Assembly: GCA_000611775.1 (NCBI GenBank) | Contig: KK106987.1 | Location: 124,001-188,000, forward strand | DNA length: 64,000 nucleotides | Origin: Umbilicaria muhlenbergii | Taxonomy: Eukaryota > Ascomycota > Lecanoromycetes > Umbilicariales > Umbilicariaceae | Direction of reading: 5' to 3' | Shown: positions 1-64,000 of the stretch, one piece after another | How positions within the stretch are numbered: the first letter of the stretch is position 1 | Layout: each line of letters begins with the position of its first letter | Program-made: the position numbers and the translations under genes | Notes under the pieces: model-generated | Told to the model about the DNA's origin: nothing | The model's input: the letters and a program-made list of their open reading frames with translations, nothing else | The model's database searches: none

Positions 1-1288
1 CATAAACTGAACTGTGTTGGTTTGCTGTGATCATGACGCTTTCATTATGCTTAAAAACAACATTTTTAAGCTTAAATTCAACTGTTATTCCGTGCTTGCT
101 TGCTGCCTCAATCAACAACAAATTTCCATCCAATTCAGGAACATAGAGGACGTCATTTAGAGTGAGTTTTCTCCCTTCAAAATCAACTTTCACCTTGCTC
201 ATACCAGCTGCTTTTATCAAGTGCTCATTGACTAAGCAGACTTCCATGTAATAGTTCTGAATTTCAACAAAAATTGCTCAATTCAGAGTCATGTGGTGGC
301 TCACTTCAGAGTTCACAATTCAGCAGTTGAGGGTTAATTCTAGGTTGACTAAGGCTTTCATAGTCACTGCCTTTCATGCTCACTCATCTGAGTTGAACTC
401 ATTGTCCTGGCTAGTCAGATCTTTCAAATTTTTCAAATCTTCCACCAGCCCCAGATTTTCATTGGCTTGCCGTGCATTTGCCTTGAACTTTGGCAGTGAT
501 TTAACTCTGTTAGAAGGTAGTTCTTCCCCGTCTTTCATCTTCAAAGCGTAGTAATCAGAGGTGAAATGCCCTCTTTTCTGACACTGAAAACATGTTTTTC
601 CTGTCTTGTCATCTTTGCCTTTGCTTCCTGCTTGAGCTGCATTTGCAGTGGCATTATTAGTCAATTTATTATTCAACGCTTCTTCCATTTCTCACTCCTT
701 CAATTGGCGTAGAACGGTCTTGATTTCAGGGTTCATGATTTCATTGTTTATTTGAAATACAACTGAGCTGTAAGGCTCCTCCTTTAAAGAGTCAAGGAAC
801 ACTTCCTGAATCATGTCATCATTGATGAGCGCCTTTGGTTTAAGCATCATAATCTTCACCTGAATTTTCTTCAAGGTGTGATAAGCCTGCTCCGCCGTCT
901 CCTTCAGTCCTTGCTTGTAATTGATGAATGCTTTAAGCTGTGACTGATAATACAACTTGCCCTTAAGCTTCTTGATGTTCTCAAGGCGGTCTTAAAGCTC
1001 TTTTGCTGTCTTCAGTTTGTAGAATGTTCTGTCCTCCTGGGAGCAAAGTGACAATATGTTGTTTCAGGCCTTCTTATCAGTCCTTCTCCACTTCTTATAC
1101 TCCTCAATGAGAGGCTTCAATGTCTTTTCATCCAAATCCTTCTTCTCCTCTGACGCAGCGTCAGTCCTGTCTATGACGTCTCAGTAGTCTCATGCTTTCA
1201 AATAACCCCTTGTTCTCCCTGCTCATTGAGCGTAGTTCATCTCATTGAGTTTGACTAAGCCTGAGGCCTTCAGAGACTCATATTTCAT
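1..1288 (-). mobile_element. Ty1/copia retrotransposon relic (gag and start of pol), RIP-damaged
   Basis: Read on the minus strand, 1288 down to about 380 is a copia-type Gag and 340 down to 1 is the protease/GAG-pre-integrase part of Pol; the element continues beyond the left edge. Gag begins near 1288 and has the UBN2-type central region at about 692-1000 and a zinc knuckle at about 549-592 with spacing CX2CX4HX4C, whose last Cys is Tyr. At 305-313 the protease active-site triplet, normally Asp-Ser-Gly, reads Asn-Ser-Glu, followed by SHHMT. Many in-frame TGA or TAA stops sit where the family has Trp, for example in LNEMNYAQ*AG. Everything seen fits G-to-A change on the coding strand, so the copy is dead. 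No LTR lies inside the window. Family assignment is firm; the RIP explanation is inference. Confidence 0.85.
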
Positions 1289-2700
1289 GCTCTTTTAAGG
1301 CCATGTGACTGCCTTCTGCGTACGCGGCGGCGTGGATAACAACTCAGGGGTGTGGGTATTTATTTGAAGTTCTATTGGTCGAGCCTTCATATATGTATAG
1401 ACGTTTCTATTCGTTTGATTTTCAAAGTGGAATTCGTACGAAGAATTGACGTCTTTTTCAGTCGGTTTTTCAACTTTATAACTGGCCGATATCGAAGGTT
1501 TATATCGAAGCAAACTTTGGTTGCTCAACTTGCTCGACGGCGGCGGGGGTGGCGACGGCGGGGTTGGCGGCGGCGGGGGTTAGGGCGGAGGTGGTAGGCA
1601 ACAGCAACAGGCAGTAGTTTAGACACTGACCGGGCTCATAACCTGTTGTAAGGAACGATTATTTAGAGGCCAAATAAATGTATTGTATCTGCCTAAATAT
1701 CGCCCAAATGATATAAATGAACGTGAGGAAGAAAGCAGAAACTCAAGGCTTTTGAGCTGTTAATATACATGTTAAGGAGCTTTTCACTAAGCCAAAACAT
1801 ACGTACACCCATGACGTGACTGCTTCTCTTGCTAGGAACCCCTGCCCTAAACCCCTGCCCCAATGACGTCTGCTCGGCGGCGAATCGGCGAAATTCAACA
1901 GGAGGTTGGTGGGCTGGTTGGGGAGGTGGGGGTTGTGGGGATGGGTGGGACGGAACCGGGGGTGGGAGGGGGAGGATGATGGTGCTGAGAAGGGGGGGGT
2001 TTATGAGGATAAAGCGCGGGTGACTCTGCGGGAGGATGGTGTTGTTGGGCGTTGAGGTGAGGAGGCGGGTTGGTGTGGTTTGTTTCGGGGCGTCTGGCAG
2101 GCTCGATCGACAAGAGGTTGAGGGCGACGACTTTCTTGCCCGGGGTGCTTGTGTCTGGATGGTTTGGGAGGGCGTTTGTACGTTGTATCTATTCATCGAT
2201 GGATCCTGACCAGAGAACTTGACTCTTACGACTGATCTACTTTGATTTTCAAACTAGTCATCTATGAGAGTGCGGATGGAAGGCAAGGTCGTTGATTAGT
2301 CTTTTTCCAGGTGGGGAGTGTGGCCGGCATGTGGAGAGGGGAGAGGGCTGTCGTAAGGATGTTGTGCTGTTTGTGGAAGGCTGGTAGCTCGGGTTTGGGT
2401 GGCCAGGCGCGAGCTTCGACTTGATTGAGATGGAGGTTTTTGGATAACGAATAAGGGCTTTGAGCTTGGTGATACTGAAGTGTCTCGCGTTCAGGGAGCG
2501 GAGTATGCCGGCGGTGGGAAGGGCTTCCGGCTACGAGGGCTTCCATGGCGCGTCACGTGAGGAGGTGGCTGTGCTTGGGGTTTCAACGATTTCTGGTATG
2601 CAGGTAGACATAGGCGTTCATTTGTTGTGGTCGTTGCTTGGGGTTTTGTCGATTACTGGCCATCCAAGTAGATGGAAGTGATAGTTTGATGTGGCTGTTG
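1289..2700. other. Repeat-flanking stretch with no supported gene
   Basis: No convincing gene. It holds a GGCGGCGGGGGT-type low-complexity patch (about 1530-1590) and a G-rich plus-strand stretch (1900-2060) whose complement reads as proline-rich open frames without family resemblance. Two related blocks begin CTTGGGGTTT at about 2574 and 2637, a degenerate 64-bp duplication. Confidence 0.5.
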
Positions 2701-2734
2701 GAAGGAGAGTGTACCTTCCTGTCCGAGTGGTCTA

Positions 2735-3094
2735 TGACCTCAATGTACTCATTCTGCTCGGAAGCGACGGGCCAACGCATGAGCGACATGTCCAGACAAT
2801 CCATCTTTACTACAGAGAGGGTTGAATCCAGTGACTTCTCCATATCCTTAGGCGCGTGATAGTAGGTCCGTCTTGTACCTTGTGAGCGCCACATCCCCGT
2901 AGAATATGCTTCACCAGTAATCTACGTTCATACATCTTGGTTAATATGAAGCCGTTCAACCATGGTGTTTCGCTCTCGCGGATCGTGTCTCCAATGGAAT
3001 CCTCGACCTGATAGGCCCATGAACTGTCAATATGCCGATAGCCAGTCTTGAGAGCCGCATAAATTGGCACGCGTATAGTAGTCTCCAGCGCCAC
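2735..3094 (-). pseudogene. Aldo/keto reductase fragment, frameshifted and truncated
   Basis: Minus-strand frames carry aldo/keto reductase landmarks in the right order but in different frames. The upstream part has ALKTGYRHIDSSWAY, the conserved block with the catalytic Asp and Tyr region of the N-terminal half. The downstream part, in another frame from about 2850, has EKSLDSTLSVVKMDCLDMSL followed by MRWPVAS, matching the helix and beta strand that normally lead into the IHWP motif. The true N-terminus and the whole C-terminal half are missing, and no ATG opens the first frame. It is therefore a relic rather than a functional oxidoreductase. It lies just left of the inverted-repeat element, so the region probably decayed through repeat insertion. 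Confidence 0.75.
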
Positions 3095-3122
3095 TCTCCC
3101 GTTGTAGGCAGAACATATGTAT

Positions 3123-3195
3123 GTTCCTAAGGATGACTTTTTGCCGAGTGACTTTGGCTGCGTACCTTAGCCGAGTGACAGTTAGCACCACCTTA
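3123..3195 (+). repeat. Dispersed repeat, copy A
   Basis: The block opens with GTTCCTAAGGATGACTTTTT, then GCCGAGTGAC, and ends TTAGCACCACCTTA. A second copy with the same opening and ending lies at 11554-11619. The inverted-repeat element begins at the end of this block. Confidence 0.7.
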
Positions 3196-4104
3196 CCTTA
3201 CAGGCCGCCTATGGTTAGCGAATACAGTGACAACATCGTGGTAACACTGTAGAAAAAATGAACACCGAGTTTATAAAATTCAAGCTCCTCACCGTAGTTA
3301 GATGAACTCGTGTTGATCTGAGTACCGTACTCAGAATAAACCCTGGTTATAAGTCGACCCTGAGTTTGTTACCAACACAGTGTTTGATACCAACACAGTG
3401 TTTGATACCAACACAGTGTTTGATACCAACACAGTGTTTGATACCAACACAGTGTTTGATACCAACACAGTGTTTGATACCAACACAGTGTTTGATACCA
3501 ACACAGTGTTTGATACCAACACAGTGTTTGATACCAACACAGTGTTTGATACCAACACAGTGTTTGATACCAACACAGTGTTTGATACCAACACAGTGTT
3601 TGATACCAACACAGTGTTTGATACCAACACAGTGTTTGATACCAACACAGTGTTTGATACCAACACAGTGTTTGATACCAACACAGTGTTTGATACCAAC
3701 ACAGTGTTTGATACCAACACAGTGTTTGATACCAACACAGTGTTTGATACCAACACAGTGTTTGATACCAACACAGTGTTTGATACCAACACAGTGTTTG
3801 ATACCAACACAGTGTTTGATACCAACACAGTGTTTGATACCAACACAGTGTTTGATACCAACACTTAACATGGTGAGATAAATGACTCAGTGTTGAAATT
3901 AAACCTGAGTTGACTTTTACACCAGATTAACACCGTAGAATTTACAACACAGTAATGAACACACTACGGTAGTATTATATACACAAGTTCAAGCTTGATA
4001 CAGTGTTATTTCTAGATTCTATTTATGGTACGGTGTTGACTCAGAGTTGGTTTTCATCACGGTGTTAACACCGTATTCGCCTACCACAGACGGCCTCTAA
4101 GGTA
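3194..4104. mobile_element. Inverted-repeat (MITE-like) element carrying an 18-bp satellite
   Basis: The ends are inverted repeats: 3194-3240 (starting TACCTTACAGGCCGCC) matches the reverse complement of 4058-4104 (starting TACCTTAGAGGCCGTC) at 38 of 47 positions by my count. About two thirds of the interior is the 18-bp array at 3373-3858; the rest is diverged sequence rich in ACACCG/CAGTGTT words resembling the array. There is no transposase-like frame, so this would be a non-autonomous element. A target-site duplication is not clear. The transition-rich mismatches between ends would fit RIP. Confidence 0.75.
3373..3858. repeat. Tandem array, 27 perfect copies of an 18-bp unit
   Basis: The unit CAACACAGTGTTTGATAC starts at 3373 and repeats every 18 bp up to 3858, 27 identical copies with a partial unit at each edge. 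Because 18 is a multiple of three, long hexapeptide-repeat open frames (LVSNTV, GIKHCV, IPTQCL, FDTNTV) appear on both strands; they have no start context or family support and should not be called genes. The lack of any variant among copies suggests recent amplification. Confidence 0.95.
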
Positions 4105-5530
4105 GGTAGTCCAGGACCAGCACCGTGCATCCTCTGCCCATGTTCTAAACCTTTATAAGGGTAGCACGTACCGCAACTTAACTTTAAATCTCCAGGTAAG
4201 AGCACGACGGAGCAGGGCCGTAGAAGCTCTTTACTCGTAGTAGGAAGTTGGCGGAAAGGCTGGCAAGGGGAACGTGCGTCGGATTGGAGTGGTTCGTAAT
4301 ACAGGAACGCTATTTCATTGGTACCGCAGCTGCTGGATCAGAGGATCACGAAAAGTGCTCGCAATCCTGGGCTACCAAATATCCATGGTCAAACTGCAGT
4401 GGGAGACTGTACTTGACGGATTCTCATTCCGTCCATGAAAGCAGTTTTGTTCTGTCATCGGACTGAGGTGTTCCAGGTGATCGGGGATGAGTGCCATCTC
4501 CTGACCTACCGGAGAAGGTCTCCCCCATGGTAAGACTCTGTGGTTCTGATGTTCGTAAGGTGAGCGTGATGGAATATAGCCGCAGCCACAGCACCTCTCA
4601 AATACAGCGGGCACATTCTTTGTTTTAAAACAAACGTCCTACGTATGTAGCTGTTATATTAAAGATGGTGTGACGAAAAGGTGAGGGCGACATTGGGCAC
4701 CGCTGGTACAAGTAGTCCCACTGCGCTGGCTCGCTGGTCGCTGGCACGTGGCTGGCCTGAATGGGCGGAGCCGTCTCCATCAGGCTAAGCCGAACTCCTG
4801 CTGACCTAAGTATGATCTGCAAAGCACATGCTTTTTTCATTGCGTGCTCTCCGCTTTCCTTCCAACCTTCCTACTCCGAGTATACCTTATTTTTGTTGGC
4901 TCTTAGCCCTGCACCCACCCGTCCTGGCTTTTTCCCTTTGACCACCCTGCTCGGACGGCACCACCGGGCCAATCACCGTGCTCAACCGACCCGTATCGGC
5001 TGCAGGGGTGGCTGTCGTATTACGGGATGAAAATGAGGTCATAGGGCAATGGTAGGCCGCCGACGCTGCCCCGATAAGGGCTCAAAGGGTGAATTCGGGA
5101 GCATCGTGGCTGTCGAGTTGACGTCGACAGCCACAACAGCCTCGAGCCCGATTTAAAGTTGCCGCTAACGCTCCATGCGCTCTCATTGCTCCGTGTGTTT
5201 GGGGAAGGGGTTGTCGAGCTCGTCGTCCTGTGGGGGTCGACAGCTTGGTGCTACGGAGAGTACCTTATCTCGAACCACGCATTTGTTGGGACGCGGTCGT
5301 CACCATGGCCTCGAACCGGGAAAAGGAGGCGATCGATCAGAGACGAGCCAGCCAGCCGGGTGGGCCAACTTCCAGAATAGAAACAGGCCGCGTCTTTCAT
5401 AAGGATGAACTCATACTTTCATACCAATCAGTCGGACGGGTGTGCCTGTTCCAGCAAAATGGGGCAATATCTGGGGAATGCCTGAGCATGGCGTTTGTCT
5501 CCATGCCAAACTTGATGTCGCCCTATTCCC
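4105..5530. other. Intergenic, no gene seen
   Basis: Short open frames only, none with recognisable content. A perfect 11-bp inverted repeat with 7-nt loop (arms GTGGCTGTCGA/TCGACAGCCAC) lies at 5106-5134. Confidence 0.5.
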
Positions 5531-5535
5531 CCCAG

Positions 5536-5541
5536 TATAAA
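5536..5541 (+). promoter_or_regulatory. Candidate TATA box of the DUF3431 gene
   Basis: TATAAA lies 95 bp upstream of the ATG at 5637, followed by a pyrimidine-rich stretch (CCTGCCCCTTACCCCC...) typical of filamentous fungal promoters. The call rests on position and sequence only. Confidence 0.4.
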
Positions 5542-5636
5542 CCTGCCCCTTACCCCCTTCTGCTTGCCGCTACCCATCCAAGAGATTCTCTACAAGATAC
5601 TTTGTACTCAAGGTTGACACCCAGTCTGAGTCCGCA

Positions 5637-6480
5637 ATGGCCCATCAACCGACCATGGACATAGTGATAGCTCACTATAACGAAGACCTTTCGTGGCTCG
5701 AGGACGACATCGACTCGTGCTACATCTACTCCAAAGGCGGCGAGAAGAACGCCCCACCCTACCCTCACCAAGCCCTCCCCAACATCGGCCGCGAAGGACA
5801 CACATATCTCTACCACCTCGTGGAGAACTACGAGTCACTCGCCGACGTGACTCTCTTCCTCCAAGGGCACATTGACGACCACATCCCATTCGGTATCGAC
5901 GAGGTCAAAAGACGTGCACTCGAGACGAAGCCCGGCCAAGTCACCACCTTCCCCTTCCGCGAGCTCGAGACCTTCGACCACTGGGACGGCATCCCATGGG
6001 AAGAATACCCCAGCTGGAAGAAATGGTCGTCGATGGTGCGCGTCAATGCCGCCAGAACCCCTGCCGAATACTGGAAGATCTTCTTCCCCGGCAGAGAGAT
6101 CCCCGCCTCCGTCGGCTTCGCCCCCGGCGCCCTCTTCGCCGTACGCAAGGAGACGATCCAGCAACACTCGCGGGACTTCTACCGTCTCATGCTCGAGGAG
6201 TTCTTCCTGGGCGATATGGCTCACGTCAACCCCGAGACGGGCCATCACATGGAGCGGTTCTGGTTGGCGATCTGGAACCCGGACGAGTATTGCTGCTGGG
6301 ACAAGGTCAAGGATGTGTCGAGGGAGAAGCGCAATGCGCAAGGGCAGTTGGCCAAAGGGCGTTGGCATATCACACCGAGGTGGGCGGAAACCGACGAGGG
6401 CATCCTTCGCCCTGCGCCAGCTCAGTACGTCCACTCGTGTCTTCTTATGATACTGACAACGCAGAAAAGCTAACACATGA
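5637..6480 (+). CDS. DUF3431 family protein
   Basis: The product starts MAHQPTMDIVIAHYNEDLSW, the hallmark N-terminus of fungal DUF3431 proteins, and continues with YLYHLVENYESLADVTLFLQ and GHIDDHIPFG, family-typical blocks that resemble the nucleotide-sugar-binding half of glycosyltransferases. An enzymatic role is not established for the family. The first ATG is preferred; an internal Met at residue 7 is a possible alternative. Near the 3' end a candidate 40-nt intron (6425-6464, donor GTACGT, branch TACTGAC, acceptor GCAG) would give 267 residues ending QKANT and a stop at 6480. Without it the frame closes at 6473 with 278 residues. The intron is unusually short, so the last residues are uncertain. 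No signal peptide or membrane segment is evident. Confidence 0.85.
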
Positions 6481-7285
6481 ACCATAGACTGGCGACCCCG
6501 CCTTCCTCTGATGACGGCAGCTCCTGAGTGTGGAGGTCAGCTGATACTTTCTGCGAGCCCAAGGTGTTGGGGCTCATCGCGATAGGGCAAAAGATATGGA
6601 GCGGTCGTTCCTGGAGTGGATCTTATGATCGACACTCCGACATGCCACACGTGGACTGTTGTGTTTAATAGATACGGACAGTACTGGCCTGCTGCTCCCA
6701 CATGGTATTGTGCTTTGACCGTACCGGCTGTGATTTGTACCCTCACATCATCAGCAGACCCCTCCGCATTATCCTTCCCAGTGACCGCCAGAATTAAGGT
6801 TGCATACAAAGATCATCACCCTACCCTTATATTTCTCACCTGCCGTGCCTGTGTAACCCTCCCATCCCTCGGTGCGCGCGTAAGGTACCCATATATTCAT
6901 GCGTGCAGTACTCCGTATTCCAGGTAACTCCCGTCGTTCCTTCGTTAGATCATCATGCATGAACATCTACCCGTGCCACTTCGAACCACCTACCTACCCG
7001 CGGCCCATCAATCCCCTGACGCTCCTGCCTGCTCACAAGCGAGACAGGCCAAAATCACGCCACCCCCCCCCCCCTGATCCTCCTGAAGAACATCGAATCC
7101 CGATGCTGCATACATAACGTAACCAACACCAGCACCAGCCCCATCTCGCATCCATCTAGCAATCCATTCCGCGACGATGCACGCGCGGCTCTGTGATGAT
7201 ATCTCTCTTTTTCAGCACCAGCGTTATTGCCAAATACCGAGCGGTTCCCGGTAGCCGCGTCGGAGACAGCTCCGTGTACTTCTAC
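6481..7285. other. Intergenic, no gene seen
   Basis: This is the space between the DUF3431 gene and the sugar carrier. Open frames here are short and unrecognisable. It probably holds the promoter and 5' leader of the carrier, including a 13-C run near 7065. Confidence 0.4.
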
Positions 7286-7364
7286 GCAGGCACGCAGGCA
7301 CGCAGGCACGCAGGCACGCAGGCACGCAGGCACGCAGGCACGCAGGCACGCAGGCACGCAGGCA
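7286..7364. repeat. 8-bp microsatellite GCAGGCAC, nearly 10 copies
   Basis: GCAGGCAC starts at 7286 and repeats every 8 bp for nine full units plus a partial tenth (GCAGGCAA). The array ends two bases before the ATG of the SUT1-like gene, so it should lie in that gene's 5' untranslated leader. Confidence 0.95.
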
Positions 7365-7366
7365 AG

Positions 7367-9979
7367 ATGTCGTTCCAAGGCGCGCCGAGCATCAAGGGGT
7401 ACACGCAAGCGCAGCGAATGGCGATGTTGACGTTTAGTTTGATCGGGCTGCAGTGCGACCTCCTCTCCCTCCCTCCCTCACTCTCTCTCTCTCTCTCATA
7501 CGACCTAGCCTCGCGCTAGCTCTTCTCAACCGTACTGACGCACGAACGTGGCAGGTTTACGTGGGGCGTCGAAATGACCTGTACCTCCCCCTCCCCTTCC
7601 CCGAGCCTCAACCACCCCCTCCCCGCCCCGTTCTTCCTCCCTCTCCAAACCCGCCGGGCAAGACCCACTCCCCCCTCCACACCCGGCTCACATCCCCAAT
7701 CTAGATTTCACGCCCTACCTGCTGGGCCTCGGCCTCGCCAAGTCCCAGACCTCGCTCGTCTGGATCGCGCCCCCGCTCTCCGGGCTGATTGTGCAACCGA
7801 TTATCGGAACGATCTCGGACGCGTCGACGTGGCGGTGGGGGAGGAGGCGGCCGTATATGTTTGTTTGTGCGGTGCTGGTGGCGGTGTGTCTGATGGTGTT
7901 GGGGTGGGCGGGGGAGATTGTGGGGGTGGTGGTGGGGGAGGGGGTGGTGGTAGGTTTTTATCTTGTCCTCCTGAAAGGAGGAGGGGATGGGGGATGGGCG
8001 GATGGGGAGATGGGGGGGTTGGAGAAAAGGATAAGGGGTTGATGGAGATGAGGGGGGGGGATGGAAGGAAAAAGAGGCTAACTATCGTGGGGGTGGTAGA
8101 AGAAGAGATTGACGGTTACGCTGGCGATATTCTGTATCTATGCGGTGGATTTTGCTATCAATGCTGGTATGGTCTTCCCTTTATTTGACATTTGTTGGCG
8201 GGCTGGCTAATGATAGTATAGTGCAAGCTACATCCCGGAGCCTTATCGTCGATACCCTTCCTGTCTCGGAGCAGCAACTCGGTTCTGCGTGGGGTGAGTG
8301 CTGCCTGTTTCCTCTTCTATCCTCCGTCCATTCACCTAGCTCTCCTTTACGTGCCCTTATCCACTTCTCTTCTACCCTTTCCTCCTAGTCTCAGCTCATT
8401 TCTTCATCCTCTTCCCCTTTGCTCCTATGCCTACTCCCTCTCCCGCTTCTGTAAACAGACACACTAACTGACTACCTCTTCTACCCTACAGCCGGCCGCA
8501 TGCTCGGTCTCGGGCATGTTCTCGGCTACTTCGCTGGCACGTTGGACCTGCACGCTATTTTCGGCAACGCGCTGGGATCAAGCCAGTTCAAGCAGATATG
8601 CGTGATCGCTTCCACGACGATAATTTGTTGCGTCGGGGTGACATGTCTTTGTGTTGGGGAGAGGGTGTTTGTCGGTGGGAGGTGAGTTTATTCGTTATTA
8701 TTGGGATGGGAAGACGGGAACGAAGGGAAGGGAAAATGCTGACAGCCACAGGACTGATGAATCGGAAAAGAGGAGTGCGTGGCAAGTATTCTTGAACATC
8801 ATAAAGACAACAATGCATCTCCCAAAAAGGATCAGGGCCGTTTGTTGGATCACATTTTGGTCGTGGATAGGTCAATACCCCCCATCGCCCTATCATCTAT
8901 ACTCTAAAACTAACATCTATCGCAACCGCACAGGATGGTCTCCCTTCTTCGGTTTGGCTCCTACCCCCACCCCGCTACTTGAACACCCCTCCTTCCTCCC
9001 ACCCCCCGGCTTCCCCCGCATTAACCCACCCCACAGTCTACGGCACAACCTGGGTCGGCGAAACCTACTATCGCCAATCTCCCGAAAGAGCCGCCGAACT
9101 GCAAGCCTCGCCCGACGTCGTGGGCGACATTGCGCGCCGGGGCTCCATAGCCCTGGTGCTCTTCTCGATCATTTCCTTCGCCGGGTCCGTCATCCTCCCT
9201 TTTGTCGTCTCTTCGCCCTCGGAGACCTCGGAGGATGACGAGTCGACCTCGACCAAAGCGGTTCCGAAAAGATTGGCCGGTTTGGCGAGGAAGTTGAAGC
9301 TGCTCCAGCCGGACATCACGACCGCGTGGGGACTATCGCAGGTCGCGTTCGGAGCATCGATGATCCTCGCGCCGATATCGCACTCGTTCCGATTCGCCAC
9401 CACACTGATCGCCTTGTGCGGCATGTGCGTCTCCCCCCTCTCCTATCCATCCTATCCCCCCACCCGACCCACTCGCGCACTAACATAACCCCTCTCCCCA
9501 CCAGACCCTGGGCCATGTACGGCTGGGCCCCTCTCGCCATCATGGGCGAAGAAATCAACAAACTCGAACCGCCCCCCTCCGACCAAGCCTACACGCGCGT
9601 CGGCACCGACGGCCCCGTCGAAGTCGACCGCCTCTCCCTCGACTCGACCCAGCTGCTCTCCCGGCCAACCTCGTCGTACGCGGCCGACGCGGACGAGAAC
9701 GCCACGGGCGACATGGCGGGCGTGTACCTGGGCATCTGGAACATCTTCGCCACGGTGCCGCAGTTCATCGCCACCTTCATCTCCATGATTGCCTTTTCCA
9801 TCCTCGAGCCGGGGAAGAGCCCCGAGTTGGCGGATGGGGGTGGGGGTGGGGACGGGGATGGCGGGGTGGCGGAGAAGTTTAAGAGGCAGGGGTTGAGTGG
9901 GACGGCGGTTTGTTTGGCGATTGGGGCTGTTTGTTCGTTTGTGGCGGCGGGGAGGACGTTTGGGTTGAGGAAAATGTAG
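7367..9979 (+). CDS. SUT1: SUT1-like alpha-glucoside/sucrose:proton symporter (MFS)
   Basis: Ten exons can be joined: 7367-7452, 7555-7580, 7705-7949, 8100-8166, 8222-8293, 8492-8681, 8752-8870, 8934-8951, 9037-9424, 9505-9979, giving 561 residues, close to the length I recall for yeast Sut1 carriers. Joined exons restore family blocks: FTWGVEMTYFTPYLLGLGL, then DASTWRWGRRRPYM (the MFS loop 2-3 motif), SRSLIVDTLPVSEQQLGSAW, WIGWSPFFVYGTTWVGETYY and IPWAMYGWAPLAIMGEEINK. The family sits in the plasma membrane with 12 segments and imports maltose or sucrose with protons. Two donors (GTCAAT at 8871, GTTTGG at 8952) are weak but the frame and protein match support them. The loop after residue about 375 is acidic and serine-rich, as in relatives. 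An octamer microsatellite abuts the start codon. Confidence 0.9.
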
Positions 9980-10058
9980 ACTGGGCGGGGGATCGAGAGG
10001 GATGTGTATGCATGCATTGCTGCGGGGAGGACGGGTGGGTTAAGGAAAATGTAGACGG
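9947..10058. repeat. Direct duplication of the carrier gene's stop region
   Basis: About 37 bp (GCGGGGAGGACG...TTGAGGAAAATGTAGAC) at 9947-9984, containing the stop codon, recurs with few changes 75 bp downstream at 10022-10058. The second copy lies in the 3' untranslated region. Confidence 0.8.
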
Positions 10059-10434
10059 GGCACATATGCCTGCATTTTCGGGGGGTCTAGACTATCGTGT
10101 CACAGTAACCTCAATCTTGACTGCATCTGGAGCATTGCTGAGAGAGAAAAGCTGTAGAATTGATAATCCTGCACCGCTGCATGTGTTGCCCGGCGCCCTT
10201 CAAGGCCGGGTCGCCCATTTTGCACCGTCTGGAGATTCCAGTGCACCGCCTGCCCAGCCATTATCCGAAATCTGTGGAAGCAACGGTTGTTCTGAAGGGA
10301 CTGTTCTCTCAAGGAGCTTCCTCGAGGAGCTTCCTCAAGTCCTGGACTCGACAACGAGATCCCTCCAAGGATGGACTTGCTCCTGAAAGCATTCCAGGCG
10401 ATTAGTGAAACGATTGCAGCATTTCCGGTAAGCG
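10059..10434. other. Intergenic, no gene seen
   Basis: This is the 3' region of the carrier and downstream end of the broken minus-strand gene. Two short overlapping open frames have no recognisable content. Confidence 0.4.
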
Positions 10435-11548
10435 TTACCGGGGTAACTCTTCTAAATGGTTGTCCAAGTCAATCATGCTTAAGCCCGTCCGGCGCGAAGG
10501 GAAGAGAGTAGCGAAAGGGGTGAGAGGCCTTGTGGCACTACCCCGTTCCTGATGAATTGAATCTAACCACTCTCGAGACGCTGTATCGTCATCTTTAGCC
10601 ATGCTGCCTGTGTTCGTCTGAAGTCGGAGGCGAGGTCTTGATTGAGGCGCAGAGCGCTGGCCGTTGCTTGGTACCGAGGGGGCAATGAATGGAGAAGATG
10701 ATTCTCGCTGCCCATTCGCATCGCCTGGGAGGCTGAAGTTGCTTATGGGCTGACTGTATAAGAAGGTGCTGATATCATCATCATACCACCCTACAGGCTC
10801 TCCAGGCCTTTCCAGATTCAAGCCCATTTCATTTTGTGCGAGAAGAGCGTCTTCCGGGAGGAACGAATCGTAAGCCCGAAGAGGTACTCCTCCATGATCT
10901 CTAGTATCGGAGAACGAATATCACGCAACTCGGTTAGCGGAGTAGAATTGACAGCGTTTGTGCGCTCATTTTAGTCTGCTGGGAGATTAAACTTGGCTTC
11001 TCCGCATCATTGATACTATGGAAATTACCAAGCGCGTCTGGTGATAACGTGGAGGACTCATCATCAGACTCAAGCTGAGCAAACGTGCTTTCTTTCTCTT
11101 CCCCCTCGCGGTGGTTCCTCATCTCCGCGACGTTTGGTAGCGCAGGGTTAAACTCGGTCCCTGGTCGGAACGGTGAACGGTTATCTAGTCGGAACGGTGA
11201 ACGGTTATCTAGATGATCTGCAGATGGCGTTTGCGACCTGGTACTCAGACGACCGTTCTTTGCAGCTTCAAGACGCTCCAAGAGCGCAGATCTACTAGGT
11301 GAAAGTAAGCCGCTCTGGTTGCTGGCCGGCCGTGCTTGGGTTGTTGAAGTTGAAGCTACAAGTTCTGGGTTGTAAAGACTGTCTCCGTAGGCATCTGATA
11401 TAGTACGATCTAGTCTGAGGTTATCATATGTCTCAGGTGCGCTTCTATCCTCTTCTCCGTTCAAATTAGGCCTTATGACTGGATCGAGCACAGGCATCAT
11501 CCAGTCCGGTTTGTGTCCCTTCGGGGTTGATGTTCCGGTGTTAGGCAC
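10435..11548 (-). pseudogene. Unrecognised protein, frameshifted and possibly 5'-truncated
   Basis: Two long minus-strand frames (11548-10934 and 10827-10435) appear to be one gene interrupted by frame changes. The first reads GTSTPKGHKPDWMMPVLDPV and continues as a Ser/Thr/Asn-rich, acidic chain. The second includes LRAYDSFLPEDALLAQNEMG and EPVGWYDDDISTFLY. Between them (about 10840-10980) coding-like sequence (NSTPLTELRDIR, then FSDTRDHGG) continues in other frames, with no usable splice sites, so at least two frame changes are needed. A 24-bp direct duplication (11165-11188, 11189-11212) repeats the octapeptide LDNRSPFR. The 5' end stops at a dispersed repeat (11554), suggesting truncation. 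I do not recognise the family; it could be the displaced tail of the neighbouring zinc-finger gene. Confidence 0.5.
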
Positions 11549-11553
11549 TAAAG

Positions 11554-11619
11554 GTTCCTAAGGGTGACTTTATGCCGAGTAGCTGGTAAAATGACGCAGT
11601 AGCATTTAGCACCACCTTA
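11554..11619 (+). repeat. Dispersed repeat, copy B
   Basis: The block opens GTTCCTAAGGGTGACTTTAT, then GCCGAGTAG, and ends TTTAGCACCACCTTA, matching 3123-3195. It directly abuts the 5' end of the broken gene at 10435-11548. Confidence 0.7.
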
Positions 11620-12356
11620 GCCCAGAGGTAGTCTTCACCGGACACTGTTTATCGTTTGATCACTAGACGTCAATCTACCTTGATTAGCAAGAAGTTTGTC
11701 GCCGAGACCAGGTAGAGGCATGACTGGGACGCAATAATCATTGACTGAAGTCGCGACGTCTAGTCTTAGGGTCCCGCCAGGTGGTCCTCAAGCAGGTATT
11801 GCCTGGTGAGGCCTTATCTGGCAGACGTTGGCTTCCGGGGCATCATGTTCCTATGTTTCTGGTGGGATAGAGTTATATGCATCGGCCCCACTTCTAGATA
11901 GACCCATAGACCTCAAGATAGACCCTTCACCCTGAATAGGTTTAGATCTGTGCAATTGGCGTGGTGAACCGCATGTGTACCGTGTATACTCGCAGAGAAT
12001 TTAAGGTAACTAGACAGTGTTCTATAGTGTTTTAGGAGTAACCCTCGCACTGGCCGCGCACGCCGCGAAGCCTTTTGCCTGGCTTAGCTCGTGTATCGTT
12101 ATATGAGTACAAGTTCTACTAGAATGACAGCGAGGTATACGACTATGCTACTCGCTAGCCGACCGGAATTACTATTACCCGGTATGGCTGACTACGAGTA
12201 GAACCGCGAGAGCCGCCTAACGCTGCGGCGTAACCGGTCCAGTTTCTCTGCCATGTGGTACTTGTCCACCTTCCCTAGTGTATCACTCTTCTCTATAAAG
12301 ATCTTGTCACAACGCTGAAAAATGAGATGTCTGATAGTAGCCTAGAATGCAACTAG
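11620..12356. other. Repeat-like intergenic stretch
   Basis: No gene or open frame of note. It separates the broken gene from the C2H2/PHD gene on the same strand and follows dispersed repeat copy B, so it may be inserted repeat sequence. I could not identify element ends. Confidence 0.4.
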
Positions 12357-15300
12357 TTAGCAAGGTATACTAAGTTTCAGCTTGGTTAGACTGACTTTAT
12401 GATGACTCACGTCATGTTCGACAGTTTCTTGAATACTTCTGAGAATGCGTCCCCCTGAGATTGTATCCAAGTCAGTGACATTGAGTATGGAGTCAATAAC
12501 ACTAATATAAGATGCTTTGTCTTCTGATGACAATGACATCGCTGAATTTGTATTAGCTATTTTATCTACCCGGCCTGATGCTCATGTCTTGTAGGAGACA
12601 CTTACGCTCAACTGACTCCTTCGTGTTGATTGCTCTGAGCACACAATTTGTACAGTTGTGGACTTCTGGCACCTTGCCGGAAGAATGATAATAGCATTTG
12701 ATATGCTGCCAAGTATCACACCCTTCACATAAGACTGTGTTGCCATCGTCCTCCTCATTGGCACAGATACATTTTATAGTATACTTCTCATCTTCGATGT
12801 GATCAGAGCTCCCAAAGGCAGCCTGAACTTCCTCAGGACTAGAGTTTGAGCAGCCCGTGATGAGTTGGTGTTTCTGTAACCGAATTAGTACACTTTCTGT
12901 GGAATAGAATATCATTAGTCAAACCCTAAGTGTATCTCTCCGGTTGAAACTCTTGTTGCAGTCCTCACAATGGAATCGCTTCGTCTTCGGTGGATTTACT
13001 CCCAAATGAGTCTTCTTATGTCTCTGCAAATCCTTCTTCAGGCTGAAGCTCTGCGGACATTGATCACATTTTAATTTCCATGATCGATCCTTGTGTGCAT
13101 AACCCGTTACAGATCTTGCTTGATCACCCGATGGACCAGTCATTTGCTCAACGTATTCGAGGTCTTCATCAGCCATCCTGACCAGTGGCACACTCGCATT
13201 GAAAGTGGGCGTCTTATCGTTTGTGTTCTGCAAGAAGGTGTCGAAATCGAAGTTATCCAGCACATCTACGGTGTCCAATGCACCGAACGACAGATTTACA
13301 TCAGTCGAATCGATCGAAGCAGATGGTGCAAAACCTGAGCCAGGCTTTGATCCTTTGCGCTGGTCATGAATGGGAAGATCAGTAGCAACTGAGCTTCCTT
13401 CTAGGTCGTCCTCGGTCTCTCGTGGCAGTACTGCAAGTGCAATCTGCTCCATATGCCGTCCGACATGAGTACTGAAGGCTCTTCGTGTCGTACCTGGTAT
13501 GATCTTACACATAGGGCATTCCTGTTCATCGATAGGTTGTGAGATTTCCCTCTGAGCGCTGCCCAAGGCAATACTATGTTGAGGGCCTGCAAAGATGACG
13601 CTGTGCTCCTGTCGAAGATGTTCATCCCACTCATCGGGACCGAAGGACTCGGCTGAGCAGTCCGGACAAGCCCATGACCTATTGACGCGGTGCTTATCGA
13701 ACTCATGGTCTACCCACATTTTTCGAGTGGGGAACTGGATGAGCGAATCCTTGCATGTCGAGAAGGTGCATATGTAAGGTTGCAAATCGGCAAAAACATG
13801 AATTCTGAATACGGTCAGCCAAGGCATATGCAAAGACTTCAGCCGCCAACGTACTTCCAATCCACACGGTTTCTGATTTTATGGAGGGTTTGGCCGCAGA
13901 TATGGCACTGGAATGGCTTTCCTGCACTTACTTCCGCAGGAGTCGGGGGGGCTCGTATAGAGCGTTCTTCACCATCAGCCTGGCTCGACACGAAAGAGGT
14001 ATGCGACGCTGCCGAGGCTGCGTAGTGGGAATGTGTTGGGATTGAACTCCCCAAGGCCGAATCCCGGAACTCTGAGAATGGTGTCACAGCGAAGCCTTTG
14101 CTTTCGACAACTTCATCGTTGGCAACCTGATCGATCCTATTCCGCACCTTGACATGTCGCTGCCAGTTCGCTTCTCCCAGGCGCTCGGTCAGTTTGATAT
14201 CAGCTCTGGGGTATTTATCGTATACATTTCGGACATATGTAAAAGCAGGCTCGGAAACTCGGAACGCTGGCGGAGGAGTAAGTAAAGTGCTTTGCGCAAG
14301 CTTCCCCACGCGAGGAAGACTTTGCTCCAACGTAGGCACAAGATCCATGAGACACTCCGTAAGGAATTCTATGTCTCTGCCAATACTTCCTTCACTCTTA
14401 GGCCTGCAATCTGGCTCATCACGCTCTCCCTCGGTATCATCACTGTCGCTATCGGCGTCAGAGGTGCTGCCCGATACAATCACATTGGCCCTCTCACTGA
14501 GTGAGGTAAGAAGTTGAATGGTATCCTCGAGCTTTGTCCGTCGTAACGGGGCTACTACCACTGGAAAAAGCCCTAGACGATAGCTAGTCAGCTCCAATGC
14601 AAAGATTACCCAAGGATGTTACCAGAACAACACAGGAACAAACAAACGATAGCGTACTGCGAATAAGAATCTTCCCAATCTGGCACATGAGTTTCAACAC
14701 GTCTTCCCGCAGTTCGTCCGACTGTCCCAAGGCGGTATCCAATGTCCCGTCTTGGAAGCTATCCCCCCACAGGTAGAACTTGCCTAGCCCCTCCGCCAGA
14801 AGTCCGTCTCGGGTGCAATTAGGGGAGGGCGACAGTGCAGAGAGCTCCAACCATAAATCTCGAAAAAGGTGCAAGCACGTCTTGAAGAGGCGTTCGGCGA
14901 AACCTAATTCATCGCTGTCTTCCTCAACCTCTTCAGTACTATCCTGACCATTTATATCCTCGACGTCCCCAGAATCCAATCCGCCCAGCTTCTCGGCAAT
15001 GCTGCGGCAGGATTCGCCTTCTTTGAGACGTTCGGTGCTCTCCTGGTCGTACCCTTCGCTGCCATCCCCCCTCAATATCTGCTCCATCCATTTGTTCTTC
15101 TCTTGCAAACCTTCGGTTTTATGGGTTGCCCCATCTTTCGTATTCTCCGTGGACACCTTGGATGTGCGGCCCGCGTCCCGACCTCGATTAGTACGTCTGC
15201 TGCAGAATGGTTCTGTTCCGTCGCACTGTCAACCGCCCAAGAGCGAGAGATATCGTCAGTAATGTGAAGCGGCCGTAGCCCGAGTAATATACGAGGGGGA

Positions 15301-15483
15301 ACGCTTAAAGCATACCTTGACTCCGGCGTCCTTGCAATTGGTACAGTGGATTTGAGGATCCCATGACGGGCCCGGCCTTGGGTGTTTGGACTTCCTCGAA
15401 TTGCTATCGACCCACTCCCGAGTCAAGAGTCTCTTGTCTTGGGCTTGTAAAGCGGCGTCGCTTGCCAAAGTACTACCTGCCAT
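12357..15483 (-). CDS. C2H2 zinc-finger protein with PHD finger and DEK_C-like tail
   Basis: Six exons (15483-15316, 15225-14658, 14572-13855, 13804-12925, 12873-12606, 12541-12357) join in frame to 928 residues. Near the N-terminus is a cluster resembling Zn2Cys6 (CTNCKDAGVKCDGTEPFCSR), but the fifth Cys position is Arg. The middle has a series of C2H2-type fingers, e.g. CPDCSAESFGPDEWDEHLR and CDQCPQSFSLKKDLQRHKKT; the last, created by the exon 4/5 join, is CCHC. Exon 5 encodes a PHD finger (CIC...CEGC...HIKC...CTNC). Exon 6 encodes a segment like DEK C-terminal domains (ASYISVIDSILNVTDLDTIS) that ends sooner than usual. Intron 4 (donor GTTTGA, 51 nt) is the weakest. A nuclear DNA/chromatin role is inferred. 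It starts 458 bp from the divergent DUF7580 gene. Confidence 0.75.
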
Positions 15484-15941
15484 CTTCGCCTCAGATCATC
15501 CGTCTGAGAAGAGAATTCAAAATGCGCGGCAGTTCGGAGACAATACAGAGATTTGTGTCCACGGCGCGAAAGGCTTAGGGCGCACTATGTCTTACTCTGG
15601 TCGAGTGCATGGGCAGTTGGTGGCAGTCTACCGGTGCAGGCTACAGCCTTGCGATTCCTCATGAATCAGGGCGGGGCCAATCAACGACCCTGACGTGGAG
15701 GAGTGGAGGGGCTGAGCAGGCAGGCTGAGCCAGTGAGGCTGATTTATCGCCGCACTGTATATCTGCGGGCCTCTTGCGCAGGCTCAGGCCTTAGTCCTCG
15801 AGCTTGGGCATCAGGCATTTCACCCCTTATACCACAAGTCATGGCCTCTCAACACTAAAAACCTACGGAGCGCGGAGGCTAGACTTGCCGTCGTGTTGCT
15901 GCCTACCTTCGTGAAAAGAGAGTCATTTCCTAAGGATCACA
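15484..15941. promoter_or_regulatory. Shared divergent promoter region
   Basis: 458 bp separate the start codons of two genes transcribed away from each other. No gene is seen inside. I did not find a convincing specific factor site. Confidence 0.4.
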
Positions 15942-17822
15942 ATGTCCGGTGTCGAGGCTGTGGCTGGCTTGGTGCTTGGAGTCCTTCCTCTCCTCATCTC
16001 CGCTGCCGAACACTACAACGACTGTTTTCATGCATTCCAGCGCTATCGCAAATTGACATCGGAGGTCAAGGAGTTTGGGCAGCAGTTCAAAATTCAAAAA
16101 ACGATTTTTCGCAATCAATGCCGTCTCTTTCTCGAAGATGCCATCGAGCACGACGTTGCGACGAAAATGCTCGACGAAAAGGATCACCTTTATTGGCACG
16201 ACTCCAATGTGGAGGCCGAGCTTGTGGAGCAGCTGGGCGGGTCAAGGGACGCCTGTGTCGCTGTTATTAAATGCCTCATGCAAAGGCTTGAAGACATTGG
16301 CAAGGAGAGTCAACATCTAGAAGATATAGTCAATCAAAACCAAGAGGTGACCATTATATGTATATTCCTAGTCCTTCAATCACAATGGCTAACGTCACTT
16401 TGCATTTCGCAGACCGAGACCGAACGTATCGGGGGCAAAACCTGGAGACATCGAGTAGGGACCAAGCTGCGAACCTGCCTGTCAAAGGCCCGCTTCGACG
16501 ATCATATATCTGCATTGAGGGTGCTCAATGACGACTTCAGAAACCTGTCAGGGCAGACTCGGAACCTAGCTAAACGCAGAGCTCCGACACAATCAACTCG
16601 CGACATTGAAAGGTTCCGGGACATCCAAGAAGCGTCACGGCAAGTTTACGATGCTCTGGGCAAGGCGTGTACGAAACATACAGAACACTTTGCACATTTC
16701 TGTATCGAAGCAAAGCATGTCAGCTCATGCGAGACATCAGCGCCGCAAGTGAAGTTCAGCATGGCACTGACGCACTTGACGTTGACTGGTTCGTCGACAC
16801 AAGGGGACCCGCTATGGTTTGTGATTGAGTCCATCATCGGTAATGCCACAGCAAGCGGCAGCGGAAAGCTGGGACCGCAGCTATGTAACCTTGCGCAGTC
16901 ACTAAAAAGACAGCTTGATGCACCACCCAATAACGCCACAAAGAAGGTAAAAAAGACCGTGAGATTCCAATCACCAGCGCCTACCGAGGGGCCGAGCATA
17001 CAGTTTGTGGCACCTATCAACGAAGCAACTACAAGCGCTCGTATGCGGAGAGACCTTTGCGACCATTTACGCAGCTGTTTAAGAGAGCACGCAAAAGCGA
17101 ATGAGTGTCTTGGGGCCCTTGATGCTACGGGGACATGCAAGCATCTCCTCTATACTCCATCGTCGACAGCTCTACCTGGCAAGCCAGAGGCTGTTTCACT
17201 TGGCAAAGTGATCTCATCCTTTGCAAAGAAAGGGTCAATGAGCGGCCTCCCTCAATACGAGCGTTTACGTCTCGCCAAGTCACTGGCAACTGCTGTGTTG
17301 CAATATCATGCCACCCCTTGGCTCAAAACGTCGTGGCGAAGCGACGATATTTTCTTCTTCGGCATGGGTGAAGACGTGGCCTTAGAACGAACGTCGATCC
17401 TCTCTAAACCACATCTAAACGTCAGGGTCAAAGGACCTAACGGACAACTTTCTCGATCCTCTACATTTCCACAACCAAGCCTCATATCCAATCCGATACT
17501 CTTTGGCTTGGGCATAGTTCTTCTTGAAATAGCGTACTCTTCTACTTTACGAAGTTTACAGCAGCCAGGCGACTTGGAGGGCGGTCAAGAAACCAGATAT
17601 ACCGAGTTCTTCACGGCTAAGCGTCTTGTGAGTTCTATAGGTAGGGAAATGGGGTCCACCTATGGTACCATTGTGAAGAAGTGTCTCCAGTGTGATTTTG
17701 GATGTGGAGACGATCTGAACAACCCCAAATTACAGGCAGGTTTCTATCGAGATGTGGTTTGCGAGTTGGATGTGTTGGAGAAGAAGTTTCGTGCAATACA
17801 GCTAGGAGATGCCAATGGATAG
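15942..17822 (+). CDS. DUF7580-type fungal protein
   Basis: Two exons, 15942-16346 and 16413-17822, give 604 residues. The 66-nt intron (donor GTGACC, branch GGCTAAC, acceptor TTTCGCAG) keeps frame and lacks a stop, so it could be missed or retained. The N-terminus SGVEAVAGLVLGVLPLLISA is the hydrophobic helix that opens many Pezizomycotina proteins of this type, some of which carry helical signalling domains involved in non-self responses. The C-terminal third (RLAKSLATAVLQYHATPWLK, NPILFGLGIVLLEIAYSS) matches the DUF7580 region, which looks like a degenerate kinase C-lobe without catalytic motifs. Function is unknown; a role in allorecognition or stress is only an inference from family company. 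Confidence 0.8.
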   Translation: MSGVEAVAGLVLGVLPLLISAAEHYNDCFHAFQRYRKLTSEVKEFGQQFKIQKTIFRNQCRLFLEDAIEHDVATKMLDEKDHLYWHDSNVEAELVEQLGGSRDACVAVIKCLMQRLEDIGKESQHLEDIVNQNQEVTIICIFLVLQSQWLTSLCISQTETERIGGKTWRHRVGTKLRTCLSKARFDDHISALRVLNDDFRNLSGQTRNLAKRRAPTQSTRDIERFRDIQEASRQVYDALGKACTKHTEHFAHFCIEAKHVSSCETSAPQVKFSMALTHLTLTGSSTQGDPLWFVIESIIGNATASGSGKLGPQLCNLAQSLKRQLDAPPNNATKKVKKTVRFQSPAPTEGPSIQFVAPINEATTSARMRRDLCDHLRSCLREHAKANECLGALDATGTCKHLLYTPSSTALPGKPEAVSLGKVISSFAKKGSMSGLPQYERLRLAKSLATAVLQYHATPWLKTSWRSDDIFFFGMGEDVALERTSILSKPHLNVRVKGPNGQLSRSSTFPQPSLISNPILFGLGIVLLEIAYSSTLRSLQQPGDLEGGQETRYTEFFTAKRLVSSIGREMGSTYGTIVKKCLQCDFGCGDDLNNPKLQAGFYRDVVCELDVLEKKFRAIQLGDANG

Positions 17823-18535
17823 GAATCGGGTTTATGCTTCCGTTCGTCTTTCTCCAACAGGAGTGCCAGTATAATGCAGGGGCGACATCAGCTCACGAAG
17901 GGCTGAAACCTTGAATCGCTGTTCCACATCAGCCCCAAAAGGGTTCGACGGGAAGCTTCCAGCTCAGGTCATGGACCTTTGCTCGCAGACGAAACTGCAA
18001 CATTGAATGGCGGCATGTGACATCCCAAGAGTCCATTCGATTCCCTCGCCTTGAAAGCAAACTTGCTGCTAGCTCCGCTTGGACCTGTCAACAGTCAACA
18101 CAGATCTCCGGTACGGGTCACATTCGTGTGCAAGCGTGTCCGCTATCCCAGCGGTTGCAAGTGGAATCGCCGACGAGAACAATAAAGCGCTGCCTTCCCT
18201 GTCAAGCTATGAAACAGAGTATCCGGCCGGGAACAACGCCTAGAGCATTTAGAGAGAAATTCCGAACGGTGATGACAAGCATGTGGAACTTTGTGGGTAC
18301 GAACCATAATAAGGAAAGCTCGGCGTGGGCAGCAGCATGAGCAGTGTTTCTCGGAGCTTCTAGTCAAATAACATAGTAGAACACGATAATGATATCAATC
18401 CAAATCCTGGTCTTCACCATTGAAAATGCGCTGTAAGATAAGTCATTTGAAAGTGTACTACTCTGAACTTCTCCCAACTATCACTCCAAGCCAAGCGGCG
18501 ATCTACCGCTGCCAACCATTCACCCCACCTCCATC
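17823..18535. other. Intergenic, no gene seen
   Basis: No supported coding frame. It holds the 3' region of the DUF7580 gene and the promoter of the Ybp2-family gene, with a pyrimidine-rich stretch just before its ATG. Confidence 0.4.
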
Positions 18536-20812
18536 ATGTCCGACAATGTCCTCCTAAAAGCTCTCCCGCCCGCCGTTGACTATCTAGCCTACCTCACGAT
18601 CCTTGAATACAACCTTACGAGCGATCAACTACCCGTCCTTCACGACGTCCTCCAAGATACGACCTTGACGACGAACATTGGCTGGGATCTCGTCCACTTA
18701 CTCCTCCCACTCCTACCCGCGTCGAAAGAATGTCTTCAGGATGTCGCGCGGTTGGGGAATCCTCGAGAAGTGGTGTTGAAGACTACGGAGTTGTTGGAGA
18801 GTCTTGGTTCAGAGGATGATGATGAGGAGGACGAGGACGAGGACGAGGACAGCGAGGCTGAGGAGGAAGGTGATGCACTGGGTAGAGAGGATATAGGAGG
18901 TTCAGACACGTATGCACGAGATACAGCAGACGCAAGGGCGCCAGAGCAAGACCTCCAAGATGTCCATACCTATCCAGAGCAAGACAACAAGGCCGGGGAA
19001 CCAACATTGCCAGCTACAGCACCAGAGCACCCTGACCCTACCAATACGAAAGACAACCCTTCAGCCCCCCTCTCCAGCTACTCCCGCTACATCCAAGAAT
19101 TCACCACTCTGATCGACATGCTCTCCGTCCTCCACCCGCGCATCAAAACCAAATATCCCAGCCGCTTCCTCGCCACAACCCTCCAAGCCATCCTCCGCGC
19201 CTACTCGCGCCTCGCCCGCGCCCCCGAAGCCACATCCGCCGTCCTAAAATTCCTGCGCGTCATGTCCGGCATGTACAGGCCCGTACTCCCGCCTCGTCAA
19301 TCCACCGGCTCGCTTTCCCGCTTACCGGCTCCGGACCCAGAGGCGCAGAAGGAGGACGTTTCGGCCGGGGAGACAGCGCTGCAGACGCGGCTTTTGCAGT
19401 CTTTCCTGACGCATGTGTTGGAAGACTGGATGAATAGTTTGAGGCCGGTAGATGATGTGCCGGGGATGGCGTGGGCGAGTCGGTTCAGTGAGATGAGGGG
19501 GTTGGATAGGGCGATTCCGGGGAGGAAGCTGTTTAATCAAAGGTTTGAAGAAGAGCCGGAACTGGTTTCTCGGACTGCGACTATTAATCAGATTAATGTA
19601 AGTTGTTTGACTTTGTACGCTGGAAGTCTGCTGACAAGTTAGGGTCTCGCGCGGCACCTAAAGATCGACCACGAGGAACTACTCAAGATTGTCACATCCC
19701 CCGAAAGCGACAGTCCCCCCACCTCTCCATCCTCCGACCTCCCCTCCCAAGCTTCCGACGTGCCCCTCTCCCCCATCGGCTGCCTCTACCTCTACTGCGC
19801 CTCCGCTTTCTCCAGTATCACGACCACCACCACCTCACTACCCCCAATCTCCACCTTCCCCACTCACGCCCACCTCCTCTCCAAATACCTCTCCCCCTCA
19901 GCCCCCACCCCCACAGAACCCCTCCTCGACACCATACTTTTCCTCGGACTTTCCGCCCTCTTTACCAACCCCACCATCCCCACCATCCCCACCACCGATG
20001 AAACCACCTTCCACACCCACCTCCGCACCCTCTCCCTCCTCGCCGCCACTTCCCCCTCCCCCACCCTCCGCTCCCACGCCCACACCCTAGTATCGCGCCT
20101 CCTGCACGCACACCCCTCCCCTCGGGTACGTCTCGCTTTAATCCGCGATACGCTGCAGTATTGTCCGTACGAGAACCTGAGGGCTTGCGCAGTGGGGTGG
20201 GTTAAGACGGAGATCCTCGCGGCCAACGCAGCTGCTTCACCGGTATCGAAGCCGATACAGAAGCTGAGGGGTGTCGCTGGCGCATCGACTCGAACCTCGA
20301 GGGGAGCAGACGAAGACGAAAAGGAGGACGAAGAAGAGGACGAGGATAATGAGGAAGCACAAAACCCATTCACAACCCCCATCGGCATGGTCGTACTAGC
20401 ACCCCACCTCTTCGCCGACCCCCGGGGTCTATGGTCGCACCTCCCTACTCCCACTCCCCCTACTCTCACTCCTCCCACCACCACCACAGAAAAATTCACC
20501 ATCTGGCAACCCCACACCCCATTCTTCCTCGCAGTCCTAAACCTATGGTATCTCCTCTGCACCTCACCTATATTGCGTGAGCGGCTAGATGTCAGGACTG
20601 GGGCGGGTCAGTGGGGCCTCGCGGGGTTTGTGAGGGGCCTGACCGGGGGGAGTGAGACGCTTAGGAGGGGTATAGACGAGGGCGATGAAGAGGCGAAGGC
20701 GATGTTGGGATTGTTGGAGGGGACGGTGGAGATGGTGGTGGAGGGGATGAGGGGGGTGGGGATGGAGGTTGGGTTGGTGGAGGAGGGAATGGGGGAGAGG
20801 GAGAGGGGGTGA
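18536..20812 (+). CDS. YAP-binding / Ybp2 (ALF4/Glomulin-like) family protein
   Basis: Two exons, 18536-19597 and 19643-20812, joined over a 45-nt intron (GTAAGT...CTGAC...GTTAG), give 743 residues. The start MSDNVLLKALPPAVDYLAYL, the helical repeat-like body and the length fit fungal YAP1-binding/kinetochore Ybp2 proteins; relatives help Yap1 sense peroxide or bind kinetochores. Two strongly acidic linkers are visible, residues about 85-120 (runs of Asp/Glu) and about 590-610. Codon use in exon 2 is extremely C-rich on the third position, giving long proline-like shadows in other frames. The stop at 20812 is followed directly by purine-rich sequence. Confidence 0.8.
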
Positions 20813-21815
20813 AAGAGGAGAGGGAGAGGGTATTTGATTGGGGACGGCGACGGGAACAAGGATGGGGAATGAGATCACGGGTTGAGAATTACGATGGCGG
20901 ATTATTTTGGATCAATGGCCTGACGAGGCTTGGAATAGAGAAGGGGGGCGTGAGGAGTGCAGATGGTAACGGCCAAAAAGCTCTGCTTGTTAGATACCCA
21001 TCGAATCATCCAGTCATGTTTCCCCGAATACCTACCATTGTTTTTTATCATCTCCGGTTTTGTCAAAGGCACAGGTCATACCTCCCGAGTTACATCTCAT
21101 CACATCACATCACATCACCACAAACCACCACAACTCACTCAAATCACTCAAAGACCCCCACAAATAAGATCAAGCGCTTTCCATCCCCCCGGCTATCTAA
21201 ACCCCCGCCGCCCGCTTGACCTCTCCCTTTCCGTCCCCGCTTCCATCCCCCCACCACACCAAGGGACAGGAAAAAAAAAGGGAGTGCCCGCAAGTATCCG
21301 GCCCCCGCTCCGCATCCGAGCCAGTAAGCCACGAAAGGAAAAATGACAACAAGGAAAGAAAAAGAATCACACGAGCGCAACCACGCACGCACCGTCCTCG
21401 TCTCGTCTCATCCCGTCCCCCCCGGGTTCACTCCAGCGCATAAGTCTAGACGCCCAAGTGAAGGGTGCAGGTCCAGACGTGCGTGTGGAGAGAGCAGAGC
21501 AGGGGAGAGATGGAGGGAGGGACGGAGGGAGGCAGGGGAGGGAAGGGGGGAGGTGACGAGTAGATAACGCCAGTATCGAATTGAAAACCTGAAGAAAGAA
21601 AAGAAAAGACAACCGGCATTGGTGAAAGGAAAGGAAAAGAACCCGACAGCCCGACAGCCACGTCCACGATCCCAGCGAAATTAACAGCTCCATCACCCCA
21701 CCAACCCCCCCACAGCAGTGCTCGAGCCATGCAAGCGCGCAGTTGTAGAGGCCCGATCAGATTGGTGGGTTCGGTGGTGTGGAGGCGGAGGATCGATGGA
21801 GGCGAAGGGGGGGTT
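20813..21815. other. Intergenic, low-complexity, no gene seen
   Basis: Convergent space between the Ybp2-family gene and the CaaX gene. It contains ATCACATCACATCAC-type repeats (about 21105-21125) and purine-rich runs (about 21480-21560). No recognised gene. Confidence 0.4.
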
Positions 21816-22009
21816 TTACATGACGGTACAGCCGTAGCCGGGTTGGCCTGTTGATGCGCACGGGGTCGTTAGCTGATGGGGTTCTTTTGAGGGGGAAGAG
21901 AGGGGAGAAGGGAAAGGAAAGTGGGAAGAGGAAGGATGAACGTACCCTGGTTTTGGGTCTGGGGGACCTCGCTGGGAGCGGCGTTGGAAGTGGTGGTGGT
22001 TGGAGACAT
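21816..22009 (-). CDS. 31-residue CaaX peptide, candidate a-factor-like pheromone precursor
   Basis: Two exons, 22009-21946 and 21847-21816, flank a 98-nt intron (donor GTACGT, acceptor ATCAACAG). The product begins MSPTTTTSN, continues with EVPQTQNQ and ends GYGCTVM before TAA. The final CTVM fits the CaaX box for farnesylation, proteolysis and carboxymethylation. Tiny size, Ser/Thr/Pro-rich leader and C-terminal CaaX are the features of ascomycete lipopeptide mating pheromone precursors such as Neurospora mfa-1. Such peptides would be exported by a Ste6-type transporter and sensed by a Ste3-type receptor. The CaaX only appears after splicing, so simple ORF searches miss it. A second, untranslated intron may lie upstream (acceptor-like CCCAG near 22049). 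Alternative: another short prenylated protein. Confidence 0.7.
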
Positions 22010-22382
22010 GGTGGTTGTGGTTTGGTTTGGTTGGGAGTCTGAAGACCTGGGGGGGGGGAAGATGGTTAGCTTTTCTTGTCTGTCTGCTGGAAGGTAGAGA
22101 GAGGAGAGGTGGAGGTGGGGATGGGGGAATGAGGAGGAATGAGACGTACTGGTTTGGAAGATTGCTTGTGTGGATGAAAATTGGTTATGGGTGAGGAAGA
22201 GAGTATGGGTTGAGCGAAGATGTGAGCGTATTTATGTCGGGGAGAGAACAATGACTTGGTGCGTAAGTGAGCGGTGGGTATGATCAATGAGGTTGGTTAG
22301 TGGGATGCTTACAGTTCGGATTGTCTGAGATCCGATGAGGTTGGCTTTGTCTGAGGTGACGATGATGACAGTGGACGGAGAG

Positions 22383-22409
22383 CTTAGTATTGTTGTTGCT
22401 TAGTATTGT
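22383..22409. promoter_or_regulatory. Paired 11-bp sites (CTTAGTATTGT), proximal pair
   Basis: CTTAGTATTGT occurs at 22383 and 22399, 16 bp apart. On the minus strand it reads ACAATACTAAG, containing the ACAAT core bound by many HMG-box proteins. It lies about 380 bp upstream of the CaaX gene start. A regulatory role is inference. Confidence 0.35.
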
Positions 22410-23337
22410 TCTTGGGGATGAAAGAAGTCGAGGATGCGAGATGGAGATGGAAGGGTTAGAGGACGGAAGTGTGGGCTCTTAAGGTGCTTTCGTGACGATA
22501 GAAGCGATGAAGGCTTTGATGATGTGGACGGTGGTTCTGGGGGTGGCTGGTGATTCGGCTCGTCAATGGACCGATTAGGGTTGGGACGGCAGGATGTCGA
22601 TCAGGTGGACGTGGCTCTCCAAGCGTACAGTTGCTTTGTTCAGTCAAGGTTCCGTCGCACGGTTCAAGAGAAGATGATGGATTGTAACGCCGAGAGATGA
22701 ATTTACATCGGAAATGATTCCGGACCAGTAGGGAAGGCTTGCGAGTCTCTTGGGCTACTACCTCATAGACCACCAGTTCAATTACGTATTGAATCAACGT
22801 TTCACGAAGAAGCGTCAATGTCTGATTAACAGTAAGATGAAACAATGACAAGAGATGAATAGTAAAAGGGTCCATCGCCCCGCTGCGGGGTGGCCACTGA
22901 TCACCACGTCTCTCCCGCGATACACCATTCACCGTCCCCGACTCTGCAGAGCACGCACCGGCAAAAGCAGACTGCATGGGGAGAGAGCGGCAGCGCATCA
23001 GTGGCATAATAGCGCAGAATCATCCATCTGATGCAGACATGCAATCAAAGCCAACAGGAACTCATACACGTGGCGAGAAGAAGTACCCACGGCAGCAGAA
23101 GCTAGAGTAACAGGCTTCGAACAACTGCGCCATTAAACAGCGCATCATCTAAAGCCAAGCACAATTAAAAGGAATCAGAAAGCTAGACTGTTCTGTGACT
23201 GCACCATTGAACAAGACACCGACAGATTCGTCTATCTCGTGAAGCCATTTCCCATATCAGAGCGACTTGACGTTCAAATGCAAAAACACGCTAGTCCGAA
23301 AGCGAGGAAAGCGAGCTTAGTCGACATCATTGTAACC

Positions 23338-23365
23338 CTTAGTATTGTTGTCTGCTTAGTATTGT
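23338..23365. promoter_or_regulatory. Paired 11-bp sites (CTTAGTATTGT), distal pair
   Basis: The same 11-mer occurs again at 23338 and 23355, 17 bp apart, nearly repeating the arrangement at 22383-22409. A role in regulation is inference; it might instead be a small dispersed repeat. Confidence 0.3.
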
Positions 23366-23663
23366 CCTCGTTCTCTTTCCTTCAGGCTACAAAGGATTCT
23401 TGCACAAGTCATACGTCAGTAAGACCTGATGGCTTCTGAAGGGTTCATGCGGTTGCGAACATAGGTCATGTTCCTAGGAGATTGCCACTGCAAACTACGC
23501 TCGTTAGCGAACAAGGGTGGGTCAGGAGACCTGTATGCAACCCTCGCGTTGCGGAAGGCCATGCAGGGTCCCGAAGAATCCCTAACAATCCCACAGGCTG
23601 TCTTCATAAACCATCCGCTGCACGTGGCCCATCATACTCGAGCCAACCACCTCCCACCCCGCA

Positions 23664-26600
23664 TCACGTGTACACCTCCTCGGTGAACGCATTCAGCGTC
23701 ACCCCCTCCTTGGCAATATCCTCCTCGATCAAGAACAGTAGCGGCATCTCCACCAGCGTCCCATGAATCGTACTCAACAACTCCTTCACCTCCCTTATAC
23801 CCTGCGGACCCGGGGAGAAATTCTCCGTGACGACATGGCCCCACTGATACTTCGCCGGCTTCTTCTTGTCTCCTTTACCCTCCGCCTCTGCGTCGGCTTC
23901 ACGGAAGAATCTCTCATAGAACGATTCATAGTCTTTCCAATTCCGCACGCTATCGTGCGGGACGGGATGGAATATCTTTCCAAAGGCCTCGGTGTTCTGC
24001 CGCGCTCGGGCGTTCCAAAGGTTGAGGAAAGAATCGGATAGAGGGTCTGCTACGGCGCGGTCTTCGGCAGAGCCAAAGTCGTAGATGTTGGGGACACCAA
24101 TCGGTTCGAAGTTCTGGTCCGGAGCTTCCATGTTCTGGGGAACGACGAGACCCAGGTGCTTGCGGAACAGCTGCCGACGAAGTGTCGCTGCGAATTTCGA
24201 AGCTCGCCAGGGTTGGCCGTTCATGTAGGAATCTACTGGTGTAGGATCTTCGACGATGATGGCAATTTCCGAGTCGTGGTAGCCGAGCTGAGATCTATCG
24301 TTAAGGTTCGCGGAGCCGCAGATGACAATCCGGTCATCCGCTATCAGGACCTGAGATTTTGATTAGCAAGCTATGCGGTAATGGCTGTGTCTCGACACAT
24401 ACCTTCGAATGGATGTACAGCTCCTCGCTCACGAACGCATTGATCTCGTCCACATTACCAACCTCCCATGGGACTTCGCGAATGTCCTTGCCCCCAAGCA
24501 TATAACACTCGCTGACCGTGTCCCAACGACCCGTGCCGAGCCCTTGCCGTCCGTCTATACCAGCAGCCGCTTGTTGATATCGCTTGTAATCGTCTTGGGG
24601 GTTGTACTGGTTGCCATCACCCTTCCCATCACGAGCATGGTATCCAACAGGATCCACCACATTGTCATGTTCTCTACGAGCATCTTCGTAAGTGACGCCG
24701 GATTTCTGCTCGGCCTCCTTCATCGATGCGCTAACGTTGATACGATCGTAGTTTCTCAGGTTGTAGAAACGAATGTACTGAGTAGGGTCGAATCCTTCTT
24801 TGGCAATCATTTCCATGATGCTGTACCCGCCGCGGTTGATGGAATTGTACTGGAACTCCATGATTGCACGTGTGCCCAAACTGGACTCCTCCTTCAAATC
24901 TCCTGCAAAAGCGGGTATAGCGGGCATCATCACGATGACTTTATATTTCTCGCCAGCTCTTGCTGCCCGCAGTATTCGTTCAACGATAGCAGCACCGATC
25001 TTGTTCTTGACCGGCTTCTGTTCGTTCGATGTGGCGGTGATGAAGAATTGGTTCTCGATGTACACAAAATGCTGGCTGTTCTGGATGATCTGGATATAAG
25101 CGTCGGCAATCGAGTGCTGGGTGGGTACTCCATGACTCCACTTTGTACAGCTCCTGACGATCTGGCACGAAATTCCCGCCTCTTGGAAGCTACCATGCAT
25201 ACTGCTGTGATGTTCGTTGCCACTGAGGTACTGGTTCTGCACGTACTCCATACCTTGGGCCAAACGACCACGAATAGCACTAGCCGCGCCGCTCAAGTCA
25301 GACCCTTGTCCACTATACTGTGGCCCGTATGACTGTTGGGTCGAGCCATCGGTGTATGGTATGGTGCCAGCGGCGTTTTGAGTGAATGTAAGTCTCGTGT
25401 ACCGACGGTCTTGACGGACATTGTATTTTTCCTCAAATATAAAGTTCCATCGTTCAACGAAGTGCGCCCTGAGATCCTCAACCGCGGGACCACGTAGGCA
25501 GACGGAGATGTCAGACCATCCCATCCGAGAGCTACTCCGTCGGTCAAGCTTATTCTGGTCAAATTGTGCGACATCATGGAAATCCATGATCCTTGCGTTG
25601 TTGAAGTCCTGCCCAGGAAAGACGATGTTATCAAGGTTGCTAGGATGAGCATCGGCAATAGGATGCTGGTTGTTATCCCAACGGCCATAGCACAAGTCAA
25701 GGCCTCCCATGAAAGCTATTCTGCCATCTATAAGGCACAGCTTCTCGTGGTGAGCCCAGTACAATATCACGTCATCGTTGAAGCCATATATTGCCTTGAG
25801 GGCATCCTGCGGCAATTTCGACACGGTAGCGGCATTCAGAGATAAGTTTTGCAACGATGACAGGAACGATGATTGCAACGTCTGCGCATCGGGAAGGTGA
25901 TCAGGATGCCTGAACACGGATATGTTTGGATGAAGATCTTCCAGTGCATGTTTTGTATGGCTCGAGGACACTGTCAGAGGTAGGGCAATCAGCGGGTTCT
26001 CGGCTTCGACTTGTTCAAGGGACGCAAACGTGGCAGCAAGACCCAGGCCACTGAGTATCGACGTGATAGGATCGGTGTTCCGGGGGAGGAGCGAATGGAG
26101 ATACTTGGGCAGTGTTGGAGACAGGTACTTACGGGTCAAGGCTTGGGTTACTTCTTTATAGACGATGATGTTGACCTTTACGCCTCGTTGAGCGGCCGCC
26201 TGAAGCATACGGTCGATCCGGTATTGCTCATTTCTTGAAGGTGGTCTGCGCAGATATAGTTCAGGAGATAGCCACCCTAGCAAAGCCATTAGTTGTTGGT
26301 CTTACCCTGGAGTACGCCGTGCGACTTACAGTCGAGGATCCAGATCGACTCTCTCGCCTGCTCCAAGGCTCTTGAGACAGCCCACATGTAGCCGCATCCG
26401 TCGACGTACCATTTGATATCATTGCCATTCCTTTCAGCTGCAAAGCTACCATAGCGATGTTCCGAACTGTCGTGGGTGCCGTCCGTGCACTGAGCGCCGG
26501 CATGGGTATGACTGTGGGTTACTCCGCCTCCAGCAACCCGATGCTCAACCTCCGCTCCGAGGTCATGGACTGTTTCGTGGACCTTTTTGAAGATTGACGA

Positions 26601-26783
26601 CACAAGACCGCCAAGCTGCTGGCTACCACCTTGAGATCCATCTGGCCTGGACGATTGACCGCCCACAAACTTCCGGAACGTATCTCCCACGATGCCTCGA
26701 TCGGTTCCCTGATCTTCGCCCTGTGTGTTGCCTTGATAGAACTGCCCATATGCCAACGGGTCGTCTCGCTGGTTTCCGGCCAT
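23664..26783 (-). CDS. Phospholipase D (two HKD motifs)
   Basis: Four exons, 26783-26330, 26276-26133, 25970-24403 and 24350-23664, give 950 residues. Joins restore ILDWWLSPELYLRRPP and HSKVLIADDRIVICGSANLN. Both catalytic HxKx4D motifs are present: H274-K276-D281 (WAHHEKLCLID) and H720-K722-D727. The family hydrolyses phosphatidylcholine to phosphatidic acid and choline at membranes. The second intron (162 nt, GTAAGT...GACAG) is a multiple of three without a stop, so it can be mistaken for coding sequence. The N-terminal 110 residues are Gly/Gln/His-rich and low complexity; PX and PH domains of the Spo14/PLD1 type are not seen, so this is the shorter fungal form. A tail of about 180 residues follows the second HKD domain. 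Confidence 0.92.
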
Positions 26784-27310
26784 GCTAATTCTGACGAGTG
26801 GTAATGAGTGCTTTCAATCTAGGGCCTTCAGGGTGAGATTGGTATGAAAGGTCAATCCTTGAGATATTCAAGTCATGCTAGGACAGACGAGCTGAAGTTC
26901 ATGGTCAGTGAATCGAAGTAAGCACGGTCTTGGCAGCTGAATCCTCCATCTCGTGCATGATAAGGTATGCGCAAGAATGAACACGTGACCTTGAATCGTT
27001 GTGATTCGCCAACTGGGGGCGTGCCATGAATCGCCGTCGGCAGGCCTCCCGTCGTTCTTTTCGCTGCGCACTCTCCACCTCTTGTGCCCGTACCCTCAGC
27101 TCGACGCACGAGGCGGCGGACAAGCGGCAGCGCAGTACCTACCAGACCCCTCAGACCCCGCCATACCCGCCAAGCATTTCCAGCCGGGAGATCGCCGGAG
27201 GTATGACGTGGGTCGATCGAGCTGCTCCAATTCCAACTCCCGCGATTGGCTTCCGTCAATAAAAGCCTCAGACCCCACCGAGCAAAATCAAGACTCGGAG
27301 TAGATAATAG
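26784..27310. promoter_or_regulatory. Divergent promoter region of phospholipase D and cyanase
   Basis: 527 bp separate the two divergent start codons. Open frames inside are short and unrecognised. Confidence 0.4.
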
Positions 27311-27992
27311 ATGGCTTCCCCCCTCTCCATTGCAACCCGCAGAGCTGCTCCAAGGATCCTCTCTCAACGAACAATCACCCCGTTAGCCTACAGGATCGCA
27401 AGCATGGCCACCAGCGTCTCCACCCTCGACGTACGTATCCACGACTCCCCTCTATTCATCACGCAGCTAACAATCGCAGAAATCCCTTGTCCACCGCCTA
27501 CCCGCTCAATCCCCAACTCTCTTCAATGCCAAAGCCAAGAAGAACCTCAGCTTCGAGAAAATCGCCCAGGAGCTAGGTCGTGAAGAAGTCGCGGTAGCAG
27601 CCATCTTCTACGGCCAGGCCCGCGCCTCCCCAGAAGACATCCAGAAGCTGGCGTCAATCCTAGACATCCAGCAGAGCCTCCTCGAGGAGCAACTGCAAGG
27701 GTTCCCCGACCGAGGCCGTACCATGGACATGCCTCCCAAGGAGCCTTTGATCTACCGACTGTACGAGATTGTGCAGAACTACGGATATGCTTACAAGGCG
27801 ATTTTGAACGAGAAGTTCGGTGATGGGATCATGAGCGCGATTTCTTTCTCGACCAAGGTGGAGAAGGAGACTGATAAGGATGGGAACAATTGGGCTATCA
27901 TTACCCTCAGGGGCAAGTGGTATGTTGTTCTTGTCGGATTTGACAACTTCTCGTACTAACGGTGTACCAGGCTGCCATACTCACGCTTTTAG
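27311..27992 (+). CDS. CYN1: Cyanate hydratase (cyanase)
   Basis: Three exons, 27311-27430, 27480-27919 and 27971-27992, give 193 residues. Cyanase turns cyanate and bicarbonate into ammonia and carbon dioxide (via carbamate). The catalytic Arg, Glu and Ser are present as R133 and E136 in [13 protein letters not shown] and S159 in [11 protein letters not shown]. The last exon codes only LPYSRF, the conserved C-terminal end that completes the active-site dimer. From Met32 ([17 protein letters not shown]) the protein would have the usual size of about 160 residues. From the first ATG there is an added Arg/Ser/Ala-rich, acid-free 31-residue leader that looks like a mitochondrial presequence. Both starts are in frame in exon 1. 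Confidence 0.93.
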
Positions 27993-28436
27993 ATATAGCA
28001 GTCTGTATATATTGAAAATACATGTCCATGAACACTTGACCAATCTTGCTGCCCTTTTTGGAAGGACTCTTCTTACAGTTGTTCTGTTGTTCTGTTGTTG
28101 CAAACTGGCTTTTCCATCTACTCAAAGTCATCATCATGTGATTTCCATCATTATCTCACGATGATCCAATACCCGCGATCATTTAGCCTCTCTCTGCCTC
28201 TTTCAAGTCCTTGACGCGAAAACGCGACAAGACTGTTCTTGCGGATCAATCGCGTGTCGCTTTCATGCATGCATCCTCCATCCTCTATCGCTCGCCAGAC
28301 GCGAGCTACAGCACTTGAAGGTCCGCGTTCATACTTCTACAAGCACAGCCCACTACCGTTAATGTGAGGTTCTCTCACCGTCACGGTCAATGCTTGAAGG
28401 GTGTTGCTAAATCACCACAGCAGCCACTCCACGACA
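27993..28436. other. Intergenic, no gene seen
   Basis: No supported frame. It contains the cyanase 3' region and the leader of the next plus-strand gene. Confidence 0.4.
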
Positions 28437-29123
28437 ATGGGTCACCAACAGTCCAAGCTCGTCTCGAGCCCCGCCCCACCAGACTCGTCCCTCAAGATGA
28501 CACTAACCACAACCACGTCCACATCGGCCTCCAGCGCGCCCACCTCGCCAACCTCCCCCACCTCACCCACCACCACAACCCTAACATCCCGCAGCGCATC
28601 CACCTCCACCGCCACAACCTCACTTACCAACTCCCCCACCACCACCACCTCCTCCTCCTCCCCGCACTCCCCTGCGCACTCCCCTGCGCACTCCCCTTTC
28701 CTAACAATCACCCGCCCCGCCCCCCCCGGCCTCCTAACGCGCCTCTCCGAAATCATCGACCCGAACGACCTCCTCTCCAGCTACCCCAGCTCCCCCGACT
28801 CCTCCGACGCAACCTCTCCCCGCCAACCCGCCACCCCCACCTCCCCCAAGTCCACCCCAAAATACACATTCATCCAATCCCCCTCGGGCAACCTGCTAGA
28901 CTCCCAAGCCTATTTCGAACACCCGGACCGGCCGCTGACGGTGCGGGAGCGGCAGGAGAGGATTGCCGCGGTGGTGAGGGGGAAGGTGGAGGTGGGGAAG
29001 GATAGGGATGGCGAGAGCAATGGGATGGCGGCTGCGAGCCAGGTGGAGCGGAAGAGGAGGAAGAAGGGGTGGAGTTGTGGATGGGGATGTTTTGGCGGGG
29101 AGGGGAAGGAGGGGGAGGAGTGA
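28437..29123 (+). CDS. Ser/Thr/Pro-rich protein with N-myristoylation-type start
   Basis: I prefer the ATG at 28437, giving 228 residues starting MGHQQSKL; Gly2 with Ser6 and Lys7 fits the N-myristoylation consensus. An in-frame ATG 36 bp upstream would bury that motif. Residues 20-95 are Ser/Thr/Pro low complexity, with three PAHS-type units. The middle part (LLTRLSEIIDPNDLLSSYPS and YTFIQSPSGNLLDSQAYFEH) and PLTVRERQERI look conserved rather than random. The C-terminus is basic, then Cys/Trp/Gly-rich (KKGWSCGWGCFGG), possibly palmitoylated. Together this suggests a small membrane-anchored protein. I do not recognise a named family. Confidence 0.65.
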   Translation: MGHQQSKLVSSPAPPDSSLKMTLTTTTSTSASSAPTSPTSPTSPTTTTLTSRSASTSTATTSLTNSPTTTTSSSSPHSPAHSPAHSPFLTITRPAPPGLLTRLSEIIDPNDLLSSYPSSPDSSDATSPRQPATPTSPKSTPKYTFIQSPSGNLLDSQAYFEHPDRPLTVRERQERIAAVVRGKVEVGKDRDGESNGMAAASQVERKRRKKGWSCGWGCFGGEGKEGEE

Positions 29124-29724
29124 GATCGAATGGGATAGGATAGGTTGACTTGGTAGGGGGTGGGGTGGGTGAGAGGAGAGAGGAGAGGGGAGAGGGGAGA
29201 GAGAAGAAGTAAGCGTGGAGGTGGTGCTGGAAAGGAAAGGAAAGGAAAGAAGGAAATGGAAGGTGCATGTGGATGTGTTCGCACTGAGGCATAGTGTGCC
29301 GAAAACACTGCGCGCGCAGTTTCTTCATACAGCACTATCCGTCCGAGACCCAACCCGCTCTAACCAAGGGTAGCTTCTTCCACTCCGGAAATCGTGGGCA
29401 CTGCAGCCACCCGCGCGCGAGTCTCAAATAAATGTCGCTCGCTACCCTATACCAAATGGCGTTCGTGTCTTTTGAGCGATCCAAAAGAAGCAAGCCTTCA
29501 AACTAGTGGCCTGTCTGTCTCAGCTGTGTCTTGCCTGGGACAAAGAACCATTCCATACATTATGGCGAACCATTTCCCCTTCGTTTTCAGCCGCGGACTT
29601 TTGGTTTATTCGTTCTTATCTGCACTCCCTCACTCACTCTCTCTCTGTCCTCCCCCTCTTCACCTCTCCGCGAGCGCAGCCGAACAAACCACCACCATCA
29701 CCACCAACCGCACGAACACAAGCC
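29124..29724. other. Intergenic, no gene seen
   Basis: It holds G/A-rich tracts (29155-29260) downstream of the myristoylated protein and the promoter and leader of the next gene, whose open frame extends 5' of the preferred ATG to 29506. Confidence 0.4.
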
Positions 29725-31111
29725 ATGTCCACCATCCCCGACCGCGACCCCAACCCCGACACCGGCCCCTTCGCCGTCCTCTCCGCCACCATCACGGCTA
29801 TAGACCCAGCACTCCTATCGCGCTCCAGCACCCCTTCTTCCATGACCAGCACCGCTTCCCCGCCTCCCCTGCCCTGGCTCGACTCCCCCCCTCCACGCCC
29901 CTACGCCAGAATGTCATCCCTATCTCCCAACCCCCACCTATCCGCCCTGCCCTCTTCCTCCGTCCCCTCCCCTCCCACTCGCACCGCCGACCAAACCCCA
30001 CCCCAACCCCAAACCCAACGCCCTACCCCCGACCACCCCCTCCAACGACACGCCTACCCGCCCACCCAACACCTCCGGCAGCGCTCCGCACACCTCAGCA
30101 CCCCGACCGCCAAGAAACGGCACCACCCCTACAATTTCAACTTCAATCCCGCCCCGCAATCCAGTAAACGACGCCCCCCACCGCCGCCGCCGCCGAGGTC
30201 GGTGCCGAGTGAAGAATGGTGTGGAAGAGAAGATCCGAGGAGGATAAGGGACGAGACGCCGGAACCAGAGCCGCGACGGGAAGCTGAAGCACATGGCCTG
30301 CCGACTTTGGAGCCCAGCCGAGCAAGCCCGTCCGGTCGAAGGGGCCGATCTAGCCGAGCTAGCCAACTCAGCCAACCCAGCGGACCCAGTCAGGCCAGTC
30401 AATCCAGCCAACCCAGCCAACCGCTCCAAATGAGTCCCAAAGACTCCACAGAGGACGAACCCGACCCACCCCCCCTCCACCACCACCACTCGCAAACGAC
30501 CCTATCCCTCTCCATGAGCGTCTTCGTCGACCGACTGATGGGAGTAGGCCAAGAGATGCGCTCCTTTCTCTCGGACGGGTATAGCGCGAGCGATAGGAGT
30601 GGGGATGTGGATGCGAGGATAGAGTTGGAGAAGTAAGTCTGTGTGCTTCCGATGCCCGAGGAAGGTCATGTGTAACGGGTTGAGAGAAAAAGAGACGAGC
30701 AGAGCTGATGACACATATGGCGGATGCAGTTTGCGACTCCAAGCCCGGCGGAAGAACCGCACGGTTACGGAGCTGGAGGAGGCGTTGACGCCGCTACCGC
30801 TTTCGGTCTCGGGTTCGGGTTCTGAGGGTGCTGAGGCTGAGGGTATGGTTCCTCGGACGGGAGGGGAGATTAGGGGGTTGGATCGTGGGTGCCGGTTTTC
30901 TTTCTTCCCTTCGAATATCCGCCAATTTCCTCTTCTCTCTCGAGCCCACATGCTGACTGCGTATCAAACAAGCACAGATGACAGGATGGGCGCGCTGTTG
31001 GATCTATACGATTTGCCGTTTGTGCCGTCGATGTTTTTGGCGGAGAAGAAGGTGGTGTGGTTGCGGTTTGTGGGTGCAGGAAGGGCGTTGATGCATAGGG
31101 TGCTGGATTAG
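29725..31111 (+). CDS. Pro/Ser-rich protein with conserved C-terminal segment
   Basis: Three exons, 29725-30632, 30730-30884 and 30978-31111, give 398 residues. The frame is open to 29506, but MSTIPDRDPNPDTGPFAVLS is the more likely start because the sequence before it looks like a leader. The first 250 residues are Pro/Ser/Thr/Arg low complexity with a SQPSQ-type repeat (about residues 210-235). After it come TLSLSMSVFVDRLMGVGQEM, a predicted amphipathic helix, and the tail LYDLPFVPSMFLAEKKVVWL with FVGAGRALMHRVLD, which looks conserved. Introns have good signals (GTAAGT...GATGCAG; GTGGGT...GCTGAC...GCACAG); the second is 93 nt and frame-neutral. I do not recognise the function. Confidence 0.65.
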
Positions 31112-31355
31112 TGGAGAGGTGACGGTGAAGTAAGACGAGGGCGGAGGATGGCGATGTAAAGAGCAGCGCACGATGTCTTTTCCATGTGGTCTGCCCTGCT
31201 GACGGCATTTTTGTGAGTCCATTCTGTCGATGGTCGGAATGGTGTTGTCGTTGCCGATTTCCCGTCGTTCGATGGTCGTTGTACAGGTTGATGCAAGAAT
31301 CCGTAGACTGCTATGTGATGCAAGCATGATCTCGAGAAACAAGATCAGGCTGGCT

Positions 31356-33208
31356 TTAACGGTGAGTATCTGCAGTATATTCTTCTATCCTCTGCGCTGC
31401 CTCCTCGTGTCCACGCACCCGCGCATACTGCGCCGGGGTCCGACCAAGAACATTAATAGCCTGTACATCTGCACCTTTCTGTAAAAGCCCCCGAATAATC
31501 GCAATGTGCCCGGTCAGCGCCGCTATGTGCAGGGGAGTATCCTCGTGCAGTTTATCCCTTGGGTCGATTTCCGCGCCGGCCTCAAGAAGCATGTGTACCA
31601 GCACGTGGTGGCGAAACAGAGCTGCCAGATGAAGTGCTGTGTAGCCGGTCTCGGTTTTAGCCTCAATGTTGACTTTTCTCGTCAACAGTTCTTGAAAAAC
31701 AAGTGGGTTGCCGATATCGGCTGCGATATGTAACGGCGTCCGTCCAGGATGCCATTCCATATGACTATCAGTAAGAGCTGTGATAGGTGCAAGGTCAGCT
31801 CCCCGATCCAGTAATACCTTGGTTATTTCATGGTTCCCTTCTTGGGCGGCTTGGTGTAGCGGTGTCCAGCCCTCAGTGTCTCGATGGTGTAGCGAAGCTC
31901 CAAGCTCAATTAGCGTCCTTGCTGCAGCTGTGTGGTTATACATGATTGCGTCTTGTAGTGGTGTCCGTAGCGTTGTATTCACTGCCCCAACATCGGCATT
32001 ATAACCAGCCAGCAGCCGCACAATTGCCTCATGGCCAGTTGCAGCAGCCCAGTGTAGTGGGGTCCTGCCACCCAAATGCTTTCGTTCAACGATAGAGCCC
32101 CGGATAATTGTTTTTGCTTCTACACCGGCCCCATACTTTAGAAGTGTGCGTACCACGGCCTCATTTCCCAATGATGCTGCCACATGCAGAGCTGTCTTTC
32201 CATCCACGTCTTTTGCATCAATGTAAGCCCCCTCGTCCAACATAATCTCCACTGCTAGGTCATCTCCGTCCGTAGCTGCCCTATGGAGACCAATTCGCTG
32301 GTTTTCCATTCTTCGCAGCCGTTGCAGATTCGACTCCGGCATGGAAGTGGTCTGCGAATGTGTATCGTCGGCCCTAACCTCCAATATTAGCATGACGTTC
32401 TGCAGTAAGAACAGCTCGTCTTGTTTGAGAATAACTGACTGTGTTCCATTGAGTGCAGCAGTCACTGTCGAACTGGCAGGCTCCAGGAATGAGGTCATTG
32501 ATCTGGATTTTACAGCCGTAATATGATCAACATATTCTCTTAACGCAGATCCAGCGTCAGTGTCGTTAGATTTCCGCCGGCGGCGCGGACTCATCAGAAC
32601 CGAGTCAGTAGGAGTCAGAGCTGTTAACGCAAGCTTCTGGTGCTGATTGAAGCTAACTTGAAGGTGCGCATGAAGACGGACGCTGCATAAGCTTCAAAAG
32701 GTCTTGTTCAGCATAAGCACTGCGAACTTCCTTAGATATAAGCCCACACTTACGCTGTGATAGCAGCTAATGCCATGTGAAGTGTTCCCTTGTTGTGCCC
32801 TAACCTACCCATAAGATCCTTAAGTGTACCCTTAGTGAACCACCACTTGAGATCAACGTTGCTGAATCTGAAGCCCTTCCCGTCATCAGAGCGCTTCAGA
32901 TGACTTTGGAGTTTGAGCGTAAGCTGTATCAAAGTGTTTGAGCAACTAGCCAAAGGGTCCTTGAGGTTTGTCAACATTTCCAACATCTGGCTATCCTCCT
33001 GGATAACATGTTGAATGTCCTGTTCCAGAAGTTGAGACTGCAGCGACGACACGATGGCATGAAGACCCTGAACATCCCCGGAGATTGCGTTGATCTCTGA
33101 GGGAGCGTTTATGATGGTGTTGACCAGGTCGTATAGCGCCTTCGAGCTTTGCGCTGCAAGGGTCCCGACCGCGATGACAGAGGCAATCACGGATAGAGGA
33201 TCCGCCAT
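31356..33208 (-). CDS. Ankyrin-repeat protein with fungal N-terminal helical domain
   Basis: Two exons, 33208-32754 and 32682-31356, joined over a 71-nt intron (GTAAGT...GCTGAA...ATGCAG), give 593 residues. The N-terminus MADPLSVIASVIAVGTLAAQ and the helices after it are the fungal N-terminal domain found on many ankyrin, NACHT and HET-type proteins. Residues about 280-590 hold nine ankyrin repeats with the TPLHxAA pattern (e.g. DGKTALHVAASLGNEAVVRT, RTPLHWAAATGHEAIVRLL). Repeats 2 and 3 are separated by an insertion, as are 5 and 6. Ankyrin stacks bind protein partners, so this is probably a scaffold or sensor. No enzymatic domain is seen. Repeat-to-repeat identity is low, so it is not a recently expanded array. 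Confidence 0.88.
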
Positions 33209-34149
33209 GACTGGTGGCTAGTGTTCTCTCGGTGGTTAGACTTGACGGTTATTTCGTGGTTTCGGTGGTGATCGAGGACATGATGGAACGCACTTGTGCC
33301 GCCGCATCCTCCAGGCTACGAGGGCTCTCATTCTCAACCAATGAGGCCCAGCATCCCTGTCGGGCATACATCCAGCAGATGAAGGGGAGCTTGTTCACGG
33401 AAGTACCACATCAGCTCGTATAGGACTGGCAATCACTTCTGTATCATAGGGGTGATAAAACAATACAGATCGGGTCACCTTCATAGTTCCCTATCCTCGC
33501 GGATCGAGTATAGGGCAGGTTTGGATATTGAAGTGCTTCTCGCCGGGATAATCGTTAAATCTTCTGCTCCAGACTTCACACAATATGAACCACCTATTGA
33601 AGTAAACACAGGATTCTCCAGTCTTTCCCATGATTTTGATACAGGAGGTAGACCCGTTTTGTACAGACTATTCTGAGACCACTCTCTAGGCAGTCGTTCC
33701 GCTCATCCCTAACTATAATCGCCGATTCGATTTCTAACAGGAACTGCCTTAGCGCTCTGTTACTGATGCTGTCGGAGAAACCTGATGTGGAAGTGGAGCG
33801 TGGTGAGCGTTGCGATATAATCATTAGCTCTAGTTAAGGGTATAGGTGAAGCCTTGACCGAATGTTACCGAGTTTTAGGGTTCAGGGGTGTCGATGTAAG
33901 GAATAGGGGTGTTTTATCGCGGATCCAATAATAAGAACAAACATTGTCTATCCAAGAAATCAAATCAGCCATGTGTGCGGCATTGTCAGACACTGAAGTG
34001 ATCTCCAGTTGTAATTCACGACTACATGCTCAAATCATTACGCGGTATCATCGTCGCGGCGGACCAGCAAAAGCCCAGACCAAACCCGTGTACAGAGTCA
34101 AAGTAGGAGCCCCTACAGGACCACACAAGACAACACACAAAGCGACGCA
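33209..34149. other. Intergenic with a transposon-end remnant
   Basis: No supported gene. At about 33845-33925 the sequence resembles one terminal repeat of the 40.7-42.4 kb element (listed separately). Confidence 0.4.
33845..33925. repeat. Solo end related to the 40694-42376 element
   Basis: The stretch reading GCCTTGACCGAATGTTACCG, then GGGGTGTCGATGTAAGGAAT and AGGGGTGTTTTATCG resembles 42299-42370 (GCCTTGAACCGAGTGTCTTA... AGGGGTGTCGTTTTATG). I do not see the matching opposite end nearby. Confidence 0.55.
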
Positions 34150-37100
34150 CTACCAAGCCCCAGCATCGTTATCAAACCGTGTCAACTCCTTCCCCGCGTC
34201 CTCCACATCCTTCTTCGCCTTCATACGCATATAGAAAATCGGACAATCCCTACTACTACAAATAACCTCACAATGCATACTCCCCTGACACCGTTGACAC
34301 TGCGTCCACAGCCTGCCAAACCTGACTTCCAGATCCGACACCTTGTGCAGCGTCTTCTGGTACAACTCTCCAATACGCGGCCTGCAGTTCTCGCATACCG
34401 CACCTTCCATCTCTTGCTTCCCGACGAGCGGCTTTTTGCAACCCATGCATGTTTGAGTCTTCTTCGCGAACTTCATCAACCCGCCGAGTGTGGGTGCAGC
34501 GACGGAGATCGACCGTGTGTGTTCGCCTGTTAACAACTGTCCGGCTTTCTTCTCTCCGAGGATGGGGTCGAAGATCCTGCCTAATGGCTTGGCGAGCTGG
34601 TTGTCAAGGTAGTATTTCGTGTCGATGGGAATGTTGTTCTCCAACACGAAAATGGGGTCTTCAGACCGCTCGTAGTTCTTCGCCCCTCCGGCGCCTTTGA
34701 CTATAACATAAGCAACACGATCGCCCAGCGTAGGTGCTGATCCGGCGTCACGCTTCTTCATCCTTTCAGCTAGCTCGACGTGAGCTTGCTTGGCTGTGTA
34801 GTCGCTCTTTGACAACGCTTTCGTGATGACAAGTTTGGACATGTCGATTTTGTTCTGTAGGAGATCTGATATCGTGTCCTTGACATAGCTGGGCTCGTGT
34901 TAGTATGGCCTTTACGAGACCAGGAACGCTGCTTACTCTTGTGCCCCTTGCACATCTTGATCGATCAGAATCTTCCGTAGAATAGTCTCGATGACAGTCT
35001 GCACCAGACGGCAATTATCTCTTCTCACAGTCTCGATACCCTTACTATCCATCTTATCATACTTTTCAGGCGTTGTCCAGTAAAGACCAGCGTATCGTTT
35101 CTTGTTGATTAGCAGGTAAGGGAAGTAGACCTTCTCGAACTCGAGCTTGATCGGCTTGATGAATTTGGAGGAGACGTAGTCGGCCGCATCTCGGCCAAGC
35201 TCCATTGCTGTCTCGAGGTCTTTTGGTCCAAATTTTACCATCACCGAATCAGTATCACCGTAAATGACCTGCGCATCATGTGAGTATCCGTTGGCGATGG
35301 TGTACCGTGCTTCAACCTCCTCTTTTGTCTTCTCAATCATCTGCCGCCCATAGGACGTGGTGCTACTTGCAATGGCCAGACACGGCAGCTTCCCCACAGT
35401 AGCTCCGGTGATACCATACACACTGTTGGCACTGACCTTCAGAGCCAATTGTCGACCATTCAATACAGCTTTCTTAAAGGGGTCTGTTTCAATGGCTAAC
35501 TCCTTCTTTGCCCGCTTTCTTGCCCCAAGTAGCTCTTCCAGAATTTGTGTTAGCAGTCCTTTTCGAATCTTCGACGTGCAGAACATATCCCCGTTAGGCG
35601 TAACAATGTAATCCTCATCTTTGACCAACCCCATCTTCTCAACATTGGTCTTATTCAGCAGAGTTGTGTAACACAAGTTGTGAGCCTGTATAATACTAGG
35701 GTATAGTGATGCAAAATCAAGAGTCGCTATTGGTACGTCGTAGTAACCTCGAGTAGGCTCGATAACGGTAGCCCCTTCATATTGCTCGTCCGAGGCATCG
35801 CTTCGTAGATTGGGAATAACAAGGTTCTGTTCTAGGGCTTTGCGGAACAGTTGGCTAATGAATTTGACTTGTTGACCTCTTGCTAGGAGGTAGTTGAAAG
35901 GTACGCCCGTCACTCTGGCCATCTCAGTGTAATTGACGAGGCACATCAGCTTGTCCATCAGCCTTTGCGGTAGATAAGCGTCCTTCAGACAGTAGACTGC
36001 GAGCCGACGTCTTGATTCTGGTGTGCCGTTGAATAGCTCCGTGATCATCGTATGGTGCACGTCTTCCTTCTGTTCTCCCAGGAACTGGGCACACACTGAA
36101 TTTAGCGTATAGCTTCGTAGCTGATGATCCCGCTGTACAAGCTGTAGCAGATCCAGCTGCAAGCGCCCGTTCGTGTTCGTAGCTTTGGTATCTCGGTTGC
36201 CCATCTGCTTGCTCGAAAAGTTCGTTTCTTTGGCCTGCGACTGGACGCTATTGAGCCGTGTCCAGTATGGAAATTTGGTGCACTTCAGATGCTTAGCACG
36301 ATCGAGAAGATATGGAAAGTCAAAGTTGGCTATGTTGTATCCGATGATGACATCCGGATCCACCTTCTCCAGAAAGTCTCTCCAAGCCTGCAGCATCTTC
36401 TCTTCTGCGTCGAACTCGAAGATCTGTGTATTGACGATGAGACTGCAAGTATCGAGACAGAACACATTTCGGACGAATGGTTTCGGTTCTCCATAACGAG
36501 TGACAACGTTGGCGATTTGGATAACGGGATCTTGGTTTGCTTCGGGAAAGACACCTTTGCGGCCTGCACATTCGATGTCGAAGGATAAGATGCGTAAAGG
36601 AGCCATTCTCGCCCATTCCCCCTCGTTATGGTGAGCGATGAGGTCTCTGTAATGCACATATGCCTCTATCTGACAGTTCGAATGCCTGTCCCTATGAGGT
36701 ATCATATGGTACTTTTGAGGAGGTACTTCGACCCAAGACATCCCCGAGATCTGTAACCATCAGCAACCAGAAACGCGAGGACGGGGAGAAGCGGCTTACA
36801 CCGGTGTCGATCATAAATCGGAGCACATACTGAATGCTATCGAATGTCAAGATACCTCCGTCTACTCCTTTCCATAAGCCCTTGTAGTTGGCATTGCCAC
36901 TCTCTATAGCGGTCCGGAGCTTGTTGATGAACTTGGGATCGGTAACGGTTATCTTGAGGTACGGACTCTTTTGATTGCCTTGGAAGCCGAACAAGTTCTC
37001 GCGCAACACCATCTGTACAGAGTGTATAGCCGGCTGATGTTGTGCCAGTTGGGCGTCGAGGTATGTCTTGAAGCCCTCACAGTCCGACTTGCCAAAAGAA

Positions 37101-37555
37101 ACAGGAGCAGCGACGTAGAGGTAATGGAGGAAGTCGGTGACATGGAGGAGTACCGAATGGCCGGTATCCATGACTCCAAATAGTTTGACGGCGGTCCTTC
37201 CCCCATGTAGAGTCCCTTCCTCCGCTTCAATCTGCTGGAAGCAGAGGCTATCCGTCCTCTCGTCAAAGTCATCAAGGCTTGGTCGATCCCATTGCTGGTC
37301 CTTCTCCGAATTCTTATTTTTGAGTCCATGGAGGTCCTGCGTCAACTTTTCGAGCACCTCCTCTTCAAATTGACTCTTGGGTTGGCTGGAACCCAGCTTA
37401 GTACCATTGGGTGCCGCCTTGAACTTCCTAGTTGGCGACGAACCGATATCCAGTTTCCGCTTTTTGGCGGCACTGGGAGAGGGGAGCGTATTGGCATGGT
37501 TCACTCTGGAATCCCCCAGCACTCTTTTCTGAGGCTTGAGAATGGCGGCCGGCAT
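34150..37555 (-). CDS. POL3: DNA polymerase delta catalytic subunit
   Basis: Three exons, 37555-36800, 36750-34937 and 34888-34150, give 1102 residues, the usual size. The N-terminus is basic ([10 protein letters not shown], likely nuclear signal). Exonuclease motifs are [11 protein letters not shown] (Exo I), [11 protein letters not shown] (Exo II) and YCLKDAYLP (Exo III). Polymerase motifs are [10 protein letters not shown] (A), [13 protein letters not shown] (B) and YGDTDSV (C). The C-terminus has both cysteine clusters: CysA (CMGCKKPL...CENC, binds PCNA-side zinc) and CysB ([19 protein letters not shown], the 4Fe-4S ligand set and subunit-B docking site). It replicates the lagging strand with proofreading. 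All joins fall at conserved positions ([30 protein letters not shown]). No missing catalytic residue is seen. Confidence 0.97.
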
Positions 37556-38559
37556 CGTGTTGCTATCTTAGTAGATTTTGATATGTTGGCATACTCATGG
37601 TACTCTGTTACAAAAGTTGGGTGGGGATGGTACCAGCAACGCGAGCGCGATTGCGGGTGTTACGTGATTTCCACTCTACGCGCCTCGGCATTTGCCGGGA
37701 GGACCCCCCCCGAGCCCTACTCCGTGTCCAGCAACTTCACTGACGACACCGCATAACCAGGACTCCAAACCTGAGAAGATGAAGAATGGTTGTACGGTTT
37801 TCCGAGAGAGTAGACTTCGGTTCCCTGCAAATTCGCTTTGGAAAGTTCTCCCAGTGCTTTTTGATCCACCCTGGTAGGATGGGATTGGCACTGCTCTGAT
37901 AAAATAGTACCTGCCATCAGTTGTGGCTGTCCAATGAAGCGCGTGACTTGTTGACTGTTACTTGGATTCCCACATCAATCTCGTCACAATTTGGCTACTT
38001 CGATACTCCTTTCGATCCTACTAGATTCCCTAGCTCTCTTGGTCCTGTTGCACCTTGTTCATTATGTCAAACTAGAAACTTCCCGATCATCTTCTCCAAA
38101 CCAAACACGTAAAGGTCGACCTCCTTTTAACTACGCCTCCACCTCCAAGATAACGCATCACTCTCCAGCACGTGCTGCAATGTTCAGGTCTCGTGTATGA
38201 CGGAGAGCAGCAAAGCCGTGTACACTTTCTTTGATTCTACCGCAGCGGTCCCTTCAGAAGCAGGAGGTGTATTGTACGAGACCCGCTTTGAAGCGAATAC
38301 CCATCGATGGCGAAGACCTCCTCGACGCGGCACGCACATACCTTGCATAAACGTTGTCGACTTGTACACCGGGTACCGATGTCCTAGGTCCAACGGGAAC
38401 CGCCGAGATCCATGGATAGCAGACGGGACAGAGCCGTGGTGGCTATCAGGAGGGGACAGGAGAATGGAGAATGCTTAGAATTAAAGATAAAAGAAATCTG
38501 ACAGTTGTGAGGTGAAAAGATAAAGACGAGACGCTTTCTTCATCAGTATTTTTATATAA
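37556..38559. other. Intergenic, no gene seen
   Basis: Upstream region of POL3. Short open frames without recognisable content. Confidence 0.4.
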
Positions 38560-38945
38560 TTTGACCGATTTTTGATGTTCTAATTAATTAATTTCATAAT
38601 AGACTATGACTGCTTAATGATCTTTTTAAATTTCAATGTAAGCTTCAGCTGAGTGAATTGATTTAATAAATCAAGTAAGTAAAAATAAAGTTTTAAACTA
38701 TAGCAACATGTAAAAACGCATGTAAGAACTGCTAAATTTGTATATAAATGATATTTCATGTAAATAGAAATAACATTAAAATAGTATCTTCAAGTTTTAT
38801 TCTTATTTAATATACAGATCTTCATGTTATTAAAAGTGATGCTTTGAATTTGACAGAACTGCATGTTTCATTCAATGATCTCTCAACTAAGTGTAATAAG
38901 CATGATGTTGGCTTTTGGTATAAGCTCTATCTTGTGATGCAACTG
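38560..38945. other. AT-rich island
   Basis: About 385 bp of markedly AT-rich sequence (TTTTTATATAATTTG..., TTCTAATTAATTAATTTCAT) between GC-balanced flanks, nearly free of CpG and without open frames. It could be heavily RIP-mutated repeat debris. It abuts the 3' end of the ERG26-like pseudogene. Confidence 0.6.
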
Positions 38946-38952
38946 ATGCTCG

Positions 38953-40106
38953 TTAGTTTGATTTCTTCTGCTTCATAGCTTCCTCCCTCGCCCATCTCAC
39001 CCCCCTTTCGACCCCTTCCTCTAGGCTGACACGCGGCACATAACCCAGCCTTTCTTTGGCTTTGGTGATGTCAAAGGTCCTCTCCATGGTCGTGAACCTC
39101 GTCTTCTGTATTGTCAGCGCTGGCCTTCTCCGCCCGAAAAACACGATCCAGTAAACCTACTCCATCACCACAGCCATCGCAAGCGCTACAGACTTGGGAA
39201 TGACGCGTACTTTGGTCGGGAGTGGACTTGCAGTGACCTCGCCGTTTTCTTGCCCAATTGCAATTGCTGTACGCCAAACGAGACGAGCGAAGGTCCAAAA
39301 CGGAATTGGGGCGTCATTCGTTATAAGGAAGGCTTCGCCGTCGACCTTGAGGTGACTCTTGAATGAGGACTCGCTTGCACCTAGCAAAGGCTCCGCAGCG
39401 AGAAGGTGCGCGTCTGCTGCATTGCCCACGTATGTAAAGTCAAAGGGCTTTGTGTTATCGCCGAGCTGAATATTCGTCTTCCCAGAGTCCAGTGTGGCGA
39501 TGAGATTTGGAATTGTCTGGACGTCGCCTTCACCGAAAGGGCCAGTTGGGCGTATGCAGATTGTTCACATGCCGCCATCCGAGGATGCATCATTGGCTGC
39601 AAGAACGAGTAGATCAGCAATGGCTTTCGTTTCGCTATAGTATTGGCGCTGCTGAGGCCAGCGGAGGATAGGCAGCTCTTCTGTAGCCCCCCCAATGTCG
39701 GAGACTGAATCATGGATGACTGAAGCGGACGAGGTGTAAACAAAGGCAAGGACTGAAGGGGTCTTTTTGGCGATGTTCAAGAGAGTCATTGTGCCTTCCA
39801 CATTGACTTTATAGAGAACACGACATCGAATGTCCTCGATTGCGACGGGAAATGCGGTGTGAATGATGACGCGGGATTAGACTCTATCAAAGGTCGACTG
39901 TACAGCGGAAGGATCGGCTATGTCTCCAGTGTAGTAGATCACATTAGCAGGCGGTTCCGCGATGTGTGCAGGTCGAGGACGGAGACATTAGCCGTATACG
40001 GCGGAGAAAGTAGAGCGTTGACGATGTGATGGCCTAGGAAACCACAGCCACCAACGACGAGGACAGAGCCAAGTGTCTTGACTGCCGTTTCCGGACTAGC
40101 GGACAT
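38953..40106 (-). pseudogene. ERG26: ERG26-like sterol-4-alpha-carboxylate 3-dehydrogenase pseudogene
   Basis: From an ATG at 40106, the minus strand reads SVLVVGGCGFLGHHIVNALL, the Rossmann GxxGxxG nucleotide-binding motif of C-3 sterol dehydrogenases, which oxidatively decarboxylate the C-4 carboxyl sterol in ergosterol synthesis. The chain then shifts frame near 39965-39985 and continues with VIYYTGDIADPSAVQS, VNVEGTMTLLNIAKK, the catalytic Tyr-Lys motif as YYSETKA, and TICIRPTGPFGEGD. Stops interrupt the second frame at 39877-39879 (TAA), 39565-39567 (TGA) and 39157-39159 (TAG). Nearly the full family length is present. All three stops can arise by a single C:G-to-T:A change. A functional copy presumably exists elsewhere, since the pathway step is normally essential. 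Confidence 0.85.
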
Positions 40107-40693
40107 GGTAGAGTATGAGATGGAATGATTGAACTGGCCTGATGGGAGACCAGGAGATGTCAAAAAAGGTATGCTATGCTGAGCTGAGGGCAGGACTGGA
40201 GCTGTCTTCGAACAGTTGCTGATCAAGGACTAATGATTGTTAGCAATGTGTATTGCAGGTGTTGAATTTGTCTCCAAGTACTACTGGATGAAATCACCCC
40301 TGTATCTTTTGCCTGGCGTTAGGTTCGCAGAGAGATTCGACCAGGTCATTCTCTCGCATTGCTTTGGAGAGGGAGGCTGTCACCGTCGACAGAGACAGTG
40401 ACAACTCAGCCTTCACTCGAAATGCATCTCACCGACCGACGAAATGGCTAGGTACGATAAGTCATATCTGTAGGCAAGCAGGGAACCAAAGCCTAAATTC
40501 ACGTGATGTGCTTTCTTCCCCTGAATAAGTAGTACTGGACGTTTTCGCTGCTCTCCATGTCATCCAACCCCCCTCCCTCGTCGGAATTTCCATTCTGAAT
40601 CAGTTCGCCTTGTGTTACCAAACGTACGGAAATACGAGACGTCGTGGTGGTGTGGAATGGATGGTCTGTCTAGGCCATTGACTGGGATAATTT
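40107..40693. other. Intergenic, no gene seen
   Basis: Upstream of the ERG26-like pseudogene and left of the transposon nest. No supported frame. Confidence 0.4.
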
Positions 40694-40870
40694 GGGTCCT
40701 CGTAAAACGACACCCCTATTTCAGATATTAACACCCCCCATCGATATATCTAACCCCAACCACCAAACCGCTTGCTGCGCTTACCCCTAAGCCTAGCCCC
40801 CAGTACAGACAGCCTCAGTATTCTGTTATCACAAAGAGATCCGTAGAATCCAGCGTTGTGCGTGGGTGTA

Positions 40871-41122
40871 CTCAGGCTAGTTTTACCGGAGTGCCCAAAC
40901 AACCACAAGGAGAATTGTGGTTTTCAGGGGATAACTTCCCGGCATGAGCAGATAGCAGGAAACATTCTACTGCACAAATGTAGAGCTATGTAAGCATTAC
41001 AGTTGTACAGCTGAAAATTTTTTTTGTATCTGGTGGTATTGTGAAGTTATTCAGTTGTCAAATCTGATAATTGACAGTTCCAAAAGCTCGCTTCTTGGGC
41101 ACTCCGGTAAAACTAGCCTGAG
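40871..41122. mobile_element. 252-bp foldback MITE with perfect 28-bp ends and TA flanks
   Basis: CTCAGGCTAGTTTTACCGGA followed by GTGCCCAA at 40871-40898 is exactly complementary to 41095-41122. Both ends are flanked by TA (40869-40870 and 41123-41124), the target duplication of Tc1/mariner-type elements. No open frame inside. The perfect ends suggest recent movement. Confidence 0.85.
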
Positions 41123-41163
41123 TAGTGAGTGCTAAAGGGTTCACGCTTTGAAAGTTGAGTTTA

Positions 41164-42279
41164 ACGTAGTCCACGGGGCAACGCCGCACTATAGGCAACG
41201 CCGCACCCCCCTCCCCCCCCAACTATTGAGATTACCCGTTTCTCCACCATAGTTGCATGCATTCAATGGAGAAAGAAGTGCGTATTCTGAAGGCCATTGA
41301 GGCCTATAATAACGCTCTTACAAATCCAGAAAGCAGCTAGAGACACAGGCTAGGAAGTCAAAACGGCTGCAGGATAAAGAGGAGAAGCAGACTGCGAAGA
41401 GTGCAGTTGTCACAGCAAAAGCAGCCTCGGAGGTGCTGAAATGCATAGAATCCTACAGCTCTGTTATAGACTACAATTAATAGGGAGGTTCAGCACCTGT
41501 GGAACAACTGTTTCACAGGTGGCGAAGTAGGGCCGGGTAAACGTTTCTCCGGGTCTAACCTGATATGGTGATATAAAATCATGGCCATAGAATATCGGCT
41601 TTGAAGCCTCCAGAAATTCATTTTTTCCACCCTTGAATCTCCACACCCTTAGAAATGGATGACGAGGCATTGATATATGCTATTTTGGTCATAGTTATCA
41701 TATTCCACCGTCGTCATGGCCGAAAAGTGGTAAAAGTGAAGCCGTATAAGCCTCCTACACCATATATCTTTGGGGAGTTCCGTATCGAGGATTGGTCAGA
41801 ACAGACTTGCATACGTTATACTCGACAGCAAGTTCAACGTCTCTAGACATTGAATTAAGCCTACACTACTACAGCAACTAACTAAATCTAGCTAGAAAAT
41901 CAGCCTGTGGAAGACTTACAGGTTGTGTAGGTAAGACTCCCACAGGCTTGGCAGACGAGCCATACCCCTTTTGAGATCTCTAAGCCTCATACAGTTAGTT
42001 CGCCACCTGTGGAACAGTTGTTCCACAGGTGCTGAACCTCCCTAATTAGGGAGGTTCCTAGCCCTACCACCCACCCACCATGGGCTTCCCAGCCGGCTTC
42101 GTACCTCCCCTCCCCCACCCCTTCCTCCCTTCCCCTCTCCTCAAAATGTAGAGCTTCAAAGTTCCTTATTTAGATCGAAACTTACAGCTCAATTGGTGAA
42201 ATTCTGATTTTTTCCCCCCGGGGGGGGGGGGGGGGGGTGCGGCGTTGCCTATAGTGAGGCGTTGCCCCGTGGGATACGT
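41164..42279. mobile_element. 1.1 kb inverted-repeat element with TA flanks, pogo-like relic
   Basis: Inverted ends of about 50 bp include CACGGGGCAACGCCGCACTA and TAGGCAACGCCGCACCCCC on the left; the right end repeats them with one or two changes. TA occurs on both sides (41162-41163, 42280-42281). At 41273-41339 a frame MEKEVRILKAIEAYNNALTN resembles the N-terminal helix-turn-helix of pogo-type transposases, then breaks; an Ala/Lys/Glu-rich stretch follows. An 18-G run sits at the right end. It is interrupted by the element at 41483-42042. Confidence 0.65.
41483..42042. mobile_element. 560-bp element with palindromic terminal repeats
   Basis: The terminal repeat runs AGGGAGGTTCAGCACCTGTG, then GAACAACTGTTYCACAGGTG and GCGAA, about 45 bp with one mismatch between ends. 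Within each end, CACCTGTGGAACA and TGTTCCACAGGTG pair with each other, so each terminus can itself fold. Flanks allow a TA or AAT duplication. A 63-codon frame at 41655-41846 (start MDDEALIYAILVIVII, end FRIEDWSEQTCIRYTRQQVQ) resembles the start of PIF/Harbinger-type transposases, without the catalytic DDE part. Confidence 0.65.
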
Positions 42280-42376
42280 TAGTTAGGAATTTAGGTAGGC
42301 CTTGAACCGAGTGTCTTATGTTTTAGGGGAGGGGGTTGTCAATGTATGAAACAGGGGTGTCGTTTTATGAAGACCC

Positions 42377-43210
42377 GTGTAAACCACATACTAGACAGAC
42401 TCAGTTTATGAGAGCTGAAAAGAGTTTAAAAACCTGCGATGTTGCAGCTGCTTAAGAGCTGACAAGCCTTGTCAAATAGACAGCTTACCCAAGCAACATT
42501 CAGATGTGACAGAGGGCATTCATGTCTTTGTTTAAACATTTTCTGTGTAGCAATGGAACAAGTCATCTGAACACTATGCAAAAGCGCGTTAAATCAAAAC
42601 TGGGGCGCCCCTCGGCATAGTGAGAGAAACATAAATTGAAGGCCACTAGCTGCTAGTTTCTGTTGGTCTACACGCCGCTGGCTGCCTTATACGGGACAGA
42701 GTCGTCGTTTAGCATCTATTTTCAGGTAGTCTACCTCGTACACCACGCCGTGGGGCCTCAGGCCACATCATCGCTACCCAAGGCGCAGCCGCAGGACAGA
42801 CCAAACAAGAAGGATGTTGTTATTTGTTCCGCTCCAACAACCATAGGCACACCATCGAAGAGAATGGACAGATTCTATAACCTCTTCTGTCATTCCCGTA
42901 AGCAATAAGGTATTCGCTACATGAGATCCCGTGACCACAACTTCACGACAACGCGTACGCGACCCCAAATAGCTTCTCATCCTCAATCCACGAATACGGC
43001 TTGCGTTTAGTCCGCTGGCGGCCGCCGTACGATTCCCGTCTACCATATCATCAAACAGTCCTCTACCTCTCTATCCTCATCGGAAGCAACTAGGCCTTTC
43101 GCACAGCCTATGTCAAAATCCTTAAAACCTACGAATTTGCCAAAAAGCCCATACGGAAAGAGTGCTGGGACAAGTACTGGACCAAGCCAAATATTCCAGA
43201 TCAGCTCATC
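42377..43210. other. Intergenic, no gene seen
   Basis: Right flank of the transposon nest and promoter of the rhomboid gene. Short frames only. Confidence 0.4.
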
Positions 43211-44897
43211 ATGGCTGCCAACGACTATTACAATAACCTGCCATCAAGCCGCTATAGTCATCAAACCTCTGACCTTCCTCGACCACGTCTGTCACCTGTG
43301 AGTTCATCATACTCAGTTTATAAGCCAAACAACGCGGAAACAATCGTCTCGCCCATCACAGACCCATTCGATGAGCCTACATATTCAGCATACAATCAGC
43401 GAAGCCAGCAGAGTCTAGGGGCAGATTCCATGTATCATGGCGCGGGGGGAATGGGCGGTCGTGATGCGAGCCCCTACGCGGATGACATACCTTTGCGGCC
43501 ACGGCCACCGCCGAAAGACTCCGAGGATCGAATAGGTCAAGATTCACGCCGTGGATATTCTGATGAGGACGGAAACTTTGTGGGCTCTGCAAAACAACAA
43601 CCCCCCGAAAGTCGGCGGTGGCGGAAACGGAGTAGAATGTTCAGTGGCAAAATACCATGGGTTGTCTATATCTTGACGCTGATTCAAGTCAGCGTCTTCA
43701 TAGCGGAGCTGGCAAAGAATGGTAAGCATCAGCCTTTGGACAACTAGGCTCCATGGACGTTGTTGTGCTGACAATCTTCAGGCGTGCTTACCAAGACCCC
43801 AATCGAGATCCAGCCGCAATTCAATCCTATGATAGGCCCTTCCATCTATGTCCTGATCAACATGGGCGCTCGGTACGTGCCTTGCATGCGAGAAACACCT
43901 GGCATTCAAGATTCGTCCGTTCCTGTGAATTGGCCGTGCCCCAACACAACCAGCTCAGATGCAACTAGTCCTATGAACCGGTGTACTTTATCGGAGCTAT
44001 GTGGCTTTGATGCTACAGCAGATCCTCATATCGCACCCAATCAGTGGTTCCGCTTCATCATCCCCATGTTCTTGCATGCAGGAATAATTCATATCTCGTT
44101 CAACATGCTCTTACAGATGTTGCTTGGGAGAGAAATGGAGAAACTCATTGGCTCCATACGATTTGCACTTGTTTATTTCAGCAGCGGCATCTTTGGGTTT
44201 ATAATGGGAGGAAACTTCGCCCCTAGTGGCATTGCATCCACCGGGGCTTCGGGCGCCCTTTTCGGCGTCATTGCGCTGATGCTGCTCGATCTGCTATACA
44301 CATGGAGGGAGCGACAGTCGCCGGTAAAAGATCTTATGTGGATAGCCCTGGACATTGTCATTGCTTTTGTCTTGGGTCTGTTACCGGGTCTTGACAATTT
44401 CGCACATATTGGCGGCTTTTTGATGGGTCTAATCCTTGGGTTATGTATCCTTCATTCGCCAAATGCTCTACGCCAGCGCGTTGGAGCCGCCGACTTACCA
44501 TATTCGCCGATCAATACTGTCCAAAAGCCCAACGACAGGGCCGATGGTGGGATTAAAGGCTTCGTGAAGCAGCCTGGAGAGTTCTTCAAGAATCGTAAGC
44601 CGATGTGGTGGGGCTGGTGGCTGGTACGAGTAGGAGCGTTGGTAGCTGTTCTTGTTTGCTTCATTGTGCTCCTGAACAACTTCTACAAGTACCATACCAC
44701 GTGCTCATGGTGCAAGTACTTGAGTTGCTTGGTAAGTCCCATTGTCCATGAGAGAAGAACGTACGGTAGCCTAACATTCCTTCTAGCCTGTGAAGAACTG
44801 GTGCGATGTTGGCAACATACAATTGCTTAATACAACGACACACAAAAGAGACCTCTTCAGCTCCTTGACGCCCGTGGGTCTCTCAGCAATTTTCTAG
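43211..44897 (+). CDS. Rhomboid intramembrane serine protease
   Basis: Three exons, 43211-43721, 43782-44731 and 44787-44897, give 523 residues. The N-terminal 145 residues are hydrophilic, Ser/Pro/Arg-rich and presumably cytosolic. WVVYILTLIQVSVFIAEL is the first membrane segment, followed by a Cys-containing luminal loop. The rhomboid core has HAGIIHISFNMLLQ, the GxSG motif with catalytic Ser327 (STGASGALFG) and His379 (NFAHIGGFLMGLILG), so it should be active. A final membrane segment (VGALVAVLVCFIVLLNNFY) precedes a Cys-rich tail (CSWCKYLSCLPVKNWC). This layout, six-helix core plus one extra helix, fits eukaryotic secretory-pathway rhomboids (Rbd2/RHBDL-like) rather than mitochondrial PARL types; substrates cannot be told from sequence. 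Confidence 0.92.
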
Positions 44898-45597
44898 TTC
44901 ACTGCATCCAATAGCGGTTTGTTCGAGAGCATAGCATCTAGTGGTGTGTTTGAAGGCATATTGCATATTGTCAAAGGCCAAGGTCTGGTCTCCTTTAAAA
45001 GACGCCATGTCGAAGCAAAAGCAATGGTGAAAGGGGGGTTTCTGAGGCGCTCTGGGGCGGTGATTAGAATACCCATGACGAAGCAAATCGAACTGGCGTT
45101 CGTGCTTTCATAGTTCCCTTCGGGAGAGAAGCGTTACTGCATTCAGCGCTGAATCATGTAGCAATTGCATAATATAGGAGTCATGTCGTATAACTGGAGG
45201 ACCCCCAGGAGCTATATCAAGACCTTCTAGATACCTGACTCCCTAGGTCAGACCAAAAATCTAATCGGACACCGTGATTCTTTGCGGTAGCAGTAATCTA
45301 GTATGTCTACAATGTCGCAGGGTGATTCGTTGAACGGTTCTTATTCCCGGCCTGTCACGGAAATGCCGACGCTGACTGACGCGCCACACAAGTACGACAA
45401 CCTCCGCATCAGTTAACGCCTGCTATGTCTATTTGCAGCCTTTTTATTCTTGAGCACATAGCTTGACCAGCGTCGCAGTCCTAGCACAATCACAAACTCT
45501 GCAGCAATCGGGTCTCGGCCAGCGACACAAGTGACTCGCGCGCTCCCTCCTCTTTGACCATGTGCCGGTAGCAGGTCTCATTTTCCTCGCCGGTGGC
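44898..45597. other. Intergenic, no gene seen
   Basis: Between the rhomboid and PFA3 genes. Short frames only; it should contain the PFA3 promoter. Confidence 0.4.
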
Positions 45598-47349
45598 ATG
45601 GCGTCTCTCGCGCGGTCCTCCACATCGCCGTCGCCTCCACCCTTCATGCGGCGCCGAAAGAGCTGGGCTCGAAAATGCGAGCGGTACTGTTGTAATGTGG
45701 TTACATACTTCCCTCTCGCATTCGTGTACGGCCTTACAACATGGGCTATATGGGTTGAGGCTGGGATAGGCTTCTTGCCTGCGCCGAGCGCTTGGACTGG
45801 TGAGTTCGCAAGGGCCTGGGGGACTTGAATCGACTGGGCTTCGCTGACTCTGGTTCGGCTTGAAGGCTATACTTCTTCCTTTTTCGGCATACTTCTTTAC
45901 CTCCTCCTTAACTGGTCATATACCACAGCCGTTTTCACTGACCCTGGTTCTCCCCTCTCGACCTCGACTAACGGAGCTGGCTACTCCCACCTTCCTACTC
46001 AGGAACCCTCTTCGCTACACCAAGAAGATCTTCCATCCTTTACCGTCAAGTCTACCGGCGGCGCCCGTTTTTGCAAGAAGTGTCAAGCCCGAAAACCAGA
46101 CCGCGCCCACCACTGCTCCACCTGTCGAAGATGCGTCCTGAAAATGGACCATCACTGCCCCTGGCTAGCAACATGCGTGGGCCTGCGGAACTACAAAGCC
46201 TTCCTCCTCTTCTTGGTCTATACCACTTTATTCTGCTGGTTATGTTCTGCTGTAACATCTACATGGGTATGGAGCGAGGTGTTATCGGACGGCCAATACT
46301 TGGAGAATTTCATGCCGGTCAATTACGTGATGCTATGCGTTATTGCGGGGATCATGGGTCTGGTGCTTACGGGGTTTACGGGGTGGCATATCAGTCTTGC
46401 GTGCAAGGGGCAGACGACGATAGAATGTCTAGAGAAAACGAGATATCTGAGTCCGCTCCGGAAATCAATGCAGAAACAAAACTTTGGGCCACAGAACGGC
46501 GGGGCACGGCAGACCTTCGGCCAACAGCTTGCGGAGATTCACGCCAACGCGCTCCCTGGCGTTACTCGAGAAGAGGAGGGAGAAGAAAGACCCTCGCCAC
46601 CCACAGATCTCGAACGTGGATCACCCGCCCGAGAAGCCCTACGCGCAAACTACAGCGACCGAGAACGCTCCCGCGAACGCGCCAGATACGAAGACTACCT
46701 CAACGAGCAAGACTCGGAAAAACTCCCCAACGCATTCGATCTCGGCTGGAAGCGAAACCTCCTACATCTCTTCGGGGACAAACCCACCTTCTGGCTCTTA
46801 CCCATCTGCAACACCTCCGGCGATGGCTGGCGCTGGGAACCGAGTCCGAAATGGCTCGAGGCGAGAGAGGAAATCCGTCGGCAAAGAGAAGAGCAGTGGC
46901 GCGATCAGGAACGGAGGGAGAGCGCCGCGGGATGGGGCGATGGGGGTGAGTTCGAGGATCCCGGGTTCGAACAAGACCAGGGATATGAGACACAGAGATG
47001 GCACCCTAGAATGGACAGTCGTTACTACCACCCACACTCCAACTCGAACGGCGCCGCTACCGCACACAGAGAGGGGAAGCACTCACCCGGCAAAGCGGAT
47101 CAGATCCTCGGGAGGTCGCCCGATCGCCATTATGTCGATACGGAAACTTTTCTCAACGAGAGACCGAGGAGTGGTATGTCGATGCAGACGATTCGGCGGA
47201 AGAGCAGTTTTGAGGACCGCGAGGAGGATTCTTACGATGTCAGTAGTGACGAGGAGCCTGGGGGGCAGAGGCATGGTGGGGTGTGGTATGGGCGGCGGGG
47301 AGGACGGGAGGGAGGCAAGGAGGGGGATGAGTGGCGAGAATGGGAGTAG
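45598..47349 (+). CDS. PFA3: Palmitoyltransferase Pfa3 (DHHC type)
   Basis: Two exons, 45598-45799 and 45866-47349, give 561 residues. The ATG at 45598 (MASLARSSTSPSPPP) suits the family better than the in-frame ATG at 45562. YFPLAFVYGLTTWAIWVEAG is the first membrane segment, and the intron falls within the conserved AWTG/YTSSFF region. The Cys-rich domain reads FCKKCQARKPDRAHHCSTC and carries the catalytic DHHC at 162-165 (MDHHCPWLATC). Two further membrane segments and the TTxE motif (QTTIEC) follow. The enzyme S-acylates proteins at the vacuole, in yeast including Vac8. The last 250 residues form a charged, Arg/Glu-rich low-complexity tail, longer than in yeast but usual in filamentous fungi. 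Confidence 0.93.
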
Positions 47350-48503
47350 GGATATGGAGGTGTAGGTAGTACGAATCAAGGGACATATGTGAACTGGCGA
47401 TGAATGCTACTTTCGTCCTCTACCAGGAGCCCTCGTCTACTGTGTCCGCTCTCCCACACACTGCATCAGCTCCGCCCGCATCCTTATCCATCTCCACGAA
47501 CGACAACGAGCGCAACCTCCCCCGGCGGCTCCTGCGTGCGAGCCGGCTCGCTCTCCGCATCGACACGAATATCCTTACCGACCCCTCCTCCGTCTGCCGT
47601 CTTCCGCATCCGACGCAGCAAATCCATGCATTCCTCTCTGGACCGTGCCGCTCTTGCCTGCGTTTCGGCTGCGGTGGGGTTGCCGCCGTATCTAGGCCGG
47701 TGGAGTAAGATCGTTGGGGATGAAGATGTCTTGGGGGTGGGGGCAAGGGATGGGACAGGATGGCACAGGATGGCATTGGGTCGGATGGGACACGATGCGA
47801 TGGGTTGGGATTGAGCGGGGAGGAGCGTACTCCGCTTCTGATTTAGACAGCCTATGTCATCTTCGGAACTGCGTGGTTTTTGCGCGGCGGGGCGGTGATT
47901 GGATCAGAGGGTTTGCATGGAGTGGGGAGAGTGGGTTGGGAATACTGTTTCGGAGTGGGGAGAGGGGGTTTGGGCGGCGGAGTTGGAAGGGTCGGGTGTG
48001 ATGGACCTGAGCGGGAGTTTAGGGGGAATTGGATAGCTGGTCTTTGGACGTATGTCTATCAGGAATACCGTAGGAGTGTTCGAGGGGAAGCTGTAGTCGT
48101 ACTAGCCGCGCCTGTATAGTTTGGAGCAGCGGGTACTGTGCTTTTGTGAAGCAACGAGTGCGACTTTGCGGTAAATGGGCTTGTTGGTATGTAGTCAGTC
48201 TCGTCTTTATGTGCCATTGGACAAGGGTCTTATTTGTTTATAACCTCATCTTATGCTTTACCTGCACCGCTGCTATTAATTCATACTTCCACATAAGCCT
48301 CTCCAAATGTGCATCAGAGAGTGTCCAGCCATTTTCATGTCTATATTATTCCAACAGTTTCACATGCCTAGTTTCATAGTTTGAGAAATAGAGTGCACAT
48401 AGGGCTGTAATAATTTCCTCCATTGAGGAGCAGTCGAGGCTGCCATGCTTGCTGGTATCGTCCAAAGGCAAGGCGAGGAATAAAAGAGGCATAGCGAAAA
48501 GAT
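47350..48503. other. Intergenic; possible minus-strand exon near 47500-47700
   Basis: No gene model can be closed. On the minus strand about 47700-47480 a frame reads RPRYGGNPTAAETQARAARS, then REECMDLLRRMRKTADG, which looks coding by composition but has no ATG or splice sites I can fix. Confidence 0.3.
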
Positions 48504-48964
48504 CGGCTTGTCTCGGGACACCTTTCGCCACCTACCGAAACTAAAGCGGTTTTGGTTAGCTGGCGCCTCCATGCCAGGGTGAGCCAGCCCGCTTACATAC
48601 TAAATTACTAGCGAAAACTTACCTTAGACTTCGCTAGGCAGGAGCAGACATGGCGGCGATGATGTTTGTATGTAAAACAAGTGTAATTTCTATCTAAGTA
48701 ATAGTAGAAGAGTCCAATGGAGGCCCCTGACTTCTATACGAAAAACCCCAGTTTCCCCGCAATACTCATATGCCTGCTTTTTTACCCCTGGAACCGCCCG
48801 AAAATTCCACTTTTCCGCAGCTTGACTAAATCGGGTATAAGTGAGGCCTTGCAAGGACCCCCGGTACACCAAGATTTAGTGGGCGTGAGGTCCTTGCAAG
48901 GCCCTCACCGATCACAAATTTGGTTAGTTTCGGTAGGTGGCGAAAGGTGTCCCGAGACAAGCCG
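48504..48964. mobile_element. 461-bp foldback element with perfect 41-bp inverted ends
   Basis: 48504-48544 (CGGCTTGTCTCGGGACACCT, then TTCGCCACCTACCGAAACTAA) is exactly complementary to 48924-48964. Inside, GTGAGGCCTTGCAAGGACC (48841-48859) and GGTCCTTGCAAGGCCCTCAC (about 48889-48908) form a second, inner inverted repeat. There is no transposase frame. No target-site duplication is clear at the outer edges. Confidence 0.8.
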
Positions 48965-49555
48965 CAGTCCTACCTTATACATGGCGCAACACGGGAGAGG
49001 CGCATAGTTGTAGAGAAAGGTCAGGCAGGTCTACGGACAAATCTTGGAATCAGTGGCCGTCTCCACCCACGGGCCTGAGGAGCCCCATCGACTACTCGAC
49101 AACGGAGGAAGGTTTCGAGAGTTATTTTATTCTGAGATACCAGATGCCATTAGTCATTTCTTCTCGACTCCATGCATTCCCATATGTCGCTTCCATAGTG
49201 CTCCGACGGCGAACTACGCCTTGATTTAACAGTACGCCTACCCGTGCTCTGTGTACAACTCGCTGTGGGGCTATGTTTCATAGGCGTGCAGATGGGGAGT
49301 AAGGCTTCATCATCATGGGCGCATGCGGCGCAACGTCCGGCTGCCTCGTACTCGGAACCGAGATAAACATATACCGCAACACATGCGTTTCTCCGTTACT
49401 GAATCTATGCAATCCAAAAGTCACTTTCTTGTGCTAAGAGGTGCTTCCTTTCTATCTTGAGTATTATAATAGTATCTGCTTACCGTGCAGACGGTGCCCT
49501 CCAGCGACGCCCACTGCAGGATGGCCGTTTTGGCGCAAGAGTCTTCACTACAACC
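48965..49555. other. Intergenic, no gene seen
   Basis: Between the foldback element and the next plus-strand gene; short frames only. Confidence 0.4.
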
Positions 49556-50245
49556 ATGGCTCGATTATCAATATGGCCATCCGACCGCGCCTCCTTCGCC
49601 CGCGCCCAACACACCCTCTCCCTCACCCTCCTCATCGCCTGCCCCCTCCTCATCATCCTGCCGCCGCGAAAACTAGATCTCTACACCTTCTCGCTCTCGA
49701 CCGCCTGGCTGGTGAGCGCGAACCACGTCGTTACGGAACGCAGCGGGAAGAGCATACTGGGGAACGTGGGGGACACGCGCTGGGTTCGGGGGGATGGGCT
49801 ACCCAGCGATAAGGCGCGGGAGGTGCGGGAGCGGTTGCGACGGCAGCGGGAGCGGGATTCGAGGGACGCGCAGAGGGTGGGAGCTGGTGCGTGGGCGGGT
49901 ACGGCGGATAAGAGCGCGCGGCTGTCGGAGCTGGATGGCGAGCCGACGGATCACCCGAGGAGTGTAGTTGCGCGGGTAGATTCTCGGTCCGGGCATGAAG
50001 GGGAGCGGGAAGAGGAAGGCGGCGTTGCGGCTATGACGAAGAAGCTGTGGATGGGCGGGGAGAGGGAGGATTGGAAGGAGAGGCGGTTGAGGGAGGAGAG
50101 GGAGGCGTTGGAGGAGGGGAGGGGGTATGGCGGGTTGATTCTGGATCAGATTTGGGAGGTGTGGAATTGGGGGAAGGATGGGGAGGACGTGGGGGAGGGT
50201 GAAGGGAGGGAAGAGGGGGGGAGGGAGGGGGGGAAGGGGTTGTGA
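49556..50245 (+). CDS. Small membrane-anchored protein of unknown function
   Basis: 229 residues from the ATG at 49556 (MARLSIWPSDRASFARAQHT); the frame is open upstream to 49457 but the Met with good context at 49556 opens the conserved-looking part. One membrane segment, about residues 20-37 (LSLTLLIACPLLIILPP), is followed by LDLYTFSLSTAWLVSANHVV, possibly a second. The rest is hydrophilic with long Arg/Glu runs (EREDWKERRLREEREALEEG), a likely single helix or coiled coil, then ILDQIWEVWNWGKDG. No intron is apparent. I do not recognise a named family; the N-terminal 75 residues look the best conserved. The C-terminal Gly/Glu run follows local G-rich composition. Confidence 0.7.
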   Translation: MARLSIWPSDRASFARAQHTLSLTLLIACPLLIILPPRKLDLYTFSLSTAWLVSANHVVTERSGKSILGNVGDTRWVRGDGLPSDKAREVRERLRRQRERDSRDAQRVGAGAWAGTADKSARLSELDGEPTDHPRSVVARVDSRSGHEGEREEEGGVAAMTKKLWMGGEREDWKERRLREEREALEEGRGYGGLILDQIWEVWNWGKDGEDVGEGEGREEGGREGGKGL

Positions 50246-50324
50246 GATTTTATTGGGGGGAGGTTGTGGGGATTGGGAGGGAAGAGGTCGTGGGGATGGG
50301 AGTACCAGGGGGGCCATCGGGGGT

Positions 50325-50456
50325 TTGATGTGGTGGAGTGGAGAGGCTTGTGTTTATGGAGGGTGGTATGGGCGGGGGGGTCGTCCGGGGTTGATGTGGT
50401 GGCGTGGAGAGGCTTGTGTTTGTGGAGGGTGGTATGGGCGGGGAGGCCCTCAGAAA
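50325..50456. repeat. 66-bp tandem duplication
   Basis: TTGATGTGGTGGAGTGGAGA at 50325 and TTGATGTGGTGGCGTGGAGA at 50391 begin two adjacent 66-bp copies sharing GGCTTGTGTTTRTGGAGGG and TGGTATGGGCGGGG. It lies in the 3' region of the preceding gene. Confidence 0.8.
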
Positions 50457-50648
50457 GTAGTTATGAAGCTTGAGAGTTAGCAGATTGCGATAAGAGATAG
50501 GTAGGATGGGGCTCGGATGGAGAAGTAGGTTTATATTCTATCCTACTTCAATCTGTATTCTACCCATCTTCTATCCCGTTTTCAATTTATGTTCTATCCC
50601 GCATTCTATCCGTCTTTCATCCCATATTCAACCCATCTTCTTCCAATA

Positions 50649-50780
50649 TTCTATCCGTCTTCTATCCGTCTTCTATCCATCTTCTATCCATCTTCTATCC
50701 ATCTTCTATCCATCTTCTATCCATCTTCTATCCATCTTCTATCCATCTTCTATCCATCTTCTATCTATATTCTATCCTCT
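50649..50780. repeat. 11-bp minisatellite TTCTATCCATC, about 12 copies
   Basis: TTCTATCC recurs exactly every 11 bp from 50649 to 50770; early units have GTC and later ones ATC, and one unit reads TTCTATCT. Degenerate relatives extend left to about 50535. The shadow open frames (LLSIFYPSSIH repeats) are not genes. It lies between the unknown membrane protein and the end of the C2H2 gene. Confidence 0.9.
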
Positions 50781-51130
50781 ATTCTACCCTACTTGCAAAC
50801 AACAATGTATCTTTTCAAGCATTTTACTAATATACAGCTAGCTGATCGTGCCCACAACACGCTACGTGTTCCTACGTTTCGAGATGGCATTGGGGCAGAA
50901 TTTGCATCTAGGAAAACCTTGCACCACAAGGAACTCGTCTATAAAGGCCTAGGGGCTCCTCTGCAGTACAAGCATGTCACTCTGCAACACGGGTTTCCAA
51001 TCGTGGTATCACTTCCATTCAACGACCATCAAAGGCACTATTGCCCACAAAGACAGCTATTTTCCGCAACTGCACGCTTGTACTAACAGCATCCCCATTC
51101 CGACGTTTCCGCTAAGATGGGTTATTCCAA
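50781..51130. other. Intergenic, no gene seen
   Basis: Convergent 3' space next to the C2H2 gene; nothing recognised. Confidence 0.4.
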
Positions 51131-52473
51131 CTACCATTGCGGCTCCTCCGTCTCGAACTTTACAGTTCCGTCGGCGTGTTTTCCATCAACCGACAAATAA
51201 CCACCCGAAACCAAATGGATTGCGTGCCCGAAGTTCGCCGTGTCCTTGATATTGCAGCGATTCGTGGGAGCTTCCATATGCTGCGTCAAAGCCGTGGGCG
51301 ACTTGAAGATCTTGAGGCACGCGGGGCAACGATGGTCGGTTCCTTTATGCGCGGGGGACTGCAGGTGTGCTGCAAAGGCCTTGGGGTTCGGGAAGCTCTT
51401 ACTGTACAGGCATTAGCTAGGCTTGATAGAAAAGGAGCTCAAGAACTTACCTGCACTTGGGGTACGGACACTTGAACATGCCAATCGCGTTTCGGAATTG
51501 ATAGGGGTTGAACCGTGGTGAGTTCGGATCCATGGTGCTCTCGACGACTATCTTTGGTTCCTCGCGGGCATGAGGGCCAGGCAAGGTTTCCGTGATTGAC
51601 GTCGCCCAATTAAGGACAGTCGGGGTAGCCGGGGTCTTGGGTGCATTGGGAAAGAGTGTGGCCGACGAGCTACCGCCCCAAGCGGAAGTAGGCTCTCCTT
51701 GTGTGTCCGTCTCTTGAACAGCTTCGTTAGCATCTGTGTTCGAAATTCCTACGTTTGCGTTCGAAGCTGCGTCTTTTGCCACTCCAAGCTCTGGCCAAGC
51801 GGATGTGGGAAGAGACATGGCAGCCGAGACGGTCTTAGATCTAGGTTCAGAGGAAATAGGATCAAGGGTAGGGTAGTCGACACCATCTTCATCCTCAAGG
51901 TTGTCCAGCAGAGAGGACATGTTCAAAAGGACTCCCCCGCTGTCTTCGCCAAAGTCACCACCGTCCGAGGCGGCGGACACCGGGCCTGGCCGTTCAGCTG
52001 CTTGGCTAGCCATCTGCGCCATGAACATCTCCTTCAGGGCTCGACGCTTTTCGAAATCTGCGGGTTTGATTCGTGTGCAACGGTTCCGCTCGAAGTGATC
52101 CATTAAACCGCCAGCGCGCACGAAGACCTCATTGCAGCCGACGCAGCGAAGGTTTTGCTCCGCAGCATGTGCCTTGACGGAAAAATTAGCTGGAATTGGT
52201 GGCACTTTGAAGGTAAGGACTCACTTGACGAACGTGACGGTCTCGGCCATCAGTGCTCTTGAAGTCCTCGCTGCAGACCGGACAGGTTATATGTTTCTCG
52301 CTCCCGACTTTGTGGACCAGGAAAGCTGCATCGTCTTTGAAGTCGAGATCACAGACAAGGCAGTAGTCATGACGAGTGACTTTGTGATGCCTCAACGCGC
52401 CTTTGGTCTGGAACCTCCCGAGGCAACCTTCGAAGGTGCAGGAGAACGGGTTGGCTTTATTTGAGGTATCCAT
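51131..52473 (-). CDS. C2H2-type zinc-finger protein with six finger-like units
   Basis: Three exons, 52473-52225, 52172-51451 and 51401-51131, give 413 residues. Introns are 52 and 49 nt (GTGAGT...TCAAG; GTAAGT...GCTAAT...TACAG). Finger-like units in order are CTFEGCLGRFQTKGALRHHK, CLVCDLDFKDDAAFLVHK, CPVCSEDFKSTDGRDRHVRQ, CVGCNEVFVRAGGLMDHFER, then after a linker of about 160 residues CPYPKCSKSFPNPKAFAAHL and CPACLKIFKSPTALTQHME. The fifth finger exists only after splicing. Several end in Cys rather than a second His, and the layout resembles fungal proteins often labelled with a zinc-finger of C2H2 type on degradation or RNA factors. The linker is acidic and Ser/Thr-rich. DNA or RNA binding is inferred; no target is known. 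Confidence 0.85.
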
Positions 52474-53395
52474 GGCGACTGTGATAGCTGATTGTAATGT
52501 TTTGGTGTCGTATCTCTTGTGTAGAGTAGATTAGAGATGCAGACTTGGGATGAAAGTAACGAGAATAGAGAAAAGAAGGAAGAACAGGTACCCTAGTGAG
52601 GACGGCCGAGTACTAAGCGCGACAGTGAATGAAGCTGCTCTCACATGTAGTGAAGGCCCGTGAATTGGAGAATCTTCGACAGAATTGGGTGTCTAGTGGA
52701 CAGATCTAGGGCTAGAACTCCATCCACTGACGATGCTCTGGCCTAAGCCTTCTTTGTAGTCGATGCATGGTCAAGGAAACTGAACATGGGAGACAACGAC
52801 GTTCTTTTACGATGAACTCTGAACTCTCTTTCAGCTCCGCACACGTCAGCCATTGAGATGTCGTGACATTCACACAGCAGGGGCATGATCCGCTCATGCT
52901 TCACATCTCGTGCAGCCACCATCTAGTAACAAATCGAGTCGCGAGTAAGGAGCTAATAGAGCCTCATCGCAAAGACATCACAGACTTGACTTGATTTGCC
53001 ACGATTCTAGGTGTTAATATTGAGCGCCGAGTATTTTGTTCTCGGACTGAAATTCGCATCGACGTTTCCTCACTGCCAGGTGAGCATGCGAGTAGGCCCT
53101 CGAACCCGGTAGTTTGGGTACCATGATATCTTACTGCTGTGCTTCGTGGCTTTGCTCTATGTAGCTACGAGGACCTGTACTAATGTGGTGCGGAGAATCG
53201 AAAAAGAAAGATAGCAGGTCTGGCAAATATGTAGTATCCACGTCAGGAGGTCTCGTCTGCGTCCGAGGTTTCGATTGCGGGCACTGAGGCTCAACAGATA
53301 GCGGAATTAAGGGCTGCGCCATTCTAGCTTCTTGGCAACCCAAAATTTGGACTCCTCAGACCGAAAGACACTCCTCAGCCTTCTGAGCTGAGAAG
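52474..53395. other. Intergenic, no confident gene
   Basis: Shared upstream region of two divergent genes. Minus-strand frames at 53708-53307 overlap exons 1 and 2 of the next gene antisense and have no splice or family support. Confidence 0.4.
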
Positions 53396-54667
53396 ATGGA
53401 AATGGCGGATATGGCCTTTTCCGGCCGTGGGCCAGGGCCGGAGACAAAGGGTGGAGGATTTCGAGGTGGTCCAAAGAGATGGACTGGCGGGGGTCCTCGC
53501 CCGGCGCGACACATCCCATGGCCAGAGGTAAGCTTCTACTACTACTACCTCGATCTGGCGCCGGGGCTGACCAAAAGCTCTCCAGATATTCAAGCATCAT
53601 ATTTCTGTCGTCGAAGGTCACCTGAAGATGCTGGAGATGATCAAAAAACACACAGTCCCTGAAACTGGCAATTGGCGACAGATCTGCCCCATGGTGGAAA
53701 GATCGCATGAGATGCTACGAATGGCCAAGGATGCTACAAGAAACTTTGTATGTGTTCTATTTCCTCGAAGCTCCGGTGTCGCATTTCTGACCGTCGTTAG
53801 GTACCTCCCGCAAACCAACGTGAACAAGTACCGCTCGGATCATCCTCTGTTTCCATGTACCCGGGATACTCGCCAGCAGACCACGAATATGGCAAAGCGG
53901 CGCAAGAGTACGGGCTCGCTGTAGCAGCTGCCAAGAGAGAAGGCATAGATTTCAAGCCAGGTGAGGATGGGCCAGAATACAAGATTGCGCAAGCACGGGG
54001 CGTGAAGAGGACTACTTTGGCGGGCATGAAAGCTGCAAAAGTCGCTGCGGAGGGAGGTAGTGGAAGCGGAACCGGTTCTGGTTCGGACACGCGCTTCGCC
54101 AGGGGCACGTCGGGTGGCTCTGCACTCGATGGTCAGGCAGGGGAAGTGAAGAGCGAGGATGAGGCCGGCAACGGAGAGAACCCGTACTTTGTCATCGACA
54201 CTAACCCGACTCCGGTACACCTACCTGGTATGTCGTATAAGCTAGTAAAGAGATCCACGGAAGATGCTTCTCCGGCAGAACCAGTGGAGCAGAAGAAGAG
54301 CAAGAAGGTGAAGATGAAACATGACGGAGAACTTCCGGGGTCGGCAGCGGGCAACGTCGAATTCGAAGATATCTCTGAAGAGGTTGATGCGCGCTTAAAG
54401 GAGAAGGAAGAGAAGCGCCGGAGAAAAGAAGAGAAGAAGCGCAAGCGGCTATCGGAGACATCAACTGGCCCCGTCGCAGAGGCTCCCACCACTGAAACCG
54501 CAGCGGAGAAGCCAAAGAGGAAGAAGGTGAAGAAAGTCGAGGGTGATGCGGAAGCTGATGGCGTTGCTACGAAGAAACGGCATAGTTCTGACACTGAAGC
54601 GGTAGTGGATGGAGAGGGTTCCAAGAAGAAGCGGAAGAAGAACAAAAGCAAATCCGAAGACAGCTAG
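53396..54667 (+). CDS. Lysine-rich nuclear-type protein of unknown function
   Basis: Three exons, 53396-53527, 53586-53747 and 53801-54667, give 386 residues. Introns are 58 and 53 nt with clear signals (GTAAGC...GCTGAC...CTCCAG; GTATGT...CTGAC...GTTAG), which is why I prefer this strand to the antisense frame. The N-terminus is Gly/Arg-rich; exon 2 gives GHLKMLEMIKKHTVPETGNW. Exon 3 has DHEYGKAAQEYGLAVAAAKR and a compact block NPYFVIDTNPTPVHLPGM that looks conserved. The last 130 residues are long Lys/Glu runs (KEEKRRRKEEKKRKRL, SKKKRKKNKSK) typical of nucleolar ribosome-biogenesis proteins. I do not recognise a named family, and exon 1 is the least certain part. Confidence 0.6.
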
Positions 54668-54989
54668 GAATTTGAACTTGATTTTACATTGTAGACTTGC
54701 ACCGTTTCGCTCCATGTTGGATGCGCTGTACCCGTCCACCGCAAATTACCGATGCAAGAAAATGATAGATGGTATGCCAGGCTCGCTGTCCGCCGCGGAA
54801 TGTAGACTGGCTACACACGCGTACAGAAAGCGGAATCTTGCCCCCCTCCGCCATCTCCAGCTCATCTGCCTCACTTAGCCCCTTTACCATCCCAGGCAGC
54901 CCTCAGCACCCAGCTCCCCATCCAGACTCCCTCCAACACAAACCCCCACCCTCTCACCTACCCTCCCACCCCCATCCGCACTCTCTCCC
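54668..54989. other. Short convergent intergenic stretch
   Basis: The 3' ends of two convergent genes; nothing else seen. Confidence 0.4.
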
Positions 54990-55976
54990 CTACACACCCA
55001 CATCCACCACCACCCCCCTCCCGCCCCTCAACCGCCGATACCCATCCACAACCGTCCTCCTCGTCTCCCCCAACTCCTCTCTCCTGCGCAAACTCCCCGC
55101 CTTCCCCGGCACATCCGCGACCCTCACCCCCGCCCCGTCCTTGACCTTGAATCTCCCGGCCGGCGGTTTGAGAAACTGCGGCGGCGCGTGCACCACGTCG
55201 TGCAAGCCCACCAACCCCTTGCCGACCGCGTCCTCCTTCCGCTTCGCCGCAAGAACCGCCCAGGGATCGTCATCGTCGGCGTCAGCGTCATGGCCCACTT
55301 TCCTCCTCTTGCCCTTTTTCTTGCCATTCCCCGTGCCGTTTCCCGCGGTGCCGGGATTCGCGACTCGCTCCCCCTCGTCGTCGGAGTCTTGCACAAACGC
55401 CTCGTCGCGCGCTTCTTCTTCTCGCTCTTGGCGTCTTGATTCTGCTTCCCGCCACTCGGCTTGCATGCGCTGCATGCGTTTCTCGGTCTTTGTTTTGCGC
55501 TCGGTCACGCCGGGGAGGGGTTTGCTTTTGCGGATGAGGTTGGAGAGGGGGAGGGCGGCGTTGACGCGGGCGGAGAAGTCGGAGAGGCGTTCGCCTGGGA
55601 GGATGGTGGGGGTTGCTGTAGGATTTGTGGGCTGGGGTGCGGAGGTGTTGGTGTTGTTGGCGGTGGTGATTGTGGTGGTGGAGGTGGGAGAGGGGTTGGT
55701 ATTCGGTTTTCGTTTTTTCTTGCCGGGACGAACGCCGTCGTCGAGGCCGCGGGGGGGTTTGGCGCCGGTGGTGTGCCAGGCCATGAGGCGGGCGAAGGCG
55801 CGGGGGGTGTCGTCGGTGGCATCGCGGGGGCGCTTGCGTTTGGCGGTGGGGGGTTTGGAGGGAGGGGCGCTGGGTTTGGGGGGTTTGGTGACGGGGAGGG
55901 GTTGGGCGAGGGTTGTAGGGGGGAGGTCGGAGAGGGTCTTGTTTTGGGATTTGTCTCGTTTATGCTTGTGAGGCAT
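54990..55976 (-). CDS. Basic nucleolar-type protein of unknown function
   Basis: A single exon gives 328 residues from the ATG at 55976 (MPHKHKRDKSQNKTLSDLPP). The chain is basic, with Lys/Arg clusters (KRKRPRD, GKKKRKP, KKKGKRRK) that look like nuclear or nucleolar signals, a low-complexity Thr/Asn/Pro stretch at about residues 95-125, and a conserved-looking core ILPGERLSDFSARVNAALPL with a Glu/Arg helix (MQRMQAEWREAESRRQEREE). An acidic stretch DADADDDDPWAVLAAKR follows. Relatives in Pezizomycotina are, as I recall, sometimes mislabelled as urease accessory proteins; nothing in this sequence supports that. A ribosome-biogenesis role is only suggested by composition. Confidence 0.75.
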   Translation of the reverse strand: MPHKHKRDKSQNKTLSDLPPTTLAQPLPVTKPPKPSAPPSKPPTAKRKRPRDATDDTPRAFARLMAWHTTGAKPPRGLDDGVRPGKKKRKPNTNPSPTSTTTITTANNTNTSAPQPTNPTATPTILPGERLSDFSARVNAALPLSNLIRKSKPLPGVTERKTKTEKRMQRMQAEWREAESRRQEREEEARDEAFVQDSDDEGERVANPGTAGNGTGNGKKKGKRRKVGHDADADDDDPWAVLAAKRKEDAVGKGLVGLHDVVHAPPQFLKPPAGRFKVKDGAGVRVADVPGKAGSLRRREELGETRRTVVDGYRRLRGGRGVVVDVGV

Positions 55977-56751
55977 GATGAGGCGGGGTTGTGTTGGGAT
56001 GCTTACTCGACCGCAGTCAATTCATTGATAGTTGAGGTGCAAGGACATTTCGCAGATTGTGCGAGTCCCGACCGCGGCAAGTGCCGGCTTCTGGGATTCT
56101 CGCATGACTGGAAGAGATTGGCGCAGCACTTAGCTTGGATCGAGATCGAGCTGCGTGACAGGCTGGTGCAAAGAATTAAGACTTCGATCCCGCAGTCCAG
56201 GTGCGAATGCTCCCCGCATGGCCGTGGAGTAGAGGCGCTCGGGCCGAGGCGTGATGGAGCTGTGTCTGGACTCTGGGATCCCTTGCGCTTTTGATCACCA
56301 GTGCTTTCTCTGCGCCCCGCACCCGCTGCGGCAGAGTTACAGGCCAGGTACAATAAATAATAGACGCTTTCCATTTCCTTCTTCCTCAAGTTTTTTGTCG
56401 ACACGCTCTCTCGCCGTATACAGTGATTACCCACGGCATAGTCTTGAAGCCGCCGTTGACATTGTACTTCTGACTCGGCTGCCCATATCAGCCAATCATT
56501 GAGCCACGGTGCCATTCTCAGGCTATCATGCGGAGTCCCACCGACAACATCTTCCACAACACCCTCTAGCCCAGAACATTGACCGAGAGCATCTTTTCCT
56601 GCTGCCTCATCTTTGCGATCATTGTATAATCTCTAATCATCTCTCGAATACACTCGTACCCGCCTTGAAACGTTGGGGGCGGTGAACAAAGCGCATTCAG
56701 GGTCGGGCCCGGTGCCTGAATGCCAAGAAGCACTGCCCAGAGAGTCTCGCC
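55977..56751. other. Intergenic, divergent promoter region
   Basis: 775 bp between divergent start codons. A minus-strand frame at 56557-56003 has no recognisable content and is not called. Confidence 0.4.
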
Positions 56752-58401
56752 ATGAATTCGCCGTGGCCTGGTGCCAGCGACAACGAGGAGGCTCCAACTT
56801 CAGAGCCGTACCTCCATCCTCTCTCGATATCTAGCGAAGAGAACTTCATCCATCATGTCTCCACGGCTTCGGCATCGGAAGGTTTACTGGACGATGGTCT
56901 CCGACAACCGATTTACCCGCGACGACCCATCTGGAAGCGCCTACTCTTTTCGATTGTTCCCGGACGGCGGAAACACAGGTCGAAAGGGAATGGCGATGGG
57001 ACTTGCTTAGACTGCGAAAAAGGTGTACGTTTACCACGGCGACGGAAGGGCTTGAGGATGTGTATGATTGTGGGGCTTGGGATCTTAACAATGCTGTATG
57101 GGGTTCCTGGTTATGACATCCTCGGTGCGGACGATACTGATTGATCGTACAGCGGAGTCGTACAGGTTTTCACTCTGTTAGCTGGCCTTTTCGCTGCTTT
57201 ATTCCCCGGCAACGTCGGCCTTGTCATTGAGTCCTTGCGTCAGATCGGACAGAAAGACAGAGGCCTGTCGTCGTGGCCAACAGACTTTACTCGCGACATT
57301 AACCCAATACCCTGCCACTCACACAACGACTACTGGCGTCTCGTCCCTGTATACTCTGCCCTGAGTGCTGGCTGTATTAGTATTGAGGCCGATGTCTGGC
57401 TCTTCGAAGAGGAATTATATGTTGGCCACTCCACTTCGAGCTTGACCCGAGACCGCACCCTCAAGTCTCTATACATCGACCCTCTCCTCGACATTCTATC
57501 CAAGCAGAATCCAGATACCGAGTTCCACTTCAACGACTCAACAACTCCTGTCAACGGCGTATTCGACACTGACCCATCTCAATCCCTCACCCTCCTCATC
57601 GACTTCAAGACCGCCGGCGCCGCCCTTTGGCCCTACGTCCTTTCCGCCCTCCAACCCCTCCGCGACCGCCATTATCTCACCTATCAGAATGGTACAGATG
57701 TAATCCCTGGTCCCATCACGGTCATCGGCACAGGCAACACCCCTTTCGACCTCCTCTCCTCCAATACCACCAACCCCTCAGGAGATGTGTTCTTCGATGC
57801 GCCGCTTGACGAAATGTGGGAAGATCGCGAGTGGGAAGAAGCCAATGGTTGGCCGGATTGGGACGAAGGCAATCCGGGGGAAGTGCTCGTCGAAAGCGAG
57901 GGTTCAGCAGAGGAAGACGATGAGCTGGGGGACCATCCATGGGGCACGGGGAGGCATGTCTACAAACCGGAGCAGCACAAATCGTATCCGAATGGGGTGC
58001 CGGACCTCATAACCCCTGATTCCGACTTGACGGGACCGGATGACAAAGGCCAGGGCAAAACCGGCACGCCCCTTCTTCACCCAGACATCTACACCCCTCT
58101 CACGTCCTCCTACGCATCTGTCTCGTTCGGCAAGTCTATCGGCCGCATGTGGCGGAACCGCCTTAGTCCCCGGCAAATGGGTCTAATCCGCGGCCAGATC
58201 CGCGGCGCGCACCGGAGAGGCTTGAAGGTGCGGTATTGGAACACACCGAACTGGCCGGTGGGGCTCAGAGACCATGTGTGGGACGTGCTGGTTAGAGAGG
58301 GCGTGGACTTGTTGAATGTAGATGACTTGAGGGCGGTGAAAGGGGGCAAATGGGGGGAGTGGGCAGAGAGGGCGGACAGGGGCGGTTGGTGGTGGTGGTG
58401 A
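56752..58401 (+). CDS. AIM6: AIM6 family protein (PLC-like phosphodiesterase fold)
   Basis: Two exons, 56752-57095 and 57153-58401, give 530 residues. The 57-nt intron (GTATGG...ATACTGATT...GTACAG) splits the membrane segment: spliced, it reads MIVGLGILTMLGVVQVFTLL and continues AGLFAALFPG, a long hydrophobic anchor at about residues 100-130. Then comes the diagnostic block PCHSHNDYWRLVPVYSALSA with GCISIEADVWLFEEELYVGH, the catalytic-type His/Asp/Glu cluster of the GDPD/PLC-like fold, and TLLIDFKTAG. The C-terminus has VRYWNTPNWP and GVDLLNVDDL. Yeast AIM6 affects mitochondrial inheritance, but its enzymatic activity is unproven. An acidic insert (about residues 350-390) and a terminal Trp run (GGWWWW) are local features. 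Confidence 0.9.
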
Positions 58402-59007
58402 CGGAAGTAGAAGATATATCCAAGGAGGGCACCTGATCTACGTCTTTGTGCTGTACTAGCGATATCCATTGGGAGGCGCAACTGAGACACTTCAAATTAT
58501 CCATTACCTTTGCACTTGAGCCCTCTGTGTAATTGCAAAACCACCGGCTCCTTGATCACAATTCATAAACTCAACAGAGCAAACCCTGTGGACTCTTGAA
58601 GCATCTCACACAACAGTGTTAACCAAATCCGACTTAGCGCCCATCTTTGCGAAACCCATCCTTCAGCCCCGCCACCATCGCCAAAAAACAAGGCTCCCAA
58701 CCGCACCAGATGGACTCACTCAACTCGATAGTGCCACGACCAGGGCCTCTGTTCGAACCCCACTTCCGTCATTTCGTGGATTGAGTTATCAAATGTGCAG
58801 ATTGATCGGTGGGGAGGATAGTCATGAGGGGGAGTTTGGACGACTTGATCCGATTTTTGTTGGATGAGATTTCGCTTTGTGGCGAGCAGGGTAGGTGGAA
58901 GCTTCGTGGGTTTTGCTACTGCATACCGTTTGCATGATGGGGGTGCTGGGGAGGGCCCTATGACTGTTTTCAGCATCGATTTGTACCCTGCATGGTCTGG
59001 AAGATGA
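58402..59007. other. Intergenic; may include the first exon of the TFIIIC gene
   Basis: No complete gene. A phrase GLEDELLQ can be read at about 58993-59017 in a frame different from the main one, and may belong to a first coding exon. Confidence 0.35.
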
Positions 59008-62000
59008 GCTGCTTCAGCGGCCTTTCACATTCTTTGCGTGTTCGATTCTCGGCAATGCGCCCAACTTTGCCAATTTCTCACTGATTGCGCATTAGGTGCT
59101 GGACCGGCTGATGTTCTCAACTATATTGCCGCATATTATAGCGAACACTCCACGACTGGAGATGGGCGTGCAGGCACTATTGACCGTCCGTTTCAGGAGC
59201 AGGTTTGGAAGTGGCTTACCAGACATCCTGAAATCCACGTGGGTAGGGAGAAGCAGGGTAACGAACTGAGTCTGTCAGAAGTAGAAGTATGGAACGCGTC
59301 TGAGACACTCACAAATGAGTCAGAAGTCAGGTCGACGACGGCAGGACAGGTTTCTCCTGGAGAAGCTCAAGATGTCCTTGACGCAGCTCCTCAGGCATCT
59401 GAGGATTGCGACGCCAGTTCATCAGTACCACCTCGACCAACTTCTGCACCTCAAGGCATTGGCTCAGTCACCTTGTCTCAACCCCAACTCAACCACAAAC
59501 CCCAGGATGAACCCTCCAAAAAGGCTACCCTACGAGTCTATACCAGTCAAGACAGGATGTGGTCCGCCGCAGCAGGTCACGCACCCGATTACAATCGCAT
59601 CCCTCGCCTTGACTTCATCCTACTTTCCATCATTGCCGCTCACAGGGCAAAGGGTATCTTGCAGCCAGATCTCGTCCGAGTGAGCGGGCAGGACAAACGC
59701 TCCGTTCCGAAGAGGACCGATCGTCTTCATGAGAGCGGTTACATAGAGAAGAGAGCCGTCCATATCAAGGGAAATCGGACTAGTATATGTGTTCTTAAAC
59801 GATTTGCAACTGGAGGTGCTGCCTCGGCGCGGAAGGCTAAGGCTGATGAAGACAGCGATGGACGGGATATGGCGGATCCGAGCTTTGCATTGAAAGAGAA
59901 ACTGAAGAGCTCTGTGGTCGAGGTCGAGGTCTTGTTGCAGGCGATACTCGACGTTGTGAGAGAATTTCAAATCATTACATGGGATAACTTGAAAAGGAAA
60001 CTGGTATGTGCATCTTTGAGGGTTATCAATGCTCCTTGGCGAAACCGCTGATTAGACCCATCGTAGGGTGTCTGGGGGCATGCATGGCAGTCCAGACTTG
60101 CAGCCACCACCGTGCGCAAGCTGGAAATGGTGGGCTGCGTAAAAAGGGTACGCGCAACAGGAAACTACAAAAGACCTGGCCAGGCATACTATAAATGTGT
60201 CAAGTTTATCCGAGAGCTCGAGAAAGATGAATTGCAGACGTGCATCGAGTCTCAACGTGGTGTTGTAGACTCGCTAAAGATTGGAGACGGCGAGGATATT
60301 GATGCTGAGGGAGAAGACGACGAAGACTATCTACCTGGTGGCGTACATTACGAGGGTCCCGGACATGAGGTCCAGAGGCTCGAATTGCAGGAAGTTGGAA
60401 GAATTGCACCCCGGTGGATAGCGGATCAGAACATCACCAATTTTCTGTACGACTTCGTCCGCAGTACAGGCACCAAGGGTATAAGCACAATGGTGAGTTC
60501 TAATCAATTTTAGCCATCATGATGCATCACTGACAAGGCAACTCCAGGACATGAAGAGCCTTGGCTTGGGCGAATTTTTCAGCAGACCCATGGAGCATCA
60601 ACTCAGTCGGCTGGTGGATCTTTGGCAACTATCACAGCCACCTCATCTCCGGCATTTAGCCATCGTCCGAGATACTGCTTTGACGAAGCGGATTGCTCAC
60701 TACATCCACTATTCATTTGACAATTTCAAGGCGCTTGTGGATAGCGGCAAAGCAAGCTGGGAAGCCGTCGAAGTTGTGACAGACAACACCAAGAAGGGAA
60801 AGACTTCAGCAGCTCTCATCAACCCAGAATCAGACGTGGATGAATACGGCTTCACTAAGGTGCAAGTAAGTCGACTTCAAGGCCGCAACAACGATGCTAC
60901 CCTTCTCGAATGTGTGCTTGCCAGCGGGGCTGAGGCTTACTCTACACCTTTCGATCGTGTTGTGAAAACGCTCGCCGGCGGCACCTATAGTAAGAACACG
61001 ATTCTTCCCGTCAAGATCATGTATGTAACCGCTGATCGTTATCTAGGTATTCGACGGGCCATTGGACATGGTGCGAGTGCCACTCCACGCCCTAAAGGCC
61101 CGCCACGTCCGAAGGAGCCCAAGCCAAAGCCTGCAACGCAAAAGTCTGCAACGCCAAAGCCTAGGACGCAAAAGCCCGCAGTACCAAAGCCCACAATGCC
61201 AATATTTACAACGCTAGAATCTGCATCCCCAAAGCCCGCAAACCCAGAGCCCCGAAACCCAGAGCCCGCAAACCCACAGCCCGCAACGCCAGAGCCCGCA
61301 ACGCCAATATTTGCGACGCCAAAACCCGCAACTCCAATTCTTGCAACGCTAGAGCAGGCGGCGTCAAACCTACAAGGATCTACAAAAGCGCGTGGACGAC
61401 CACGCAAGTACCCAGCTGGCGGAACCCCGATAGACGTCGATACACTAACCCCAGGAGAACTGAAGAAGTTGAAAATCTCACAGGAAAGGGCGGCTTATTA
61501 TGTGAGGAAGAAAATAATTGCCGAAGAGATCGCGAGGCGCGTCGATGCTGGAGAAGACCCTTTAGCGGCGAAAGAAGCAGTACTTGCCGAATTAGCTCCG
61601 CCCAAGAAGGAGAATAAAGCCTCCTCAGTAGAACCAATTGGCATAGCTGCCGAAACTACGCCGAGCACAGAGAGGCAGGTTAGAAAGAGAAAGGGAAAAG
61701 CTTCTGTACGGACTGGAGAAACGCTTGAGGGGAATGGAATCTCTGTAGATCCAACAGACCAAACTGCCGATCCGCTGATAGTGTTGTCTGAGGCGACGAC
61801 GCAAATCAGCTATGGCAATACAGCGATTCCGGCTAATCTTCCAGATCTACTTTCGAACGCACCATCTAGGCAGCTAGATGCAGCTGTTGAGGCAGTGACT
61901 ATGGAAGACCATGGCACCCAGCCTACTGATATCACCCCTCGCCCGCTGAAGAAGAGGAAGAAGTCGCTTAAAGCAGGAGACAACGCCATAGCGATGGACA

Positions 62001-64000
62001 CGACGCCGGGCACCAATATTAAAGATGTAAAATCAGCTAGTTACCAGGCTCTGGTACGAGAGATTGCTAGAAGTGGTAGCGGAATCTTTGTGGGCCCCAA
62101 GACGACCTGCAGAACTGGGAGGGGGCGTCCACGAAAAGCTAGGCTTGCTATAGTCAAAGTGTCTCGACTGATCGAGCTGCCATTTTTTGAGAAAGAACCA
62201 GAGCCAACCGGTGAAGCAGCAACCGTTAGGAATAGTATAAGTTTAACATCGCATGTCCCGGAACTTAATCCAACTCCAGCCGCCACCCCAAGACTGTTAT
62301 TCCATCCTCTCGCGGTGCAGCAGCCGGTTGATCAGCCTTCAGTCACTAGCCCCAACTATGTATCACCGTACGGGCCGAATTCGAAAGGGGTTTCTCCAGT
62401 ATCAGTTTCAGAATATGCATCGCCATACGCGCCCAAAACAGGAGAAAAGAGGAAAAGGACTACATCATCGGCGCTAGAAACAGGTTTCTCAGGTCCCCGA
62501 CGTGGTTTTTTCGAGACATCACCATTGATTAGTGCTTCGATCATCGAAAGGCGCTCGGTGCTGCCAGGCTCTGTTCGGAAACTGGACTCACAAGTGACAC
62601 AAAGTGCTTCGGTGTCAGACGGACAGACAGTGCCGGAGGATGTCAACGAAGAGGTTGCAGATGCTGCACAGCAGGAAACGAAACAAAGCCAAGGCGTCAG
62701 CCGCGGCTTTGTACAACCTGACACTGCTTCCTGTAGTTCTATTGCGGAGCCAATGGAGAATACAAAACAGACAGCATCTACCAGCGAAGAGTACCCGGTT
62801 TTTGAGCCCATGGACATCGATCCTGAGCATGACCGTGGTTCCGACTCCCAGAGTACTGTTACTGACCCAGATCTTGTGGAAGGCATAAGGAAACCGGAAC
62901 AGATAGCTCCGATTGACAAGCATAGCGCGAGGGTAGATCCGGAAACAGTTGATGGTTCTACTGCACCAAGGGAAGACCAAGATGTCGCAGGTAGGACTCC
63001 AGGCGAACCACAATCTGATGATTTACGTGATGAACAACTTGCTCTGAATGGCGATAATTTAGAGAGTCTGGCAGCTGCTACTGTCCCTGGTCATGAGGAG
63101 TGTAATGGAAGTCCTGAAGAAATTGAACCGATCGGTGAGCAAGACACGAGATTAGAGCCGACAGCAGTGGACGTATCATGTGAAGGGTTAATCGGGGATT
63201 CCAATACCTTAGGCCTACGATGGAAAGGCAAGCAACCCGATGATCTACCTACCCAGGAACTTGATACGGCTGTGCAATCACAGAGCTCTCCAGAGACCTT
63301 GGACGATGGCACTCCTGCCCGTCAGAAGATGCCCTTGGGTGGAGGTTCCGTTGCAGAAACTACAAGCTATACACAGGCGGATGCAGACTCTCAAGTCATT
63401 CCAGACGACGGCTTGCCAAAAATAATCCGCGTTCATGATGCACAGGAAGAATCGTCCGTCAAGGAAAGCTCCAAGAAGAAGAACGCTAGAACCATCACCA
63501 GGCTTACACCGAATAGCGGCTCCATAGGTGTTCTGCGCCAGAGGATCATTATGGAGATCGTTGAGGCGTGTGGTGGAGTGTTCCCAGGCGACAAAGAACT
63601 CTGGTACCCGTTTACTACTGCATGGTTACAGCGGATGCCTCCTGGCACTGGCAGACCTGACAATCGAACAATCAAAACCGCCAAGAAAGCACTCATTGCT
63701 TCCGGAAAACTTAGGCAGTTGAGGTTTACTTTCTTGAACAAACACGGGGTGATAGTGGAAAAGGGTATGGTTACAACGACTGATGTCCACTCCAACTCCC
63801 CTGAAGTCAAAGACCTACAGCGGAAGATGATTGAGCAAGACCCATGGCTTTACGTACCGCAAAATGCTGTTGTGGCAGAGGATCTTCGGAGGTCTTATGC
63901 GTCTGCCGTTGTTTTTGGTACTAACAAAACAACTGCACAACTAGAAGTCGATGAAGAGACTCAGGTCAAACTACAATACGTCCCTGCTTATGTGAAGCGG
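59008..64000 (+). CDS. TFC3: TFIIIC largest (B-block-binding) subunit, Tfc3/tau138-like, 3' end cut
   Basis: The main frame is open from about 59008 with no ATG at its head, so the first exon is unresolved. Exons recognised: to 60003, 60067-60492, 60548-60989 and 61047 to the window end, where the frame is still open. The B-block winged helix is seen as ILQPDLVRVSGQDKRSVPKR and LHESGYIEKRAVHIKGNRTS. Downstream are an acidic stretch (DIDAEGEDDEDYLPGG), a Pro/Ala/Thr/Lys repeat tract (about 61080-61360), AT-hook-like motifs RGRPRKYP and RGRPRKAR, a long disordered region and a second helical block (RQRIIMEIVEACGGVFPGDK). The subunit binds the B box of tRNA genes and starts RNA polymerase III recruitment in the nucleus. 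The intron at 60990-61046 is frame-neutral. Confidence 0.85.

Follow-up and report, generated by a model that had tools for sequence, protein, structure and literature searches.

On the minus strand of a 64,000-nt stretch of Umbilicaria muhlenbergii DNA (contig KK106987.1, positions 124,001 to 188,000; hereafter the window), we found a two-exon gene for a 31-residue peptide, MSPTTTTSNAAPSEVPQTQNQGQPGYGCTVM, that is very probably real. Its product is probably the precursor of a farnesylated, a-factor-like lipopeptide mating pheromone, as judged from the predicted peptide and from the receptor encoded in the same genome. The reading frame opens with the ATG at 22009, is interrupted by an intron (21945–21848) that splits the codon for Gly22, and closes with the stop at 21818–21816 (Table 1). 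Re-deriving the model reproduced exactly the coordinates, frame, splice sites and CTVM end proposed in an earlier, sequence-only reading, which had also placed the CaaX box in a nine-codon last exon, as is the case in exon 2 (21847–21816), with its nine full codons and a stop ending at 21816.

Table 1. Features of the 31-residue gene, its surroundings and the receptor gene. Positions are those of the window unless prefixed with a contig.
Feature	Position	Strand	Description
Exon 1	21946..22009	-	64 nt; MSPTTTTSNAAPSEVPQTQNQ + first base of Gly22
Start-codon context, exon 1	22009	-	ACAACCACC ATG TC
Intron	21848..21945	-	98 nt, phase 1; GTACGT donor, GCTAAC branch-like site, AACAG acceptor
Exon 2	21816..21847	-	remainder of Gly22, QPGYGCTVM, stop TAA
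5' leader intron, probable	22047..22149	-	103 nt; GTACGT ... GCTAAC ... CCCAG; predicted from sequence
Modelled leader region	22010..22236	-	begins at TATA-like CATAAATA, -227; predicted start
Two TGAAAC[AG] sites, pheromone-response-element-like	22798..22844	both	weak
Ybp2 (YAP/Alf4/glomulin) family gene	18536..20812	+	convergent neighbour; PF08568 in two ORF pieces
Phospholipase D1-like (PLD) gene	23664..26783	-	upstream, same strand; domains in 24334–26289, outer limits approximate (adjoining ORFs)
DUF7580 protein gene	15942..17822		between C2H2 finger gene and Ybp2
Ste3 receptor	C1:1521996-1522897		two matches over curated cut-off, E 2.1e-59

Splicing is needed for a start codon in this model: read without it, the frame of CTVM is open for 123 codons before the stop and contains no Met. 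Five combinations of donor and acceptor were enumerated, three of which, including the model in Table 1, keep CTVM. They were judged by a strict two-exon rule (GT[AG]NGT donor, CT[AG]A[CT] branch-like site, [CT]AG acceptor, product of 15–100 aa). One alternative that keeps CTVM uses the donor GTCCCC at 21967, which fails this rule; the other uses an acceptor at 21884 (62-nt intron) and gives an in-frame 43-aa isoform, but its AAG end breaks the rule for acceptors. Going upstream from the ATG at 22009, the frame runs 74 codons to the first stop and contains no further ATG.

The region ahead of the start codon was modelled as a leader. The predicted leader intron has the same donor and branch-like sequence as the coding intron, and a 111-nt variant using a later acceptor fits as well. 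When spliced, the modelled leader, counting the TATA-like box, is 124 nt long and contains no ATG. Farther upstream, TGAAACG lies at -795 on the strand of the gene and TGAAACA at -835 on the opposite strand, making two TGAAAC[AG] sites in the 1.64 kb scanned versus 0.36 expected; these elements lend weak support to possible control by the pheromone pathway. The presumed promoter also contains a 183-aa ORF on the minus strand (window 22456–23007) that has no Pfam match and may be spurious or else an unannotated gene. Predicted RNA structure of the unspliced strand was no better than that of shuffles (z 1.11), and a search of the window against Rfam yielded no matches.

To score coding potential, codon usage was trained on 30 long ORFs of the genome (at least 400 codons, taking the longest among overlapping ones). 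The proposed frame scored +3.0, and both remaining frames were negative, at -5.8 and -5.7. Of 5000 base shuffles, 0.98% reached its codon score and 0.06% its synonymous score, and relative to 634 real 30-codon segments, the gene fell at the 52nd and 97th percentiles, respectively. Its codons are unusually often G- or C-ending, with a GC3 of 0.77 versus 0.56 in the training ORFs.

We then asked how often such a gene model would arise by chance. The whole genome (34.8 Mb in 7 contigs, the window being part of one) was scanned for C-[FLIMVSPTA]-[VIM]-M followed by TAA or TAG, giving 78 places versus 54 for the reversed pattern. A broader CxxM pattern matched 162 places versus 125 when reversed; the narrower pattern was used for all counts. 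From each of the 78 places, 500 bases were fetched and screened for small genes. Only the 31-residue gene gave a two-exon model under the strict rule, while single-exon models with an in-frame ATG (12–100 aa) were found at 16 places, in five of which the frame was open across the whole fetched stretch, so that these are probably tails of larger proteins. The more specific ending G[FY]GC-x-[VIM]-M plus stop codon occurs once in the genome, the second match to the pattern reading into TGG. An exon-by-exon tblastn search of the genome for a second copy returned exon 1 of the gene's own locus only, and sequence searches of Pfam, NCBIfam and PDB with the 31-residue peptide gave no match.

Background rates came from the window and 17 of 20 fetched 10-kb loci, three AT-rich or N-containing loci being excluded. 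In this set, which includes real genes, the strict two-exon pattern with a product of 15–60 aa preceded 47 of 7996 TAA/TAG stops (48 of 13,111 in the reversed sequence), or 17 of 7996 if an A at -3 was included, and a strict leader intron lay ahead of 132 of 7578 ATGs. Among 78 places, chance would thus produce 0.46 models with the two-exon frame alone, 0.17 with the A at -3 added and 0.003 with the leader intron added as well, where the factors are multiplied as though independent and codon bias is left out of the last figure. With 0.46 models expected, the two-exon frame by itself is not decisive. What decides the matter is the addition of the A at -3, the leader intron and the codon bias, and the whole set is convincing.

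Several of the other CaaX-type ends deserve mention. Six of the seven other CTVM ends among the 78 places are explained by copies of a dispersed repeat with the common frame tail DSLACTVM-stop (C1:2037374, C2:2356320, C2:3293476, C2:5206258, C3:3522981 and C3:4585512), the other five copies being 81–91% identical to the first over 488–500 bases; a seventh, weaker relative lies at C2:4222496 (78% over 398). At C2:5081925-5082372, three CSVM/CSIM-stop strings occur inside 450 bases, where perfect identity between the fetched stretches reflects only their overlap, and a relative of this stretch is found at C3:4065020 (186 bases, 87%). Lastly, a 55-aa cysteine-rich ORF at C5:1267105-1267604, MCSSTNQ...CIECDGYECCCIPLPCTIM, ends in a CaaX-type CTIM box (C5:1267545), has an A at -3 and gave no match in a Pfam search. 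It is possibly a second small prenylated protein, and its presence counts against the pheromone reading.

The analysis supports CTVM in exon 2 as a predicted CaaX/CPAX prenylation box. Such a C-terminal box is the sole strictly conserved feature of a-factor precursors, which are shorter than 100 aa, according to the accessible part of PMC10569646. In the 31-residue peptide, CTVM is followed directly by TAA. Two features that are common among precursors without being strict are also present: S and T make up seven of the first 15 residues, in keeping with the a-factor-like leader composition noted from the sequence, and GY forms residues 25–26, close to Cys28. No 9-residue stretch averages above 0.08 on the hydropathy scale, the one measure used here, and the peptide thus has no hydrophobic core and no apparent signal peptide. 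The N-terminus is not hydrophobic either, the first 10, 15 and 20 residues averaging -0.58, -0.38 and -0.93 (Kyte–Doolittle). This differs from the hydrophobic N-terminus used as a criterion in a study of Ceratocystidaceae (PMC13037118) and counts against the pheromone reading, although that property is not named among the a-factor features in the accessible part of PMC10569646.

A cognate receptor of the Ste3 type is encoded in the genome (Table 1). In the a-factor route, the precursor is farnesylated, loses its last three residues, is carboxyl-methylated and trimmed at the N-terminus, leaves the cell by a path that needs no signal peptide and is sensed by Ste3. By analogy, farnesyltransferase would modify Cys28, the TVM tripeptide would be removed and the cysteine carboxyl-methylated, and the S/T-rich N-terminal part would be trimmed away. 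The resulting short peptide, ...PGYGC(farnesyl)-OMe, would be exported with no signal peptide to direct it, and the partner's Ste3-type receptor would sense it. The earlier suggestion of a likely lipopeptide mating pheromone stands as far as the gene and its CaaX box are concerned, while the mating role is the best explanation that we can infer from the S/T-rich start, GY, CTVM, Ste3 and the position of this gene as the sole spliced small gene among the 78 CxxM ends.

The genome contains a MAT1-1 alpha-box gene, with an I/LWEQ-domain gene nearby that we take to be SLA2. When the 9.9-kb locus was scanned by motif for a MAT1-2 HMG gene near MAT, a weak test, the alpha-box frame alone was seen. 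A search for an alpha-factor repeat gene with one pattern, WCxxxGQxC, gave five places, none in a frame with repeats, so that a complete pheromone pair would be putative. In heterothallic species, the usual rule is that a-factor is made by MAT1-2 strains and alpha-factor by MAT1-1 strains (PMC6562746). MAT1-2 cells would then be the probable main producers of the pheromone derived from the 31-residue peptide; since this genome carries the MAT1-1 alpha box, the gene would be present without necessarily serving as the strain's own signal.

The a-factor precursors of Sordariomycetes, Neurospora mfa-1 among them, are likewise short, with a single terminal CaaX box, an S/T-rich start and a GY motif. 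Neurospora MFA-1 presumably shares the string VPQT with the 31-residue peptide and ends in GYCVVM, lacking the extra Gly that precedes the Cys here. The score of the alignment to this presumed sequence was reached by 19 of 2000 shuffles. The Hypocreales h-type precursors (HPP1), for which the accessible text of PMC3068285 requires three copies of (L/I)GC(T/S)VM, resemble the present peptide in their GC(T/S)VM ending, here GCTVM; with no (L/I)GC(T/S)VM copies and a single YGCTVM, the peptide was rejected as an h-type precursor.

Outside Sordariomycetes, no a-factor precursors had been identified in filamentous ascomycetes before a study whose accessible part (PMC10569646) describes a putative Leotiomycete family, typified by Botrytis cinerea BCIN_13g03330, with homologues in at least 111 species. 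Its candidates start with an S/T-rich stretch, 87 of them have GY close to the C-terminus, and CTVM is their commonest end. The 31-residue peptide shares all three features, but the family members are 45–64 aa long, exceeding both the 31 residues found here and the 43 obtained even with the alternative acceptor. GCTVM-type strings were also looked for in literature full text, and among the matches listed, all were unrelated.

In Aspergillus, the accessible text of PMC5307856 treats ppgA, preA and preB only, and that of PMC8954384 treats one pheromone gene and two receptors in Penicillium. PMC11787670 cites, with mention of a ppgB homolog, a report by Krappmann et al. (2025, Curr Biol, doi 10.1016/j.cub.2025.03.080) on an a-factor-like pheromone in A. 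fumigatus. This gene of a heterothallic Eurotiales species is presumably of the same kind as ours, and such a report makes the class already known in Eurotiales and the present gene less of a surprise. The fatty acid synthase beta chain encoded in the genome scored 3499.8 bits against 4v58 (Thermomyces lanuginosus, Eurotiales) and 3351.1 bits against 7q5s (Chaetomium thermophilum, Sordariales), by which a placement outside Sordariomycetes, perhaps in Eurotiomycetes, would be likely; a search for 5.8S rRNA gave no match. The domain matches on both sides agree with the flanking Ybp2 and PLD genes named in the sequence-only reading, and in the window a C2H2 finger gene comes second after Ybp2 on the far side. 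In A. fumigatus, the PLD gene is Afu2g16520 and Afu2g16540 encodes a C2H2 finger protein; this parallel is suggestive only. In Botrytis, two published loci of neighbouring number (xyloglucanase BCIN_13g03350, retrotransposon Bcin13g03280) gave no sign of PLD/Ybp2 synteny.

A real short gene could also encode a prenylated peptide that acts as a membrane-anchored or autocrine signal in growth or development instead of mating. The Leotiomycete candidates, with their similar end and composition, are expressed whatever the mating type, leading their authors to doubt a mating role and to weigh such a use (PMC10569646, accessible part), and the link between the 31-residue peptide and mating is indirect. 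Retention of the Ste3 receptor in the genome and the a-factor-like pheromone reported in A. fumigatus (cited in PMC11787670) argue the other way, and we consider a non-mating signal unlikely, if worth keeping in mind.

It is far less probable that the interval separating the PLD and Ybp2 genes is pyrimidine-rich non-coding DNA in which the frame arose by chance. Both introns and their flanks are rich in C and T, which favours acceptor-like sites, and about 0.46 strict two-exon models are expected among the 78 sites; adding the leader intron, the lack of ATGs in the leader and the start context lowers this to about 0.003 if independent, with codon bias on top, and the figure takes no account of GY and the S/T-rich start, which match as well. 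Alternatively, the two exons might form the tail of some larger protein that is prenylated, a G-protein gamma subunit for instance. G-gamma proteins do end in a CaaX box, but the genome's own G-gamma match is on C3 (1575441-1575542; its 25.1 bits fall slightly short of the curated cut-off, 27.1). There, 300 bases beyond the match, a frame ends in GGCCAVM. Together with the lack of an in-frame ATG between 22009 and the stop 74 codons upstream, and of any Pfam (G-gamma domain included) or NCBIfam match to the peptide, this makes a tail exon the most improbable of the readings considered. The leader intron, codon bias and GY–CTVM end are fitted less well by every one of these alternatives than by a pheromone precursor.

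Tentatively, the 31-residue gene might belong to one ancient a-factor lineage that Eurotiomycetes, Leotiomycetes and Sordariomycetes have in common, marked by an S/T-rich leader, a VPQT-like element, GY and C-T/V-V-M, retained whichever mating type a strain has and perhaps autocrine outside mating. If so, the small intron ahead of a last exon of nine codons would be part of the reason for which such genes went unannotated for so long. Outside Sordariomycetes, a-factor genes were for long the part of the pheromone system that was missing (PMC10569646, accessible part). The nine-codon last exon and leader intron suggest a search rule for other genomes, and the exact splice-site model makes the a-factor half of the pheromone system testable in Umbilicaria muhlenbergii.
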